The notes under the pieces were generated by a model. The model searched no databases. It saw nothing but the letters and a program-made list of their open reading frames with translations, and was not told where the DNA came from. Below are positions 1-64,000 of a DNA stretch of 64,000 nt, one piece after another (position 1 is the first letter of the stretch; each line of letters begins with the position of its first letter). Source of the stretch: Conexibacter sp. CPCC 206217 (GTDB taxonomy: Bacteria > Actinomycetota > Thermoleophilia > Solirubrobacterales > Solirubrobacteraceae); assembly GCF_030646165.1 (NCBI RefSeq), contig NZ_JAUTDO010000003.1, forward strand, positions 558,001 through 622,000. The letters are read 5' to 3'. The position numbers and the translations under genes were made by a program.

Positions 1-1894
1 CCTTGCGCAGCACGTACTTGGTCGCCTCGCCGACGAAGTTGTCGAGCGGCCCGCCGGAGCCGCCCATCAGGGCGCCGCCGCGCACGCGCGAGGGCTCCTC
101 GGCGGCGAGCACGATCGCCTCCACCCCGCGTCGCTTCGCCTCGTTGACGATCCCCTGCCCGGCGCGCCGCGCGCGGATCATCGCGGTCTGCACGATCACG
201 CCCTCGTACTCCTCGCCGACCGCCTTCGCGCGCCGCAGCGCCTCCTGCGCGCGCTTGATCTGCGCGTCCGGCAGGCGCGCGTCGATCGGCAGCGCCATCG
301 GGATCTCGAAGACCCAGATCGCCTCGATCACGGCACCCTCCTCGTCGACGTCGTCGCTGACGGTGCCGGCGAGCCGCCCGGCCGTCTGGACGATGTCGTC
401 GTCGAGCGGCTTGCCGAAGATCGGCACGAGGATCGAGCCGAAGCTCTCCTGGTCGCGGCGCTCGTGCATCAGCGCCTTCTCCGGCACCATCACCCGCTTC
501 AGCAGCGGATTGCCGTCGATGCGGCGGTAGATCACGTACAGCAGCATCCCGCCGATCAGCCATGCCAGCCCGACGTAGCGGGCGCCCGTGTGCAGGATCA
601 GCACGCTGACCCAGCCGGCGGCCGACAGCAGCGCGCCGATCACCGCCGGCAGCGGCACCGGCCGCCCGGCCCAGCGGAAGTTGAGCGGGACGCTGTACGG
701 CCGCGGCCGGTCGGGCTCTCTGAAGCGCAGCGCGATGATCGACAGGTGCGCGATCGTGAACGCGAGCAGCGCGCCGACCGCGTAGATCCCGACGAGGAAG
801 TCGAGGTCGGCGGGCACGACGAGCGCCGCGGCGACGAGCGCGGCGAGCGCGATCAGCACGTACGGCGTGCCGAACCTCGAGTGCAGCCGTCCCAGCCGGC
901 TGGGGATCTGGCGGTTGGTCGCGAGCGCGTAGGAGAGCCGCGAGGTACCGAGCATCGCGCCGTTGCAGGCGGCGACCAGGGCGGTGACTGCGGCGAGCGC
1001 GACGATCGGCTTCAGCACGTCGACGAGCCAGACGGGATCGAACGCGTCGGCGATCCCCAGCAGCGGCGCCTCGACGTCCTGCGTCGTGAACGCGCCCGCG
1101 CCCTCGGACACCGGCAGCGCGCTGACAGCGACGATCGAGATCCCGAAGTAGACGATCACGATCGAGGCCGAACCGGGCCCGACCAGCTGCTTCAGCGCCC
1201 TGCGGCTGGCGCTCGCCTCGCCGGCGAGGCTGGAGGCGGCCTCCAGGCCCGTGAAGGCGATCGTCGCGATCGTGAGGGCGAAGACGACGTCGTCCCAGGC
1301 GGGCGAGCTGCCGAAGTGGATCGAGTCGATCGCGGCGGTCGGGTCGAACACGATGATCAGGCCGAGCACGATCACGATCACCTGCACGCCGAGGTCGGCG
1401 ACGGCGATCGCGACCTGCCGCTGCAGCTGGCGGATCGTGACGCCGCGGATGTTCCAGATCGCGACCGCGACGATGATCGAGATCGCGACCAGCACCTCGG
1501 GGACGCCGGAGCCGATCGGATCCCAGAACTGCGCCATGTAGTTCGTCGTCGTGAACGCGGTGACGGCGATCAGGATCGAGTAGTCGAGCAGGATCGACCA
1601 GCCGGCGACGAAGCTGACCAGCTCGTTGAAGGCGTAGCGCGCGAAGACGGACGAGCCGCCGCGCTCGCGGTGCAGCGCGGCCCCTTCGACGTACGTCATC
1701 GACGAGAGCGCGAAGAAGAGGCCGGCGACGAGGAAGACGACGGGCGTCAGCCCCAGCGCGCGGTGCGCGACGACGCCGAGCGCGAAGTAGACGGAGCTGA
1801 CCGAGGTCGTGTAGACGAGCGCGAACAGCGCGCGCGAGCTGAGCGGGCGCGGCACGGCGTCCGGCGCGCGCGAGTGGTCGCCCAGCAGCGGCAT
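1..1894 (-). CDS. APC-family amino acid permease with C-terminal UspA domain (3' end cut by window edge)
   Basis: Integral membrane transporter of the amino acid-polyamine-organocation superfamily. The reverse strand, read from ATG at 1894, gives about 12 hydrophobic segments over the first ~450 residues, beginning with the APC-like stretch around LGLTPVVFLVAGLFF and the FARYAFNEL loop. A soluble tail of the universal-stress-protein type follows (SFGSILVPIFGKPLD start, LAAEEPSRVRGG near the end). The frame is still open at base 1, so the last residues lie outside the window. Its start overlaps the stop of the small membrane gene at 1894 by one base (TGATG). It is paralogous to the permease at 2102-4012. 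Substrate is not deducible; amino acid uptake is family knowledge. Confidence 0.85.
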   Translation of the reverse strand, partial: MPLLGDHSRAPDAVPRPLSSRALFALVYTTSVSSVYFALGVVAHRALGLTPVVFLVAGLFFALSSMTYVEGAALHRERGGSSVFARYAFNELVSFVAGWSILLDYSILIAVTAFTTTNYMAQFWDPIGSGVPEVLVAISIIVAVAIWNIRGVTIRQLQRQVAIAVADLGVQVIVIVLGLIIVFDPTAAIDSIHFGSSPAWDDVVFALTIATIAFTGLEAASSLAGEASASRRALKQLVGPGSASIVIVYFGISIVAVSALPVSEGAGAFTTQDVEAPLLGIADAFDPVWLVDVLKPIVALAAVTALVAACNGAMLGTSRLSYALATNRQIPSRLGRLHSRFGTPYVLIALAALVAAALVVPADLDFLVGIYAVGALLAFTIAHLSIIALRFREPDRPRPYSVPLNFRWAGRPVPLPAVIGALLSAAGWVSVLILHTGARYVGLAWLIGGMLLYVIYRRIDGNPLLKRVMVPEKALMHERRDQESFGSILVPIFGKPLDDDIVQTAGRLAGTVSDDVDEEGAVIEAIWVFEIPMALPIDARLPDAQIKRAQEALRRAKAVGEEYEGVIVQTAMIRARRAGQGIVNEAKRRGVEAIVLAAEEPSRVRGGALMGGSGGPLDNFVGEATKYVLRK

Positions 1895-2085
1895 CAGCGC
1901 CGCCTCCGCGCGATCATGAAGCGCCCGGCGCCGGCGGCGAGGAACAGCACGCCCAGCAGCACGCCGAGCGACAGCACACCGCCGCCCGCCGTGAAGGTGC
2001 GCACCAGCAGCGCGATCCCGATCACGAACATCACGACCGACAGCAGCTGGGTCGTGGAGTTGTGGATGTCGCGCGGGGCGGGCAT
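1894..2085 (-). CDS. small two-helix membrane protein
   Basis: A 63-residue protein with two predicted membrane helices (about residues 13-30 and 36-55) and a basic C-terminus (MIARRRR). It sits between two paralogous APC-UspA permeases and overlaps the start codon of the downstream one by one base, so it is almost certainly co-transcribed and translationally coupled. No family recognised. The position suggests an accessory subunit or an unrelated small membrane protein carried in the operon; that is inference. Confidence 0.6.
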   Translation of the reverse strand: MPAPRDIHNSTTQLLSVVMFVIGIALLVRTFTAGGGVLSLGVLLGVLFLAAGAGRFMIARRRR

Positions 2086-2101
2086 GGGCGGGCTCTGGGG
2101 G

Positions 2102-4012
2102 TCAGGCGACCTCGGCAGCCGCGCGCGGCGCCGCGCGCCGCTTGCCGCGGCCTGACTCGATGATGACGCGGCAGGGGCGTTCCGCCAGCACGGTCTCCAG
2201 CGTCCGTCCGAAGATCGACCCGCCGCCGGTGCGGACGGGCAGCGGCATCACGATCGCGCGCGCCTGGATCACCTTCGCCTCGTCGACGATCCGGCGCCCG
2301 GCCTGACCCGGGCGGACCTTCTCCCAATGCCCGGTCACGCGCCGGCCGCCCTGCAGCTTGGCCTGCTCGATGATCGTCTGCGCGGCCAGCTCCTGCTCGG
2401 GCATCGAGGCGTGGATCGGGCTCATCGACGGGACCGTGATCGTGACGATCACATGGATGCCGCGGTGACGGCGGGCGGCCAGCTTGATCGCGGTCGCCAG
2501 CACGTCGGGCACGTACTCGCGCTCGTCGAAGGCGACCAGCACGGACTCGTACTCGGCCTCGTGGTCGATCACCGGCTTCGGGACCGCGACGCGCGTCGTC
2601 GTCGTGAGGTCGAGCCCCTGGTGGCGGCGGAAGAGGACGAAGACGCCGATGCCGATCACCAGCCACGTGATGCCGGTGATCGCGACGCCGATGTAGAGCG
2701 CGGTCACGACGCACCACGACAGCGCCGTGAAGATGCCGCCGACGATCGCGAACAGCGGCAGGTCCTTGCCGCGCCATCTGAGGTTGAAGGGGCCGCGATA
2801 GGGCCGTCTGGCGTCGGGATGCTTCAACCGCAATCGCACCACGGACGCGTGCGCGATCGTGAACGACAGCATCGCGCCGAACGCGTACAGGTTGCCGAGG
2901 AAGCCGGCCTGGCCGGGGATCATCGCCAGGCAGGCGACGATCGAGAAGAGGATGATCCCGATCCACGGCGTGCGGAACTTCGGGTGCAGCTCGCGCAGCT
3001 TGTCTGGCAGCTGGCGGTGCACGCCCATCGAGTAGGTCAGGCGCGAGACGCCGATGATGCCGGCATTGGTCGCCAGCAGCAGGATCGTCGCGGCCAGCAG
3101 GCCGACGTAGATCTCGCCCGCATGCTGCAGGGGCCCGAGGTGGAGGTGCTCGACGATGCCGAGCACCGGGTCGCCCGCGAAGCCGCCCTGGTCCTCGGGC
3201 AGGCCCAGCAGCGTCTTGCACTCCCCCGCCGCGTCGCATTCGACCGGCAGCGCCGACAGCGCGATCGCCGGCAGCAGCGCGTAGATCGCGAAGACCGCGA
3301 TCACGACGCGGTTGATCGCCTTCGGGATCGATCTGGTCTCGTCCTTCGCCTCCTCGGCCATGTTCGAGATCGTCTCGATGCCGGTGTAGGCGATCATCGC
3401 GACCGGGATCGCGACGATGAAGTTGCTCCACGTCGGGGCGATCCCCCACTGCACGTTGTCGATCAGCGTGTCGGGGCTGAAGACGAGCACGAGGCCGAGC
3501 GCGACCAGCAGCAGCTGCGTCGCGAAGTCGACGACCGCGAGCGTGATGTTGAGGCCGGCGGTCTCCTTCGCGCCGAAGACGTTCAGCGCCGCCAGCAGCG
3601 CGACGACGATGCAGCCGCCGATCACGTCGCCCGGCGCGTGGCGCAGCGGCTCCCAGAACAGCGAGCCGACGTAGTGCGGCACGAAGAACGCCGAGATCGA
3701 GATCGTGATCGTGTAGTTGAGCATCTGGCCCCATGCCGCGAAGAAGGACCAGAACTCGTTGAAGGCACGGCGCGCGAAGCTGGAGGAGCCGCCCGCCTCC
3801 GGGTACATCGCGGTCGCCTCGGCGTAGGTCGAGGCGGTCAGGAAGAAGATCACGCCCGCGATCACGAACACGACCGGCGTCAGGCCGAGCGCGAACGACG
3901 CGACGAGGCCCAGCGCGTAGTAGATCGACGAACCGACGTTGCCGTAGGCGGTCGAGAAGAGAGCGTTGACCCCGAGCACCCGCTCGAGGCCGTGGAGGCG
4001 ACGTTGTGCCAT
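2102..4012 (-). CDS. APC-family amino acid permease with C-terminal UspA domain
   Basis: Full-length 636-residue permease. Residues ~1-470 form the APC membrane domain: VFFLTAS-type helices, the FARRAFNEFWSF loop, and the conserved IAYTGIETISNMAEEA segment typical of amino acid permeases. Residues ~485-620 form a cytoplasmic UspA-like domain (YESVLVAFDEREY at its start, RTLETVLAERPCRVIIES at its end), which in other proteins binds nucleotides. The tail ends with a basic KRRAAPR stretch. ATG start at 4012 is preceded by no strong Shine-Dalgarno. It is a tandem paralogue of the permease at the left edge. Transport of an amino acid or related cation is family knowledge; the UspA tail as an energy or stress sensor is inference. 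Confidence 0.88.
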   Translation of the reverse strand: MAQRRLHGLERVLGVNALFSTAYGNVGSSIYYALGLVASFALGLTPVVFVIAGVIFFLTASTYAEATAMYPEAGGSSSFARRAFNEFWSFFAAWGQMLNYTITISISAFFVPHYVGSLFWEPLRHAPGDVIGGCIVVALLAALNVFGAKETAGLNITLAVVDFATQLLLVALGLVLVFSPDTLIDNVQWGIAPTWSNFIVAIPVAMIAYTGIETISNMAEEAKDETRSIPKAINRVVIAVFAIYALLPAIALSALPVECDAAGECKTLLGLPEDQGGFAGDPVLGIVEHLHLGPLQHAGEIYVGLLAATILLLATNAGIIGVSRLTYSMGVHRQLPDKLRELHPKFRTPWIGIILFSIVACLAMIPGQAGFLGNLYAFGAMLSFTIAHASVVRLRLKHPDARRPYRGPFNLRWRGKDLPLFAIVGGIFTALSWCVVTALYIGVAITGITWLVIGIGVFVLFRRHQGLDLTTTTRVAVPKPVIDHEAEYESVLVAFDEREYVPDVLATAIKLAARRHRGIHVIVTITVPSMSPIHASMPEQELAAQTIIEQAKLQGGRRVTGHWEKVRPGQAGRRIVDEAKVIQARAIVMPLPVRTGGGSIFGRTLETVLAERPCRVIIESGRGKRRAAPRAAAEVA

Positions 4013-4045
4013 TCGCGTTGGTGTGCGTTCCCTGCCCGGGTGAGG

Positions 4046-5011
4046 TTAGACGCGGGCGCGGGACTCCGTGGCGGTCCCCTGTGAAGACTCCTCGGGCATC
4101 GCGGGAGGCGGCGTCAGCGCGGCGGCGGCGATCACGAGCGCGAACGCCAGCAGGCGGATCGCGACGCCCGCGGCGCTGTCGGGCATCGGCTCGCCGAAGA
4201 CGATCGGGCCGGCGGCGATCGTGGTCAGGTTGGCGGCCGCGCTGGTGACCGCGATCACGGGCACCGCGTCGCCGAGCTGCAGCGACTTCGCCGACACCAG
4301 CAGCCCGACCAGCGACGCGATCAGGATCACCAGCGAGAGCGGATGGAAGACCGTCGCGAGGAAGCCGTCGCCGTCGAGATGGCTGCTGAGCGCCTTGATC
4401 GAGGTGTCGGAGGCGGCCCAGAAGAGGCCGGCGGAGAGGGCGTAGCCGCTGGCGCGCCGCGGCTTCAGCCGTGGCGCGATCGCGGGAAGCGGATCCGCCG
4501 CGGGCTCGCTCGGCGCGTCGTCGCCGCCCCAGCCCGCGACGACCGCCGCCAGCGTCGCCGCGACCGACAGCCCGCCGACGTAGATCAGCAGCGTGGCGGT
4601 CGTGTAGTCGGAGTGGGCTTCGTCGCCGGCGCCCTCCATCGTCGCGGCGAGGAACGCGAGGCCGGCCGCCATCAGCGCGACGCCGATCCACTCGCGGCGC
4701 GAGACGCGCTGACCGAACAGCTTGTCGGCGAGCACCGTCAGGAAGACGAGCCCGCCTGCGATCACGGACTGCACGAGCGTGATCGGCGCCAGCGCGAGCG
4801 CGCCGACGTGGAAGAACCAGCCGCCGAGCGCGACGAGGATCCCGATCGTGTACCAGCCGGAGCGGAACAGCACGAACGTGCTGTGCAGCGGCCGCCTCCA
4901 GTCGACCTCCGGCGCCAGCTGCGCGCCGCGGTGCTTGTAGAGGAAGCCGAGCACGCTCGCCAGCGCGGTGGCGAGCGAGAGCAGGAGGCCGAGTTGTACG
5001 GAGAGGCTCAC
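4046..5011 (-). CDS. DMT/EamA-family membrane transporter
   Basis: 321 residues starting at GTG 5011. About ten hydrophobic segments in two homologous halves fit the drug/metabolite transporter (EamA) fold: the first half contains VLADKLFGQRVSRREWIG, the second half LSLVILIASLVGLL and VFGEPM. A charged, proline-rich loop around residues 160-185 separates the halves. Family members export metabolites or amino acids; nothing here identifies the substrate. Transcribed in the same direction as the APC permeases, 33 bp upstream of the larger one, so it may share their transcript. Confidence 0.8.
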   Translation of the reverse strand: MSLSVQLGLLLSLATALASVLGFLYKHRGAQLAPEVDWRRPLHSTFVLFRSGWYTIGILVALGGWFFHVGALALAPITLVQSVIAGGLVFLTVLADKLFGQRVSRREWIGVALMAAGLAFLAATMEGAGDEAHSDYTTATLLIYVGGLSVAATLAAVVAGWGGDDAPSEPAADPLPAIAPRLKPRRASGYALSAGLFWAASDTSIKALSSHLDGDGFLATVFHPLSLVILIASLVGLLVSAKSLQLGDAVPVIAVTSAAANLTTIAAGPIVFGEPMPDSAAGVAIRLLAFALVIAAAALTPPPAMPEESSQGTATESRARV

Positions 5012-5087
5012 GGGCGGCTGGGCAGCGTAGCGCTGCGCGCGGCGCCGTGGGCGTGCGGTGCCCGCTGCGCGCGCGTCGCGCCGCTGC

Positions 5088-6782
5088 TCACGGGTTCAGC
5101 AGGCCGCCCAGCAGGCTCGTGACCGAGCGCGGGTCGACGCCGTGGCGCTCCTTGAACCGTCTCGCCGACGCTTCGTCGGCGAGCGCCAGCACCAGCTCCT
5201 CGCGGCTGACCTTGAGCCGGCATGCGCCCGCGTCGACCGCCTCCAGCACGCGGTCCTGCAGGAACCCGGTGATCCCGCCGGAGTTCGGCAGGTCGCGGTC
5301 CTTGCACGGGTCGGCGATCGTCACCGGCTCCGGCGCGATGCTGGCGTGCAGGAGCGCGTAGACGGGCGGGGCGACGAGCGCGAGCACGGCGAGCAGGAGC
5401 GCGGGGCTCCCCCCTCGCTTCCCTTGGGTGGATGGCACACGCGTGAACAACAGCGCGACGGCGGCGAGCAGAGCCAGTGCCCCCGCGATGATGAAGGCGG
5501 GGCGGAACGCTTCGCCGACGGCGGTCACGATCGTCTCGTCGGCGCGCTCCGCGAGCTGGTCGTAGACGGCCGCGTCGTCGCCTTCGAACTGGTCGCGGTT
5601 CTCGTCCAGGGCCTTGTCGAGCCCGGCGCGCGGCTGCTCCGCATCGACGCCCGAGAGCAGCTTCGGCGCCAGCTCCAGCTTGTCCTGCGGCGGCAGCTTC
5701 GCGTCCAGCACGAGCGCGACGCCGCGCTCCTGCGCGCGCTCCGTCGTCGTGTCGAGCTGGTGGGCGATCAGCGGCGCCACCGCGATCAGCACGATCGCGA
5801 TGCCCGCGTGGCGGATCGTCAGCAGCCAGGCGGCGTCATGCGGGGTGCGCTCGGGCAGCAGCTCCCCGGCGAACGCCGGCAGCGCCATCCCCATGCCGAT
5901 GCCGGCGAGCGCCTGCGGGACGAACGTCCAGGCGACGTTTGCGTCCGGCAGCCAGGCGAGCGCCAACACGCCTCCGCCGACGAGGACCGAGCCCGCGGCC
6001 GCCCGCAACCGCGGCGGCCCGCCGAGCCGGCTTCCCGCGATCGCCGCCAACGGCAGCACCGTCACCGTCGCGGCGGCGGCCAGCGGCGAGATCGCCCAGC
6101 CCGCGACGAGCAGCAGCACGAGCAGGAACAGCACCGCCGTCAGCGCCGCCGACAGCAGCGCCAGCGCGATCGCGGGGAGCACGCGGATCGGCGCTGTCAC
6201 ATGCGCGTCGTCGACGACGGTCTCGTGCACGACGGTCCCGTGCGGGCCGACGGCAACCCTCGCCCGCCCGCTCAGCGCCGCCAGCGCCGCCACGGCCGCC
6301 AGCGGCACCTGCACGATGAAGATCGCGCGCCAGTCGAACGCCTCCGTCAGCGCGCCGCCCAGGGCCGGGCCGACCGCGCTGGAGAGCACCGCGGCGCCGA
6401 GCCAGTGGCGACGGCCCGCGGCGGCGCCGCCGTCGATCAGCGCAAAGGCCGCGACGAGGCCCGCCGCTCCGCCGATCGCCTGCACGCCGCGCGCGATCAG
6501 CAGCGGGGTGAGCGAGTCCGCGCTCGCGCAGACCGCCGACGCCAGCCCGAAGACGACGAAGCCGACCGTCCCCAGCGCGCGCGGCCCGACGCGGCGCATC
6601 AGGCGCTCCGCCGGCAGCAGCGCGACCGCGAGCACGAGCGTGTAGACCGCGATCACGGCCGCGACGCCCTCGACCGTCGTGTCGAGCGCGTTCAGCAGCT
6701 CGGGCAGTGCGAGCGTCACGATCGACGCGTCCGCGAGCACGAGCCCCGCCGCAGCGGTCACCAACCAGAGACGCAGCTTCAT
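5088..6782 (-). CDS. MFS transporter (DHA2-like, 14-helix type)
   Basis: 564 residues with an N-terminal MFS half that is canonical: helix 1 carries DASIVTLALPELLNAL, followed by LPAERLMRRVGPRALG, matching the loop 2-3 motif A, and an AFDWRAIFIVQVPLA motif typical of DHA2 drug exporters. Roughly residues 370-450 form an unusually large charged soluble insertion between helices (QLDTTTERAQERG to YDQLAERADE). The C-terminus is a soluble segment of ~85 residues with PNSGGITGFLQDRVLEAV. The periplasmic-size insert and long tail are longer than in typical exporters. Drug or metabolite efflux is family knowledge. A perfect hairpin lies between this gene and the H+-PPase gene. Confidence 0.82.
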   Translation of the reverse strand: MKLRLWLVTAAAGLVLADASIVTLALPELLNALDTTVEGVAAVIAVYTLVLAVALLPAERLMRRVGPRALGTVGFVVFGLASAVCASADSLTPLLIARGVQAIGGAAGLVAAFALIDGGAAAGRRHWLGAAVLSSAVGPALGGALTEAFDWRAIFIVQVPLAAVAALAALSGRARVAVGPHGTVVHETVVDDAHVTAPIRVLPAIALALLSAALTAVLFLLVLLLVAGWAISPLAAAATVTVLPLAAIAGSRLGGPPRLRAAAGSVLVGGGVLALAWLPDANVAWTFVPQALAGIGMGMALPAFAGELLPERTPHDAAWLLTIRHAGIAIVLIAVAPLIAHQLDTTTERAQERGVALVLDAKLPPQDKLELAPKLLSGVDAEQPRAGLDKALDENRDQFEGDDAAVYDQLAERADETIVTAVGEAFRPAFIIAGALALLAAVALLFTRVPSTQGKRGGSPALLLAVLALVAPPVYALLHASIAPEPVTIADPCKDRDLPNSGGITGFLQDRVLEAVDAGACRLKVSREELVLALADEASARRFKERHGVDPRSVTSLLGGLLNP

Positions 6783-6842
6783 GACGTGATGTCTACTCGA
6801 AGAGCGCTCCGGCGCCTACCCCTGGTAGCCCCCGAAACGCAC

Positions 6843-6867
6843 GACGGGCGGCCGAGGGCCGCCCGTC
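6843..6867 (-). terminator. hairpin terminator after hppA
   Basis: A perfect 11-bp inverted repeat (GACGGGCGGCC / GGCCGCCCGTC) with a 3-nt loop lies between the 3' end of hppA and the start of the MFS gene. No long T run follows, as is common in very GC-rich actinobacteria. It should end hppA transcription on the minus strand. Confidence 0.65.
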
Positions 6868-6923
6868 ACCGCGTCGTTCTCTCCTCCGACGTTCGCGCAG
6901 GAGACTACACCCTCATACAACCT

Positions 6924-8996
6924 TCACACGATCAGCGGGATGATCAGGATCGCGACGATGTTCGCGACCTTGATCATCGGGTTGATCGCCGGGCCCGCGG
7001 TGTCCTTGTAGGGATCGCCGACGGTGTCGCCGGTGACTGCCGCCGCGTGCGCCTCCGAGCCCTTGCCGCCGAACGCGCCGTCCTCGATCAGCTTCTTCGC
7101 GTTGTCCCACGCGCCGCCGCCCGAGGTCATCGAGACCGCCATGAAGAGGCCGACGACGATCACGCCGATCAACAGCCCGCCGAGCGCCTCGACCGACAGC
7201 AGCCCGACGATCAGTGTCACGACGATCGGGATCAGCGACGGGACGATCATCTCGCGCTGCGCCGATCTCGTCACGATGTCGACGCAGGTGCCGTACTCCG
7301 GCTCCTGCGTGCCGTCCATGATCCCCGGCTTCTCGCGGAACTGGCGGCGCACCTCCTCGACGACGGCGCCGCCGGCACGGCCGACCGCCTCCATCGACAG
7401 AGCGGCGAACAGATAGACCATCATGCCGCCGATCAAGAGGCCGATCAGCACCGACGGGTCGCTGATCAGGAAGACCGCGGGCTCCTTGCCGTCCTTCAGC
7501 AGCTCGACTCTCAGCTCCTCCTCGAAGACGCGGAAGAGCACGAGCGCCGCGAGCACGGCCGAGCCGATCGCGTAGCCCTTCGTGACGGCCTTCGTCGTGT
7601 TGCCGACCGCGTCGAGCGGGTCGGTCACGTTGCGGACCTCCTCGGGCAGCTCGGCCATCTCGGCGATGCCGCCGGCGTTGTCGGTGATCGGGCCGAACGC
7701 GTCGAGCGCGACGATCAGGCCGGCGAGCGACAGCATCGCCATCACGGCGACGCCGATGCCGTAGACGCCGGCGAGGTCGTTCGCCCACAGGATCCCGAGC
7801 GCGAGCACGATCGCCGGCGCCGCCGTCGACTGGAAGCCCTGCGCGAGCCCCTGGATGATGTTCGTCGCGTGGCCGGTCTCCGACGCCTTCGCCGTCGACT
7901 TGACGGGCGGGAAGCGCGTCGAGGTGTAGTAGTCGGTGATGACGAACAGCAGACCGGTGATCGCGAGGCCGATCAGCGAGCAGACGTAGAGGTCGCCGAC
8001 GCTGGGCGCGTCGCCCGGCCCGCTCACGAGCCGCTGCGTGACGCCGTCCATCAGCCAGTGGGTGACCGGGTAGAAGGCGGCCGCCGCGATCACGGCGGAG
8101 GCGATCAGGCCCTTGTAGAGCGCGTTCTCGACGTTGCCGCTGGCCGAGCGCACGAAGAACGTGCCGACGATCGACGCCACGATCGAGACGGCGCCGAGGA
8201 TCAGCGGATACATCGCGACCGCGCTCGACTCCTGGAACGTCAGCACGCCGAGCAGCATCACGGCGACCGCGGTCACGGCGTAGGTCTCGAACAGGTCGGC
8301 AGCCATGCCGGCGCAGTCGCCGACGTTGTCGCCGACGTTGTCCGCGATCACGGCCGGGTTGCGCGGGTCGTCCTCCGGGATGCCGGCCTCGATCTTGCCG
8401 ACGAGGTCGGCGCCGACGTCGGCGCCCTTCGTGAAGATGCCGCCGCCGAGGCGGGCGAAGACGGAGATCAGCGAGCCGCCGAAGCCGAGGCCGATCAGCG
8501 CGTCGATCGCCTCCTTCGGCGTCTGTCCGACCCACGACGTGAGGATCCCGTAGTAGGCGGAGACGCCGACGAGCGCGAGCCCGACGACGAGCATTCCGGT
8601 GATCGCGCCGCCGCGGAAGGCGACGCTGAGCGCTCTCGGGACGCCGTCGCGGGCGGCCTCGGCGACGCGCGCGTTGGCGCGCACCGACACGTTCATGCCG
8701 ATGTAGCCGGCGGCGGCCGAGGACAGTCCGCCGATCGCGAAGCCGATCGCGACCCAGATGTCCTGGATGAATATGAGCGCGACGAACAGCAGGATGCCGA
8801 CGGCGGCGATCGTCGAGTACTGACGGTTGAGGTACGCGCGTGCGCCCTCTTGTATCGCTGCGGAGATCGACCGCATGCGCTCGTTGCCCGGCGACAGCGC
8901 GAGCAGGGATCTTGCGGTCACGGCGCCGTACACGAGTGCGCAGGCGGCGCACGCGAGCGCGACGAGCACGCCGTGATCGGTCAGAAAGCTGGACAA
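6924..8996 (-). CDS. hppA: K+-insensitive membrane proton-pumping pyrophosphatase
   Basis: 690-residue membrane pyrophosphatase that couples PPi hydrolysis to H+ export. About 16 helices are visible. The catalytic region includes [12 protein letters not shown] (about residues 190-201) and [12 protein letters not shown] (219-230). The subfamily-deciding site reads [12 protein letters not shown], giving Lys469 and Thr472; this Lys/Thr pair marks K+-independent enzymes, while K+-dependent ones carry Ala/Gly. Start is TTG 8996, chosen because GGAGG lies 9 nt upstream. A TTGACG-N17-GATAGG promoter at 9115-9143 would give a ~110-nt leader. Its presence alongside a phosphofructokinase with PPi-type features suggests a PPi-using energy economy; that link is inference. 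Confidence 0.97.
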
Positions 8997-9114
8997 GACG
9001 GTGATCCTCCAGATTCTGTTGAACGACGACGACGCGCCAGGAGGCGCGCCGGCACCAGCATTAGGGCCGCGGCTTTACGAGGCTCTCCACGGACCTCAAT
9101 TCAAGCGGCGCGAG

Positions 9115-9143
9115 CCTATCGCACCGTGGGGACGCGCCGTCAA
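9115..9143 (-). promoter_or_regulatory. sigma70-type promoter for hppA
   Basis: On the minus strand, TTGACG (9143-9138) is followed after 17 nt by GATAGG (9120-9115), or after 19 nt by TAGGCT (9118-9113). It lies about 115 bp upstream of the hppA start, leaving a leader that contains a 6-bp hairpin (9033-9048) just before the GGAGG ribosome binding site. Confidence 0.5.
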
Positions 9144-9195
9144 GGTTCAGGTGCGATTGTCAGCGCGGGACGCGCCCGGGTCTACGACCGCGCGG

Positions 9196-9675
9196 CTACT
9201 GGCCGGGGATCCAGAGGCGGCCGCCGCCCGGTCCCTCGGGTCTTCTCGGCTGCTGCTGCGGCGGCTGCGGAGCGGAGCCGGTGCCGGGCGCGGGACCGCC
9301 GGCGCCAGGTCCGGCCGGTCGCGGCGCGCCGGGAGCGGGCCCCGCGTCGGGCTCCCCCGCCTGCGCCTGCTCGGCCGCCTGCACGTAGACCAGCTGCAGC
9401 TGCGAGAGCGCGTCCTTGAACTGTCTCGCGTCCTCTGGTGCCGTGATCAGCTCGACGAGCGGCAGCAGTGCGCGCACGCCCTCGATCCCCACGCGCACCT
9501 GGTTGAGGTCGCGCTCGCCCTCCATGCCGGGCATCATGCCGGCGCGCATGATCGCGACGTTGAGGATCTGCATCGCCGACTCGAGCACGACCGCCTCGAC
9601 GCGGACGTTCTTCAACTGCTCCTGAAGCGCCTTGATCTCCGCTTCCGTCGGCTGCTGGGGGACTTCCGAGCTCAT
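9196..9675 (-). CDS. hypothetical protein with Pro/Gly-rich tail
   Basis: 159-residue protein starting at ATG 9675, whose ATGA overlaps the stop of the upstream ligase gene, so the two are translationally coupled. Residues ~1-95 are predicted mostly helical (TEAEIKALQEQLKNVRVEA; a Met-rich stretch MRAGMMPGMEGE), and residues ~105-159 are a low-complexity Pro/Gly/Ala tail. No signal peptide or membrane helix. I do not recognise the family; the helical part is amphipathic and could mediate protein-protein contact. Coupling with a GCS2-type ligase is the only functional hint. Confidence 0.65.
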   Translation of the reverse strand: MSSEVPQQPTEAEIKALQEQLKNVRVEAVVLESAMQILNVAIMRAGMMPGMEGERDLNQVRVGIEGVRALLPLVELITAPEDARQFKDALSQLQLVYVQAAEQAQAGEPDAGPAPGAPRPAGPGAGGPAPGTGSAPQPPQQQPRRPEGPGGGRLWIPGQ

Positions 9676-10817
9676 ACGATCGCCTCCTGGGCATACGTCT
9701 CGCGGGTCTCTCTGACGGTTGCGGCGTAGACCTCTTCGATGCCCACTCCGGCGTCGATCAACCGCCGCTGGCGCTGAGCCCCGTTGAGCTCGGGCAGGTT
9801 GACGTCGACGCCGAGCTCCGCGCGCATCGGCGCGGTCCAGCTCAGCAGCCGCTCCAGCACGGCGGCGCCGGGGTACTCGACGGCGCGCTCGAGGTCGATC
9901 ATCGGGCCGTCGAGGCCGCGCCGGATCGCGCGCCACATGTTCTCCTCGACCAGCCGCGGAGCGGGATCGGAGAACGGCACGCCCTCCTCCACGTCGCGCG
10001 CGGCCTGCGCGACGCAGGCGACGATCAGCGCGGCGAGCGCGTCGGACTCGGCGGCGGTCGACTGCGCGTCGCAGATCCGCACCTCGACGGTGCCGAACGA
10101 CAGATGCGGCCGGACCGACCACCACACCTGCGTGTACTCGACGATCGAGTTGGTGCGGCAGAGGAAGTCGAGGTAGTCGCGGAAGCCGCCCCAGGAGCCG
10201 AACGAGTCCGGCACGCCGCAGCGCGGGAACGACTTCGTGAACGTCTGCGTGCGGGCCGTGTGGAGGCCGGAGTCGCGGCCGTCGACGTACGGCGAGTTGG
10301 CCGAGATCGCCAGCAGCAGCGGCAGCACCGGGCGCAGCCGGTCGCACACCTGCACCGCCCGGTCCGCCCCGTTCACGCCGACGTGGACGTGCAGCGAGAA
10401 GGTGTTGTTGCGCCACGCGACGTACTTCAGCCCCTCCTCGACGCGGTGGTAGTGCTCCGTGTCGATGACGCGCTGGTCGCGGTAGTCGGAGTACGGGTGC
10501 GTGCCGGTCGCGCCGAGCGCGATCCCCTTCGCCTGCGCGAGCGCGAACAGGCGGCGGCGGTGGTCGCGCTGTCTGCCGAGCGCGTCGGCGAGGTCGGCGC
10601 CGCGGCCGGAGCGGATCTCGATCTCGGACGAGATCAGCTCGCCCGCGATCGACTCGGCCAGCACCGGGTCCGTCTGTGCCGCGTCGCGCAGCTGCTCGAA
10701 GCGCGGCGCCAGCAGCAGCGTGCCGGGATCCAGCACGGCGAACTCCTCCTCGAGTCCGACGGTGAAGTCGGTCGAGGCCTCGAAGGCGCGCTGGGCGTTG
10801 TCGAAGTCGATGCTCAT
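9672..10817 (-). CDS. YbdK-type carboxylate-amine ligase (GCS2 family)
   Basis: 381 residues matching the glutamate-cysteine ligase type 2 family: FTVGLEEEFAVLDPGTLLL near the N-terminus (the GxEEE motif of the active site), TGTHPYSDY around residue 105, NNTFSLHVHVGVNG around 137-150, and FGTVEVRICDAQ around 240. Members ligate an amine to a glutamate gamma-carboxyl using ATP; many YbdK proteins have weak gamma-glutamylcysteine activity and the true substrate is often unknown. The gene is followed by an overlapping small gene of unknown function and lies 40 bp downstream of rex on the same strand. Confidence 0.88.
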   Translation of the reverse strand: MSIDFDNAQRAFEASTDFTVGLEEEFAVLDPGTLLLAPRFEQLRDAAQTDPVLAESIAGELISSEIEIRSGRGADLADALGRQRDHRRRLFALAQAKGIALGATGTHPYSDYRDQRVIDTEHYHRVEEGLKYVAWRNNTFSLHVHVGVNGADRAVQVCDRLRPVLPLLLAISANSPYVDGRDSGLHTARTQTFTKSFPRCGVPDSFGSWGGFRDYLDFLCRTNSIVEYTQVWWSVRPHLSFGTVEVRICDAQSTAAESDALAALIVACVAQAARDVEEGVPFSDPAPRLVEENMWRAIRRGLDGPMIDLERAVEYPGAAVLERLLSWTAPMRAELGVDVNLPELNGAQRQRRLIDAGVGIEEVYAATVRETRETYAQEAIV

Positions 10818-10857
10818 GAGTGAGAGGACCGCCGGATCCGGGGCTGCTGCGGGCGGT

Positions 10858-11523
10858 CTACGTGAGGTAGAAGTACAGCGCGTAGAGCAGATCGACCGCG
10901 GGACTGGAGGTGTGGACGGTCACCTCCGGCGGGACCTGCAGCAGCGCTTCGGAGTAGTTGAAGATGATCTTGACGCCGGCCGCGACGAGGTCGTCGGCGA
11001 GCAGCTGCGCCGCCGCCGTCGGCACCGCGAGGACCGCCACGACGATGTCCTCGTCATCGACGATCGCCTTCAGGTCCTCGGGCTGGCGGATCGCGTGCGG
11101 GCCGACCATCTCGCCGATCTTCGTCGGGTCGTTGTCGAAGATCGCGACGACGCGGAAGCCGTGGTCGGCGAAGATGTCGGAGCTGGCGATCGCGCGGCCG
11201 AGGTGGCCGGCGCCGAACAGCGCGATGTTGTGCTGGCCGGAGGTGCGCAGGATCTTGCGGATCTGCGACACGAGCGAGTCGACGTTGTAGCCGACGCCGC
11301 GCTTGCCGAACTTGCCGAAGCCCGACAGATCGCGGCGGATCTGCGTCGAGTTGACGTGCGTGTAGTCCGACAGCTCCTGGGAGGAGATCGTCTCCTTGCC
11401 CATCTTCTTGGCCTGCGTCAGCACCTGCAGGTAGCGCGACAGCCGAGCCGCCACGCCGAGCGTCAGCTTGTCTCCGACCTTCCCGAAGGGGGTCTCGGCG
11501 TCGTGATCGATCGTGGAGCTCAT
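10858..11523 (-). CDS. rex: redox-sensing transcriptional repressor Rex
   Basis: 221 residues: an N-terminal winged helix (residues ~15-80, containing SSQELSDYTHVNSTQIRRDLSGFGKFGKRG, seen in two parts, typical of Rex) and a C-terminal Rossmann domain (ALFGAGHLGRAI nucleotide-binding loop near residue 100). Rex senses the NADH/NAD+ ratio and represses respiratory and fermentative genes when NADH is low. A TACAGT -10-like hexamer (11537-11532) ends 8 nt before the ATG, suggesting a leaderless mRNA. No TTGTGA-N6-TCACAA operator was seen upstream, so autoregulation is not supported here. Confidence 0.96.
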   Translation of the reverse strand: MSSTIDHDAETPFGKVGDKLTLGVAARLSRYLQVLTQAKKMGKETISSQELSDYTHVNSTQIRRDLSGFGKFGKRGVGYNVDSLVSQIRKILRTSGQHNIALFGAGHLGRAIASSDIFADHGFRVVAIFDNDPTKIGEMVGPHAIRQPEDLKAIVDDEDIVVAVLAVPTAAAQLLADDLVAAGVKIIFNYSEALLQVPPEVTVHTSSPAVDLLYALYFYLT

Positions 11524-11569
11524 CGCACCCCACTGTACCTGCGCGCGACCCCGGCCCGCCGCGCGACTC

Positions 11570-11809
11570 TCACGCGGTCAGCCGCCGACGCAGCTCGTCC
11601 TCGTCGACGAAGAACTCGAACAGCTCCTCGCCGTCGAGCGCCACGACCGGAATGCGCTCCAGATACGCGCGGTGCAGCACGTCGTCCTGTTCGATGTCGC
11701 GCTCCTGCAGCGCGAACGGCAGATCCGCCCCCACGCGGACCAGGATCTCGCGTGCGTCTTCGCAGAGGTGGCAGCCCGGGCGGCCGTACAGCACGACGGT
11801 GCGCGTCAC
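11570..11809 (-). CDS. glutaredoxin family protein
   Basis: 79-residue thioredoxin-fold protein. It begins VTRTVVLYGRPGCHLCEDA; the CHLC motif follows the first strand as in glutaredoxin/NrdH-like proteins, and RIPVVALDGEELFEF supplies the cis-proline strand. Start chosen at GTG 11809 because it overlaps the tsaD stop (GTGA), so it is translationally coupled to tsaD; longer upstream frames are only the tsaD coding region read in another phase. Likely a cytoplasmic thiol-disulfide reductase; partner unknown. Confidence 0.85.
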   Translation of the reverse strand: MTRTVVLYGRPGCHLCEDAREILVRVGADLPFALQERDIEQDDVLHRAYLERIPVVALDGEELFEFFVDEDELRRRLTA

Positions 11810-12888
11810 AGCGGCCGCTCGCCCGAGGAGAACGCGTCGAGCTGCAGATACGACGGGAACGGCTGCGGCCGCAGGAAGCGCGCGGCGGAGGCGATCATCG
11901 CCGCGTTGTCGGTGCACAGCTCGCGCGGCGGGACGTGCAGGTCCGGCACCAGCTCGCGCATCCGCTCGCGCAGCGGACCGTTGGCGGCGACGCCGCCGCC
12001 GAGCGCGAGCCGCTCGATCCCGGTCTCTCTGCGCGCTCTCGCGACGCGCCGCGCAAGCGTCTCGACGATCGCGCGCTGGTAGGAGGCGGCGAGATCCGCG
12101 CGACGCGCCTCGCTCTCCTCCTCGCCCAGCTCGCGCAGCTTGTAGAGCAGCGCCGTCTTGAGGCCGGAGAAGGAGAAGTCGAGGCCCTGGACCTGGGCCG
12201 CGACGGGAAATCTGTACGCGTGCGGGTCGCCTTCCGATGCGAGCTTCTGCAGCGCGGGCCCGCCGGGATAGCCGAGCCCGAGCAGCCGCGCGCCCTTGTC
12301 GAACGCCTCGCCGGCGGCGTCGTCGAGCGTCGAGCCGAGCACTCGCCAGTGCGGCCCGTGCTCGGTCACGTGCGCGAGCAGCGTGTGGCCGCCGCTGGCG
12401 ATCAGGATCAGGAACGGCGGCTCGATCGGGCCGGGATTCAGGAACGAGGCGGCGACGTGGCCGTAGAGGTGGTCGACGGGGATCAGCGGCAGGCCGTGCG
12501 CGGCGGCGAGCGCCTTGCCGGTCGCGATCCCGACCAGCAGCGCGCCGACCAGGCCGGGCCCCTGCGTGACGGCGACCGCGTCGAGTTGCGGCAGCGTCGT
12601 GCCGGCCTGGCGCAGCGCGTCGTCGACGACGGCGCCGGTCAGCTCGAGGTGGTGACGCGAGGCGATCTCCGGCACGACGCCGCCGTAGCGGTCGTGCACG
12701 CCCTGCGAGGAGATCACGTTCGAGAGCACGTCGCCGGCGCGGCTGACGACCGCGGCGCAGGTGTCGTCGCAGCTGGTCTCGATCGCGAGAATCAGGCCGG
12801 ATCTGGTTTGCGGCGAGGCGCGAGAGCCAGCCTCTGGCGAGTTCTCGCCCGGAACCCGAGGCCTCTGGCCGAGCGGTTCCGCGCTCAC
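11806..12888 (-). CDS. tsaD: tRNA N6-adenosine threonylcarbamoyltransferase TsaD
   Basis: 360 residues. Transfers the threonylcarbamoyl group from TC-AMP to A37 of ANN-decoding tRNAs, with TsaB and TsaE. Visible hallmarks: ILAIETSCDDTCAAVV (residue ~33 on), VVPEIASRHHLELTG metal-site region, IASGGHTLLAHV, and GGGVAANGPLRERM. Start set at GTG 12888, overlapping the rimI stop (GTGA); this leaves a ~30-residue extension ahead of the usual first strand, so a slightly later start is possible. Part of the tsaB-rimI-tsaD-glutaredoxin operon, read right to left. Confidence 0.96.
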   Translation of the reverse strand: MSAEPLGQRPRVPGENSPEAGSRASPQTRSGLILAIETSCDDTCAAVVSRAGDVLSNVISSQGVHDRYGGVVPEIASRHHLELTGAVVDDALRQAGTTLPQLDAVAVTQGPGLVGALLVGIATGKALAAAHGLPLIPVDHLYGHVAASFLNPGPIEPPFLILIASGGHTLLAHVTEHGPHWRVLGSTLDDAAGEAFDKGARLLGLGYPGGPALQKLASEGDPHAYRFPVAAQVQGLDFSFSGLKTALLYKLRELGEEESEARRADLAASYQRAIVETLARRVARARRETGIERLALGGGVAANGPLRERMRELVPDLHVPPRELCTDNAAMIASAARFLRPQPFPSYLQLDAFSSGERPL

Positions 12889-13388
12889 GAGGCCACGTTC
12901 GGGATGTCGTCCATCCGGCCTTCGAGCGTCGACGGCGTGCGCCACATCACGAGTGCGTCCTCACCGTTGTCCTGGTAGTAGCGCCGGCGGCGGCCCGCGG
13001 AAAGGAAGCCGAAGCGCTCGTAGAGCGCGATCGCGCCGTCGTTGGACGGACGCACCTCGAGCGTTATCTGGGCGCCGCCGCCGTTGCCGCCGACGCGCTC
13101 GATCAGCTCGCCGAGCAGCGCCGAGGCGACGCCCCGACGGCGCGCGGCCGGGTCGACCGCGACGTTCATGACGTGCCAGACGGTGTCGTAGCGGGAGCAG
13201 ATCAGATGGCCGACCAGCTCGCCGTCGCGCAGCGCCGCAAGGCAGACGCCGGAGGTCTTCGACAGCTCCAGCACGAACATCGCCAGCGACCACGGCGTCG
13301 GGAACGCGCGCCGCTCCAGCGCGATCACCTGCGGCAGATCGGCATACGTGAGCCGGCGGATCTTCAGCGGAGTCGACGTGGCGGCCAA
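12885..13388 (-). CDS. rimI: ribosomal protein alanine N-acetyltransferase RimI
   Basis: 167-residue GNAT acetyltransferase. It opens with IRRLTYADLPQVIALERRAF and has the acetyl-CoA loop VDPAARRRGVASALL (Q/RxxGxG/A type, residues ~90-105) and the LEVRPSNDGAIALYERFGF motif typical of RimI. The family acetylates the N-terminal alanine of ribosomal protein S18, though actinobacterial RimI can be broader. Start is TTG 13388, the first usable codon after the tsaB stop 10 bp upstream. Embedding between tsaB and tsaD is a conserved bacterial arrangement. Confidence 0.92.
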   Translation of the reverse strand: MAATSTPLKIRRLTYADLPQVIALERRAFPTPWSLAMFVLELSKTSGVCLAALRDGELVGHLICSRYDTVWHVMNVAVDPAARRRGVASALLGELIERVGGNGGGAQITLEVRPSNDGAIALYERFGFLSAGRRRRYYQDNGEDALVMWRTPSTLEGRMDDIPNVAS

Positions 13389-13397
13389 GATGAATGC

Positions 13398-14201
13398 TCA
13401 GACCCCGCGCTCGCGCCGGCGGGCGGCCAGCTCGGCGTCGGGAAGACGAAGGTAGGCCGGGAGCACCTCGTCACGGCCGACCGGCTCCATCGCCGCGCCG
13501 AGCCGGCAGTGCGCTGCCGCATCGACGAGGTGTGATGGCGAGTCGTCCGCCGGGACCGTGACCCCGGTCGCTTCCAGCTGATCCCGGAACTTTAGCGCCC
13601 CGTCGCCGACGCCCAGCGGCGCGCGCGGCAACTGCGCCACGGCAGCGGCGAGCGCCTCCGGCGTCAGCGCCGTCGGCGCGAGCAGCGGCGCGGCGGCGAC
13701 GTCCGCCACCTCGTCCGCCCGCCACGCCGCCGCGAACGCCTCGCCGCGGCGGGCGTCGAGGACGGCGAGGAGCGTGGGCGAGTCCGCTCCTGCGGTCGCC
13801 AGGGCCGGGCCGGCTACGGCGTCCGTAAGCGCGCCGGTCGGCGTCTCCGTCGCGGCGCCGATCGGCGAAGCGGGTCCGACCGCCCCGAGCGCCAGCGCGT
13901 GCAGGGTGCAGACGCCGACGAGCGGGATCTCGTGCGCCTGTGCGAGGGCGCGGGCGGTCGCGACGCCGATCCGCAGACCCGTGAAGGTGCCCGGCCCGAC
14001 GCCGACGGCGATCCGCTCCAGCGCGGCGAAGCCGATCCCGGCCTCGTCGAGCAGTTCGACCACGAACGGCAGCAGCAGCGCCTGATGCCCCGGGCGCTCC
14101 CCCGCGGCGGGATCGTGGCGACGGCGCAACGTGCGCCCGTCCGGCAGCGCGAGCGCGACGCTGGTCGCCTGCGTCGCGGTGTCGAACGCGAGGATCGTCA
14201 T
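13398..14201 (-). CDS. tsaB: tRNA threonylcarbamoyladenosine biosynthesis protein TsaB
   Basis: 267 residues beginning [17 protein letters not shown], the ASKHA fold start of TsaB, with [22 protein letters not shown] around residue 75-96, the diagnostic TsaB segment. It is the catalytically degenerate partner that scaffolds TsaD. Start at ATG 14201 was preferred over an upstream in-frame codon because it begins exactly at the first beta strand and is preceded by an AGGA-like site. Residues ~130-170 contain an Ala/Thr-rich stretch longer than usual. Confidence 0.93.
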
Positions 14202-14405
14202 TCCTGGGATCGTCGCGCACACGGCGCGAACGCGTCAGCTCCCCGCCCAGGAACTCAGACGGACCGACCGGGACCGATCGCATGTTCGCCCCCTCCGGCT
14301 GACGCCTACGCGCCATCCAGGCGCGTTTGCGCTCGTCAGGCGAGCGCAAACGTGCCTAAACCTGCGCATTCCGGCCGAAGCTTCACATAAGGTCGCGCCG
14401 CACCG

Positions 14406-15080
14406 ATGGCGAGAGCCGCCCCGCCCATCACCCTGGTCGCCCTGATCGCTGCCTGCCTCGTGCTGGCGCTGGCACTCGTCGCCCCTGCGGCGGGGGCGAG
14501 ACATGCTGGGGCGAACCAGCGGAACTCGCCGACTGGCAAGCCCGCAAGAAGACGCGCGCCCGCTGCCAAGCCCGCGAGAAGACACGTGCGGCGCTGCAGT
14601 CCCGCCGGCATCCGCAGGTTGCGCGGCACGTCGCGGATCGAGCGGCGCGTGCGCTGCCTCGTCAACAAGCGCCGCGCGGCCGCCCGCCTGCGCCCGCTGC
14701 GCTACGACCTCTGTCTCGACCGCGCCGCCGAGCGCCACGCGAGGGACATGGTGCGCCGCCACTACTTCGCGCACACCTCGCGCGCGGGGCGCGACCTCGC
14801 CCAGCGCGTTCGCGCCGCCGGCTACGTGAAGCGCGCCCGCGGCTGGCGACTGGGCGAGAACCTCGCGTGGGGTTCCGGTGGCGGCTCGTCGGCCCGCTCG
14901 ATCGTCAGCGGCTGGATGCGCAGCGCGCCGCACCGGGCCAACATCCTCACCGGCGGCTTTCGCGACATCGGCGTGGCGGTCGTGCGCGGCGCGCCGGTCG
15001 AGGGCAGATCCGCAAGCTCTCGCCCGGCCACGTTCGTGGTCGAGTTCGGCGCCCGCCAGCCCGGCCGCTGCCGGCGCTGA
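14406..15080 (+). CDS. secreted CAP-domain (SCP/PR-1) protein
   Basis: 224 residues. N-terminal signal peptide with a long hydrophobic core (ITLVALIAACLVLALALV) and an alanine-rich cleavage region, then a very basic Lys/Arg linker (residues ~35-75), then a CAP domain. The domain shows the family signature: RCLVNKRRAAARLRPLRYD, AAERHARDMVRRHYFAHTS (His of the cavity), GENLAWG, SGWMRSAPHRANIL and FRDIGVAVVRG. CAP proteins are exported and cell-surface associated; biochemical role in bacteria is mostly unknown. The basic linker suggests attachment to anionic cell wall polymers (inference). A TAAGGT hexamer 12 nt upstream of the ATG is a candidate -10. Confidence 0.88.
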   Translation: MARAAPPITLVALIAACLVLALALVAPAAGARHAGANQRNSPTGKPARRRAPAAKPARRHVRRCSPAGIRRLRGTSRIERRVRCLVNKRRAAARLRPLRYDLCLDRAAERHARDMVRRHYFAHTSRAGRDLAQRVRAAGYVKRARGWRLGENLAWGSGGGSSARSIVSGWMRSAPHRANILTGGFRDIGVAVVRGAPVEGRSASSRPATFVVEFGARQPGRCRR

Positions 15081-15084
15081 GCGC

Positions 15085-15543
15085 TCAGCTCGCCGCGCCG
15101 ACCGTGATCTCGCGTGCGTCGCCGCCGCGGTGCTCCAGGCGGATGCGGGCGGCGACGCTCACGCCGGCCTCGGCGAGCGCCGGCTCGGCGATCTCGGGCC
15201 ATTCGACGAACGCGATCCGGTCAGCGCCGACGTAGTCCGCCAGCAGCGCCGGATCCTCGTCCTCCAACTCGCCGAGACGGTAGAGGTCGAGGTGGGAGAC
15301 GCCGACACGGCCCTCGTAGCGGCGGCCGATCGTGAACGTCGGGCTCGTGACCGCGCCCTCGACGCCGAGCGCCCGCGCCGCACCGCGCACGAACGTCGTC
15401 TTGCCGGCGCCCAGCTCACCGACGAGCAGGACCACGTCGCCGGGTGAGAGTGCCGCCGCGACGCGCGCGGCGAGCGCCTCGGTCGCGGCGGGCCCGGCGG
15501 TCCGGTGGACGCCGAGCGGGAGCGGCTCGCGCCGCTCGCTCAT
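15085..15543 (-). CDS. tsaE: tRNA threonylcarbamoyladenosine biosynthesis ATPase TsaE
   Basis: 152-residue P-loop ATPase required for the t6A cycle. Walker A is VGELGAGKTTFVRG (residues ~42-55), followed by VTSPTFTIGRRYEG and SHLDLYRLGELEDED, the TsaE hallmark, and IAFVEWPEIAE. Start at ATG 15543 overlaps the stop of the upstream LPXTG-like gene (ATGA). Separated from the tsaB-rimI-tsaD operon by the divergently oriented CAP gene. Confidence 0.95.
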   Translation of the reverse strand: MSERREPLPLGVHRTAGPAATEALAARVAAALSPGDVVLLVGELGAGKTTFVRGAARALGVEGAVTSPTFTIGRRYEGRVGVSHLDLYRLGELEDEDPALLADYVGADRIAFVEWPEIAEPALAEAGVSVAARIRLEHRGGDAREITVGAAS

Positions 15544-15995
15544 CGCGCGCCGTCGACCGCCGCTGCGGGTGCCGGGCCCGGGCCGGCAACGCGCGGCGTG
15601 GCCGGCGCCAGCGCGCGCATCTCCGCAGCGCCCGACTCGCCCGCCCGCAGCCGCAGCCGCAAACCACTGCCTGCGAGCAGCATGCCGCCGCCGGCGAGCA
15701 CGGTCAGCAGCAGTTCCGGACCGGTCCGCGGCAGCTCGGCGGCCGGCGGGGTCGACGTCGCTGCCGGCGCCTGCGCGAGCAGCTGCTCGGGGTCGCCGGC
15801 GTCCGCGAGCAGCTGCGTGTCGCGGCTGGCGAGCAGCGGCGAGTCGGTCACTCTCGGGGCGTTCTGGGGGACCGGGACGTCGCTCAGCGGGGTCGCCTCC
15901 GCGAGCAGCTCGGCGGGCGTCTGGGCGGCTGCGACCTGCGGCAGCGCGACGGCGGCGGCGAGTGCGAGGGCTGCGATCTGAGAGGTTCGGCGCAT
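15540..15995 (-). CDS. small exported protein with LPXTG-like signal
   Basis: 151 residues. Signal peptide IAALALAAAVALPQVAAAQ, then a short extracellular region rich in Ala, Pro and Leu containing DSPLLASRDTQLLADAGDPEQL in parts, then LPRTG at residues 88-92 followed by a hydrophobic helix and RLRLR. That is a sortase sorting signal layout, but about 35 residues follow the basic stop, far more than normal. Start at ATG 15995 was chosen because TATGGT lies 10 nt upstream; an ATG 15 nt further upstream is possible. Translationally coupled to tsaE, an odd partner. Function unknown. Confidence 0.65.
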   Translation of the reverse strand: MRRTSQIAALALAAAVALPQVAAAQTPAELLAEATPLSDVPVPQNAPRVTDSPLLASRDTQLLADAGDPEQLLAQAPAATSTPPAAELPRTGPELLLTVLAGGGMLLAGSGLRLRLRAGESGAAEMRALAPATPRVAGPGPAPAAAVDGAR

Positions 15996-16099
15996 CGGGC
16001 GGGGAACCATAACCTCGCAGCCGTCGGGCCGGCGACTCGAATTCCTGCAACGTGCGGATCTTTCTCGGTCGTCGCGTTGGCACGTTACGGTTCCTGGCC

Positions 16100-17545
16100 G
16101 TGCCAAACGTGCCGACACCACAGCCCGGCGGCGCTGCCGGTGGGCTGTCGGCCCGCCTCGCCGCCCTGCGCACGTCGGACGTCGGCAAGGCCGCCGGCCT
16201 CGCCGGCGCGATGATCGTCACCAACGTCGTCGCGCTCGGCTCGACGGTCGTCTTCGCGCGTCTGCTCGACGACTACGGCTCGCTCGCGGCGCTGATCTCC
16301 TACGTCCTGATCCTGTCCGTCGTCGGGCAGGCGATGCAGGTCGCGACGGCGCGCGAGGCCGTCCTCGGCACGCTCGGCAGAGGCCCTCGGTTGGCGGCGA
16401 CGCTGCGCAGTTGGACGCGCGTGCTGCTGGTCGCGACGATCGTCCTCGCCGTCGTCTCGATCCTCCTGCGCGCGCCGATCGCCGCCGCAGTCGGCGTCGA
16501 CCAGACGTGGGGCGCCGCCGCCGGCCTGCCGACCGGCGTGCTGTGGCTGCTGCTGGCGATCCTGCGCGGCGCGCTGCAGGGGCTCGGCGACTACCGCGCC
16601 GTCGGCCTGAGCTTGATCGGCGAGCAGGTCACGCGGCTCACCAGCGGCGCCGTGCTCGCCGCCGTCGGCCTCGACGTCACCGGCGCCTTCCTCGGCACGA
16701 CCGTCTCACTCGCCGCGACGGCCGTCTGGTGCGGCTTGCTGCTGCGCCGTCACCTGGCGGCTCCAGCTGCCGAGCCCGGAGTCGCGTCAGCCGCCGCCGC
16801 GTCGGCCGGCACCAGCGCCGCCGCCGCCCGCGCCGTCACCGCGACAGCGCTCCGACCCGCCCTGCGACTGCGCGACCACATCGCCCGCGCATGGGCGCCG
16901 ATCGCAGGCCTGGTCGTGATCGCGGTGCTGCAGAACATCGACGTGATCGCCGCCAAGCACCGCTTCTCGACCGACGTCGCCAGCTCCTACGGCGCGACCG
17001 CGGTCGCGGCCAAGGTGCTGATCTGGGTCGCGATGGGCGCGGGCTTCTACCTCGTTCCGGAGACCTCGCGGCGCCACTCCGAGGGCGAGGACACGCGGCC
17101 GGTGCTGGCCCGCTCGATCGGGATCGTGCTCGTCTGCGCCGTGCCCGTGCTGCTGATCTTCGCGCTCGTCCCGAGACTGCTGCTGAGACTCGCGTTCGGC
17201 GCCGACCGCCTGCTCGCGGTCGACGCGCTGCTGCCGCTCGGCGTCGCCTTCACGCTGCTCGCGCTGACCTACCTCGCGATCCAGTACATGCTCGGCCTGC
17301 GCCAGGTGCGCTTCCTGATACCGATGGGACTGATCGCGGCGGCGGAGCCGGTGCTGCTGCTGACGGTCGCGCCCAGCAACCCGGACGGCTTCTCCGTCGT
17401 CCTGCTCGGGATCCAGGCGGTTGCGACGGTCGTCGCGCTGCTGCTGGCGTTCAGGCGGCCGGGCGCGACGGATCCCGCTCGACCACGAGCGCGGCGACGC
17501 GCTCAGCCGCTGCCCGCAGCCGGCGGAAGTACGCCGCCCGGCTGA
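16100..17545 (+). CDS. polysaccharide flippase-like membrane protein (MOP superfamily)
   Basis: 481 residues with ~12-14 helices, fitting the polysaccharide/oligosaccharide transporter branch of the MOP flippase superfamily: LAGAMIVTNVVALGSTVVFARLLDDYGS near the N-terminus (read in parts), the IAAKHRFSTDVASSYGATA segment, and YLVPETSRRHSEG loop. Likely flips undecaprenyl- or lipid-linked glycans. Start set at GTG 16100 because TACGGT ends exactly 8 nt upstream, as for several neighbours; an in-frame GTG at 16052 has no such support. Its 3' end overlaps the convergent STAND-like gene by 95 bp. Confidence 0.8.
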   Translation: MPNVPTPQPGGAAGGLSARLAALRTSDVGKAAGLAGAMIVTNVVALGSTVVFARLLDDYGSLAALISYVLILSVVGQAMQVATAREAVLGTLGRGPRLAATLRSWTRVLLVATIVLAVVSILLRAPIAAAVGVDQTWGAAAGLPTGVLWLLLAILRGALQGLGDYRAVGLSLIGEQVTRLTSGAVLAAVGLDVTGAFLGTTVSLAATAVWCGLLLRRHLAAPAAEPGVASAAAASAGTSAAAARAVTATALRPALRLRDHIARAWAPIAGLVVIAVLQNIDVIAAKHRFSTDVASSYGATAVAAKVLIWVAMGAGFYLVPETSRRHSEGEDTRPVLARSIGIVLVCAVPVLLIFALVPRLLLRLAFGADRLLAVDALLPLGVAFTLLALTYLAIQYMLGLRQVRFLIPMGLIAAAEPVLLLTVAPSNPDGFSVVLLGIQAVATVVALLLAFRRPGATDPARPRARRRAQPLPAAGGSTPPG

Positions 17546-19481
17546 GCGCGAGCTCGTCGGCCGCCTGTTCGTGGCTGGCCGCCGGATCGAGATAGCCGCG
17601 GACCAGCACCCGCTCGAGCAACTGCTCGTTCGGGGTGTCGCCGAACGCCCGCGCCGCGGCCTCCTCCAACAGCGTTCGGACCGATGCGGCGCGCTGCTCC
17701 TGCGTCGCCCCGCTCGCCAGCGGGCTCTCCGCCAGCTTGTGCGGCAATCCCAGGTTGCGCAGGGCGTCGCGGACCGCCTCGACGTCGATCGCAGCCGCGT
17801 CGGAGTCCGCCGACCCCGCCGGCCCAGCACGCACAACCAAGCGTTCGCTCGGTTTGTGCTCGACAGCCGGCGTCTGCGGCGGGACGAGGCCGAGCTCCAT
17901 GTAGATCATCGCGCGCTGCGCGCCGAGCAGTCCGCCGGGGCCGTAGTCGAGCAGATGGCACTCCGTCACAGACCCGTCCAGCTCGACGTCCAACTCGCGG
18001 ATGCGACGCGCGCCGGCGGCCTGCGCGAAGCGGACCGCGGCCGGCATCCGCGGGTCGATCGGGAGATACGCGAAGCGCGGATTCTCCAGCCCGGACCGCA
18101 GGATCCCGGACATCCCGAGCATCGCCTGCACGCGCGTGATCGGGTCGGCGGTGAAGTCGACGGCGACCTGCCAGAGGACCGCGTCGCCGCACGGGGCGGC
18201 AGCGCGCGCGTGCTCCAGCCAGCGGCCCAGTTGCGGATCCTCGGCTGTCAGCGCCGGCGCGTTCGCGAGCGTGACCGACAGCTCGAAGCCGCAGATCCTG
18301 TCCGACAGGTCGCGCACGATCGCGATCCGCTCGGGCGCCGCCTCGAAGTACGGCGCCACGAGCGGCCAGCGCTCGGGGATGCGCCGTTCACCAAGCAAGC
18401 GCTCGACTTTGCCCGCATCACCGGGCCGGACCTCGTCAAGGCGGTACTCGCCCGCGCCCTCCCACGAGAAGCCCCAGCGGATCGCGTCGTTCTCGATCAG
18501 GTGGGAGAGGTCGATCGAGAGCAGCTGATGGCCCGCCACCGCCTTCGCGTGGAGATGGTCGGCGATCCGCCTGCGCAGGTCGCGCTCGCGCACGCGGTCG
18601 CGATGGCGCAGGTCGGCGTGCAGCGCCTTGCGAACCAGCTCGTGCAGCGCGATCCCCTCCCCCAGCGGCTCCGCGAACGTGCGCTCGCGCAGCCACATGT
18701 AGCTCTGCACCGCGTCCGCGTCGGGCAGCACCTCGCGCAGCAGGTCGATCGTCGTCACGCGCGCGATCGCGGCGACCGCGAGCGGTCCGAGGTGCGGGCC
18801 GTCCAACTCGGCCTCGGCGAGCCGGCGGATCAGCGCGCGCACCAGCTCCGGTCGCTCGACCTCCTCGTTGCGCGCCGCGGGCGCTGCCCCGAGCGCGTCG
18901 TCACCCGCGAGCGCGAGCGCCAGCGGCGAGCCCTGCGCCCAGCCGATCAGCTCGCGCATCCGCTGCTCGTCGTCGACGCCGTGCAGCGCCAGCAGCTCCC
19001 GCGCCTCCTGCACGCTCAGGCCGCTCAGCTGCAACTGCACCGCGACGCTCTCCCAGCCGCCCTCCAGCCAGCCGCGCCCCGGCGGCTCGCGTCCGGCGAT
19101 CACGACGAGGGCGTGCTCGGGCAGGCTCGGGACGACCGTGCCGCGCAGATAGCCGTCGAGCGCGGTCATGCGCTCGTAGGTGTCGATCAGGATCAGCGGC
19201 TCGCGCTCCTCGCGCGCGGCCTCCAGCGCCGCGTCGAGCGCGCGCGGAACCGGTGCCAGCTCGCGTCCCTCGACGAAGTGCGCGCGCCGGCCGCTGGCAC
19301 CCGCGCGGCGCGCCAGCTCACGCAGCAGCGTCGACTTGCCGATTCCGCCCGGGCCGTGGATCAGGACGACGCTCGCGTCCGCCTGGCCGTCGAGGCAGCG
19401 CTCGAGGAACTCGAGTTCGGTCCCGCGCCCGACGAATCTGCGCCGGTCGCGCTCGGCCAGCCGTGCTCCGATCGTCGCCAT
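17451..19481 (-). CDS. STAND-like AAA ATPase, possible regulator
   Basis: 676 residues. An N-terminal NTPase domain has RRFVGRGTELEFLERCL (typical lead-in of STAND/LuxR-LAL ATPases), Walker A IHGPGGIGKSTLLREL (around residues 43-58) and LILIDTYERM as Walker B, followed by GWAQGSPLALALAGDD. The middle ~350 residues show no tetratricopeptide repeats I can recognise. The C-terminal ~60 residues (DELALSRAAYFRRLRAAAERVAAL) look like a helix-turn-helix region, so a transcriptional activator is plausible. Start at ATG 19481 has TATCGT 9 nt upstream. The last 95 bp overlap the flippase gene on the other strand. Ligand and targets unknown. Confidence 0.7.
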   Translation of the reverse strand: MATIGARLAERDRRRFVGRGTELEFLERCLDGQADASVVLIHGPGGIGKSTLLRELARRAGASGRRAHFVEGRELAPVPRALDAALEAAREEREPLILIDTYERMTALDGYLRGTVVPSLPEHALVVIAGREPPGRGWLEGGWESVAVQLQLSGLSVQEARELLALHGVDDEQRMRELIGWAQGSPLALALAGDDALGAAPAARNEEVERPELVRALIRRLAEAELDGPHLGPLAVAAIARVTTIDLLREVLPDADAVQSYMWLRERTFAEPLGEGIALHELVRKALHADLRHRDRVRERDLRRRIADHLHAKAVAGHQLLSIDLSHLIENDAIRWGFSWEGAGEYRLDEVRPGDAGKVERLLGERRIPERWPLVAPYFEAAPERIAIVRDLSDRICGFELSVTLANAPALTAEDPQLGRWLEHARAAAPCGDAVLWQVAVDFTADPITRVQAMLGMSGILRSGLENPRFAYLPIDPRMPAAVRFAQAAGARRIRELDVELDGSVTECHLLDYGPGGLLGAQRAMIYMELGLVPPQTPAVEHKPSERLVVRAGPAGSADSDAAAIDVEAVRDALRNLGLPHKLAESPLASGATQEQRAASVRTLLEEAAARAFGDTPNEQLLERVLVRGYLDPAASHEQAADELALSRAAYFRRLRAAAERVAALVVERDPSRPAA

Positions 19482-19565
19482 CGCCCGCGCACGATACGGC
19501 GCGCCCGCACCATCCTCCACCCCAGGTTTCCACCTCTGGACGGACGATCGGGCCTACGCCCGCGT

Positions 19566-20327
19566 TCAGAAGAGGCCGAGCTGGTCGTCCGAGGTCTTCG
19601 GAGCCTGCTCGAGCACCTCGGCGCCCGCCTCAGGAGCTCCCTCGACCGCCTCGGCGGTCGCCGTCTCCGTCTCGGCCGGGGACTCGGGCTCAGGCTCCAC
19701 TTCCGGGACCGGTTCGAAGACATCCGGCGCCGGCTGCGGCGGCAGCGGCGCCGCCAGCAGCGCGGGCAACTGCGCGAAGTCGGCGCGCAGCGTGTCGAGC
19801 ATGCTCGGCGTGTAGAGCGCGGCGGCCGGGTGGTAGATCGGGAAGATCGTGACGGCGCGCACGCCGAGCACATGCACCTCCGGCTGGCCGTGGACCTTCG
19901 AGATGCCGGTCGGGTCGTCGCGCAGCAGCTTCGTCGAGAAGTTGCCGAGCGTGCAGATCACCTTCGGCTCGATCAGCTCGACCTGCTTGTGCAGGTAGTC
20001 GCGGCAGGTCGCGATCTCGGTCGGACGCGGGTCGCGGTTGCCGGGCGGGCGGCACTTGAGCACGTTCGCGATGAAGACGTCGGCGCGTTCGAGCCCGACC
20101 TCCTGCAGCAGTCTGTCGAGCAGTCTGCCGGCCTGTCCGATGAAGGGAAGCCCTCCGCGATCCTCGTTGGCGCCGGGCGCCTCGCCGACGAACATCAGGT
20201 CGGCGTCGGCGTTGCCGGCGCCGAAGACGACGGTCTGGCGGGTCTCGGCGAGCTGGCACTTGGTGCACGTGCTCGCCTCCTTCCAGACCTCTTTCAACAG
20301 CTCGCGGCGTTCGACGGCGGTGGTCAC
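19566..20327 (-). CDS. family 4 uracil-DNA glycosylase (iron-sulfur)
   Basis: 253 residues. Removes uracil from DNA. Motifs of type 4 UDG are clear: CTKCQLAETR supplies two iron-sulfur cysteines, FVGEAPGANED is motif 1, GLPFIGQAGRLLD follows, NVLKCRPPGNRDPRP and ATCRDYL supply the other two cysteines, and IFPIYHPAAAL is the terminal His motif. A Pro/Glu-rich C-terminal extension (~60 residues) follows the domain. Start set to GTG 20327 because TACCAT ends 7 nt upstream; two earlier in-frame starts would place the promoter inside the gene. Confidence 0.92.
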   Translation of the reverse strand: MTTAVERRELLKEVWKEASTCTKCQLAETRQTVVFGAGNADADLMFVGEAPGANEDRGGLPFIGQAGRLLDRLLQEVGLERADVFIANVLKCRPPGNRDPRPTEIATCRDYLHKQVELIEPKVICTLGNFSTKLLRDDPTGISKVHGQPEVHVLGVRAVTIFPIYHPAAALYTPSMLDTLRADFAQLPALLAAPLPPQPAPDVFEPVPEVEPEPESPAETETATAEAVEGAPEAGAEVLEQAPKTSDDQLGLF

Positions 20328-20401
20328 GCCAACGATGGTATTCACGCCGCTGGACGGCTGTACTACCATTCCTCTTGCCGTCACCCGCGCAGGGGACGGA
20401 C

Positions 20402-20421
20402 CGTTGTGCCCACGTTGTGCC
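20402..20421 (+). repeat. 9-nt direct repeat upstream of pantothenate operon
   Basis: CGTTGTGCC occurs at 20402-20410 and again at 20413-20421, an 11-bp (one helical turn) period, in the divergent region between the UDG gene and the pantothenate operon. It could be an operator for a dimeric activator or repressor, or chance. Confidence 0.3.
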
Positions 20422-20446
20422 ATCTGTCGCTCGACCGGTATCTCCC

Positions 20447-21220
20447 ATGCGGGAACTGGAACGGGAAAAGGATCTCACTGACCCCACGCGCATCCGCTGC
20501 GCGATCGTCGGGGCCGGCCGCCTCGGCCGGGCCCTGGTGCCTGCGCTGCGCGCGGCCGGGGTCACCGTCGCCGGACCGTTCGGGCGCGGCTGGTCAGCCG
20601 CCGACGAGCCGGATCTCGACGTCGTGCTGCTGTGCGTCCCTGACGCCGAGATCGCCGCGGCCGCGGCGACGATCGCCCCGCGCCGGGGTCTGCTCGTCGG
20701 CCACTGCTCCGGCGCGACGACGCTCGCCCCGCTCGTCCCGCACGAGCGCCTCTCGCTGCACCCGTTGATGACGGTGCCGGCAGACGGTGCCGCCGGCTTC
20801 GCGGGCGCAACCGCGGCGGTCGCAGGTTCGACGCCTGATGCGCTCGCAGTTGCCACCGCACTCGCGAACTCCCTCCGGATGACCGCGGTCGAGGTCGCGG
20901 ACCGGGATCGTGCTGCCTACCACGCTGCCGCTTCGGTCGCATCGAACTTCCTCGTGACGCTGGAGGCGGCGGCCGAGCGCATCGCCGAGACCGCTGGCAT
21001 CGACCGGTCCGCGCTCGTTCCGCTCGTCAAGGCTTCGTTCGAGAACTGGGCCGCGCTCGGCCCCGAACGCGCCCTCACCGGCCCGCTCGTGCGCGGCGAC
21101 GAGGCAACGGTCGCCCGGCAGCGCGATGCGATCGAGGAGCGGACGCCGGAGCTGCTGGACCTGTTCGACGCGCTCGCCGACGCGACGCGGTCGCTGGCAC
21201 GCGAGGCGGTGGCGACATGA
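20447..21220 (+). CDS. Rossmann-fold/DUF2520 protein, putative oxidoreductase
   Basis: 257 residues: an N-terminal NAD(P)-binding Rossmann fold (CAIVGAGRLGRALVPAL, residues ~16-32; [16 protein letters not shown]) and a C-terminal all-helical DUF2520 domain (YHAAASVASNFLVTLEAAAERIAE, in parts; LTGPLVRGDEATVARQRDAI). The layout is like ketopantoate reductase and NADP-oxidoreductase-coenzyme-F420-like proteins: Rossmann plus helical dimerisation domain. It is the first gene of the operon and overlaps panC (ATGA). No panE is present in the cluster, so ketopantoate reduction is a reasonable but unproven role. Start ATG 20447 has no strong Shine-Dalgarno. Confidence 0.85.
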   Translation: MRELEREKDLTDPTRIRCAIVGAGRLGRALVPALRAAGVTVAGPFGRGWSAADEPDLDVVLLCVPDAEIAAAAATIAPRRGLLVGHCSGATTLAPLVPHERLSLHPLMTVPADGAAGFAGATAAVAGSTPDALAVATALANSLRMTAVEVADRDRAAYHAAASVASNFLVTLEAAAERIAETAGIDRSALVPLVKASFENWAALGPERALTGPLVRGDEATVARQRDAIEERTPELLDLFDALADATRSLAREAVAT

Positions 21221-22086
21221 GGATCGTCCGGACCGTCGAGGAGCTGCGCGCGCTGCTGAAGCCCGAGCGGCTCGCCGAGCGCACGATCGGGCTCGTGCCG
21301 ACGATGGGCGCGTTCCACGCCGGGCACCGCTCGTTGATGGAGCGCGCGGTCGTCGCCAACGACGTCGCGGTCGTCTCGCTGTTCGTCAACCCCACCCAGT
21401 TCGGCCCCAGCGAGGACCTCGGCGCCTACCCGCGCGACGAGGCGCGCGACGCCGAGATCGCCGCCGCGGCGGGCGTCGACCTGCTGTTCGCCCCGCCGGT
21501 CGAGGAGGTCTATCCCGACGGGTTCGCGACGACCGTGCGCGTCGGCGGCGTCAGCGAGCCGCTGGAGGGCGCTCACCGCCCCGGCCACTTCGACGGCGTC
21601 GCGACCGTCGTCGCGAAGCTGCTCAACATGGTCGGCCCCGACGTCGCCTACTTCGGCCAGAAGGACGCGCAGCAGGCGCTCGTGATCCGCCGCCTCGTGC
21701 GCGACCTGAACATTCCCGCGCGGATCGAGATCTGCCCGATCGTGCGCGAGCGTGACGGCCTCGCGATGTCGAGCCGCAACGTCTACCTCGGCGCCGAGGA
21801 TCGCGCCCGCGCCGTCGCGCTACGGCGTGCGCTCACAGCCGCCGAGCAGGCTGTCGCAGCCGGCGAGCGCGACGCCGCCGCGGTCAGCGCGATCGCCCGC
21901 ACTGCGCTGGCTCAGCACGCCGTCGAGCCCGAGTACGTCGCGCTCGTCGGCGCTGACACGCTCGCCCCGATCGAGCGGATCGACGGCGAGGACGTGCTGC
22001 TCGCCGTCGCGGCGCGCGTCGGCCCCGCGCGCCTGATCGACAACGTGATCCTGTCCACCACCGACGGAGCCCCGCAAACCGCATGA
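21217..22086 (+). CDS. panC: pantothenate synthetase PanC
   Basis: 289 residues. Condenses pantoate and beta-alanine with ATP. Class signature motifs: [16 protein letters not shown] (HIGH-like, around residue 25-40), [45 protein letters not shown] (in parts) and [10 protein letters not shown] (KMSKS-equivalent). Length is standard. Starts inside the end of the DUF2520 gene and ends with ATGA overlapping panD: strict translational coupling. Confidence 0.97.
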
Positions 22087-22463
22087 TCCGCACCATGTTG
22101 AAGTCGAAGATCCACCGCGCGACGGTGACCGCTTCGGACCTCCACTACGTCGGCTCGATCACGATCGACCCGGAGCTGCTGGAGGCGTCGGACATCCGGG
22201 AGCACGAGCAGGTGGCCGTCGTCGACGTCGACAACGGCGCCCGCTTCGAGACGTACACGATCGCCGGCGAGCGCGGCTCCGGCGAGATCAAGGTGAACGG
22301 AGCCGCGGCGCGGCTCGTGCACCACGGCGACACGATCATCGTCATCTCCTACGCGCAGTACGACCGCACGGAGATGGAGCACTACGAGCCGCGCGTCGTG
22401 CATGTAGATCAAGACAACCGCATCATCCACGTCGACAGCGAGGTGGCGACCCTCCTCACGTGA
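22083..22463 (+). CDS. panD: aspartate 1-decarboxylase PanD
   Basis: 126-residue proenzyme that makes beta-alanine from aspartate. The self-cleavage site is Gly24-Ser25 in [10 protein letters not shown], which yields the pyruvoyl cofactor at Ser25; [12 protein letters not shown] near residue 85-97 is also conserved. The N-terminus [16 protein letters not shown] matches the classic start, supporting ATG 22083, which overlaps the panC stop. Confidence 0.97.
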
Positions 22464-22495
22464 GGGCGCCAACCACGCCAGGCAAGGAGTCGCAC

Positions 22496-23392
22496 ATGTC
22501 CGCAGCACCCGTCCCCACCAATGTCCCGGCAGCCGCAGGCGCGATCGCGCGCCTGCCGGTCTCGCTCCCCCAACTGGCCGAGAAGAAGCGCCTCGGCGAG
22601 CCGATCGTGATGGTGACCGCGTACGACTACCCGTCGGCCGTCGTCGCCGAGCAGGCCGGCGTCGACGTCGTGCTCGTCGGCGACTCGGGCGCGATGACCG
22701 TGCTCGGCTACTCCTCGACCGTCCCCGTCTCGATCGAGGAGATGCTGATGCTCGCGTCCGCGGCCCGCCGCGGCCTGCGCACGCCGCTGCTCGTCGCCGA
22801 CCTGCCGTTCGGCTCGTTCGAGGCCTCCGACCAGCAGGCGATCGAGACAGCGCGTCGCTTCATCAAGGAAGCCGGCTGCGACGCCGTCAAGATCGAGGCC
22901 AACGGGGTCGCGGTGGAGCGCGCCCGCGCGCTCGTCAACGCCGGCATCCCGGTGATGGGCCACGTCGGCCTGACGCCGCAGACGGCGACCGCGCTCGGCG
23001 GCTACCGCGCGCAGGGCCGCACCGCGCAGCGCGCGCTCGACGTCGCCCGCGACGCGATCGCGCTGCAGGAGGCGGGCTGCTTCTCGATCGTCTTCGAGGC
23101 GATCCCGGCGCCGGTCGCGACGGTGCTGATGGAGCGGATGGAGGTGCCGATCATCGGCATCGGCGCCGGCGCGTCGACCGACGGCCAGGTGCTCGTCTTC
23201 CACGACCTGCTCGGGATCCGCGACGGCGTCGGCGCGCGCTTCGTGAAGCGCTACGCCGACATCCAGGACGAGATGGTCGCGGGCGTGCGCGCCTACGCAG
23301 AGGACGTGCGCACCCAGCGCTACCCCGAGGCCGACCACACCTACTCGATCGACCCGGTCGAGTTCGAGCGCTTCCGCTCCGAGCTGGGGTGA
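22496..23392 (+). CDS. panB: 3-methyl-2-oxobutanoate hydroxymethyltransferase PanB
   Basis: 298 residues. Uses 5,10-methylene-THF to convert ketoisovalerate to ketopantoate. Motifs: MVTAYDYPSAVVAEQAG, LVGDSGAMTVLGY (metal-binding Asp), ADLPFGSFEAS, AVKIEANG, PVMGHVGLTPQ, and IIGIGAGASTDGQVLVFHDLLG (in parts). Start at ATG 22496 chosen because AAGGAG lies 7 nt upstream; an in-frame GTG overlapping the panD stop (22460) lacks one. A ~20-residue Ala/Pro-rich leader precedes the domain. Last gene of the operon, followed by a perfect terminator hairpin. Confidence 0.97.
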   Translation: MSAAPVPTNVPAAAGAIARLPVSLPQLAEKKRLGEPIVMVTAYDYPSAVVAEQAGVDVVLVGDSGAMTVLGYSSTVPVSIEEMLMLASAARRGLRTPLLVADLPFGSFEASDQQAIETARRFIKEAGCDAVKIEANGVAVERARALVNAGIPVMGHVGLTPQTATALGGYRAQGRTAQRALDVARDAIALQEAGCFSIVFEAIPAPVATVLMERMEVPIIGIGAGASTDGQVLVFHDLLGIRDGVGARFVKRYADIQDEMVAGVRAYAEDVRTQRYPEADHTYSIDPVEFERFRSELG

Positions 23393-23397
23393 GCTGA

Positions 23398-23425
23398 GGC
23401 GCGGGTGCCTATGGGCACCCGCGCC
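23398..23425 (+). terminator. hairpin terminator of the pantothenate operon
   Basis: Perfect 12-bp stem GGCGCGGGTGCC / GGCACCCGCGCC with a TATG tetraloop, starting 6 bp after the panB stop. The downstream tract is only weakly T-rich (CGTTTCGTG). Confidence 0.8.
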
Positions 23426-23478
23426 GTTCACCGTTTCGTGACGCGCCCCGCCCGCGCGCCGACCATGCTGCGCGCCAG

Positions 23479-25110
23479 ATGGAGGCACTCTGGTCGCTCT
23501 CCCGCCGCCGCTTCGCCGGCGCGCGGCCGTCGCTCGCGGGCGGCTCCTCGCTGCTGCTCGCGCTCGCCTGCGCGGGCGCGCTCGCAACGCTGTGGCTGGT
23601 GCTCGACCCGCGCACGGCCGACCTCGCCGCACAGGTCTACCGCACCCAGCTGTTCGGCCGCGAGGGCTTTGCGCTGTGGGACAACTCGTGGTTCGCCGGG
23701 CACCACCTGCCCGGCTACAGCCTCGTCTTCCCCGCGCTGGCGGCCGTCTTCGGCCCGCGACCGGTCGGCGTCGCGGCGGTGCTCGTCTCGTCGCTGCTGT
23801 TCGCGCACCTCGTGCGCCGCCACGGCGACCGCCACGTGCGGCTGGCGATCGTCTGGTTCGCCTGCGCCGCCGCCGGCGACCTCTTCATCGGGCGCCTGAC
23901 GTTCTCGCTCGGCGTCACGTTCGCGCTCGGCTGCGTCGCGGCGCTGTCGCATCGGCGCAACGGCCTCGCGGTGGTGCTGGGCGTGGCGACGGCCGCCGCC
24001 AGCCCCGTCAGCGCGCTGCTGCTCGCGCTCGTGCTGCTGTCCGGCGCGCGCTGGATCGCGCCGCGCTGGCGGATCGCGGTGCTCGGCGCGCCGATCGCGC
24101 TGCCGCTGCTGCTGGCCGCGCTGTTCCCGGAGGGCGGGGCGCAGCCGTACGCGCTCGGCGGCGCGGCCGCCGCCGTCGGGATTGCGCTCGCGGTCCACGC
24201 CGGCCTGCGCAGGGACGCGGTCGCGCTGCGGATCGGGACGCTGCTGTACGCCGTCGCGGTGGTCGGCGCCTACGTCGTGCCGTCGCCGATGGGCAGCAAC
24301 GTCGCGCGCCTGGGCGTGCTGCTGGCCGGCCCGATCCTCCTGATCGGCGGCCGCCCCGGCCGCTCGCGCGTGCTCGTGCTCGCGACCTGCGCCGCGATCC
24401 TCGTCTGGCAGGCATGGGCGCCCGTGACCGAGGTGCTGAAGGCCGACGAGACCAGCGCGACGAGCGCGGCCTACTTCCAGCCGCTGCTCGAGCAGCTGGA
24501 GGCGACGCCGCACGGGCGCGTCGAGGTGGTGCCGACGTCGACGCGCTGGGAGTCCGTCTACGTCGCCCCGCACGTCGCGCTCGCGCGCGGCTGGCAGACG
24601 CAGCTCGACACGCGCTACAACGCCCTCTTCTACAGCGACAGGCTGGACCCGGCGCGCTACGAGCGCTGGCTGTGGCGGCTCGGGATCACCCACGTCGCGC
24701 TGAGCGACGCGCCGAAGGAGCGCTGGGGCCGCGCCGAGGCGCTGCTGCTGCGGGACACGCCGTCCTTCCTGCGCGAGGTCTGGGATTCCGGCCGCTGGCG
24801 CCTGTTCGAGGTTCTCAGACCGCGCTCACTCGTCTCCGGCGGCACGCTCGTGCGGCTCGGCTCCGACAGCTTCACCGTCGCCGCCGACGGACCCGGATCG
24901 GTGCTGATCCGCGTCCGCTACACGCCGTTCTGGACGCCCCCGTTGGGTGCCTGCGTGACGAGATCCGCCGACGGCTTCACGCGGCTGCAGGTCCCTTCCG
25001 CCGGCCGCTACGAGGTGCGCGCGACGTGGAGCGTCGGCGCCGCGCTGCGCAGATCCGACGAGGGTTGCGCGGCTGGCGCGGACGCTGCGCCGGCCCCGCC
25101 GCCGCGCTGA
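23479..25110 (+). CDS. polytopic membrane protein with C-terminal extracytoplasmic domain
   Basis: 543 residues. About 9-10 helices in residues ~20-320, then a soluble part of ~220 residues (from FQPLLEQLEATPHGRVEVVPTSTRWES, read in parts, to the end). The order of an early loop (LWDNSWFAGHHLPGYSLVFP) and the long soluble tail resembles GT-C-like glycosyltransferase or arabinofuranosyltransferase-type proteins of actinobacteria, but no DD/DE motif is certain, so I do not assign a function. The tail contains a WLWRLGITHVALSD segment. A CATGCT hexamer 9 nt upstream of the ATG is a candidate -10. Terminator-separated from panB. Confidence 0.65.
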   Translation: MEALWSLSRRRFAGARPSLAGGSSLLLALACAGALATLWLVLDPRTADLAAQVYRTQLFGREGFALWDNSWFAGHHLPGYSLVFPALAAVFGPRPVGVAAVLVSSLLFAHLVRRHGDRHVRLAIVWFACAAAGDLFIGRLTFSLGVTFALGCVAALSHRRNGLAVVLGVATAAASPVSALLLALVLLSGARWIAPRWRIAVLGAPIALPLLLAALFPEGGAQPYALGGAAAAVGIALAVHAGLRRDAVALRIGTLLYAVAVVGAYVVPSPMGSNVARLGVLLAGPILLIGGRPGRSRVLVLATCAAILVWQAWAPVTEVLKADETSATSAAYFQPLLEQLEATPHGRVEVVPTSTRWESVYVAPHVALARGWQTQLDTRYNALFYSDRLDPARYERWLWRLGITHVALSDAPKERWGRAEALLLRDTPSFLREVWDSGRWRLFEVLRPRSLVSGGTLVRLGSDSFTVAADGPGSVLIRVRYTPFWTPPLGACVTRSADGFTRLQVPSAGRYEVRATWSVGAALRRSDEGCAAGADAAPAPPPR

Positions 25111-25204
25111 GCGACCGCGCGTCCAGCGGCCCGAGCGCCGCTGAGCCGGTCCGCGGCATGCCACGCATGCGCGCCCGGCCGGCCCAGTCTCTACACTGCG
25201 CGCC

Positions 25205-25237
25205 TTCGTACACATTTCGTACACGGATCGTTCACAG
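25205..25237 (+). promoter_or_regulatory. three 11-nt direct repeats resembling a PHO box
   Basis: TTCGTACACAT, TTCGTACACGG and ATCGTTCACAG run head to tail with no spacer, ending at the start codon of the phosphate-transport operon. Actinobacterial PhoP boxes are tandem 11-nt units with a GTTCACC-like core, so the geometry and the gene downstream agree. A TACACT hexamer at 25192-25197 would start transcription at the first repeat, so bound regulator might block rather than activate. Confidence 0.5.
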
Positions 25238-25860
25238 TGCGCCTCTCACAGATCTTCTCCCCCCGGGACCGCGAGTACTTCGACCTGTTCGAAGAGGCGG
25301 GCCGCAACGCTCTGCATGCGGCCGACCTGCTCGACCAGATGCTGCGGAACTTTCCGGAGAGCGCCGGGCTCGCGCGCGACATCCTGATCTGCGAGCAGGA
25401 GGGCGACCGGATCACGCACGACATCATCCAGCGCCTCAACCACACGTTCGTGACGCCGATCGATCGCGAGGACATCCTCGAGCTGGCGTCGAGAATCGAC
25501 GACGTCGTCGACTACACCGAGGAAGTGGCGGACTACCTCGGGCTGTACAAGATCGAGGCGCCGATGGAGCAGGCCCAGCGGCTCGCTCACATCCTCTTCC
25601 AGTCGACACGGCAGATCGTCGAGGCGATCCCGCGGATGCGCGACTTCAAGGACATCTCCCATTACACGGTCGAGGTCAACCGGCTGGAGAACGAGGGCGA
25701 CCGTGTCGCGCGCGAGGCGATCGCCTCGCTGTTCGACAACGGCATCGACCCGATGGTCGTGATCCGCTGGAAGGACCTCTTCGAGCGGCTCGAGGACGCG
25801 ATCGACGCCACCGAGCACGTCGCGAACGTGCTCGAGGGCATCGTCATCAAGAACTCCTGA
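25237..25860 (+). CDS. DUF47/PhoU-like Pit accessory protein
   Basis: 207 residues, predicted all-helical with heptad-like spacing, matching the DUF47 (YkaA) family of PhoU-like proteins. Segments: SPRDREYFDLFEEAGRNAL, CEQEGDRITHDIIQRLNHTFVTPIDREDI (in parts; the E-x4-D metal-ligand pattern of PhoU), and VNRLENEGDRVAREAI. Family members partner with Pit transporters and modulate phosphate uptake. Start is GTG 25237 with no Shine-Dalgarno; the codon overlaps the last base of the 11-nt repeats. Located 13 bp upstream of pit. Confidence 0.9.
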   Translation: MRLSQIFSPRDREYFDLFEEAGRNALHAADLLDQMLRNFPESAGLARDILICEQEGDRITHDIIQRLNHTFVTPIDREDILELASRIDDVVDYTEEVADYLGLYKIEAPMEQAQRLAHILFQSTRQIVEAIPRMRDFKDISHYTVEVNRLENEGDRVAREAIASLFDNGIDPMVVIRWKDLFERLEDAIDATEHVANVLEGIVIKNS

Positions 25861-25873
25861 CCCGCAGTCCCCG

Positions 25874-26989
25874 ATGGACCAGGACATCATCCTCTTCATC
25901 GTCGTCGCGACGGCGCTCGCGTTCGACTTCACAAACGGCTTCCACGACACCGCCAACGTCGTCGCGACGTCGATCTCGACGCGCGCGCTGAACCCGCGCG
26001 TGGCAGTCGGGCTCGCGGCGATACTGAACTTCGTCGGCGCGTTCCTGTCGCTGGAGGTCGCCTCGACGATCGCCAACAACATCGTCGACCAGGCGGAGGT
26101 GACGACGACGATCGTCTTCGCCGGCCTCGTCGGCGCAATCGTCTGGAACCTCGTGACGTGGTACTTCGGGCTGCCGTCCAGCAGCTCGCACGCGCTGATC
26201 GGCGGCGTCGTCGGCGCGATGTTCGTCGCCGTCGGCACGAGCGCGATCAACGGCGACGGGATCATCTCGAAGGTGCTCGTGCCCGCGCTGATCGCGCCGC
26301 TGCTCGCCTTCGGGGTCGCGGGGATCGCGATCATCTGCTGCTACCGGATCGTCGGAAAGCTCGCGCCAGGGCCCGTCAGCCGCGGCTTCCGCGTCGGGCA
26401 GATCTTCTCCGGCGGCCTGCTCGCGCTCGCGCACGGCACCAACGACGCGCAGAAGACGATGGGCATCATCACGCTCGCGCTGATCTCCAGCGGCCATCTC
26501 GGCAACGACGCGACCGTGCCGACCTGGGTCGTCGTCTCGGCCGCGACCGCGATCGCGCTCGGCACCTACCTCGGCGGCTGGCGGATCATCAAGACGATGG
26601 GCAGCCGCATCATCAAGATGGATCCGGCACAGGGCTTCGCCGCCCAGGGCGCCGGCTCGGCCGTGATCCTCGCGGCGACCCACTTCGGTTACCCGCTGTC
26701 GACGACGCACACGATCTCCGGCGCGGTGATGGGCGCGGGCGCCGCCAAGCGTCTGTCAGCGGTCCGCTGGGGCGTCGCGGGCAACATCCTCGTCGCGTGG
26801 GTGCTGACGCTGCCGGCGTCGGCGCTCGTCGGCGGCCTCGTCTACGCGATCACGAGCCTCTTCGGCAGCGGCGCCGCCGGCCCGATCGTCGTCGCGGCGG
26901 CCGGGGTGGCGCTCGTCGGCTTCATATTCGTGCGACGACTGCAGCGCGGCTCGGCGATCACGACGACCCCGGAGGGCAGCCGCGCATGA
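25874..26989 (+). CDS. pit: low-affinity inorganic phosphate transporter (Pit family)
   Basis: 371 residues, ~10-11 helices. PiT signature motifs occur in both halves: FDFTNGFHDTANVVATSIST (residues ~17-36) and GGLLALAHGTNDAQKTMGI (~178-196), plus GLPSSSSHALIGGVVGA and GYPLSTTHTISGAVMGAG. Symports phosphate (as metal phosphate) with H+. Overlaps the following small gene by ATGA and follows the DUF47 gene, the usual accessory arrangement. Confidence 0.96.
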   Translation: MDQDIILFIVVATALAFDFTNGFHDTANVVATSISTRALNPRVAVGLAAILNFVGAFLSLEVASTIANNIVDQAEVTTTIVFAGLVGAIVWNLVTWYFGLPSSSSHALIGGVVGAMFVAVGTSAINGDGIISKVLVPALIAPLLAFGVAGIAIICCYRIVGKLAPGPVSRGFRVGQIFSGGLLALAHGTNDAQKTMGIITLALISSGHLGNDATVPTWVVVSAATAIALGTYLGGWRIIKTMGSRIIKMDPAQGFAAQGAGSAVILAATHFGYPLSTTHTISGAVMGAGAAKRLSAVRWGVAGNILVAWVLTLPASALVGGLVYAITSLFGSGAAGPIVVAAAGVALVGFIFVRRLQRGSAITTTPEGSRA

Positions 26990-27270
26990 GCGCCTCGGCC
27001 GTCACCGACGCGCTCGGCCATGCCGCACCGCTCGCCGCCTCGATCGTCGACTGGGGCCAGCTGCTGGAGGTCGTCGAGGCCGGTCTGCTGGCCGGCGTCG
27101 GCATCAGCATCGCCTTCTCGCTCGTGATCCTCGGCGCGGTCCGCGCCGGGGAGGCGCAGAGACAGTCGCGCACGCTGACGATGGCCGGCTACGGCGCCGT
27201 CGCGCTGATCGGCCTCGCGATCTGCATCGGCGCCGTCGTGTTCGGCGTCAGCACGATGCTGGCGAAGTAG
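26986..27270 (+). CDS. small two-helix membrane protein of the pit operon
   Basis: 94 residues starting at ATG 26986, overlapping the pit stop. Two hydrophobic helices (about residues 30-52 and 68-90) flank a short charged loop GEAQRQSRTL. No family recognised; translational coupling to Pit suggests a transporter accessory peptide. Confidence 0.65.
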   Translation: MSASAVTDALGHAAPLAASIVDWGQLLEVVEAGLLAGVGISIAFSLVILGAVRAGEAQRQSRTLTMAGYGAVALIGLAICIGAVVFGVSTMLAK

Positions 27271-27277
27271 GTCGAGC

Positions 27278-27313
27278 GCCGCTCCAGCCCGCGGCGCCGC
27301 TCCAACCCGCGGC
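27278..27313 (+). repeat. tandem 18-nt repeats able to form two small hairpins
   Basis: GCCGCTCCAGCCCGCGGC is followed directly by a copy differing at one base (A for G). Each unit can pair GCCGC with GCGGC around an 8-nt loop. They lie just after the pit operon and may serve as its terminator. Confidence 0.45.
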
Positions 27314-27402
27314 GCCGCGCTGCGCCGACGCACCACGTGGGGCCGCGCGCGCCCTCGCGCCGGGATCTGCCCGGCCACTCGCCGCTGTGGTTGGATCGAT
27401 CG

Positions 27403-27630
27403 ATGTCCGCCGCCGAGAAGCCGCCGCTGTTCAGCTCCACCGAGGTGCTCGACCCCGACGGATCGCGGATCTTCGAGCTGTCGACCCGCTGCGCACCGTC
27501 GATCGCCTTCCAGGTTGCCGCCGAGGGCCGGGCCTTCCTCGGGCGCCACGGGATCAGCACGACGGGTGAGCAGGCGCTGAAGACGCGCACGGCGCTGGAG
27601 CTGTTCTCGCGCGAACTGGAGGCGGGCTGA
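27403..27630 (+). CDS. short hypothetical protein
   Basis: 75 residues from ATG 27403: FSSTEVLDPDGSRIFELSTRCAPSIAFQVAAEGRAFLGRHG, seen in two parts, then a helical end ELFSRELEAG. No membrane segment or signal peptide; no family recognised. Codon use matches neighbours. It ends 3 bp before the convergent acetyltransferase gene. Confidence 0.5.
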   Translation: MSAAEKPPLFSSTEVLDPDGSRIFELSTRCAPSIAFQVAAEGRAFLGRHGISTTGEQALKTRTALELFSRELEAG

Positions 27631-27633
27631 CAG

Positions 27634-28236
27634 TCAGCGGGCCGGATACTCGATCCGCTTCAGCACTCTCGCCGGCGCGCCCGCGGCGATGCTGAAGGCG
27701 GGGATGTCGCTGGTGACGACGGAGTTGGCGCCGATCACGGCGCGCTCGCCGATCGTCACGCCGCTGGTGATCACGACGTTGGCGCCGCACCAGACGTTGT
27801 CGCCGATCCGCGTCGGGCCCTTCGTCGTGAAGCCCTGCCACGGGACCGGCTTGTCGGGGTCGTCGAAGCGATGGTTGCCGTCGGTCACGAAGCAGCCGTT
27901 GGCGAACATGCAGTGCTCGCCGATCTCGACCAGCTCCATCGCCGCGACCATCGCGCCCATGTTCAGGAACGACCCGGCGCCGATCCGGATCCGTGCTTTG
28001 TCGGGAGCGGTCAGCCAGACGCCGGGCTCGAACAACACGCCCGCACCCAGCTCGAGCCGTCCTTCTCGCAGCGCTTCGAGCACGTTGCCGTGCAGCGGCC
28101 AGCGCGCGAACGCATCCCGCCGCATCAGCTCCCAGTGGATCCGCCCACGGTTCCACGGCAGCTCGTTGCGCTGATACCAGCGCCACTTCTGCGCCCACAG
28201 GATCGCCTGCCGGCGCAGCTCAGCCACATCGCTCAT
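27634..28236 (-). CDS. left-handed beta-helix (hexapeptide) acyltransferase
   Basis: 200 residues with hexapeptide repeats: ELGAGVLFEPGVWL, IRIGAGSFLNMGAMVAA, EHCMFANGCFVTDGNH, RIGDNVWCGANVVITSGVTIGERAVIGANSVV (in parts). The His in TDGNHRFDD is the probable catalytic base, as in maltose/galactoside acetyltransferases. Likely O-acetylates a sugar or small molecule; acceptor unknown. TAGCGT ends 6 nt upstream of the ATG. Confidence 0.85.
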   Translation of the reverse strand: MSDVAELRRQAILWAQKWRWYQRNELPWNRGRIHWELMRRDAFARWPLHGNVLEALREGRLELGAGVLFEPGVWLTAPDKARIRIGAGSFLNMGAMVAAMELVEIGEHCMFANGCFVTDGNHRFDDPDKPVPWQGFTTKGPTRIGDNVWCGANVVITSGVTIGERAVIGANSVVTSDIPAFSIAAGAPARVLKRIEYPAR

Positions 28237-28314
28237 CGCTGCACGCTATCGCGCCGCGCGGAGCGAGCCGCGCATGCGAGCGCGGCGACCACGCGCCGCG
28301 ATACCGTCCCGCCG

Positions 28315-29055
28315 ATGCGCTCCCGCACCCTCCTTGCACTGCTCCTGTCGCTGGTCGCCGCCGCGACGACCACGAACCTCGCGGAGGCGGGCGCAGCGGC
28401 TGGGCCGCCCGCCACCGCCTCCGCCGCGCCGGCCACCGCCGGCGCGCTCACCGTCGCCGCGTCGGCCACCGCCGGCAGCCGCACCCCCCTGGAGCGCGCC
28501 GTCGCCGGGATCCCGCAGTCCGGCATCCGCCTCGGCCGGCCCGATGCGCCGCTCGCGATGATCGTCTTCGCCGATCTCCAATGTCCGTTCTGCGCGCGCT
28601 TCGCGGCGACGACGCTGCCGCGAATCGTGCGCGACTGGGTCGCCAGCGGGAGGCTGCAGATCCGATACCGGATGCTTTCGGTCATCGGGACGGATTCGAC
28701 GCGGGCCGCGCAGTTCGCCGTCGCGGCCGGCGACCAGGGGCTGTTGTGGCAGACGACCGCGCGGATGTTCGCGCGACAGCGCGGCGAGAACACCGGCTAC
28801 GTGACCGACCGGTTCCTGCGCGCCGTCGGTGAGTCGGTCGACGGACTCGACGCCGAGGAGGCCATGGCGCGGCGGTCGAGCCGAGCCGTGATGGACTCGC
28901 TGGACTTCTCCCGGCGCCGCGCGCGGCAGCTGCATGTCGCGGGTGTCCCGATGCTGGCGATCCGCCGCACAGACGGACGCATGAAGCGCTTCGACGGCGA
29001 CGTGCAGCGCTACGGCGCCGTCGCCGCCGCGCTGCGCGTGCTGCAGCGGCGCTGA
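28315..29055 (+). CDS. exported DsbA-like thiol-disulfide oxidoreductase
   Basis: 246 residues. Signal peptide (LLALLLSLVAAATTTNLAEA), an Ala/Thr-rich linker to ~residue 60, then a DsbA/DSBA-like thioredoxin domain: GRPDAPLAMIVFADLQCPFCARFAATTLPRI contains the CPFC active site (around residue 93-96), and VAGVPMLAIRR is the cis-Pro loop. It likely forms or isomerises disulfides outside the cytoplasm. TACCGT ends 7 nt upstream of the ATG, suggesting a leaderless transcript. Convergent with uvrA with a terminator hairpin between. Confidence 0.87.
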   Translation: MRSRTLLALLLSLVAAATTTNLAEAGAAAGPPATASAAPATAGALTVAASATAGSRTPLERAVAGIPQSGIRLGRPDAPLAMIVFADLQCPFCARFAATTLPRIVRDWVASGRLQIRYRMLSVIGTDSTRAAQFAVAAGDQGLLWQTTARMFARQRGENTGYVTDRFLRAVGESVDGLDAEEAMARRSSRAVMDSLDFSRRRARQLHVAGVPMLAIRRTDGRMKRFDGDVQRYGAVAAALRVLQRR

Positions 29056-29071
29056 CCTCAGGCCGCCGCTC

Positions 29072-29092
29072 GCCGCTGCGCGCAGCAGCGGC
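29072..29092. terminator. bidirectional hairpin between the DsbA-like gene and uvrA
   Basis: GCCGCTGC and GCAGCGGC form an 8-bp stem with a 5-nt loop in the 44-bp gap between two convergent genes, so it could stop both transcripts. Confidence 0.55.
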
Positions 29093-29099
29093 GCGCTCG

Positions 29100-31997
<2,898 letters not shown>

Positions 31998-32017
31998 CGC
32001 GGATCACTATAGAAGGG

Positions 32018-32031
32018 CGAACGGACGTTCG
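32018..32031 (-). promoter_or_regulatory. LexA (SOS) box in the uvrA promoter
   Basis: CGAACGTCCGTTCG on the minus strand (palindromic ends), the actinobacterial/Bacillus-type GAAC-N4-GTTC operator. It lies in the spacer just upstream of the -10-like TATAGT, where LexA would occlude polymerase. Confidence 0.8.
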
Positions 32032-32201
32032 CGTCGGCGCCAGTTCGCTCCTTCCGGGGATCCCACCCGATCGTGGCGCGCGCGCCGCATTCCGGCATCA
32101 TGTCGCCCGTGCCGCAGGCGCAACTCGTCGGTCGCGAACGCGCAGCGCGCGCGAGATCGGAACTGACGCCCACGCTCGCGCCCTCCCCTAGGCTGGCGGC
32201 C

Positions 32202-32849
32202 ATGCAGAGACTCGCCGATGGCGTCTATCAGCTGTCCGGTTTTCCCCGCAACGCGATCAACGTCTACGTGCTGGAGGACGTGCTGCTCGACGCGGGTGCT
32301 GCGTTCGATCGCAAGCGGATCCTCGAGCAGGTCGGCGGCGCGGGGATTCGAGCGCACGCCCTGACCCACGCGCACCTCGACCACTACGGTGCAAGCCACG
32401 CCGTCTGCACCGAGCTGGGGATCCCGCTCTGGTGCGGCACCGAGGACGTCGCGGCGGTCGAGGCCGGCAAGATGGTCGGCGGCCCCCGCAACGGCATGGT
32501 CCCGGGCCCGAAGGCCCATCCCGTCGCCAGAGCGCTGCGCGAGGGCGACGAGGTGGCGGGCTTCACGGTCCTCGACACCCCGGGCCACTCCCCCGGCCAC
32601 GTCTCCTACTGGCGCGAGTCCGACCGCGTGCTCGTCTGCGGCGACGTGATGTGGGGCTGGAACACGCTCCTGATGCGCGGCGACCCCCGCGAACCGCTCC
32701 CGCTCTTCAGCACCGACCCCGCCCAGAACCGCGATTGCGCCCGTCGTCTCGCGACACTCGAACCGTCGCTGGTGCTGTTCGGGCACGGGCCGCCGATGCG
32801 GGATCCGGGGCGGTTTGCGGCGGCGGTGGCGAAGCTGCCGCGCAGCTAG
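32202..32849 (+). CDS. metallo-beta-lactamase-fold hydrolase
   Basis: 215 residues: a compact MBL-fold enzyme with the metal motif THAHLDHYG (about residue 52-60), further metal ligands in DTPGHSPGHVSYW (His ~133) and VCGDVMWG (Asp ~148), and a terminal FGHGPP His. This is the glyoxalase II-like/RNase Z-like general hydrolase layout; substrate unknown. Start ATG 32202 has TAGGCT 7 nt upstream. Divergent from uvrA. Confidence 0.85.
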   Translation: MQRLADGVYQLSGFPRNAINVYVLEDVLLDAGAAFDRKRILEQVGGAGIRAHALTHAHLDHYGASHAVCTELGIPLWCGTEDVAAVEAGKMVGGPRNGMVPGPKAHPVARALREGDEVAGFTVLDTPGHSPGHVSYWRESDRVLVCGDVMWGWNTLLMRGDPREPLPLFSTDPAQNRDCARRLATLEPSLVLFGHGPPMRDPGRFAAAVAKLPRS

Positions 32850-32990
32850 CTTCATCGCACAGTGGGCCGGCCTGACCGCGGCGGCCGCGCGCTCACCTCT
32901 AGGGCGGGGATCACCTCGGTCTGCGGTCGCGTCCCCTCATATTCCGTCCACCATCGCTTTCACGCCCGACGACCTGGGTAACGTGAACGC

Positions 32991-33944
32991 ATGCTTGGAC
33001 ACGAGCGCCGCGAGAACGTCAGCTTCGCCTCATCGGGTGACCGCTGCGCCGCGTGGCTGTATCGGCCCGATCCGGCCGCGGTGGCCGCAGACGATCCGCG
33101 AGGCGTGCCGTGCATCGTGTTGGCCGGCGGGTTCGCCGGCGTCCGCGAGATGCGGCTCGACGCGTTCGCGGAGCGGTTCGCGTCGGCGGGCTTCGTCGCG
33201 CTGCTGTTCGACTACCGGCATTTCGGCGCCAGCGAGGGCGAGCCGCGGCAGCTGCTGTCGATCCCGCGGCAACTGGAGGACTGGAGTGCCGCGATCGCCT
33301 GTGCACGCACGCTCGACGGCGTCGACCCGGACCGGATCGCGCTGTGGGGCACGTCGTTCTCCGGCGGCCACGTCGTCACGACGGCGGCCCGCGACCACCG
33401 GCTCGCCGCCGCGGTCGCGCAGGCGCCGTTCACCGACGGGCTGCGCCAGGCGCTCGCGCAGCCGATCCCGTCAGCGCTGCGCCTGACCGTCGAGGCGTTG
33501 CGCGACGAGCTGGGCGCACTGCGCGGGGCGGCGCCGCGGACGATCCCCGTCACGGGGCCGCCGGGGTCGCTGGCCGCGATGACCTCGCCCGAGTCGGCGA
33601 TCGGCCACCAAGCGATACTCCCGGTCGACTCGACCTGGCGCAACGAGGTCGCGGCGCGCATCTGCATCCGCCTCACGGCCTATCGGCCGATCCGCCACGC
33701 GCCCGATGTCGCATGCCCACTGCTGGTAGCGGTCTGCGACGAAGACGACGTAGTGCCCACTGGCTCGGCGATCAAGCTCGCGAGAGCGGCCAAGCACTGC
33801 GAACTGGTCCGCTACGCCGGCGCCGGCCATTTCGACATCTATCTCGGCGAGACGTTCGAGCGCGCCGTCGCCGACCAGATCGCCTTCTTCACCGAGCACC
33901 TGCTGGCCGCGCCGACTCCGCTGCCGGAGCCGGCGCTGACGTAA
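32991..33944 (+). CDS. alpha/beta hydrolase
   Basis: 317 residues. Nucleophile elbow ALWGTSFSGGHVV around residue 120 (Ser-rich variant rather than strict GxSxG), oxyanion region LAGGFAGVREMRLDAFAERFASAG, acid region VCDEDDVVPTGSA and base loop YAGAGHFDIYLGETF (His ~283). This resembles the Xaa-Pro-dipeptidyl-peptidase-like/DltD-type serine hydrolases of actinobacteria. Substrate unknown. TAACGT ends 6 nt before the ATG. Ends 9 bp from the convergent DivIVA-like gene. Confidence 0.85.
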   Translation: MLGHERRENVSFASSGDRCAAWLYRPDPAAVAADDPRGVPCIVLAGGFAGVREMRLDAFAERFASAGFVALLFDYRHFGASEGEPRQLLSIPRQLEDWSAAIACARTLDGVDPDRIALWGTSFSGGHVVTTAARDHRLAAAVAQAPFTDGLRQALAQPIPSALRLTVEALRDELGALRGAAPRTIPVTGPPGSLAAMTSPESAIGHQAILPVDSTWRNEVAARICIRLTAYRPIRHAPDVACPLLVAVCDEDDVVPTGSAIKLARAAKHCELVRYAGAGHFDIYLGETFERAVADQIAFFTEHLLAAPTPLPEPALT

Positions 33945-33953
33945 AGCAGCTGC

Positions 33954-34853
33954 TCAGCCGCCGACGCTGGCGTAGACCTCCTCGAGCAGCCCGGCGCGGT
34001 CGGCGAGCTGGAAGTGCTCGGCGAGATAGCTGTCGGTCTCTTCGCGCGGAGTGCCGCTGAGCGCCATGTCGAGCGCGACGAGACGGGCGCTCTCCTCGCC
34101 GTCGGGGCCGGCCGGGGCGGGCGTGGGCGCGGCGGCTGCGGGCGCGACGCGCGGCGCGGCAGCTGCAGCCGGCTGCGGCGCCGCTGGAGCTGCCGGCGCG
34201 GCAGCCGCGGGACCATCCGGGTCCGGGACGAGCGCGTCGGGATCTGCGGGCACGCTGCCGTTGCGACGCGGCTGGTCGGGATCCTCGACCGCGATCGGCG
34301 CGGGCGACGACGACAGCGTCGGGCGAGACGGCGGCTCGACCGCGTCAGGCGCCTCCGGCTCGAAGCGCGGCCGGCCGGCGACACTCGCCAGCTCGCCGAG
34401 GTTGCCCTCCAGCAACTGCAGGTCGGCGTAGACGCGGTTGCCGCCGGTGCGCAGCGTCTCGAGCAGTGTGTTCAGCTCGCCCTGCATCGCATCGACTCGC
34501 TGCAGCAGCGCCGAGGTCGCCTCGGCGACTCTGCCGACGTAGGCGTGAGCGGTCTGGTTGGCCTCGTCGCGGGTGCGCTTGGCCTCGGCGCTGGCGTCAT
34601 CGCGAATCTCACGCGCCTCGTCGTCGGCCTGACGGGTGATCTCGTCGGCGCTCGCCTCGGCCGCAGCGATGACCGCGCGGACCTGCTCGCTGGCCGTCGT
34701 GGCGACCGTCTCGGTCCGCTGCCGAGCGGAGCGCTTGAGCCCGTCGACCTCGTCGGCGACATCACGCAGATGCGTGTCGACGGCGTCGGGGTCGTAGCCG
34801 CGACGACCGATCGGGAAGTCCTTCTTTTCGATGCTTTGGCGGTCGAGGGCCAC
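33954..34853 (-). CDS. DivIVA-domain coiled-coil protein
   Basis: 299 residues. N-terminus matches DivIVA: IEKKDFPIGRRGYDPDAVDTHL, then a long charged coiled coil (residues ~30-140) rich in Glu/Arg/Ala with an ADEITRQADDEAREIRDDA stretch, a Pro/Ala-rich disordered linker (~185-255) and a short helical C-terminal cap. DivIVA family proteins mark curved membrane and organise polar growth or septation. Start is GTG 34853, supported by GGAGG 9 nt upstream; the frame continues upstream but without a site. Confidence 0.82.
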   Translation of the reverse strand: MALDRQSIEKKDFPIGRRGYDPDAVDTHLRDVADEVDGLKRSARQRTETVATTASEQVRAVIAAAEASADEITRQADDEAREIRDDASAEAKRTRDEANQTAHAYVGRVAEATSALLQRVDAMQGELNTLLETLRTGGNRVYADLQLLEGNLGELASVAGRPRFEPEAPDAVEPPSRPTLSSSPAPIAVEDPDQPRRNGSVPADPDALVPDPDGPAAAAPAAPAAPQPAAAAAPRVAPAAAAPTPAPAGPDGEESARLVALDMALSGTPREETDSYLAEHFQLADRAGLLEEVYASVGG

Positions 34854-35051
34854 GCGGGCGTACCTCCGTCGGGGATGGGAAACGGCTGCGCCCAAGGGTA
34901 TCGAGCGTGGGAGCCGGCGAGCCGGTTCGCTGGACGGAGTGATGGCGCGTCGGCGGGATGTCCAGGTGGCTGTGGAGGATGCGTCGCGCCGGCAGCGCAA
35001 TCCGTCATGCTCAGCAGTTGGCGGATCGTCGCGATGTGGAGGTACCGAGCC

Positions 35052-35870
35052 TCATGGCAACCGCACCGCCGCGCCCTCCCGCACGACCAGCCCGTCCCGC
35101 TCCAGGCCCGCCAGCGCCCGCTCGACCCGATCCTCACCGATCCCGGTCGGCAGTTCCTCGTCCGCCGCCAACGCGGCGACGATCCGGCCGCGCACGAAGC
35201 GGTCTGTCTCCTCGAAGCGCGGAGCCGGGCGGGAGTGTCTGGGCGACGACGACGGCGCCACCGGGAGCGGAAGACCGCGTGAGCGGCAGGTCGCCACTGG
35301 GCAGTCGTCGCAGGACGGCGAGCGGGCCGTGCAGATCGTCGCCCCGAGTTCCATCATCGCCTGGTTCCAGTCGGCGGCACGGCCCGCCGGGAGCAAGGCG
35401 GCGGCACGAGCGAAGAGCGGGGCCGTGGTGCGGTGCTCGCGATCGACACGCTCGATGACGCGCCTGACGTTCGTGTCGACGGCCGCGACGTGCTCGCCGA
35501 AGGCGAACGACGCGACGGCGGCGGCGGTGTAGGGACCGATGCCGGGCAGCGCGCGCAGGCCCTCGGCGTCAGCCGGCCATCCATCGCGCGCGACCGCGCG
35601 GGCGCAGGCTTGGAGGGCGAGCGCGCGGCGGTTGTAGCCGAGACCGCTCCAGAGGCGCAGGACATCAGCTGTCGGGGCGTCGCCGAGCGCCAGTTCGTCG
35701 GGGAACCGCTCCAGGAAGGCCTCGTAGTACGGCACGACACGGGCGACCTGGGTCTGTTGGAGCATCACCTCGGAGACGAGGATGCGGTACGGGTCTCTCG
35801 TCCGCCGCCACGGCAGGTCGCGGCGGACGGCCGCGTACCAGGAGAGGACTGCGTCATGGTCGACCGGCAC
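35052..35870 (-). CDS. mutY: adenine DNA glycosylase MutY (short form)
   Basis: 272 residues. Excises adenine opposite 8-oxoG. HhH-GPD fold: SEVMLQQTQVARVVPYY (catalytic Glu), LPGIGPYTAAAVASFAFG hairpin, VDTNVRRVIERV (catalytic Asp). The iron-sulfur loop reads C-x6-C-x2-C-x4-C (CTARSPSCDDCPVATC), one residue shorter between the last two cysteines than the usual x5. The C-terminal MutT-like 8-oxoG-recognition domain is reduced to ~60 residues, so it is shorter than E. coli MutY (350). Start GTG 35870 has TACGGT 6 nt upstream. Confidence 0.93.
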   Translation of the reverse strand: MPVDHDAVLSWYAAVRRDLPWRRTRDPYRILVSEVMLQQTQVARVVPYYEAFLERFPDELALGDAPTADVLRLWSGLGYNRRALALQACARAVARDGWPADAEGLRALPGIGPYTAAAVASFAFGEHVAAVDTNVRRVIERVDREHRTTAPLFARAAALLPAGRAADWNQAMMELGATICTARSPSCDDCPVATCRSRGLPLPVAPSSSPRHSRPAPRFEETDRFVRGRIVAALAADEELPTGIGEDRVERALAGLERDGLVVREGAAVRLP

Positions 35871-35978
35871 GGCGGGACCGTAGCGATTCGGGCGGCGGCG
35901 CTGCGTGTGCGGCAGAAGCGCCAGTGCTCGGGCGCCACGCGGCGCTGGCCGGCCATCGCCGACCGGCGCACCGGCGCC

Positions 35979-38015
35979 CTAGACCGTCGGCGTCTTCGTC
36001 GCCGTCCGCTGCTCCGCCAATGCGATGTCGAAGTCGCGGCGCAGGGACTTGATCTCGTCGCGCAGGTTGGCGGCGTACTCGAAGCGGAGTTCTTCGGCGG
36101 CCTGGAGCATCTCTTCTTCGAGTTCGATGATCGCCTTTTCCAGCTCGGCCGGGTTCATCTGTCTGCCGCTGTCGATCTTCAGGCGACGTCTGCGGCCCTT
36201 GGGGACCTTCGACTCGGCCTGCAGGAACTCGGCGATGTCGGAGATGCCCTTGACGATCGACTCCGGGTTGATGCCGTGGTCCTCGTTGTACTTCAGCTGG
36301 ATCGCGCGGCGGCGCTCGGTCTCCTCCAGGGCGATCGTCATCGCTCTGGTCTCCTTGTCGGCGTACATCACGACCTTGCCGCCGATGTTGCGGGCCGCGC
36401 GGCCGATCGTCTGGATCAGCGAGGTCGCTCCGCGCAGGAAGCCCTCCTTGTCCGCGTCGAGGATCGCGACGAGCGAGACCTCCGGCAGGTCGAGGCCCTC
36501 GCGCAGGAGGTTGACGCCGACGAGCACGTCATATTCGCCCAGGCGCAGCTCGCGGATGATCTGGATCCGCTCGATCGTGTCGACCTCCGAGTGGAGGTAG
36601 CGGACCTTGAAGCCGTTCTCCAGCAGGTAGCCGGTGAGGTCCTCCGACATTCTCTTCGTCAACGTCGTCACGAGCGTGCGCTCGTCTCTGTCGACGCGCA
36701 GCTTGATCTCGTTCATCAGATCGTCGATCTGGTTTCTCGTCGCGCGGACGTCTATCTCCGGGTCGATGATCCCCGTCGGGCGGACGATCTGCTCGACGAT
36801 CCGCGGCGAGTGCGTGCGCTCGTACTCGCCCGGCGTCGCGGAGACGAACACCAGCTGCGGCACGATCGAGAGGAACTCCTCGAATCTCTGCGGGCGGTTG
36901 CCGAGCGCGCTCGGCAGACGAAAGCCGTAGTCGATCAGCGTCTGCTTGCGCGAGCGGTCGCCCTCGTACATGCCGCCGATCTGCGGCACGGTCTGGTGCG
37001 ACTCGTCGATGAAGCAGACGAAGTCGTCGGGGAAGAAGTCGATCAGGCAGTACGGTCGCTCGCCCGGTCTGCGGCCGTCCATTATCTGCGAGTAGTTCTC
37101 GATGCCGGAGCAGAAGCCCATCTCGCGCAGCATCTCCATGTCGTACTGCGTGCGCTGGCGCAGGCGGTGCGACTCCAGCAGCTTGCCCTCTCTCTCCAAC
37201 TGGGCGCAGCGCTCGTTCAGCTCGCGGCCGATCTCCGTCACCGCGTCGCCGATCTCGTCCTCGTCGACGTTGTAATGCGACGCCGGCCAAACCGCGGCGA
37301 ACTCCATGTCCTCCTGGATCAGCTCGCCGGTGAGCGGATCGAAGTTCTGGACCTCCTCGATCTCGTCGCCGAAGAGAGTCGCGCGGTAGGCCGTCTCCGC
37401 GTAGGCCGGGAAGACCTCGAGCGTCTCCCCCCGCACGCGGAACGTGCCGCGCGAGAGGACGGTGTCGTTGCGGGTGTACTGGATCGAGACGAGCTTGCGC
37501 AGCACCTCGTCGCGGTCGACCATGCCGCCTCTTCTGAGGATCAGCATGTTGCGGTCGTACTTCTCCGGCGAGCCGAGGCCGTAGATGCTCGACACGCTCG
37601 CCACCACGATCACGTCTCTGCGCGCGAACAGCGAGGCGGTCGCCGAGTGGCGCAGGCGCTCGATCTCGGCGTTGATCGCCGAGTCCTTCTCGATATAGAG
37701 GTCGCGGCTGGGGACGTACGCCTCGGGCTGGTAGTAGTCGTAGTACGAGACGAAGTACTCGACGGCGTTGTCCGGGAAGTAGGTGCGGAACTCGTTGCAG
37801 AGCTGCGCGGCGAGCGTCTTGTTGTGCGCCATGATCAGCGCGGGGCGCTGGACGGCCTCGATCGTCGAGGCCATCGTCATCGTCTTGCCGGTGCCGGTGG
37901 CGCCGAGCAGCGTCAGATAGCGCTCGCCGGCCTCGATCCCGTCGGCCAGCGAGGCGATCGCCTTCGGCTGGTCGGCAGCCGGCGCATAGGTGGAGTCGAG
38001 GCGGAAGGGCGGCAT
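35979..38015 (-). CDS. uvrB: excinuclease ABC subunit B
   Basis: 678 residues. Helicase-like partner of UvrA in excision repair. Walker [16 protein letters not shown] (residue ~38), the [21 protein letters not shown] beta-hairpin region (in parts), [51 protein letters not shown] and a C-terminal UVR motif ([13 protein letters not shown]). Start set at ATG 38015, where the protein begins [20 protein letters not shown]; the longer upstream frame is not conserved. TATCGT (38030-38025) is 9 nt from the ATG and an SOS box lies 14 bp above it. Confidence 0.98.
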
Positions 38016-38044
38016 CGGGAATCGACGATAGCGTGTGCCGCGGA

Positions 38045-38058
38045 CGAACACACGTTCG
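38045..38058 (-). promoter_or_regulatory. LexA (SOS) box in the uvrB promoter
   Basis: CGAACGTGTGTTCG on the minus strand fits GAAC-N4-GTTC with matching flanks. It overlaps the expected -35 position for the TATCGT -10 at 38025-38030. Confidence 0.8.
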
Positions 38059-38116
38059 CGCACGGACCGCCTCGGGACCGCGAAGTGCGCACGCGGCCCG
38101 CTCCCCAGCGCCCGCC

Positions 38117-38761
38117 CTAGCGAATCCCCAGCTCCGCCCCGTACGTTCTCGCGTACTCGCGTCTTGCCGTGCGCACGCGATCGACGTACTCGCGCGTCTC
38201 GGCGAACGGGATGTCGGCCTCGCTGAAGGTGTCGCCGCGCGCCTGCGCCTCCGCGATCCACTGGTTGACGTTGCCCATGCCGCCGTTGTAGGCCGCCAGG
38301 GCACGCACCTCGTCACCGTCGTAGTGGTCCAGCAGATAGCGCAGATACCAGCTGCCGTAGGCGATGTTGACTCTCGGCGTCGAGAGGTCCTCGATCGTGA
38401 AGGCGGTCCCGCCGGATCTCTGCGCGATGAACTGCGCCGTGTCGGGCATCAGCTGCATCAGGCCGAGCGCGCCCGCCGACGACGTCTGGTCGACGAACTT
38501 CGACTCCGCGTAGATGACGCCGGCGATCAGCGCCGGACTGAGGTCCTTCTCCTGCGCCTGCTGGCGGATCTCTGCCTCGTGCGCGATCGGCAGGCCCGAG
38601 ATGTCTCTGACGGCGCTTCTGAAGAGCGGTGCCAGCAGCGCGATCCCGAGGATCAGCGCGCCCAGCGCGGCCACGAACAGGAACGCGCGACGACGGCGCG
38701 CGGCAGCGCGCCTGGCGGCGCGGCGGCGCGCCACGGTGGCCTGAGCGGCGGACGAGCTCAT
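38117..38761 (-). CDS. soluble lytic transglycosylase-like protein (SLT family)
   Basis: 214 residues with one N-terminal membrane anchor ([18 protein letters not shown]) after a very basic start. The extracytoplasmic domain is a Slt70-type lysozyme fold: [31 protein letters not shown] contains the catalytic Glu in the AES motif, with [13 protein letters not shown] as the substrate-binding GxxGN-like motif. It should cleave peptidoglycan glycan strands. Starts with ATGA overlapping coaE. Confidence 0.93.
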
Positions 38762-39357
38762 CGACTCAGCTTTGCAAGGACTGCCGACAGCTCCGCTTCG
38801 AGTTGCTCGACAGACCCGTCGTTGACGACGACGAAGGTCGCGCGGGCCGCCTTCTGCTCCTGCGTCAGCTGGCGCGAGGTCCGCTGCGCGACGGCGGCAT
38901 GACCACGCGCGCCCGCGCGCTCGGCGCGCACGCGCTCGGGCGCGACGATCACGAGCGTCGCGTCGAAGGCGGCGTCCATGTTCGCCTCGAACAGCAGCGG
39001 CACCTCGTTGACGGCGGCGGGCGGCGGCGGATCCTGCGCCAGCACCTGCTCGCGCCACTCCTGCACCCGTGCGCCGACGCGGGGCCACAGCATCGACTCC
39101 AGCCATGCGCGTTCGTCCGGCGAGGAGAACGCGTGCGTCGCGACGGCGGCGCGATCCACCACGCCGCCGGGCGCGACCGCCTCGCCCCAGCGCGCGACGA
39201 CCAGGTCGCGCACCTCGGGCGAGGCATACAGCTCGTGCACGACTTCGTCAGACGAGATCGTCGCCGCGCCGAGGCGCCGAAGCGCCGCGAGCGCGGTGGA
39301 CTTCCCGGCGGCGATGCCGCCGGTCAGTCCAACGAATGGGACGTGCGCGTGTGCGAT
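38758..39357 (-). CDS. coaE: dephospho-CoA kinase, with no canonical start codon nearby
   Basis: 199 residues as drawn. Final step of CoA synthesis. VGLTGGIAAGKSTALAAL is the P-loop, ISSDEVVHELY the DxxxH/R region and AVNEVPLLFEANMD the substrate lid. The gene starts directly after rpsA. Between the rpsA stop and the P-loop strand no in-frame ATG, GTG or TTG exists, and none is found for a long way upstream inside rpsA. I used ATC 39357, the only plausible initiator (rare but known elsewhere). Alternatives: a CTG ~25 codons upstream within rpsA, or a base-call error. Overlaps the transglycosylase gene by ATGA. Confidence 0.85.
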   Translation of the reverse strand: MAHAHVPFVGLTGGIAAGKSTALAALRRLGAATISSDEVVHELYASPEVRDLVVARWGEAVAPGGVVDRAAVATHAFSSPDERAWLESMLWPRVGARVQEWREQVLAQDPPPPAAVNEVPLLFEANMDAAFDATLVIVAPERVRAERAGARGHAAVAQRTSRQLTQEQKAARATFVVVNDGSVEQLEAELSAVLAKLSR

Positions 39358-39364
39358 CGGTCCG

Positions 39365-40915
39365 TTACGCCTGCTGCGGCGCGTCGGCCTCGGCGACCGG
39401 CGCGTCCTCGGACTCGGCGGCGGCGTCAGCCTCCGCCTCGGCCGGAGCGGCGACCTCGACCTCGGGATCCTCGGCAGCCGCGGGCGCCTCCTCGGCGACG
39501 GCGGCCTCCACGGCGACGGCCTCGGCGGCCTCCACCTCGGCGACGACCTCGGGCGCGTCAGGCGCCTCGACAGCGGCGGCCTCTGCGACCGGCGCGTCCT
39601 CGGCCAAGACCGCAGCCTCGCCCTCGGCGACCGGCGCATCGTCGGCCGGAGCCTCTTCGCCCTCGGCCGGCGCGGCGACGGCGCCCTCCGGGTAGACGTC
39701 CTCCGACAGGCCCAGCTGCGGCACGTCGTCGTACTCGCCCGGCTCGCCGGCGGGGATCTCCTCGCCGTCGCCGTCGAGACGGCGGACCGGCAGGATCTGG
39801 CCCTCGACCCGCTTGATCGAGAGCGAGAGCCGGCGGCGCTCGGAGTCGATCTCGAGGATCTTGACCTTCACCTCGTCGTTGGGCTGGATGATCTCGCGCG
39901 GGTTCTCGACGTGGTGCTGCGCCAGCTCCGAGATGTGCACGAGGCCCTCGACGCCGTCGAGGATCTCGACGAACGCGCCGAACGTGACGACCTTCGTGAC
40001 TCTGCCTTCGAGCTCGTCACCGACGTTGTAGGTGTCGACGACACGCTGCCACGGATCCTCCTGGGTCTGCTTGAGACCGAGGGAGATGCGCTGACGGTCG
40101 CGGTCGATGTCGAGCACCTTGACGCTGACGGTGTCGCCGATCGAGAGGATCTCGCTGGGGTGGTTCACATGCGACCACGACAGCTCCGAGATGTGAATCA
40201 GGCCGTCGATGCCGTCGAGGTCGACGAACGCGCCGAAGTCGACGATGTTCGAGATCGTGCCCTCGACGATCATGCCCGGCTGCAAGCGATCCAGGATCCG
40301 CTCGCGATCCTCTCTGCGCTGCTCCTCGAGCACCGCGCGACGGGAGAGGACGACGTTATTCCTCGAGCGGTTGAGCTCGATCACTCTGCACTCGATCGTC
40401 TGGCCGAGGTACTCGTCCAGGTGCGGCACGCGGCGGATGTCGACGAGCGAGGCGGGCAGGAAGCCGCGCACCCCGAGGTCGATGATGAGTCCGCCCTTGA
40501 CGACCTCGATCACGGTTCCGTCGACCGGCTCGCCGGACTCGGCGGCGGCCTCGATGCGGCGCCAGGCCTTCTCGAAGCGGGCACGCTTCTTCGACAGGAT
40601 CAGGCGGCCGTCCTGATCCTCCTTCGTGAGGACGAGTGCGTCGACCTCCTCGCCCATCTCGACTTCGTCCTTCGGGTCGACCGACTTGCGGATCGACAGC
40701 TCGTTGGACGGGATGACGCCCTCGGACTTGTAGCCGATGTCGACAAGGACCTCATCCTTGTCGATCCGGACGACGTGACCGGTGACAACGTCACCCTCCT
40801 CGAAGGGAGTGAGCGTCGCGTCGTAGTTCGGGACGATCTGGCCATCGATCATCAGCAGAAGGCCATCGGAGCCCTCCACGATCGTGGCGGTGGGCTGGAC
40901 GTCGATAGTGGACAT
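39365..40915 (-). CDS. rpsA: 30S ribosomal protein S1
   Basis: 516 residues. Four S1 RNA-binding repeats lie at roughly residues 35-105, 120-190, 207-275 and 292-360, marked by EGDVVTGHVVRIDKDEVLVDIGYKSEG, DGTVIEVVKGGLIIDLGVRGF, EGTISNIVDFGAFVDLDGIDGLIHISELS and EGRVTKVVTFGAFVEILDGVEGLVHISELA (each read in parts). The last ~120 residues form an acidic, Ala/Glu/Pro-rich low-complexity tail. Start ATG 40915 lacks a Shine-Dalgarno; an upstream leader is probable. Upstream of coaE, as in other actinobacteria. Confidence 0.97.
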   Translation of the reverse strand: MSTIDVQPTATIVEGSDGLLLMIDGQIVPNYDATLTPFEEGDVVTGHVVRIDKDEVLVDIGYKSEGVIPSNELSIRKSVDPKDEVEMGEEVDALVLTKEDQDGRLILSKKRARFEKAWRRIEAAAESGEPVDGTVIEVVKGGLIIDLGVRGFLPASLVDIRRVPHLDEYLGQTIECRVIELNRSRNNVVLSRRAVLEEQRREDRERILDRLQPGMIVEGTISNIVDFGAFVDLDGIDGLIHISELSWSHVNHPSEILSIGDTVSVKVLDIDRDRQRISLGLKQTQEDPWQRVVDTYNVGDELEGRVTKVVTFGAFVEILDGVEGLVHISELAQHHVENPREIIQPNDEVKVKILEIDSERRRLSLSIKRVEGQILPVRRLDGDGEEIPAGEPGEYDDVPQLGLSEDVYPEGAVAAPAEGEEAPADDAPVAEGEAAVLAEDAPVAEAAAVEAPDAPEVVAEVEAAEAVAVEAAVAEEAPAAAEDPEVEVAAPAEAEADAAAESEDAPVAEADAPQQA

Positions 40916-41069
40916 AGGGGAACCGGTAGGGAACGGGAGTACTGCAAGAAGCAGAGCCGATAAAGGGTACCTGAGTCCCGCCACCGCCGGAGGTCCGCAT
41001 ACGACCGTTGCCGACGCACGTTTCAGGGGCAGACCGGGTCGCCGCGCGCTCGCCGTAGAATCAGCCCCT

Positions 41070-42239
41070 ATGCCGAAGCGTGCAACGAAGCGCGGTGCGG
41101 AGCGCACCCCCCTCTCCCGCGATGCCGACGTCCTCATCTGCGGGGCCAGCTTCGCGGGGCTCGCGATCGCCCGTGAGCTCGCGGGCGCGGGCGCGCGGGT
41201 TCTGATGATCGACCGCTACGAGGTCGGCGAGCGGCAGACGTCCGCGTGCGCCGCGCCGACGGACTGGCTGATCAACCTCGGCCTGATCGGCGCGCACCGG
41301 CAGACGTTCGACGAACTGGTGATCCACACGCCGCACACGAGCGTGCGCTATGCGCTGCCGTGGTCGTTCTCGACGTTCGACTACCCCGAGCTGTGCGCGC
41401 TGCTGCAGGAGCAGGGCGACGCCGACTTCGAGATCGCGAAGGTCGACGGGCGCACCGGCGACACCGTCCACACCGACCGCGGCGACCTGACCGCGCCGCT
41501 GATCGTCGACGCGCTCGGGTGGCGCCGGATCCTCGGCAGCGGGGCGAACATCCAGCCGCCCGAGGCGCTCCTGTCGCGCGGCCTGGAGGTCCATCCCAGA
41601 GGCGCCAGAGACGACCTCGAGATCTGGATCGACCGCTCCTACGTGCCAGCCGGCTACGGCTGGAGCTTCCCGGCCGACGACGAGGTGCGGATCGGCGTCG
41701 GCTCGTTCGACCCGCGCTTCCACGTCAAGGAGCCGACCGTCCGGCTGACCGCCGACCTCGCGCAGACGCCCGACGGCTTCCAGGGCAACTGGATCCCGCA
41801 CGCGCTGCGCCCGGCGACCGACGACGGCGTCTTCATGGTCGGCGACTCGGCCGGCCACTGCCTGCCGCTGACCGCCGAGGGGATCCGCACCGCGTTGTAC
41901 TTCGGGCTCGCATGCGGGCGCGAACTGCGCGCGGTCGTCGAGGGCACGCAGTCGCGCGAGGCGGCGCTCGGCCGCTACCACGCCTTCAGCGCCGGTCACA
42001 GATTCGCGTTCGACTCGATGCTGAAGGTGCAGAGACTCGTGCCGCGCGTGCACCCGCGCGCGCTGGCGCCGGCGCTGCGGGCGATGGGCTCCAAGCGCTT
42101 CGTCGACTGGTCGTTCGGCCACTACCTGAGGATCGCCCACCCCTCGTACGCGCTCGGCGGCCCGCACGGGTCGCGCTTCGCTTCGAGCGGCGGAGCATCG
42201 GCGTCAGACGCTGCGGCAGCTCCGGTCGGCGCGGCGTAG
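41070..42239 (+). CDS. FAD-dependent oxidoreductase, geranylgeranyl-reductase-like
   Basis: 389 residues. N-terminal FAD Rossmann fold: ADVLICGASFAGLAIARELAGAG (residues ~19-41), RYEVGERQTSACAAPTDW with the Cys typical of the geranylgeranyl reductase family, and GVFMVGDSAGHCLPLTAEGIRTAL (GD motif). Likely reduces an isoprenoid or an unsaturated cofactor side chain, or acts as a flavin monooxygenase-type enzyme. A TAGAAT hexamer ends 8 nt upstream of ATG 41070, so the mRNA is probably leaderless. Divergent from rpsA. Confidence 0.8.
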   Translation: MPKRATKRGAERTPLSRDADVLICGASFAGLAIARELAGAGARVLMIDRYEVGERQTSACAAPTDWLINLGLIGAHRQTFDELVIHTPHTSVRYALPWSFSTFDYPELCALLQEQGDADFEIAKVDGRTGDTVHTDRGDLTAPLIVDALGWRRILGSGANIQPPEALLSRGLEVHPRGARDDLEIWIDRSYVPAGYGWSFPADDEVRIGVGSFDPRFHVKEPTVRLTADLAQTPDGFQGNWIPHALRPATDDGVFMVGDSAGHCLPLTAEGIRTALYFGLACGRELRAVVEGTQSREAALGRYHAFSAGHRFAFDSMLKVQRLVPRVHPRALAPALRAMGSKRFVDWSFGHYLRIAHPSYALGGPHGSRFASSGGASASDAAAAPVGAA

Positions 42240-42332
42240 CGCGCGCTTCAGAACCCGCGTCGCTCCCGCCGACGACTGCTGAGAGATGTTGCAGAGACGT
42301 GCGCGGGCGTCTGTTAATTGATGCGTCGTTCG

Positions 42333-43985
42333 CTAGTTGCGCGGCGCGCCGAGTTCGCGCCAGCGGGTGGTGCGGGCTGCCAGGCGGGTGGCGTTGAGCC
42401 GGGCGAGACGGGGGTCGTCCGGCTCGGCGAGGCGGTTGGCGCCTGGCTCAGCGAGTCCGGTGGCGCCGGGGTCAGCGAGCAGCGCCGTCAACGCTTGCTC
42501 CAACGCCGCACGCACGCGGGCGAGGAACGCGTCGGGGTCCTCGTGCGCCGGGGTCGGCTCGGGGACGATCGTGTCGACGATGCCGTCCTGCAGCAGCTGC
42601 CACGAGGATCCGCCCTGGGTCGCGGCCAGTTCGGGCGCGTGATCGAGGTCGCGGTAGAGGATCGCGCTGGCGCCCTCGGGAGCGATCACCCCGAGCGAGG
42701 CGTTCTCGGCGCAGATGACGCGGTCGGCGTGCAGGAACGCGAGCGCGCCGCCGCTGCCGCCTTCACCCAGCAGGAGCGCGAGTGTCGGGACGGGTAGCGA
42801 CCCCAGCTCTGCGAGGCAGCCGGCGATCTCCCCAGCCAGGCCGCCCCGCTCGGCGGCCTCGCTCAGCAGCGCCCCCGGCGTGTCGACGATCGTCACGACC
42901 GGCAGACTCAGTTCGGCCGCGAGCGCGAACGCCCGCCGGGCCTTGCGGTAGCCCGCCGGGCCGAGCGCGGGCGGCGCCCCGTCGGCCGCGCGCCGCTGCG
43001 CGACGACGACGACCGGCCTCCCGCACAGCCGGGCGAGCGCCGCGAGGCAGCCCGGATCGTCCGACTGCCCCGTGCGGTCCCCGCGCAGCTCGGTCACGTC
43101 CCGCGCCATCGCGTCGAGCACCGCCTGCGCACCGGGCCGCCGGCGATCGCGTGCGCGCAGCAGGGCGGCCCAAGCGTCGCGGTGGGTCGGGGCGCAATGG
43201 CTTGGCGGGCCGCACTCGGGCCCCGCGGCGGCCGCCGCTCCCGGCCCCGCCACCGCCAGCACCCGCGCCACCCGTTCGCGCAGCTCCCCCGGCTCCACCA
43301 CATCGTCGAGCAGGCCGCCCGCGAGCAGCGTCTCAGCGCGCTGGACCCCGTCTGGAAGGGGCTCGCCGGTCAGCAGTTCGACCACGCGCGGGCCGGCGAA
43401 GCCGAGCAGGGCGCCGGAGAGCGCGAAGGTGACGCTGGCGAGCGATCCCCAGGACGCGAGCACGCCGCCGGTGGTCGGATCGTTCAGGCAGACGATGTAC
43501 GGCAGGCCGGCGGCTCGCAGGCGCGTCGCCGCGGTCGCGAGCTTCGCCATCTGCACGAGCGCGAGCGTTCCCTCCTGCATGCGGGAGCCACCAGACGCCG
43601 GCAGCGCGATCAGCGGCAGCCGCCGCTCCCGCGCCCGCTCGAACGCCCGCGCGACGCGCTCGCCGGTCGCGACGCCGATCGAGCCGCCGAGGAAGCCGAA
43701 CTCGCCCGCCACCAGCGCAATCGGGCGACCCGACACCATCGCCGCGCCCGTCAGGACCGACTCCCCCAGCCCTGTTCTCACGCGCGCGTCCGCGAGCCGC
43801 CCGGCGTACGGTCGCACGTCCGCGAAACCCAGCGGATCGGTCGAGACGACGTCTTCGTCCCACGCGGCGAAGCTGTCCGGATCCGCGACGAGCGCGATGC
43901 GGTCGCGCGCGGTCGCGGGAATCCGGTCGGTCAGCGGCGGCGCCATCGCCGGATCGTAGAGCGCACGCGCGCCCGCCTGCGTCAC
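42333..43985 (-). CDS. accDA: fused acetyl-CoA carboxylase carboxyltransferase (beta-alpha, AccD-AccA)
   Basis: About 550 residues. Residues ~1-250 form the beta half, from ARDRIALVADPDSFAAWDEDVVS through GEFGFLGGSIGVATGERVARAFERA, and residues ~270-550 the alpha half with VVTIVDTPGALLSEAAERGG, LGEGGSGGALAFLHADRV and IAPEGASAILYRDLD. Together they transfer CO2 from biotin to acetyl-CoA. The beta half lacks the four-cysteine zinc ribbon that normally opens AccD. Start set at GTG 43985 because the best promoter (44012-44041) lies just upstream; a TTG at 44021 would sit inside its -10 region. Confidence 0.85.
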   Translation of the reverse strand: MTQAGARALYDPAMAPPLTDRIPATARDRIALVADPDSFAAWDEDVVSTDPLGFADVRPYAGRLADARVRTGLGESVLTGAAMVSGRPIALVAGEFGFLGGSIGVATGERVARAFERARERRLPLIALPASGGSRMQEGTLALVQMAKLATAATRLRAAGLPYIVCLNDPTTGGVLASWGSLASVTFALSGALLGFAGPRVVELLTGEPLPDGVQRAETLLAGGLLDDVVEPGELRERVARVLAVAGPGAAAAAGPECGPPSHCAPTHRDAWAALLRARDRRRPGAQAVLDAMARDVTELRGDRTGQSDDPGCLAALARLCGRPVVVVAQRRAADGAPPALGPAGYRKARRAFALAAELSLPVVTIVDTPGALLSEAAERGGLAGEIAGCLAELGSLPVPTLALLLGEGGSGGALAFLHADRVICAENASLGVIAPEGASAILYRDLDHAPELAATQGGSSWQLLQDGIVDTIVPEPTPAHEDPDAFLARVRAALEQALTALLADPGATGLAEPGANRLAEPDDPRLARLNATRLAARTTRWRELGAPRN

Positions 43986-44011
43986 CAAGATGACCCCGCA
44001 CGTTTCAACAT

Positions 44012-44041
44012 CAATTACCAACGATTGCTTCCAATTGCCAA
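44012..44041 (-). promoter_or_regulatory. sigma70-type promoter for accDA
   Basis: Minus-strand TTGGCA (44041-44036) and TAATTG (44017-44012) with an 18-nt spacer, inside an AT-rich patch (43999-44050) that stands out from the GC-rich surroundings. It gives a leader of about 20 nt before GTG 43985. Confidence 0.5.
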
Positions 44042-44206
44042 TACCGCCACGGAATCGACACGTGGCCCAATCCCGCTCCGATCATCTCGGCCGCCGGGCC
44101 AACCACCGGTGACCGCAGCCGAGCCAGACTTCCCGGCCGGGCGCCCAGCGCGCCCGGCGGCTTCGCCCGAGCCCCCGGTCGGAGCCTCCCTCGCATAGGA
44201 GACCCC

Positions 44207-47179
44207 TTGGAGTCCTCGCAGTTCAGACGCCACCGCTGGCGTCATCGCTCCGGCGCGCGCGTGGCCGCGTTGGCCGCCCTCGGCGCGCTCGGCGCCGGCG
44301 CGCTCGCAACCGCGCCCGCCGAGGCGCTCAACTACGTCACCGGCGACAACGGCGACACCTGGCAGGTCCAGGACGCCGCGATTCCCGGCGTCGACACCGG
44401 CAGCGTCCGCACCACCACCGACGGAGGCCTGCAGGGCTTCGGCGGCCTGCGCGTGCGCATCTCCGGCCTCACGACGCCTCGTCTGAACGGCGCGCTGATG
44501 CGTGGCTTCGGGCTGCGCTACGACGGCCAGAGCCGCTTCAAGACGACGACCGACGTCGACATGGGCGGCGTCAGCGTCAGCCGCTCGATCCGCATCTCCA
44601 GAGCCGGCGGCTGGGGCCGCTGGCTCGACACGTTCACAAACACGAGCAAGACGACCGCGACCGTCGAGACGGCCTTCGGCGGGCAGCTCGGCTACAACAC
44701 CGGCAGCAACCAGAGCCAGCTGCTGGACAGCTCCAGCGGCGACAGAGCGATCACGCCCGCTGACTCCTGGGCCGAGGTCGGCAGCCCGACGACGGACGCA
44801 GGGAACCCGAGCTTCAACGGCCCCAGCGCCGTCGTGATCGGCTCCCCGACGCCGTTCTCGGGCGGCCTGCTGAAGACCGGCAACTTCCTGCGCGACCCGT
44901 TCGACAACCCACTGGAGACGAGCGGCGACGAGGCCAACCACTACGGCTACGTCAACAAGTTCACGCTCGCGCCCGGGCAGACGAAGTCGCTCGCGCACTT
45001 CGTCGCGATCGGGCTGTCGGAGACGAGAGCGGCGCCGAACGGCGGCGCCAGACCGGCCGCCGGCTCGCAGGTGGCGGCCGTCAAGGCGACGGCCCAGACG
45101 CTCGCGGCGAGACCGGTCCTCGACGACCTCTCAGACGCCCAGATCTGCTCGCTCGTCAACTGGGACGTCGCCAACCTGACGGTCGCCGGCTTCACGCAGA
45201 GCAGCTGCGCGACCGCCGCGAGAATCGAGCCGACGGCGCACACCGATCCGCCGCCGACGCCGGTCACCAGCTCTCCCTACGACGTGACCGACAAGACGAT
45301 CACGCAGATGCAGGCCGACATGGCGGCCGGCAGAGCGACCTCGCAGGAGATCACGCGCGCATACCTCGACCGGATCGCCGCCTACGACGTCGGCCAGAAG
45401 GGCTTCCACGCCTTCATCACGGTCGCCTCCGACGCGATGGCGCAGGCCCGCCAGGCCGACGCCGAGCGCGCGCTCGGCAGAAGCGGCGAGCTGCTCGGGA
45501 TCCCGATGGCGATCAAGGACCTCTACGACACGAAGGACATGCCGACGACCGGCGGCAGCCTCGTCTTCGACGGCTTCCGCCCGCAGCGTGACGCCTTCCA
45601 GGTCGCGCAGCTGCGCAACGCCGGGGCCGTCATCCTCGGCAAGGCCAACCTCGCCGAGTACGCCAACGACGGCTACTTCAGCCCGAGCGCGTACGGCCAG
45701 GTGTGGAACGCGTTCGACCCGTCGAAGTCGTCGATCGGCTCCAGCGGCGGCTCGGCCGTCGCGGTCGCGACGAGCATGGCGGGCGCGGCGCTCGGCACGC
45801 AGACCGGCGACTCGCTGTGGGGCCCGTCGAGCGCCGCGAGCCTCTTCTCGCTGCGCGGCACCGACGGGATGGAGTCGACCGACGGCGTGATGCCGCTGAC
45901 GTGGGCGCAGGACTACGGCGGCATCATCGCCCGCTCCGCACCCGACCTCGCGGCGCTGCTGAACACCGAGGCGGTCCCGAACCCGGCCGATCCGCTGACG
46001 TTCCAGGCCGACGGACACCGCCCGGCCGACTGGGACGCCTACCTCGACGCCGACGCGCTGAGAGGCAAGACGATCGGCTACTACCCGGACGCGTTCAGCG
46101 ACCCGTTCGGCACGACCGGCACGAGAGACGCGATGTTCGCGGAGTTCAGATACTTCGAGGCCGCGGGCGCAAGAGTCGTCGCGATCCAGCCGCCGCCGGC
46201 CGCGCCGCCGTCGACCTCCGGCGACAAGGGCTACGAGGGCTGGCTCAGATGGATCGAGATCCACCCCGAGTCGCCGTACCAGGACCCGGGCGAGATCCTC
46301 AACAACCAGAGACGGCTGCCCGAGTTCCGTGCAGCGAGCACGACCTACAGCGGCACCGGTCCGATGACGGAGACCGAGCAGGCCGCCTTCCTCGCCTACC
46401 GCCAGGCGTACCGCGCCTCGCTGTCGGCGTGGATGGACGCGCAGCGCGTCGACGCCGTCGTCTTCCCCGGCCAGCTCAGCGACATACACCTCAACGACAG
46501 CATCCAGCCGAGCTTCGGCCGGCTGGACCCGCACGCCTCGGCGGCGGGGGTGCCGAACATGATCTTCCCGGTCGGCACCAACGACCACGGCCAGCCGATC
46601 AACCTGCAGCTCGAGGGCCGTCCGTTCGACGATCCGAAGCTGCTCGGGTTCGCGTATGCGTTCGAGCTGAGAGCGAACGGACACGTCGCGCCGGGCACGA
46701 CGCCGGCGCTGACGTACGACGCGGGCGCGCAGCCGCACCCGATCGTCGTCGACACGCCGCCCCCGCCGATCACCGACCCGCCACACGGCGGTGGCGGTGA
46801 CAGACCCGGCGAGGGCGACGGCGACGGCGGCCACCACGGTGAGGATCCCGGCCACGGCCACAGAAGATCTCACCCCAAGCCGACGGTCCACCTGACGAGC
46901 ACCAAGATCGTGCTCGACCGCCACTGGCACTACGCGGTCGGCGTCGCCTGCGGCAGCGGTGCGGGCACCTGCCACGCGCGAGTCACCGTGACGCGCAAGG
47001 GCCACACGCTCGCCCACCGCACGGTCGCGATCAAGGCCGGCAAGAAGACGGTGGTTCGGTTCACCGCGCCGAAGTCGGTCAGACGCTCCCTCCCCCACGG
47101 CGGGACGCTGACAGCCCGCGTCGCGCTCGCGGGCGTGGGCGGGACCGTCGTGAAGAAGGTGACCGTGAAGAAGCGCTAG
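44207..47179 (+). CDS. large exported multidomain amidase
   Basis: 990 residues. Start TTG 44207 with AGGAGA 4 nt upstream. A signal peptide (ALAALGALGAGALATAPAEA) is followed by ~300 residues of mostly beta-rich sequence with no family I know. Residues ~360-830 are an amidase-signature domain: MAIKDLYDT (catalytic Lys ~438), SSIGSSGGSAVAVA (cis-Ser) and TQTGDSLWGP (nucleophile Ser; usually TGGS, here TGDS). A His/Gly/Asp-rich linker (~860-885) precedes a C-terminal ~85-residue beta-sandwich-like domain with many Lys/Arg. AGA arginine codons are frequent. Likely an extracellular peptide or cell wall amidohydrolase. It shares its CTAG stop with the convergent gene. Confidence 0.8.
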   Translation: MESSQFRRHRWRHRSGARVAALAALGALGAGALATAPAEALNYVTGDNGDTWQVQDAAIPGVDTGSVRTTTDGGLQGFGGLRVRISGLTTPRLNGALMRGFGLRYDGQSRFKTTTDVDMGGVSVSRSIRISRAGGWGRWLDTFTNTSKTTATVETAFGGQLGYNTGSNQSQLLDSSSGDRAITPADSWAEVGSPTTDAGNPSFNGPSAVVIGSPTPFSGGLLKTGNFLRDPFDNPLETSGDEANHYGYVNKFTLAPGQTKSLAHFVAIGLSETRAAPNGGARPAAGSQVAAVKATAQTLAARPVLDDLSDAQICSLVNWDVANLTVAGFTQSSCATAARIEPTAHTDPPPTPVTSSPYDVTDKTITQMQADMAAGRATSQEITRAYLDRIAAYDVGQKGFHAFITVASDAMAQARQADAERALGRSGELLGIPMAIKDLYDTKDMPTTGGSLVFDGFRPQRDAFQVAQLRNAGAVILGKANLAEYANDGYFSPSAYGQVWNAFDPSKSSIGSSGGSAVAVATSMAGAALGTQTGDSLWGPSSAASLFSLRGTDGMESTDGVMPLTWAQDYGGIIARSAPDLAALLNTEAVPNPADPLTFQADGHRPADWDAYLDADALRGKTIGYYPDAFSDPFGTTGTRDAMFAEFRYFEAAGARVVAIQPPPAAPPSTSGDKGYEGWLRWIEIHPESPYQDPGEILNNQRRLPEFRAASTTYSGTGPMTETEQAAFLAYRQAYRASLSAWMDAQRVDAVVFPGQLSDIHLNDSIQPSFGRLDPHASAAGVPNMIFPVGTNDHGQPINLQLEGRPFDDPKLLGFAYAFELRANGHVAPGTTPALTYDAGAQPHPIVVDTPPPPITDPPHGGGGDRPGEGDGDGGHHGEDPGHGHRRSHPKPTVHLTSTKIVLDRHWHYAVGVACGSGAGTCHARVTVTRKGHTLAHRTVAIKAGKKTVVRFTAPKSVRRSLPHGGTLTARVALAGVGGTVVKKVTVKKR

Positions 47180-48417
47180 GGCAGATCGAGCTTCGCCCTC
47201 GACCCGCCGCCACCATCATCCGGCGGGTCGGCGGGCGGGGGCATGTCGACGCCCGGCGGCAGCTCGATCAGCGACGATCTGCGGTAATCCCACCATTCGC
47301 GGATCGCGATCTGGATCGAGGCCGCGACGGGGATCGCCAGCAGCGCGCCCATCACGCCGAAGAGCGTCGCGCCGAACAGCACGGACACCAGTACGACGAA
47401 CGCGTGCACCTCGACCGCGCGTCTCTGGATCTGCGGCTGGATCATCGTGTTCTCGATCTGCTGGTAGGCGATCGCCCAGATCACCCAGACGATCGTCGCG
47501 ACGGGGAAGTCGTGGAACGCGGTCACGATCCCGACCAGCAGTGCGCCGATCGTCGCGCCGACGAGCGGAATCAGGTCGAAGAGCGCCGTCAGCACCGCCA
47601 GCGGCGCCGCGAACGGCACGCCGAGGATCGTCAGCACTATGAACGTCGTGATGCCGGCGATCGTCGCCTGCAGCAGCGCCCCGCCGACGTAGTTGCCGAC
47701 CGCGTTGGCGATTCTGTCGACCGCACGTCTGATCCGCGGCGCATGCTCGGGCCTGGCGAACTCGATCGCGCGGTCGACCCAGCGCCGACCTCCGGCGACC
47801 ATGAAGATGCTGAGGATCAGGATGTTGAAGGCCGCGAACAGCGAGCCGACGATCGTGCTGCCGACGTTCGACAGCGTCGAGGCGGCGTCGTCGAGGTGCG
47901 TGGGCAGCTCCTCCGCGCGCTCTCTCAGTCTGTCGACGATGTTGTATTCCTTGTCCAGCTCCTTCAGGCGGTCGTTGTCGTTGACCCATCTCTGCAGGTC
48001 CTGGACGTAGCCGGGCACGTCGTTGGCGAGGTTGGTCGCCTCGCGCACCAGCGGCGGCACGACGATCGCGATGATCCCGGCGGGCACCAGCACGAGCCCC
48101 AGGTACGCGAGCGCGATCGCGATCCCGCGCGGCAGCTTGCGGCTCATCAGGTTGACCGGACCCGACAGCGCGACCGCGATGAACATCGCGATCACGATCC
48201 AGCTGACCGGCTTGCGCAGCCGCCAGATCAGCCACAGGAAGCCGACGATCACGAGCACGGTGATGACCGTCCGCGCGATCGTGCGGATGCTCAGGTCGAA
48301 CGCCGACGGCCCGGATCCGGGCGCGCCGGCACCCCCCGCACCAGAAGGAGGGACAGGCGGGGTCGTGGGCGGCGGTGGCGGCGAGGCTGGCGGAAGGATC
48401 GGCGGAGAACCGCTCAC
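47176..48417 (-). CDS. AI-2E family transporter (PerM-like)
   Basis: 413 residues. Pro/Gly-rich N-terminal tail (~45 residues), then about eight helices: RTVITVLVIVGFLWLIWRLRKPVSWIVIA (in parts), GLVLVPAGIIAIVVPPLVREA, a soluble region with DVPGYVQDLQRWVNDND, and the family-typical block DLIPLVGATIGALLVGIVTAF and QQIENTMIQPQIQRRAVEVH. Starts at GTG 48417 overlapping the polA stop (GTGA). Members of this family export quorum signals, bicarbonate or drive ion antiport; role here unknown. TAG stop shares CTAG with the amidase gene. Confidence 0.88.
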   Translation of the reverse strand: MSGSPPILPPASPPPPPTTPPVPPSGAGGAGAPGSGPSAFDLSIRTIARTVITVLVIVGFLWLIWRLRKPVSWIVIAMFIAVALSGPVNLMSRKLPRGIAIALAYLGLVLVPAGIIAIVVPPLVREATNLANDVPGYVQDLQRWVNDNDRLKELDKEYNIVDRLRERAEELPTHLDDAASTLSNVGSTIVGSLFAAFNILILSIFMVAGGRRWVDRAIEFARPEHAPRIRRAVDRIANAVGNYVGGALLQATIAGITTFIVLTILGVPFAAPLAVLTALFDLIPLVGATIGALLVGIVTAFHDFPVATIVWVIWAIAYQQIENTMIQPQIQRRAVEVHAFVVLVSVLFGATLFGVMGALLAIPVAASIQIAIREWWDYRRSSLIELPPGVDMPPPADPPDDGGGGSRAKLDLP

Positions 48418-51026
48418 TTCGCGTCCAGCCAGTTCGGGCCGATGCCCGCGTCGACGGTCAGCGGCGGATCCAGCTCGAGCGCGTCGACCATCATCGGGAC
48501 GACCAGGTCGCGAGCGCGCTCGGCCTCCTCGGCCGGTCCCTCGAACAGCAGCTCGTCGTGGATCTGCAGGATCAGTCTCGTCGTCATGCCGGACTCGCGC
48601 AGCGCGCGGTCCGCGTTGACCATCGCGAGCTTGATGACGTCGGCTGCCGTGCCCTGGATGACGGTGTTGACGGCGAGCCGCTCGCCCAGCTGGCGCATCT
48701 GGAAGTTGCGCGCGCGCAGCTCCGGGATCTGCCGGCGACGGCCCATCAGCGTCGTCACGTAGCCCTGGTCGGTCGCCTGCTCGATCGTGTTTCTGATGAA
48801 CTCGCGCACTGCCGGGAAGCCGTCGAGGTAGCGGTCGATGAACTCCTGCGCCTCCGCCTGCGGGATCTGCAGCCGGTCGGCGAGGCCGAAGGCGCTGAGG
48901 CCGTAGACGATCCCGTAGTTCACCATCTTCGCCTTCGAGCGCGAGCCCGCGTCGAGCTGCTCGGGGTCGACTCCGAGGATCGATGCGGCGGTGGCGGTGT
49001 GGACGTCCTCTCCACGGCGGAAGATCTCCTTCAGCACCTCCTCGCCGGCGATGTGCGCGAGGACGCGCAGCTCGACCTGCGAGTAGTCGGCAGAGATCAG
49101 GACGTTGCCCGGCTCGGCGATGAAGCATGCGCGGATCTCGCGCCCGAGCGGGGTGCGGATCGGGATGTTCTGCAGGTTCGGGTTGGTCGAGGAGAGCCGC
49201 CCGGTCGCGGCGGTCACCTGCCCGAAGGTCGTGTGGAGGCGGTGGTCGTCCGGCGAGATCAGCGTCGGGAACGCGTCGAGGTAGGTCGAGGCGAGCTTCG
49301 TCAGCTCGCGCCAGCGCTCTATCTTCTCGATCACCGGATGCTCGTGGCGGATCGCCTGCAGCACGCGCGCGTCGGTCGAGTAGCCGGTCTTGCCGCGTCT
49401 CTTTCTCGACAGCCCGAGCTTCTCGAACAGGATCGCGCCGAGCTGCTGCGGCGAGCCGATCATGAACTCCTCGCCGGTCAACTCGAAGATCTCGCGCTCC
49501 AGTGCCGTCGCCTCGTCCATCACGCGCGTGCGGATCGTCGCCAGCAGGTCCGTGTCGAGCTTGAGCCCGGCGGCCTCCATCTGGCGCAGCACGCGCACGA
49601 GCGGCAGCTCGATCTCGTCCATCAGCCGCACGAGGTCGCGCTCCTGCAGCTGGACGCGCTGCGCGGCCGTCAGCGCGTGGATCAGGACGGCGTCGGCCGC
49701 CGCCTCGTCATCGACCTTGGCGGCCAGTCCGCGCTCCTCCGCCAGCTCCGCCAGCGGATAGCCGCGGCGGGCCGGGTCGAGCAGGTAGGCGGCGATCAGC
49801 GTGTCGTGCACGAGCCGCTGCGGCACGACCTTCAGCGCCTTCGCGTCGTGTGCCAGCACGGGCCGCTCGCCGAGCGCCGCGGCCAGCAGCTCCGGCCCGG
49901 CGCCGTCGGCGCCGCATTCGCCCGCGAGCGCGTCGGCGCCGGCGTACGCGCCGAAGCGCCACGCCTCGGTCTCGCCGAACAGCGCGCCGTCGGGCTTCTC
50001 CGGCTCGCGCGCGGCGACCGCGATCTCGGCGCCGGCCGGCGCGAGCGCGGCGAGGTCGGCCGGCGCGCCGCCGCGGCGCACGGCGACCGCTATCGCCTGC
50101 TCGGCCTCGGGGCGCGGCGCGGCCTCGTCGTCGCTGTCGGCAAGCGCCTCCTCGATCCGCCGCAGCGGGTCGCGCAGTTCGAACTCGCGGAAGACCTCGC
50201 GCAGGCGCGAGCGGTCGGGTCTGGCGGTCGCGATCGCCTCGACGTCTATCTCGACGGGGAGGTCGCGCCGCATCGTCGCCAGCTGCTTGGAGATGCGCGC
50301 GTCCTCGGCGTGGGCGATCAGGTTCTCGCGCCGTCTCGTCGCTCTGATCTCGTGCGCGTGCTCCAGCACGCCCTCCAACGTCCCGAACTGCTGCAGCAGC
50401 TGGGCGGCCGTCTTGTCGCCGATCCCCGGCACGCCGGGGATGTTGTCCGACGTGTCGCCCTTGAGGCCGATGAAGTCCGGCACCAGCTCAGGCACGATCC
50501 CGTAGCGGTCGATCACGCCCTGGCGGTCGTAGATTCTCGTCTCGGTGATGCCGCGCGCGGTCGCCATGATCTCGACGCCGTCGTCGACGAGCTGGAACGA
50601 GTCGCGGTCGCCGGTGACGATCTTGACCGGGATCCCCCTCGCCTTCGCCTGCTCGGCGAGCGTCGCGATCACGTCGTCGGCCTCGAAGCCCTCCAGCGAC
50701 ACGTTCGCGTAGCCGAACGCGTCCACGAGCGGCTCCAGATGCGGCCATTGCTGCTTGAACAGGTCCGGCCGCGAGGAGCGCTGGGCCTTGTACTCGGGAT
50801 AGACCTCTCTGCGGCCGGAATGGCCGCGGTCCCAGGCGACGATCGTCGATCTGGGCCCGTACTCCGTGAGGATCTTCACGAGCATCGAGGCGAAGCCGAA
50901 GATCGCGTTGGTCGGGAAGCCGTCCGACGTCGCGATCGACTCGGGCAGCGCGAAGAAGGCGCGATACGCGAGCGAGTTCCCGTCGATCAGGAACAGCTCG
51001 TCGTGCATGTGCGGGGGGGTCGCCAC
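48414..51026 (-). CDS. polA: DNA polymerase I
   Basis: 870 residues. N-terminal 5'-nuclease (FLIDGNSLAYRAFFALP, FIGLKGDTSDNIPGVPGIGDKTA), a middle domain at the 3'-5' exonuclease position that lacks the DxE catalytic carboxylates, and a C-terminal polymerase with motif A ADYSQVELRVLAH, motif B RSKAKMVNYGIVYGLSAFG and motif C QIHDELLFE. It is therefore expected to lack proofreading, as in mycobacteria and Thermus. Start set at GTG 51026: TACTCT (51039-51034) ends 7 nt upstream. ATG 51008, six codons later, follows a C-run and is the alternative. Followed by an overlapping AI-2E gene. Confidence 0.97.
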   Translation of the reverse strand: MATPPHMHDELFLIDGNSLAYRAFFALPESIATSDGFPTNAIFGFASMLVKILTEYGPRSTIVAWDRGHSGRREVYPEYKAQRSSRPDLFKQQWPHLEPLVDAFGYANVSLEGFEADDVIATLAEQAKARGIPVKIVTGDRDSFQLVDDGVEIMATARGITETRIYDRQGVIDRYGIVPELVPDFIGLKGDTSDNIPGVPGIGDKTAAQLLQQFGTLEGVLEHAHEIRATRRRENLIAHAEDARISKQLATMRRDLPVEIDVEAIATARPDRSRLREVFREFELRDPLRRIEEALADSDDEAAPRPEAEQAIAVAVRRGGAPADLAALAPAGAEIAVAAREPEKPDGALFGETEAWRFGAYAGADALAGECGADGAGPELLAAALGERPVLAHDAKALKVVPQRLVHDTLIAAYLLDPARRGYPLAELAEERGLAAKVDDEAAADAVLIHALTAAQRVQLQERDLVRLMDEIELPLVRVLRQMEAAGLKLDTDLLATIRTRVMDEATALEREIFELTGEEFMIGSPQQLGAILFEKLGLSRKRRGKTGYSTDARVLQAIRHEHPVIEKIERWRELTKLASTYLDAFPTLISPDDHRLHTTFGQVTAATGRLSSTNPNLQNIPIRTPLGREIRACFIAEPGNVLISADYSQVELRVLAHIAGEEVLKEIFRRGEDVHTATAASILGVDPEQLDAGSRSKAKMVNYGIVYGLSAFGLADRLQIPQAEAQEFIDRYLDGFPAVREFIRNTIEQATDQGYVTTLMGRRRQIPELRARNFQMRQLGERLAVNTVIQGTAADVIKLAMVNADRALRESGMTTRLILQIHDELLFEGPAEEAERARDLVVPMMVDALELDPPLTVDAGIGPNWLDAK

Positions 51027-51075
51027 CGCAGGAAGAGTAGGGACCGCGGCGGCGTGGAAGCCGTTTCGCGCGTCG

Positions 51076-51115
51076 TTCCGCAATGCGGAATGCGCGCACC
51101 GAATGACGGTATGAT
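51076..51115 (+). promoter_or_regulatory. promoter and palindromic operator of the malic enzyme gene
   Basis: TATGAT at 51110-51115 is a good -10, giving a leader of ~30 nt with GGAGG before ATG 51153. A perfect inverted repeat TTCCGCA-A-TGCGGAA (51076-51090) covers the expected -35 region, which itself is a poor match, so a dimeric regulator probably acts here. Confidence 0.55.
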
Positions 51116-51152
51116 CTGACGGTCCCGACGACCCACGGAGGTCCCGAACGCC

Positions 51153-52625
<1,473 letters not shown>

Positions 52626-52634
52626 CGGGCGCTT

Positions 52635-52667
52635 GAGCGGACCGGGGCGCGGGCGGCGGGTCCGCTC
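52635..52667 (+). terminator. hairpin terminator after the malic enzyme gene
   Basis: GAGCGGACC pairs perfectly with GGTCCGCTC (9 bp) around a 15-nt GC-rich loop, starting 9 bp after the stop codon. Confidence 0.55.
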
Positions 52668-52690
52668 GCGCCGTCGCCGAGTGATGTCCA

Positions 52691-52745
52691 CACGAGTGGG
52701 CCAGAATCGAACTTGGGCCTCGCCTTGCTAACGAGGCGCTGCGCG
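52691..52745 (-). other. degenerate tRNA-like 3' fragment at the island edge
   Basis: Read on the minus strand, an anticodon-arm-like stem (CGCCT/AGGCG around TTAGCAA) is followed by AAGTTCGATTCT, which fits the T-loop consensus GTTCRANYC, but the T-stem is only partly paired and no acceptor stem or CCA follows. It overlaps the end of hsdM. Probably a relic of the tRNA used as integration site; not called as a functional tRNA. Confidence 0.3.
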
Positions 52746-54161
52746 CGCCAAGTGCTCCAATGCCTTCTCGAGATCTGCTGCGATCTGTGCCGAGAGTTCC
52801 TCGACGCGTGCCAATCCCGCGATCTTCGGCTCGGCCTCGCTCACGTCCCAGGCGAGATCCAGGCGGACATCGTCGGAGGCCAGCAAATCGGCGTGCGCAA
52901 ACCGACGCCAACGCAATGTCTCGGCTCGACCCACGCGACGGGGTGTGCCGTACTGGGTCACGAAGTCGTGGAGATCGTCCGCGCGCAACGGGCGCTTTTT
53001 CAACGAGAAGTGGTTCCCGGAACGCAGGTCGTAGACCCACAGCGCTCCCTCGCGCACTCTCCGCTGTTCAAGGAAAAGAACGTTGGCATTGATGCCGGAA
53101 GCGTAGAACAGGCCCGCTGGCACGCGAAGAAGCGTGTGGACATCAAAACTCTCGAGCAGCCGCCGCCGGATCGTGACTGCCGCACCACTCTCGTAGAGCA
53201 CGTTGTCGGGCACAACGATCGCCGCACGACCCCCTTCACCCAGGCACGCCGCGATGTGCTGCACGAAGTTGAGCTGCTTGTTCGCCGTTCTCACCCAGAA
53301 GTCGGGACGGACGATGGTGAGCGCGTCCGCGGCGCCCGAGCCGTTGGTCGCAGCATATGTCACGCTGCCCTTCACGCCGAACGGAGGGTTCGAGAGGACG
53401 ACGTCGACCTGCTCAGCTGGCGGGACTGCCAGGCTGTCGGCGCAGACGATCGGCAGCTCGTCGTCCGCGTCACCTGCGATGTCGTGAAGAAAGAGGTTCA
53501 TCGCCGCAAGCCGAGCGACCTCCTGTACGAGCTCGACGCCGCGGATTGCCTTCGTACGCAGGTGTTTGCGCTTTCTTGGCGACAGCCTCGGATGTGCACG
53601 CAGGATGTGCTCGTGAGCTGCGAGCAGGAACCCGCCTGTCCCGCACGCAGGGTCGAGGATGACCTCTCCAGGGACCGGATCGACGCACTCGACCACGGCA
53701 TCAATCAGAGGCCGGGGGGTAAAATACTGGCCAGCCCCGCTCTTGGTATCCCGCGCGTTCTTCTCGAGCAGACCCTCGTACGCATCGCCCTTCAGATCGG
53801 CGGAGAGTCCCAGCCATTCGGTCTCGCCGATAAGGTCGACGACGAGCAACCGCAGCTTCGCTGGATCGGAGATCTTGTTGCGCGCATTGCGGAAGATCAG
53901 ACCAAGCGTTCCTCCCTCATTCCCGAGAGCGGCCAGCGACTCCCCGTAGGTGCGGTGCATCGACTCCGCATCGAGCGACGCAAACGATCTCCAGGCAAAG
54001 CGAGCGGGCAGGATCTCGTCGCCGCGCTCGTCGGCAAGCTTTAGGAACAGGAGATACGTGAGCTGCTCGACGTAGTCCGGATACGAGAGACCGTCGTCAC
54101 GCAGGACGTTGCAGTACTGCCAGAGCCTGCGGACGAGCTCGTGGGCTGTGGGAGTGCTCAT
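52728..54161 (-). CDS. hsdM: type I restriction-modification N6-adenine methyltransferase HsdM
   Basis: 477 residues. N-terminal HsdM helical domain (LVRRLWQYCNVLRDDGLSYPDYVEQLTYLLFL, in parts), the linker GAGQYFTPRPLIDAVVE, SAM motif I DPACGTGGF at 170-178 and catalytic motif IV NPPF at 258-261. It should methylate adenine within the sequence selected by HsdS. Start ATG 54161 overlaps the HNH gene stop (ATGA). GC and codon use are visibly lower than in flanking genes. Unusually it is the last gene of the operon and separated from hsdS by two non-hsd genes; no hsdR follows. Confidence 0.93.
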   Translation of the reverse strand: MSTPTAHELVRRLWQYCNVLRDDGLSYPDYVEQLTYLLFLKLADERGDEILPARFAWRSFASLDAESMHRTYGESLAALGNEGGTLGLIFRNARNKISDPAKLRLLVVDLIGETEWLGLSADLKGDAYEGLLEKNARDTKSGAGQYFTPRPLIDAVVECVDPVPGEVILDPACGTGGFLLAAHEHILRAHPRLSPRKRKHLRTKAIRGVELVQEVARLAAMNLFLHDIAGDADDELPIVCADSLAVPPAEQVDVVLSNPPFGVKGSVTYAATNGSGAADALTIVRPDFWVRTANKQLNFVQHIAACLGEGGRAAIVVPDNVLYESGAAVTIRRRLLESFDVHTLLRVPAGLFYASGINANVLFLEQRRVREGALWVYDLRSGNHFSLKKRPLRADDLHDFVTQYGTPRRVGRAETLRWRRFAHADLLASDDVRLDLAWDVSEAEPKIAGLARVEELSAQIAADLEKALEHLARAAPR

Positions 54162-55021
54162 GTCGAAATCTCGGGGAGGTAGAAGAGGACCACGCGTTCG
54201 ATCCACGTACGATCACGGAAGCGTCGGATGTATGCGGCGGCCGCGCGTGAATAGGGCTGGTCGACGCCAGCGAGTCGGATCAGCTCTCTGATCACCGTCT
54301 TGAGTGTCTCGCCCGCCGCAGCCTCGCCCTGCAGCTTAGCCTTCTCCGCCCTATCGCCGGTCAAGACATGTCCGTAGATCACGGCATACAGGTCGCGCCG
54401 ATCGTCGACGAACGCCGGCCAGTCGAGGTGCAGAAACTCGCGGCTCGCCTCTACTCGTCGGATCGCCATGTCCGACCTCGCGTAGGCAGGAGCGATGGCG
54501 ACGCGACCGTCAATGTCAAAGGTCAGGTGGGGCGGATCCTCGGGATCGGTGGGATCGAGCAACGCCGGCTCCTCGCAGCAGAAGGAGTCAGGCGAGCACC
54601 AGCGGTGTGCCTCATCGAGCAGCGGGAAGTGATCGCCCTTGCCCAGAACCGTGCCAGTGTCCGGGTTGCTGCGCCGGCGATTGGCGCGATGGCAGCTAAG
54701 CCGCAGATTTTCCCAGTTGAATGCCTCCCACCAATAGCCGTCATGGTCTGGCGCCTCAGCGACGCTACGCTGCGGACGGTAGTGGTCGATGTCGTCGTCG
54801 GTGCCCGGATTCTTGGACTCGGTGTACCAGCACTTGGCACCATAGGTCCGTTCGAACAGCGCCCGGAAATCAGCCCATGCGGCGCGTTTAGTCCGCATGA
54901 GTTCCCGGCGGCTGGCCGCGTCAGGGGCCGCACGCAGCTCGCCGCGAACCGCCTCCGCGGTCTCGATCAACATCTGTGCTTGAGCGTCTCTCAGCACGAG
55001 GTCGAGGTCGATGAACTTCAT
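54158..55021 (-). CDS. HNH endonuclease, PtuB-like (Septu-type)
   Basis: 287 residues. An HNH module lies at residues ~60-125: GAKCWYTESKNPGTDDDIDH, with the DIDHYRP His (H80), NWENL (N102) and LSCHRANRRR (C110/N114). This is the arrangement of TIGR02646/PtuB nucleases, but each CxxC zinc pair keeps only one cysteine (C64 and C110). The C-terminal ~120 residues are helical (IRRVEASREFLHLDWPAF). It follows an SMC-type ATPase with an ATGA overlap, exactly the ptuA-ptuB order of Septu. Probable DNA- or RNA-cleaving effector. Confidence 0.82.
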   Translation of the reverse strand: MKFIDLDLVLRDAQAQMLIETAEAVRGELRAAPDAASRRELMRTKRAAWADFRALFERTYGAKCWYTESKNPGTDDDIDHYRPQRSVAEAPDHDGYWWEAFNWENLRLSCHRANRRRSNPDTGTVLGKGDHFPLLDEAHRWCSPDSFCCEEPALLDPTDPEDPPHLTFDIDGRVAIAPAYARSDMAIRRVEASREFLHLDWPAFVDDRRDLYAVIYGHVLTGDRAEKAKLQGEAAAGETLKTVIRELIRLAGVDQPYSRAAAAYIRRFRDRTWIERVVLFYLPEIST

Positions 55022-56655
55022 AACGCGGGCGGCTCAAGGGCGAACTCGCGAGCGATCTCCTCAGCCACCACATCGGCGAGCTCTTCGCGACGACGGATGT
55101 CCTCAAAGCTCACCTGCGAGGTCTCTGTCTCCACAGGACCGCCCGCAGCGGCGAATCGTGGCATAAACTGCTCCATGAACAGCTGGTAAAGCGGATCGCG
55201 ATCCTGCTTCCAGAAGGCCCGCGTGTTCAGTCGGTCGGTCACCGCGCGCAGCTCGTTTCGCTCCTCCTCTGTCAACGAGTCCTTGAGCGCCAGCGATCGT
55301 TGGCGCTCAATATCACGCAGTGTCGCCCGATCGAGCCCGCCGGACGGGAGGCGGAAGAGATCGCTCGCGAGGATCGCCTGGATCCCCATCCCTCGCGGAT
55401 CGTTCAGGGGTTCTTCGACAACGGCGGTGCCCTCCCCTGAGCGGCGGAAGATCCGTACCTGCGGGCGCGTGAGCTGAGCAAATACGAGCGGGTCGTGAGT
55501 GGTCAGAAGGATGTGGCAGCTATCGCGATCGACCATGAAACGGTCGAGGAAGTCAAGATATTGCGTGCTCCAGGCAGGGTTAAGATGCGTATCGGGCTCG
55601 TCGAGCAGGAAGAGCGCTTCACTACGAGCCGTGAACTTGAGCAGGCCGAGTACGAGCAGGAGCTGCTGCTCACCCTCCGACAGATCGCGGTACGTGACCT
55701 CGCCGCCGCCGGCAGCCGGTGTCATACGAACGCGCGTACGAACTTCACCGAGCAGCTTCGAAAGGTGGGTACTCTCGAGCGCCGTGAAGAATGCGTAAGG
55801 TCCGTCGTAGTGATGGTAGACGCGCTCGAGCGCGGCAGCATCACGGAGGAAGAGGTAGAGGCTCTCGACGGCCGGGTTCTTCGCAAGGTCAACCGCGATC
55901 CGTCGCGACATGCGGGACGGCATCAATGCGGCGTCGTATACGCGGTCGAGAAAGGTCTGGACTTCGCCGACCGCCTCCCAGAAGCGGGAATCACCGTCCC
56001 TGCGTGCTCCGCCCCAGGGAGGTCTTTTCAGCGCGAACAGCACGCTGTCGAGCCCATCGATCTGAAGCTTCTCCCGCAGGAACGCACGCTCGCCGCCGTC
56101 GTCATCGTCGGAGTTCATGAAGAACGCGAGCAGTGCGAATTGCCCGTGCAGCGTTTCTGCATAGAAGAGCCGTCGCAGGCTATTCGGATCGGCCGCAGGC
56201 CGCCGCATTTCGGGAGCGGTGATGATGTGGTCGTAGTACCGTTCGCGATGGCGCTCGAAGAACGCCGCGAGCCGGTCGGTTGGACCTGAATAGTACCCGA
56301 ACACGAACGCGGGTCGATAGAGCGGCCCGTTCGCGTCCTCCCTGGCGAACTCCTTGCGCGACAGTCGGCGGTAGTCTCCGGCGCCCTTTGCGCGCGCGTG
56401 CACTCTCGGATACGCCTCCGCGGACGCCTCAACCTTGATGTCGTGGTCACGACAACGGTACGACAAGCGGTAGTCGAACGGTGCCGGTCTACCGAGATCG
56501 AGCTGACGGAAGATCAGCGTGAGGGCCTCGAGCAGGTTCGACTTCCCCGCGCCGTTCTCACCAACAATGACCGTGTACGGGGAGCGCTCGTCGAAGTCAA
56601 TCTGAAGATCGCGGAGATTCTTGAACTCGCCGATGTAGAGCCTGTCAAGGCGCAT
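55018..56655 (-). CDS. SMC/RecF-type ATPase, PtuA-like
   Basis: 545 residues. Starts MRLDRLYIGEFKNLRDLQID, the classic RecF/OLD/PtuA lead-in, with Walker A GENGAGKS (32-39), an insert of ~280 residues, ABC signature LSEGE (325-329), Walker B LDEPD (351-355) and H-loop TTHDP (His387). In Septu, PtuA binds ATP and gates the HNH partner PtuB. The extra C-terminal ~150 residues end EREFALEPP-like and probably dock the partner. ATG 56655 lies inside the end of hsdS (11-nt overlap), so it is coupled. No TOPRIM domain is visible, which argues against an OLD nuclease. Confidence 0.85.
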   Translation of the reverse strand: MRLDRLYIGEFKNLRDLQIDFDERSPYTVIVGENGAGKSNLLEALTLIFRQLDLGRPAPFDYRLSYRCRDHDIKVEASAEAYPRVHARAKGAGDYRRLSRKEFAREDANGPLYRPAFVFGYYSGPTDRLAAFFERHRERYYDHIITAPEMRRPAADPNSLRRLFYAETLHGQFALLAFFMNSDDDDGGERAFLREKLQIDGLDSVLFALKRPPWGGARRDGDSRFWEAVGEVQTFLDRVYDAALMPSRMSRRIAVDLAKNPAVESLYLFLRDAAALERVYHHYDGPYAFFTALESTHLSKLLGEVRTRVRMTPAAGGGEVTYRDLSEGEQQLLLVLGLLKFTARSEALFLLDEPDTHLNPAWSTQYLDFLDRFMVDRDSCHILLTTHDPLVFAQLTRPQVRIFRRSGEGTAVVEEPLNDPRGMGIQAILASDLFRLPSGGLDRATLRDIERQRSLALKDSLTEEERNELRAVTDRLNTRAFWKQDRDPLYQLFMEQFMPRFAAAGGPVETETSQVSFEDIRRREELADVVAEEIAREFALEPPAL

Positions 56656-56887
56656 CCGGGACCGCCCCCAGGGTCTGGTTCTCCTCGCGCTCGCCCACAG
56701 CCTCAACCGACACTCCGAGTTCGTTGCGCAGGGCGAGATAGAAGCGCTCGATCTCTCCGACGTCGTTCAAGTCGAAGCCGGCCGACCGACACAGCTCCGG
56801 GATGCGCATTGGGCCTGATCGACGCAGTGCCGCAGCGAGCTCCGGCTCGCCCAGCCGTCGCGGCTCCGAGTCCGGTTGCTTGGCCAT
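56645..56887 (-). CDS. possible internal in-frame 80-residue protein within hsdS
   Basis: ATG 56887 in the hsdS frame is preceded by AGGAGG with a 5-nt spacer, the best ribosome binding site in the island. The product (MAKQPDSEPRRLG start, helical PELAAALRRSG and IERFYLALRNEL segments) looks like an independent small helical domain. It may be made separately in excess over HsdS, or mark an old fusion of a small gene to hsdS. Unrecognised family. Confidence 0.45.
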   Translation of the reverse strand: MAKQPDSEPRRLGEPELAAALRRSGPMRIPELCRSAGFDLNDVGEIERFYLALRNELGVSVEAVGEREENQTLGAVPDAP

Positions 56888-58261
56888 GTTGCCCTCCTCC
56901 ACGGCTCGATTATCAATAGCGCGGCGGTCCAGCGGCGGCGGCCCGCAGCGCTTCAACAGGTCCTCGGCATGCTCGTCACCCTCATTTTGGGGAACGAGCG
57001 CACCCGACACGGCGGCAGCCAGGACCTCTTTCTCAACCTGCGCGATCCGATCGAGCGAGCGGACGAGCATCTCGCGACGCACGCGTGACTCGTCGAGAAA
57101 CCGACGGGCTTCGTTGGCGATTGCCCGCTGCTCATCGAGCGGTGCCACCGGGAACGGCATCTCCACGAAACGTGTGCGAGAGAGATGCGCGATGTTTGTC
57201 GACCCTCGGGCGATGCGCCTGAACTCGCCAGATCGCAGATAGTGCAGGAAGACGATGAGTGCGAACTCCGGGTCGACTTCCGGGATGGCGCGAAAGCGCA
57301 CCAGCGTGTTCTGAAAGCACACGCCAGGCAGTTCGCCGCGATACATGGCGGGCCGGCCGACGAGTTCGAGACTCTGGCCCTCGTTCAGCAGGATATCGCC
57401 GGGCTCGAGGGCGTAGATCTCGGCCTCCTCGGGTGTGAAATTCATCTCCTTGACGTCGCTCAAATCGATTCGATCCTCGAGCACATTCGCCACACGCAGA
57501 TACGGCCGCATGTTGGGACCACTGTGACTCGCCGGAGAGCGCTGGCGTCCAAGGCGAACCTCTCCGGCGTCTCGCACAGAGGTGAGCCGCCAGCCCGCAG
57601 GGAGGCCGGACGGCGCAATGTCCGCGGAAACAATCCGTCCCGCGACCGCGGCCGACAGCACCTCCGAATCCTGCTCGTGCGTCCGCGCGAGCGCCGTCTC
57701 GAGCGAGTCGGCCGCGGCCCGCAACTCGTCACCGCGACGCGTGGCCTCAGCGACGATTCGCCGCTGCTCGGCGAGAGGCGGCAGCGGGAACGGGAGCTGC
57801 TCGAGGCGGGCCCCGCCCAAGTGCTGAATCCCGATGCCGCGCGCGGCATCGGCAAACAAGCCCGACGCCATATAGTGGCGAAAGACGAGAAGCACGTATT
57901 CTGGATCAGCCGCGTGGGGCCGGACGCGGATGACCGTATTCTGAAAGCAGCACAGAGGCAGGTCTCCGCGCCAGATCGCAGGCCGCCCGACCTGGCTCGC
58001 GCTCCCGGAAGCCTCAGTCAGCAGGACATCCCCGTCGATGAGCGCATACACCGCCCGCTCATCCGGCGTGAAATCCATCTCCAAGACGTCGCTCAGATCA
58101 ACGCCCGCTGGTGTGATATTCCCGGCCCGCACGTATGGGGTGGAGAATCGTCCGCTGTGTTGCTCAGGCGACCGCTGACGCCCGAGACGTACTCGCCCGA
58201 CGTTTGCGACTGTGGTCTGCACCCAGCCAGACGGAAGCTGAGGGTGGGTCGGATCGGTCAT
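56645..58261 (-). CDS. hsdS: type I restriction-modification specificity subunit HsdS with C-terminal extension
   Basis: 538 residues. Two target recognition domains (~residues 1-190 and ~200-415) separated by coiled-coil spacers (ADSLETALARTHEQ; ALVRSLDRIAQVEKEVLAAAV, first letters approximate). The TRDs are near-duplicates: both contain VRLGRQRSP, a PY-x-R-x-(A/G)N pattern, DLSDV-x-EM-x-FTP and FQNT. After the usual HsdS end (GALVPQNEGDE) ~110 residues are added, the last 80 behind an internal ribosome binding site. First gene of the four-gene unit. Start ATG 58261; ATG 58270 is equally possible. No Shine-Dalgarno seen. Confidence 0.88.
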   Translation of the reverse strand: MTDPTHPQLPSGWVQTTVANVGRVRLGRQRSPEQHSGRFSTPYVRAGNITPAGVDLSDVLEMDFTPDERAVYALIDGDVLLTEASGSASQVGRPAIWRGDLPLCCFQNTVIRVRPHAADPEYVLLVFRHYMASGLFADAARGIGIQHLGGARLEQLPFPLPPLAEQRRIVAEATRRGDELRAAADSLETALARTHEQDSEVLSAAVAGRIVSADIAPSGLPAGWRLTSVRDAGEVRLGRQRSPASHSGPNMRPYLRVANVLEDRIDLSDVKEMNFTPEEAEIYALEPGDILLNEGQSLELVGRPAMYRGELPGVCFQNTLVRFRAIPEVDPEFALIVFLHYLRSGEFRRIARGSTNIAHLSRTRFVEMPFPVAPLDEQRAIANEARRFLDESRVRREMLVRSLDRIAQVEKEVLAAAVSGALVPQNEGDEHAEDLLKRCGPPPLDRRAIDNRAVEEGNMAKQPDSEPRRLGEPELAAALRRSGPMRIPELCRSAGFDLNDVGEIERFYLALRNELGVSVEAVGEREENQTLGAVPDAP

Positions 58262-58936
58262 CGGCGGCATCGAAGCAAATTTCGGGTTGGCAGTAGATCT
58301 TCGACGTGCGGTCTTGCGCCGTGGCGGCTGCGAGCAACCCCGCCATCCAACGCCTGACCTCTTGCCCTGCACACGCTGGCGCAGCGGCCGACTGCCCGCG
58401 TGACCTTGCAACCGTTCCGTGCCACGAGACGGTACCAGGGCTTGCGAGCTCTCCTTGCCGCGCTCGACATGGAGTGATCCGCCGTAGCGACCAGAGCATC
58501 GACATCAGTGTTCGACCGTGGCTTCCGCTGCACCGCTCAAGGTTCTCATTTCCGCCGCCACAAGGGGCAACGCGAACGCAACGTCTTAGCCGCAGCGCGG
58601 CACATTTCGTCAGGAGATCTCCTGCGAGTTCCCGTCGTGGCCAGTCCGGGACGCGCAATCTCCGGGAGGTTGCGCGCGAACGCTCGCGTCTCTGCACAGT
58701 GTCCGGCGTCACGACGCTCGTACCTGAGAGCGATCATGCACGTGCTATCCGGTCGCGCTCGCCGAGTCGGTCCACAAGCACTACTCGTCTCACACTCGTT
58801 TCGAGCGATACGCGCTTCACGGGACTGACCAAAGATCTGGGGCACAACACAACGGGTGGGAGCGACGAGCGTTGAACCCCCGACCCCGCCCGGGCGTAGC
58901 CTCCCTGACGGCTCAACGACGGCGGAAGGCGGCACG
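58262..58936. other. 675-bp noncoding edge of the island
   Basis: No convincing gene on either strand: frames here are short, lack ribosome binding sites and use codons unlike either the island or the backbone. It must hold the hsdS promoter. Seen: a perfect 14-bp palindrome CAGGAGATCTCCTG at 58611-58624, and near 58860-58890, minus strand, a T-loop-like GGGGGTTCAA stretch reminiscent of a tRNA 3' half without a paired stem. GC is lower than in the backbone, like the operon. Confidence 0.5.
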
Positions 58937-59848
58937 ATGCGGGTGACGGTGACGGGAGCGACCGGGTTGATCGGCACGAAGCTGGTGGCCGCGCTGAGCG
59001 GGCGCGGCGACCAGGTCACGGTCCTCTCGCGCAATCCCGGCGCCGCGCGCGAGAAGCTCGGTCACGACATCGAGGCGGTCGCGTGGGATCCCTCCGCCGG
59101 GCCCGCGCCCGTGGAGGCGATGAGCGGGCGTGACGGCGTCGTGCACCTCGCCGGCGAGCCGGTCGCGCAGCGTTGGAGCGACGAGGTGAAGGCGCGCATC
59201 CGCGAGAGCCGCTCGGTCGGGACGCGCAACCTCGTCGCGAGCCTCGGCGCCGCCGAGCCGCGCCCGCGCGTGCTCGTGTCCGCCTCCGCGGTCGGCTACT
59301 ACGGCCCGCACGGCGAGGAGCAGGTCGACGAGTCGACGCCGCCCGGCAGCGACTTCCTGGCCGGCGTCTGCGTCGCGTGGGAGCACGAGGCGCTCGCGGC
59401 CGAGGACCTCGGCGTGCGCGTCGCGCGCGTGCGCACGGGCGTCGTGCTCGATCCCGACGGCGGCGCGCTGGCGAAGATGCTGACGCCGTTCAAGCTCGGC
59501 GCGGGCGGGCCGGTCGCCGGCGGGCGCCAGTACATGCCGTGGATCCACGCCGACGACCTCGTCGGGATCTACCTCGCCGCGCTCGACGGCGACGACCGCT
59601 GGGCCGGCGCGCTCAACGGCAGCGCCCCCACCCCGGTCACCAACGCGGAGTTCTCGAAGGCGCTCGGCCACGCGCTGCACCGCCCCGCGGTCGCGCCGAT
59701 CCCGCGGCTGGCGCTGAAGCTGCTCTACGGCGAGATGGAGCAGATCGTCACGACGGGCCAGCGCGCGGTGCCGAAACGGCCGCTGGAGCTGGGCTACGCG
59801 TACAAGCACCCCCAGCTGGACGAGGCGCTGAGAGCGGCGCTGAGCTGA
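58937..59848 (+). CDS. TIGR01777-type SDR epimerase-like protein
   Basis: 303 residues. Extended short-chain dehydrogenase fold: MRVTVTGATGLIGTKLVAAL nucleotide loop, VVHLAGEPVAQRWSDEVKARIRESR (the LAG and RW motifs of this subfamily), ASAVGYYG (active-site YxxxK is degenerate, as usual in TIGR01777), MPWIHADDLV and a C-terminal DUF1731-like segment (FSKALGHALHRP, ELGYAYKHP). Related to cell-division inhibitor SulA-named proteins of cyanobacteria, but enzymatic role is unknown. Start ATG 58937 has a GGAAGG site. Confidence 0.85.
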   Translation: MRVTVTGATGLIGTKLVAALSGRGDQVTVLSRNPGAAREKLGHDIEAVAWDPSAGPAPVEAMSGRDGVVHLAGEPVAQRWSDEVKARIRESRSVGTRNLVASLGAAEPRPRVLVSASAVGYYGPHGEEQVDESTPPGSDFLAGVCVAWEHEALAAEDLGVRVARVRTGVVLDPDGGALAKMLTPFKLGAGGPVAGGRQYMPWIHADDLVGIYLAALDGDDRWAGALNGSAPTPVTNAEFSKALGHALHRPAVAPIPRLALKLLYGEMEQIVTTGQRAVPKRPLELGYAYKHPQLDEALRAALS

Positions 59849-59851
59849 GGG

Positions 59852-61129
59852 TCACCCCTCCAGCGGGTGCATGTACTTCAGCTGCCCGCCGACGATCCGG
59901 TAGGCGCCGAAGCGTCTCAGCGTCGTGTCGCCGTTGGACAGGATCTCGTAGTCACCGAGGACGGTGCCTCTGCGTCTGGTGTCGCGGAACGCGCGCACGA
60001 CGTCGGCACGGTCGAGCCTGCCGTCGCCGGCCTCCTGCACGGCGCGTCTGATCGCCGCCAGCACGGCGCTCATCGCCTCGTAGCCGTACAGCGCCTCGGG
60101 CTCGGGCCGCTTGCCGTAGCGCCGCTCGAACGCCTTCGCGAACTTCTGCGCGGCGGCCGGATAGGCGCGCAGGCCGAGGACCGGACGCGTCACGTAGGTC
60201 GAGGCGGCGGCCGCGCCGATCGACTCGACGAACGCCGCGTCGACGGCCGAGCCGGGCAGGAACAGCTTCAGCATCGGGTCGGCGACCGACAGGTCCTGCC
60301 ACAGCCGCACGACGCCGTCGTGCGTGTCGCCGGCGTAGAAGACCGCGTCCGGTCTCGCCAGCTCGATCTTCTCGACGAGGTCGCGCGGATCCTGCTCGTG
60401 CGGATCGACGTCCTCGCGACCGACGATCGCGATCCCGTGCGCTCTCGCGAGCGCTCTCAGCGCCGTCACGTAGTCGACGCCGACGGGATCCTCGTCGGTC
60501 AGCATCACGAGCCGTCTGACGCCCTCCTGGCGCATGTACTCGATCTGCGCGGCGGCCTGCTCGCGATCGGACGGCACGACGCGCGCGAACGTGCGGCCGT
60601 AGTCCTTGCCCTTCGGGAAGTACTTCGCGGGCGAATCCGGCACCGCGAGGTTTCTCGCGGTCAGCGCCGTCGCGGTGTCCATCGGGCTGACCTCCAGCAT
60701 CCCGACCTCGTTCACGAGCGGGATCGAGATCGCGGAGGAGCTGGTGTGGAACTCGCCGAGATAGGCGATCGCGTCGTCGTCCTTCGCCGCTCTGCGCGCG
60801 TTGTCGGAGATCTGCGCCGGATCCCAGCTGTTCTCCTTCGGCGTCGCGGCGTCGAGCGAGACGAGGTCGATGTCGTAGCGGCCGGCGGTCGAGCCGGCGT
60901 CGCGCAGCGCCATCTGCTGCGCGCGCACGACGTCGAGCGCGGGCGTGCGGTCCGGCCCCTCCAGCGGCATCGAGGAGTAGATCGCCAGCCGCGTCCCGGC
61001 GACCGGTCTGCCGCTCGCGTCCTCGCCGTCGCCGCAGCCGGCGAGCAGCAGCGCGAGCAGGCACACGAGCGCAGCCAGCAGCGGCAGTGGCCGGCGGCGC
61101 GTCGACGAGGAGGAGAAGGAACGGAGCAA
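59852..61129 (-). CDS. branched-chain-amino-acid-type ABC substrate-binding lipoprotein
   Basis: 425 residues. Lipoprotein signal with lipobox LLAGC (Cys ~32), then a periplasmic-binding-protein type I fold: LAIYSSMPLEGPDRTPALDVVRAQQMALRDAG (in parts), DAIAYLGEFHTSSS, VSPMDTATALT, RLVMLTDEDPVGVDYVTALR and GYEAMSAVLAAIRRAV. Typical of Leu/Ile/Val- or amide-binding proteins; no permease or ATPase gene is adjacent, so it may be an orphan or serve as a sensor. Start TTG 61129; TAGAAT ends 9 nt upstream. Confidence 0.85.
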   Translation of the reverse strand: MLRSFSSSSTRRRPLPLLAALVCLLALLLAGCGDGEDASGRPVAGTRLAIYSSMPLEGPDRTPALDVVRAQQMALRDAGSTAGRYDIDLVSLDAATPKENSWDPAQISDNARRAAKDDDAIAYLGEFHTSSSAISIPLVNEVGMLEVSPMDTATALTARNLAVPDSPAKYFPKGKDYGRTFARVVPSDREQAAAQIEYMRQEGVRRLVMLTDEDPVGVDYVTALRALARAHGIAIVGREDVDPHEQDPRDLVEKIELARPDAVFYAGDTHDGVVRLWQDLSVADPMLKLFLPGSAVDAAFVESIGAAAASTYVTRPVLGLRAYPAAAQKFAKAFERRYGKRPEPEALYGYEAMSAVLAAIRRAVQEAGDGRLDRADVVRAFRDTRRRGTVLGDYEILSNGDTTLRRFGAYRIVGGQLKYMHPLEG

Positions 61130-61213
61130 GCGGCTCCGATTCTACGAAGGCGCGCGTCGACACGCGGTGGTGGCAACCGCACCCCCCGTTCGTCGGGGAC
61201 CTGCAACGGTCCG

Positions 61214-61242
61214 TCGACAGTCTCCGGAGCAGCGGCTACGGT
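61214..61242 (+). promoter_or_regulatory. promoter of pfkA
   Basis: TCGACA (61214-61219), 17-nt spacer, TACGGT (61237-61242); the -10 ends 8 nt before the ATG, so transcription should start at or next to the first codon. Confidence 0.65.
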
Positions 61243-61250
61243 AGGCCGCA

Positions 61251-62288
61251 ATGCGAGTGGGGATCCTGACCGCCGGCGGCGACTGCCCCGGCCTCAACGC
61301 CGTCATCCGTGCCGCCGCGCGGCGCCTGATGACGCACGGACACCAGGCGATCGGACTGCGCCGCGGCTACCGCGGCCTCGCCGAGCACGACTGGATCGAG
61401 CTTGACCAGCGCAGCGTCTCCGGCATCCTGCACCTCGGCGGCACGATCGTCGGGACCTCGAACTACAACCCGTTTCGCGAGGAGCACGGGATCGAGAAGG
61501 TGCTCAGCCAGCAGACGCAGGACCCGCTCGACGCGATCATCGCGATCGGCGGCGAGCACACGATGATGATCACCCGGCGGGTGCAGGAGGAGCTGGGGAT
61601 CCCCGTCGTCGGCGTGCCGAAGACGATCGACAACGACGTCACGCACACCGACTACACGTTCGGCTTCGACACGGCGGTGCAGATCGCGACCGACGCGATC
61701 GACCGGCTGCACACGACGGCGCAGTCGCACGACCGCGTGATGATCCTCGAGGTGATGGGCCGCAACACCGGCTGGATCGCCGTCTACGCGGGCATCGCTG
61801 GTGGTGCCGACGCGATCCTGATCCCCGAGCTGGAGCTGACGGTCGAGGAGATCTCGGCTGCGATCGCGCGCCGGCACGAAAGGGGCAAGGACTTCTCGAT
61901 CATCGTCGTCGCCGAGGGCGCGCAGCTCGCGTTCGAGGCCGGCGAGCGCCAGCTCGTGCGCGCTTCGGAGGACGTCGACCAGTACGGCTATCCGCGCCTC
62001 GGCGGGATCGGCGCCGCGCTCGCGGTCGAGCTGGAGCAGCGCACCGGCTACGAGACGCGCGTCACGGCGCTCGGCCACATCCAGCGCGGCGGCACGCCGA
62101 CGGCGACCGACCGCGTGCTGGCGACCAGATACGGCGCCCACGCGGCGGACCTCGTGATGCGCGGCGAGACCGACCGGATGGTCGCCCTGCACGGCACCGA
62201 GATGACGAGCGTCCCGCTCGCGCAGGTCGAAGGGATCAAGACCGTCGATCTGCGGTACTTGGAACTTGCCCGAACGTTTTTCGGTTAA
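61251..62288 (+). CDS. pfkA: 6-phosphofructokinase with unusual donor-site residue
   Basis: 345 residues. GILTAGGDCPGLNAVIRAAAR at the N-terminus, IAIGGEHTMM (residues 98-106), VPKTIDNDV (122-130, catalytic Asp127), LEVMGRNTGWIA and LGHIQRGGTPTATDR. Lys124 is the residue found in PPi-dependent and some actinobacterial ATP enzymes. The other donor-specificity site, Gly104 in E. coli (ATP) or Asp in PPi enzymes, is His103 here. The phosphoryl donor therefore cannot be read off. Phosphorylates fructose 6-phosphate. Probably leaderless. Confidence 0.94.
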   Translation: MRVGILTAGGDCPGLNAVIRAAARRLMTHGHQAIGLRRGYRGLAEHDWIELDQRSVSGILHLGGTIVGTSNYNPFREEHGIEKVLSQQTQDPLDAIIAIGGEHTMMITRRVQEELGIPVVGVPKTIDNDVTHTDYTFGFDTAVQIATDAIDRLHTTAQSHDRVMILEVMGRNTGWIAVYAGIAGGADAILIPELELTVEEISAAIARRHERGKDFSIIVVAEGAQLAFEAGERQLVRASEDVDQYGYPRLGGIGAALAVELEQRTGYETRVTALGHIQRGGTPTATDRVLATRYGAHAADLVMRGETDRMVALHGTEMTSVPLAQVEGIKTVDLRYLELARTFFG

Positions 62289-62303
62289 TCCAGGGGTGGT
62301 CGT

Positions 62304-62412
62304 CTGAGAGTGCCGGATCGTGGATGCTGGGCGCGATCCAGCGAGCCGATCAGACCGGGTCGTCTTTGAGGCTCGCTGGATCGTGTCCAGCGCCGCGAGC
62401 CGGTGCTCTCAG
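62304..62412. repeat. 109-nt nested palindrome between convergent genes
   Basis: Outer arms 62304-62316 and 62400-62412 pair over 13 bp (two G-U in RNA). Inner arms 62334-62347 and 62370-62383 are a perfect 14-bp match, and the 22-nt loop itself contains a small AGAC/GTCT hairpin. It fills the gap between pfkA and the convergent small membrane gene. It may be a strong bidirectional terminator, a structured RNA, or a REP/MITE-like element. Confidence 0.7.
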
Positions 62413-62416
62413 GCGA

Positions 62417-62614
62417 TCACCAGCCGCCCTGGGGGGCGGATCCGCGTCTGGCCAGGCGTCTGTTCTTCGGGAGGTAGCTGCCGAGCGCTCTGACGCCGCC
62501 CACGAGCAGGACCACGAGGCCGGACAGGAGCAGGCCGTCGAAGCCGCTGATGCCGAGGGCCCACAGCAGGATCCAAAGGCCCAGGGCGAAGGTGGAAGCG
62601 AGTGCGAGAGGCAT
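62417..62614 (-). CDS. small two-helix membrane protein
   Basis: 65 residues: two helices (LALASTFALGLWILLWAL and LLLSGLVVLLVGG) and a basic tail (PKNRRLARRG). ATG 62614; TAGGAT lies 10 nt upstream, inside the end of trpA. Resembles small actinobacterial proteins found after trpA, but no family is recognised with certainty. Confidence 0.55.
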   Translation of the reverse strand: MPLALASTFALGLWILLWALGISGFDGLLLSGLVVLLVGGVRALGSYLPKNRRLARRGSAPQGGW

Positions 62615-62627
62615 AAGGCGGCGAATC

Positions 62628-63428
62628 CTAGCGGAGCGCGTCGGACATCGCGCTCACGAGCTCGCGCACGGCGGCGGCCGGATCGGACGCCTCCGCGGCG
62701 GCCCGCACCAGGCGGCTGCCGACGATCACCCCGGCCGCCCCCGCGTCGGCCGCGGCGCGCGCCTGCTCGGGTGTGCCGATCCCGAAGCCGACCGCGACGG
62801 GCACGTCGGTCGACGCGGCGGCCCGCGTCAGGACGCCGCCGAGGCGGTCGTCGAGCGCGGCGCGCTCGCCGGTCGTTCCGGTCACCGAGACGGTGTAGAG
62901 GAAGCCGCGCGCGCCTGCGCCGATCCGCGTCAGCCGCTCCTCCGGCGTCGTCGGGGCGACCAGCGGCACGAGCGCGATCCCGCGCGCTTCGAGCACCTCC
63001 AGCAGCGTCGCCTGTTCCTCCAGCGGCAGGTCGGGCACGATCAGGCCGCTGATCCGGTGCGCGACGAGCTGGTCGCCGAACGCCTCGAAGCCGGGGCCGT
63101 AGACGAGGTTCGCGTACGCCATCAGCACGACCGGCAGCCGTTCGGACAGCTTGCGGCCGACCTCCAGCACGCCCGCCACGGTCGCGCCGGCGGCGAGCGC
63201 CCGCGTCCCCGCCTCGTGGATCACGGGGCCGTCGGCGAGCGGGTCGGAGAACGGCACGCCCAGCTCGACGAGGTCGGCGCCGCCGTCGGCGTACGCCTCG
63301 CCGATCGCCAGCGACGTCTCCAGGTCGGGGAAGCCGCCCATCAGGTACGGCATCAGCGCCGCGCGCTTGCCGCTGCCGGCGAACGCCGCCGCGATCCGCT
63401 CGATGCCGGTCTGGGTCTCCGTGCTCAT
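62628..63428 (-). CDS. trpA: tryptophan synthase alpha chain
   Basis: 266 residues. Cleaves indole-glycerol phosphate. Motifs: [37 protein letters not shown] (catalytic Glu and loop 2 Asp), [25 protein letters not shown] and [15 protein letters not shown]. Its ATG overlaps the trpB stop (ATGA), reflecting the fixed alpha-beta complex. Normal length. Confidence 0.97.
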
Positions 63429-64000
63429 GCCGCGTCCTCCGTGCCGGCCGCGATGTCGTCCGCGACGGCCGCGCCGCCGTCGCTCACGCCGCCGATCATC
63501 TCCAGCGCCTGCGCGAGGTCCTTGTCGCCGCGCCCCGAGAGGCAGATCACGTCCAGCTCGCTGCCGCCGTTGGCGAGCGCCCACGCGAGCGCGTGCGAGG
63601 ACTCCAGCGCCGGGATGATCCCCTCCAGCCGCGCGAGCCGCTGGAACGCCGACAGCGCGTCGGCGTCGGTGACCGCGACGTAGGTGGCGCGACCGGTGTC
63701 GCGCAGCCACGCGTGCTCCGGTCCGACGCCGGGGTAGTCGAGCCCGGCGGAGATCGAGTGCGCTTCGAGGATCTGGCCCTCGTCGTCCTGCATCAGCGCC
63801 GAGTAGGCGCCGTGGAGGATGCCGGGGCGGGCGTTCTTCGTCAGCGGCGCGCCGTGGCGCGGCGTGTCGAGCCCCTCGCCGGCCGCCTCGACGCCGACCA
63901 GCCGCACCGATCTGTCCTCGATGAAGGCGGTGAAGATGCCGATCGCGTTGGAGCCGCCGCCGACGCACGCGATCACGCGCTCGGGCAGCCGGCCCTCCGC
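63425..64000 (-). CDS. trpB: tryptophan synthase beta chain (5' part outside the window)
   Basis: The last ~191 residues of TrpB are present; the gene runs off the right edge. Visible: [18 protein letters not shown] (PLP phosphate-binding glycine loop), [37 protein letters not shown] (in parts) and [12 protein letters not shown] near the C-terminus. Condenses indole with serine. Followed directly by trpA. Confidence 0.97.

What the first reader, a model, noticed from the sequence alone, without database searches (positions are those of the whole stretch)
52728..58261. HsdS/HsdM wrapped around a Septu-like ATPase-HNH pair, with no HsdR
Seen: four minus-strand genes overlapping by 4-11 nt in the order hsdS, SMC/ABC-type ATPase, HNH nuclease, hsdM. 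Known: type I systems need HsdR for cleavage; Septu consists of PtuA (ATPase) and PtuB (HNH). Inference: here the PtuA/PtuB-like pair replaces HsdR, so HsdS/HsdM marks self-DNA and the pair attacks unmarked DNA or senses loss of methylation. The interleaving (methylase last) argues against two adjacent independent systems. It would be a hybrid type I/Septu system; I do not know it as a named class.
Basis: partly seen in the sequence, partly recalled or inferred. Interest (0 to 1): 0.85.

Follow-up and report, generated by a model that had tools for sequence, protein, structure and literature searches.

The report
Septu effector wired into DNA methylase
A four-gene bacterial defence module joins a DNA-marking methylase and its recognition subunit to a Septu-type ATPase and nuclease, without the usual cutting enzyme, suggesting that a known phage-defence effector can be plugged into a bacterium's self/non-self DNA marking system.

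Summary
In detail: hsdS, ptuA, ptuB, hsdM on the minus strand (58261-52728), overlapping by 11, 4 and 4 nt, motifs intact, no hsdR in the locus. They form one ~6.3 kb insertion, absent from 5 of 5 same-genus genomes whose site could be read. In searches blind to hsd, every close PtuA relative with enough flank lay in a type I operon, directly behind hsdS; 6 of 6 distant PtuA-PtuB pairs examined had no hsd genes. HsdS of the close loci ends in an extra winged-helix domain that moves with ptuAB between hsd backbones; 17 of 17 unlinked HsdS lack it. 'Replaces HsdR' is too strong: hsdR is optional, present in some relatives, absent in others (about six changes on the PtuA tree). Five of 11 searched genomes with an R-less locus show no HsdR; this strain has a separate hsdR-hsdS-hsdM operon of the same HsdM subfamily, so help in trans stays possible. 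Best reading: a Septu effector docked on an HsdMS sensor, comparable to PrrC in type I loci and PtuAB in retron Ec78. Docking, trigger and target are inferred. Parts are known; I found no name for the coupled system. New variant of a known kind.

The parts
56645..58261 (-). hsdS, specificity subunit with two homologous halves
   Evidence: PF01420 7e-10; PADLOC Specificity_I 6e-97
56648..56860 (-). extra C-terminal winged-helix domain of HsdS (last ~70 residues), proposed docking site for PtuA
   Evidence: present in PtuAB-linked HsdS of the close clade, no match in 17 of 17 unlinked HsdS; AF2 H-H-H-E-E, pLDDT 77
55018..56655 (-). ptuA-like ABC/AAA ATPase; Walker A 56536-56562, signature 55663-55683, Walker B 55582-55614
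   Evidence: PADLOC PtuA 9e-168; NCBIfam TIGR04435 2e-34, below its cut-off
54158..55021 (-). ptuB-like HNH nuclease; DIDHYRP 54773-54793, N..N segment 54680-54709
   Evidence: PADLOC PtuB 7e-64; AF2 pLDDT 90, nine best PDB matches all from PtuA-PtuB complexes
52728..54161 (-). hsdM, adenine methyltransferase subunit, motifs intact
   Evidence: PF02384 2e-63, HsdM_N 3e-8
52626..58936 (.). approximate extent of the insertion between the malic-enzyme gene (ends 52625) and the next gene; 58262-58936 holds no recognised gene
   Evidence: flanks contiguous in 5 same-genus genomes; GC3 0.75-0.76 inside, 0.94-0.97 in two neighbours; four ORFs of 106-189 aa there have no Pfam match

Best explanation
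A Septu effector (PtuA ATPase + PtuB HNH) coupled to a type I HsdMS methylase that serves as sensor. HsdMS marks host DNA at its site. PtuA docks on the complex, probably through the extra winged-helix domain at the end of HsdS, and is held inactive. When HsdMS meets unmethylated sites on incoming DNA, or is blocked by a phage anti-restriction protein, PtuA changes its ATP state and unleashes PtuB, which cuts a nucleic acid (tRNA or DNA) and stops the infection. HsdR is not needed; where present it is a second effector. Shown here: gene content, single insertion, clade-wide linkage, optional hsdR, an HsdS domain that goes with ptuAB across hsd backbones, intact motifs. Inferred: docking, inhibition, trigger, target.
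For: Linkage: hsdM and hsdS lie with ptuA in 10 of 10 loci with enough flank in the P0003 genome scan (the 11th, L011, is a 4.5 kb fragment); 5 of 5 plasmid records; the first ten of 28 viral-contig loci, nine distinct, six of the ten also with ptuB; and 2 of 2, 6 of 6 and 3 of 3 genome hits among 399, 395 and 398 genomes, which include the window and two loci already counted. The other 18 viral-contig loci, weak ABC-ATPase matches, have no hsd and no ptuB hit. Distant PtuA-PtuB pairs: 0 of 6 examined have hsd genes. Empty site in 5 of 5 readable genomes. No HsdR hit in 5 of 11 genomes with an R-less locus. HsdS domain: leave-one-out match in 20 of 22 linked, 0 of 17 unlinked; it occurs on several HsdM backbones whose ptuAB-free members in the tree with an HsdS (L005, L132, L134) lack it. 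PtuB fold resembles PtuB. Papers seen in passages: PrrC170 is HsdR-HsdS-PrrC-HsdM; PtuAB is the toxin of retron-Eco7 (PMC11555353).
Against: No contact of PtuA with HsdS or HsdM was modelled or measured. PtuA distances hardly follow HsdM distances in the clade (rho 0.16, 86 of 999 permutations as high) while PtuA-PtuB do (0.68), so the pair has moved between backbones. The domain could move with ptuA simply because the two are adjacent. It is absent beside more distant PtuA (0 of 11) although these too sit with hsdM and hsdS. The own genome has an HsdR whose operon shares the HsdM subfamily. Published PtuAB targets differ: tRNA-Tyr in two systems, nicked phage DNA in one, and retron-Eco4 likely not tRNA.
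Confidence: 0.55

Rival explanations
1. Guard only: PtuAB does not read methylation. It watches HsdMS, or the whole type I enzyme, and fires when a phage anti-restriction protein disables it, as PrrC does.
For: Lies behind hsdS as PrrC does in PrrC170 (PMC11555353 passage; PrrC described in PMC12707154 passage); hsdR-bearing versions exist; the own genome has an HsdR of a related operon.
Against: In R-less genomes without HsdR hit (5 of 11) there is no type I restriction to guard.
Confidence: 0.25
2. Cassette without coupling: PtuAB is an ordinary Septu that hitch-hikes behind hsdS for expression and transfer.
For: PtuAB changes HsdM backbones; the unit is a foreign insertion; distant pairs stand alone.
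Against: No exception to the linkage in the close clade; always behind hsdS; a dedicated HsdS domain present with it and not seen without it.
Confidence: 0.13
3. In this strain HsdMS is served in trans by the HsdR of the C23 operon, so the locus is a type I system with a PtuAB add-on.
For: C23 HsdM is in the same HsdM group (100/99) and L018, L026 and L028 carry hsdR in the operon itself.
Against: C23 HsdR has its own S and M; HsdM identity is 46% against 61-64% for L009, L010, L021; other R-less genomes have no HsdR hit.
Confidence: 0.07
4. Decayed type I system: hsdR lost, the rest a relic or an epigenetic methylase.
For: hsdR in several relatives; one relative has an interrupted ptuA (L091).
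Against: Four intact genes; the R-less S-A-B-M order occurs in Actinomycetota, Pseudomonadota and Bacteroidota.
Confidence: 0.05

Closest known systems
Septu type I (PtuA-PtuB)
   Same: Both proteins match PADLOC PtuA/PtuB profiles over almost their full length; PtuB fold resembles PtuB
   Different: Embedded in an hsd operon with an extra HsdS domain; the six distant pairs examined have no hsd genes
Retron Ec78 / type I-A retron (RT + PtuAB; PADLOC Septu type II)
   Same: PtuAB as effector under an added sensor (PMC11555353 and PMC8565338, passages)
   Different: The added part is HsdMS; no reverse transcriptase recognised in the insertion
PrrC with type I R-M (PrrC170: R-S-PrrC-M)
   Same: ATPase effector behind hsdS inside a type I operon (PMC11555353 passage)
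   Different: Two-protein PtuA-PtuB with HNH nuclease; hsdR often missing
Type I restriction-modification
   Same: HsdM and HsdS with their motifs
   Different: No HsdR in the locus; the assembly's only HsdR match belongs to the C23 operon
MADS (methylation-associated defence system)
   Same: HsdM-, HsdS- and ATPase-like parts with weak profile matches
   Different: Scores far below the MADS cut-offs; the full list of mad genes is recalled and was not searched for

Membership tests
Septu | PtuA ATPase and PtuB HNH, adjacent | tested here: met
   PADLOC 9e-168 and 7e-64; ORFs overlap by 4 nt
Septu | Stand-alone two-gene system | tested here: not met
   Part of a four-gene insertion with hsdS and hsdM
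Septu | Anti-phage activity | not testable with these tools
   no experiment
Type I restriction-modification | HsdM and HsdS | tested here: met
Type I restriction-modification | HsdR in the locus | tested here: not met
   HsdR profiles match the own assembly only on C23; no further recognised gene in the insertion
Type I restriction-modification | HsdR of another operon used in trans | not testable with these tools
   C23 HsdM is in the same HsdM group
Retron type I-A | Reverse transcriptase with ptuAB | tested here: not met
   Only the four genes are recognised; four remaining ORFs upstream have no Pfam match
MADS | NCBIfam MAD2, MAD3, MAD5 above cut-off | tested here: not met
   117 of 720, 43 of 420 and 41 of 400 bits
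NCBIfam TIGR04435 restriction system-associated AAA ATPase | score above cut-off of 300 bits | tested here: not met
   119 bits; all 12 members of A1 match it at 1e-10 or better
PrrC-type guard | Activated by inhibition of the type I enzyme | not testable with these tools
   no experiment

The most novel reading that the evidence does not exclude
A third wiring of the Septu effector, beside stand-alone Septu and retron I-A: HsdMS is the sensor, and the HsdS winged helix tethers the SMC-like ATPase PtuA much as a kleisin winged helix caps an SMC head. The moving cassette is [HsdS C-terminal domain]-ptuA-ptuB, which turns many HsdMS backbones into HsdR-independent restriction or suicide systems that respond to unmethylated DNA.
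Probability: 0.4. Interest if true: 0.82.

Novelty: new variant of a known kind. Interest (0 to 1): 0.62.

Why it matters
If right, PtuAB is a general effector that evolution plugs onto different sensors, and some 'orphan' HsdMS methylases without HsdR are active defence systems with another effector. Annotation by parts would probably list a Septu plus an incomplete type I system and miss the link (my inference; no system caller was run). It also offers a testable docking element, the last ~70 residues of HsdS.

Tried and rejected
Rejected: two adjacent independent systems (one insertion, recurrent interleaved order); plain replacement of HsdR (hsdR co-occurs in relatives); MADS (below cut-offs). 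Not rejected: help in trans from the C23 HsdR.

Led nowhere: no tRNA gene in the window; repeat search within each end region of the insertion found no end repeats, and the two ends were not compared with each other. Pfam on the HsdS domain gave only weak mixed matches, HARE-HTH among them. Foldseek on it gave nothing below E 0.001; the best matches are mostly winged-helix folds, among them the ScpA winged helix bound to an SMC head at rank 9, E 0.19. Promoter scan: 1 site, 0.8 expected. Domain search in 296 genomes centred on G404 found only the L018 locus; how many HsdS those genomes hold, and whether G1082 and G940 (which carry the domain) were among them, was not checked, so its sensitivity is unknown.

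Literature: ten searches; in the titles and abstract starts listed I saw none on Septu coupled to hsd genes. Krishnan et al. 2020 on ABC ATPases, which may describe it, is not held; prior description cannot be excluded.

Rows dropped: of 20 stretches, L136 and L142 are copies of ptuA-linked loci L015 and L019, and L125 and L143 had no HsdS match; 16 remain, plus L005. L016 (partial HsdM) was left out of the distance test; L011, L027 (identical to L026 over the stretch compared), L032, L033, L035 and L091 out of the PtuA tree.
Full report
WHAT IS THERE. Four minus-strand genes overlap by 11, 4 and 4 nt: hsdS 58261-56645, ptuA 56655-55018, ptuB 55021-54158, hsdM 54161-52728. Profiles identify all four: Methylase_S 7e-10; PADLOC PtuA 9e-168; PADLOC PtuB 7e-64; N6_Mtase 2e-63 with HsdM_N 3e-8. 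Catalytic motifs are intact. An AlphaFold2 model of PtuB (pLDDT 90) has as its nine best PDB matches chains of PtuA-PtuB complexes of retron Ec78, a retron I-A and E. coli Septu; four are below E 0.001 (best 2e-4), and TM-scores are 0.43-0.49 on the query. PtuB is thus a diverged relative.

ONE UNIT. In 5 of the 6 other same-genus genomes held (the sixth, 77% complete, gave no full match) the malic-enzyme gene that ends at 52625 is followed within about 100 bases by the counterpart of 58873-58937, and the 19.9 kb stretches hold no hsd or ptu match. The insertion is about 6.2-6.3 kb. Besides the four genes it holds about 670 bases upstream of hsdS with ORFs of up to 189 aa; four tested there have no Pfam match. 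GC3 of the four genes is 0.75-0.76, against 0.94 and 0.97 in two neighbours. The unit is thus foreign and carries no hsdR.

LINKAGE. Searches used PtuA or PtuB only. Genome contigs with PtuB: 11 loci, 10 with enough flank, and 10 of 10 carry hsdM and hsdS beside ptuA. Plasmids with PtuA at 1e-20: 5 of 5 records. Viral contigs with a PtuA profile: 28 loci; L026-L035 all have hsdM and hsdS (L026 and L027 are alike; ptuB is found in L026-L031 only), and the other 18, weak ABC-ATPase matches, have neither hsd nor ptuB. Genome samples: 1 of 396 (own only), 2 of 399, 6 of 395, 3 of 398; the last two include the genome they were centred on. The eight new loci L084-L091 all carry hsdM and hsdS. Control: of 32 further plasmid records with a distant PtuB match I examined 6, and 6 of 6 are ptuA-ptuB pairs with no hsd gene within 6 kb. 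The link is a property of this clade and its nearer kin, not of Septu at large.

ARCHITECTURES. S-A-B-M without R: window, L009, L010, L016, L019, L021, L022, L029. In L016 the contig ends inside hsdM and in L009 154 bases after it, so a following hsdR cannot be excluded in these two; L029 has 1.5 kb upstream. R-S-A-B-M: L018 (two more genes between ptuB and hsdM), L026/L027, L028. M-S-A-B without R: L017, L023, L024, L030, L084, L085, L086, L090, L091 (ptuA interrupted). With hsdR and M-S-A-B: L025, L031, L087 and the more distant L012-L015. Distant cases: L032-L035, L088, L089. On a PtuA tree of 29 rows hsdR presence needs 6 changes, at least 4 forced by starred branches; the window groups with L021, L010 and L009 (100/100), all S-A-B-M and R-less. 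The labels of L034 and L089 rest on short flanks. hsdR is optional; HsdM, HsdS, PtuA and PtuB are constant in the close clade.

HSDR ELSEWHERE. The own assembly (contamination 6.56%) has a complete R-S-M operon at the start of contig C23. Its HsdM is 46% identical to the window's, against 61-64% for L009, L010 and L021, but no less than HsdM of other S-A-B-M loci (L029 46%, L019 42%, L022 40%). In an HsdM tree of 32 rows it lies in one group with the S-A-B-M and R-S-A-B-M rows (11 rows, 100/99) and beside five S-A-B-M rows with the window (91/89, not firm). So the window's layout may descend from an R-S-M operon, and service by the C23 HsdR cannot be excluded. Of 11 genomes with an R-less locus searched with an HsdR profile, 5 have no match at E 1e-20 (G397 Amycolatopsis, G738, G1082, G1211, G1479) and 6 have one (G000, G396 weak, G402, G403, G405, G940). 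In G738 a ResIII-helicase protein of 838 aa lies 4 kb from the locus, a weak match only (7e-8). Four of four plasmids with an R-less locus have no HsdR on the record; their chromosomes were not searched. Draft genomes may miss genes.

THE HSDS DOMAIN. HsdS of the close clade is about 504-665 aa and ends in some 70 extra residues with a shared pattern. A profile from 22 of them finds each left-out row at E of 1.4e-6 or better (1000 sequences assumed) in 20 of 22; L025 (0.03) and L086 (0.01) are doubtful. It gives no match below E 1 in 17 of 17 HsdS not linked to ptuA (16 from the same genomes and records, plus C23) and 11 of 11 HsdS beside more distant PtuA, L087 included. Set against the HsdM tree, the domain occurs on several backbones when ptuAB is present, while L005, L132 and L134, which share those backbones without ptuAB, lack it. 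It therefore moves with ptuAB, perhaps as part of one cassette. The window's domain is modelled as H-H-H-E-E, a winged helix (75 aa, pLDDT 77); Foldseek gave no match below E 0.001 but mostly winged-helix folds, with the ScpA winged helix on an SMC head at rank 9, E 0.19. That likeness is only a lead.

AGAINST TIGHT COUPLING. In 20 loci PtuA and PtuB distances agree (rho 0.68, 0 of 999), PtuA and HsdS weakly (0.25, 8 of 999), PtuA and HsdM hardly (0.16, 86 of 999). PtuAB has been re-paired with different backbones.

HOW IT MAY WORK. From papers seen in passages: PtuAB of retron-Eco7 is toxic and degrades tRNA-Tyr, that of retron-Eco4 likely not, Septu of E. [quoted passage not shown] PrrC fires when its type I enzyme is inhibited (PMC12707154). 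From one section: Septu EcB88 cuts tRNA-Tyr on T6 infection (PMC13096335 section 8). Here PtuAB lies behind hsdS as PrrC does in PrrC170. I infer that HsdMS is the sensor, PtuA docks by the HsdS domain, and PtuB fires on unmethylated DNA or on HsdMS inhibition. Genomes without HsdR favour a direct role over guarding restriction.

NOVELTY. The PADLOC paper's passages name Septu type I and the RT-linked type II (PMC8565338). NCBI's TIGR04435 is called 'restriction system-associated AAA family ATPase'; all 12 PtuA of A1 match it at 1e-10 or better and the window's is below its cut-off, so curators had noticed a link for a related family. In ten literature searches I saw no listed work on the coupled system; Krishnan et al. 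2020 could not be read. I file it as a new variant of a known kind.

Noticed in passing
L005 4395-9875 (own assembly, contig C23): Complete hsdR-hsdS-hsdM operon of the same HsdM group, without ptuAB and without the HsdS C-terminal domain; possible ancestral layout of R-S-A-B-M.
   Followed up: partly
L018 9753-12073: Two further genes (604 and 146 aa) lie between ptuB and hsdM, as if the space behind hsdS collects cargo.
   Followed up: no
L102-L107: In 6 of 6 distant Septu pairs the 690-769 aa PtuA-like protein also carries a PtuB-like stretch, besides a separate ptuB gene.
   Followed up: no
window 56645-58261: The two halves of HsdS are homologous (41% between the window's second half and the first half of L009), hinting at a near-palindromic target; HsdS of L009, L010 and L021 align along its whole length at 43-49%.
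   Followed up: partly
L091 7955-9675: ptuA interrupted (two frames) beside uninterrupted hsdM, hsdS and ptuB.
   Followed up: no
L033, L034, L088, L089: Another layout: 703-774 aa HsdM, HsdS and a distant PtuA-like ATPase, ptuB weak (L089) or not found; possibly a separate system.
   Followed up: no
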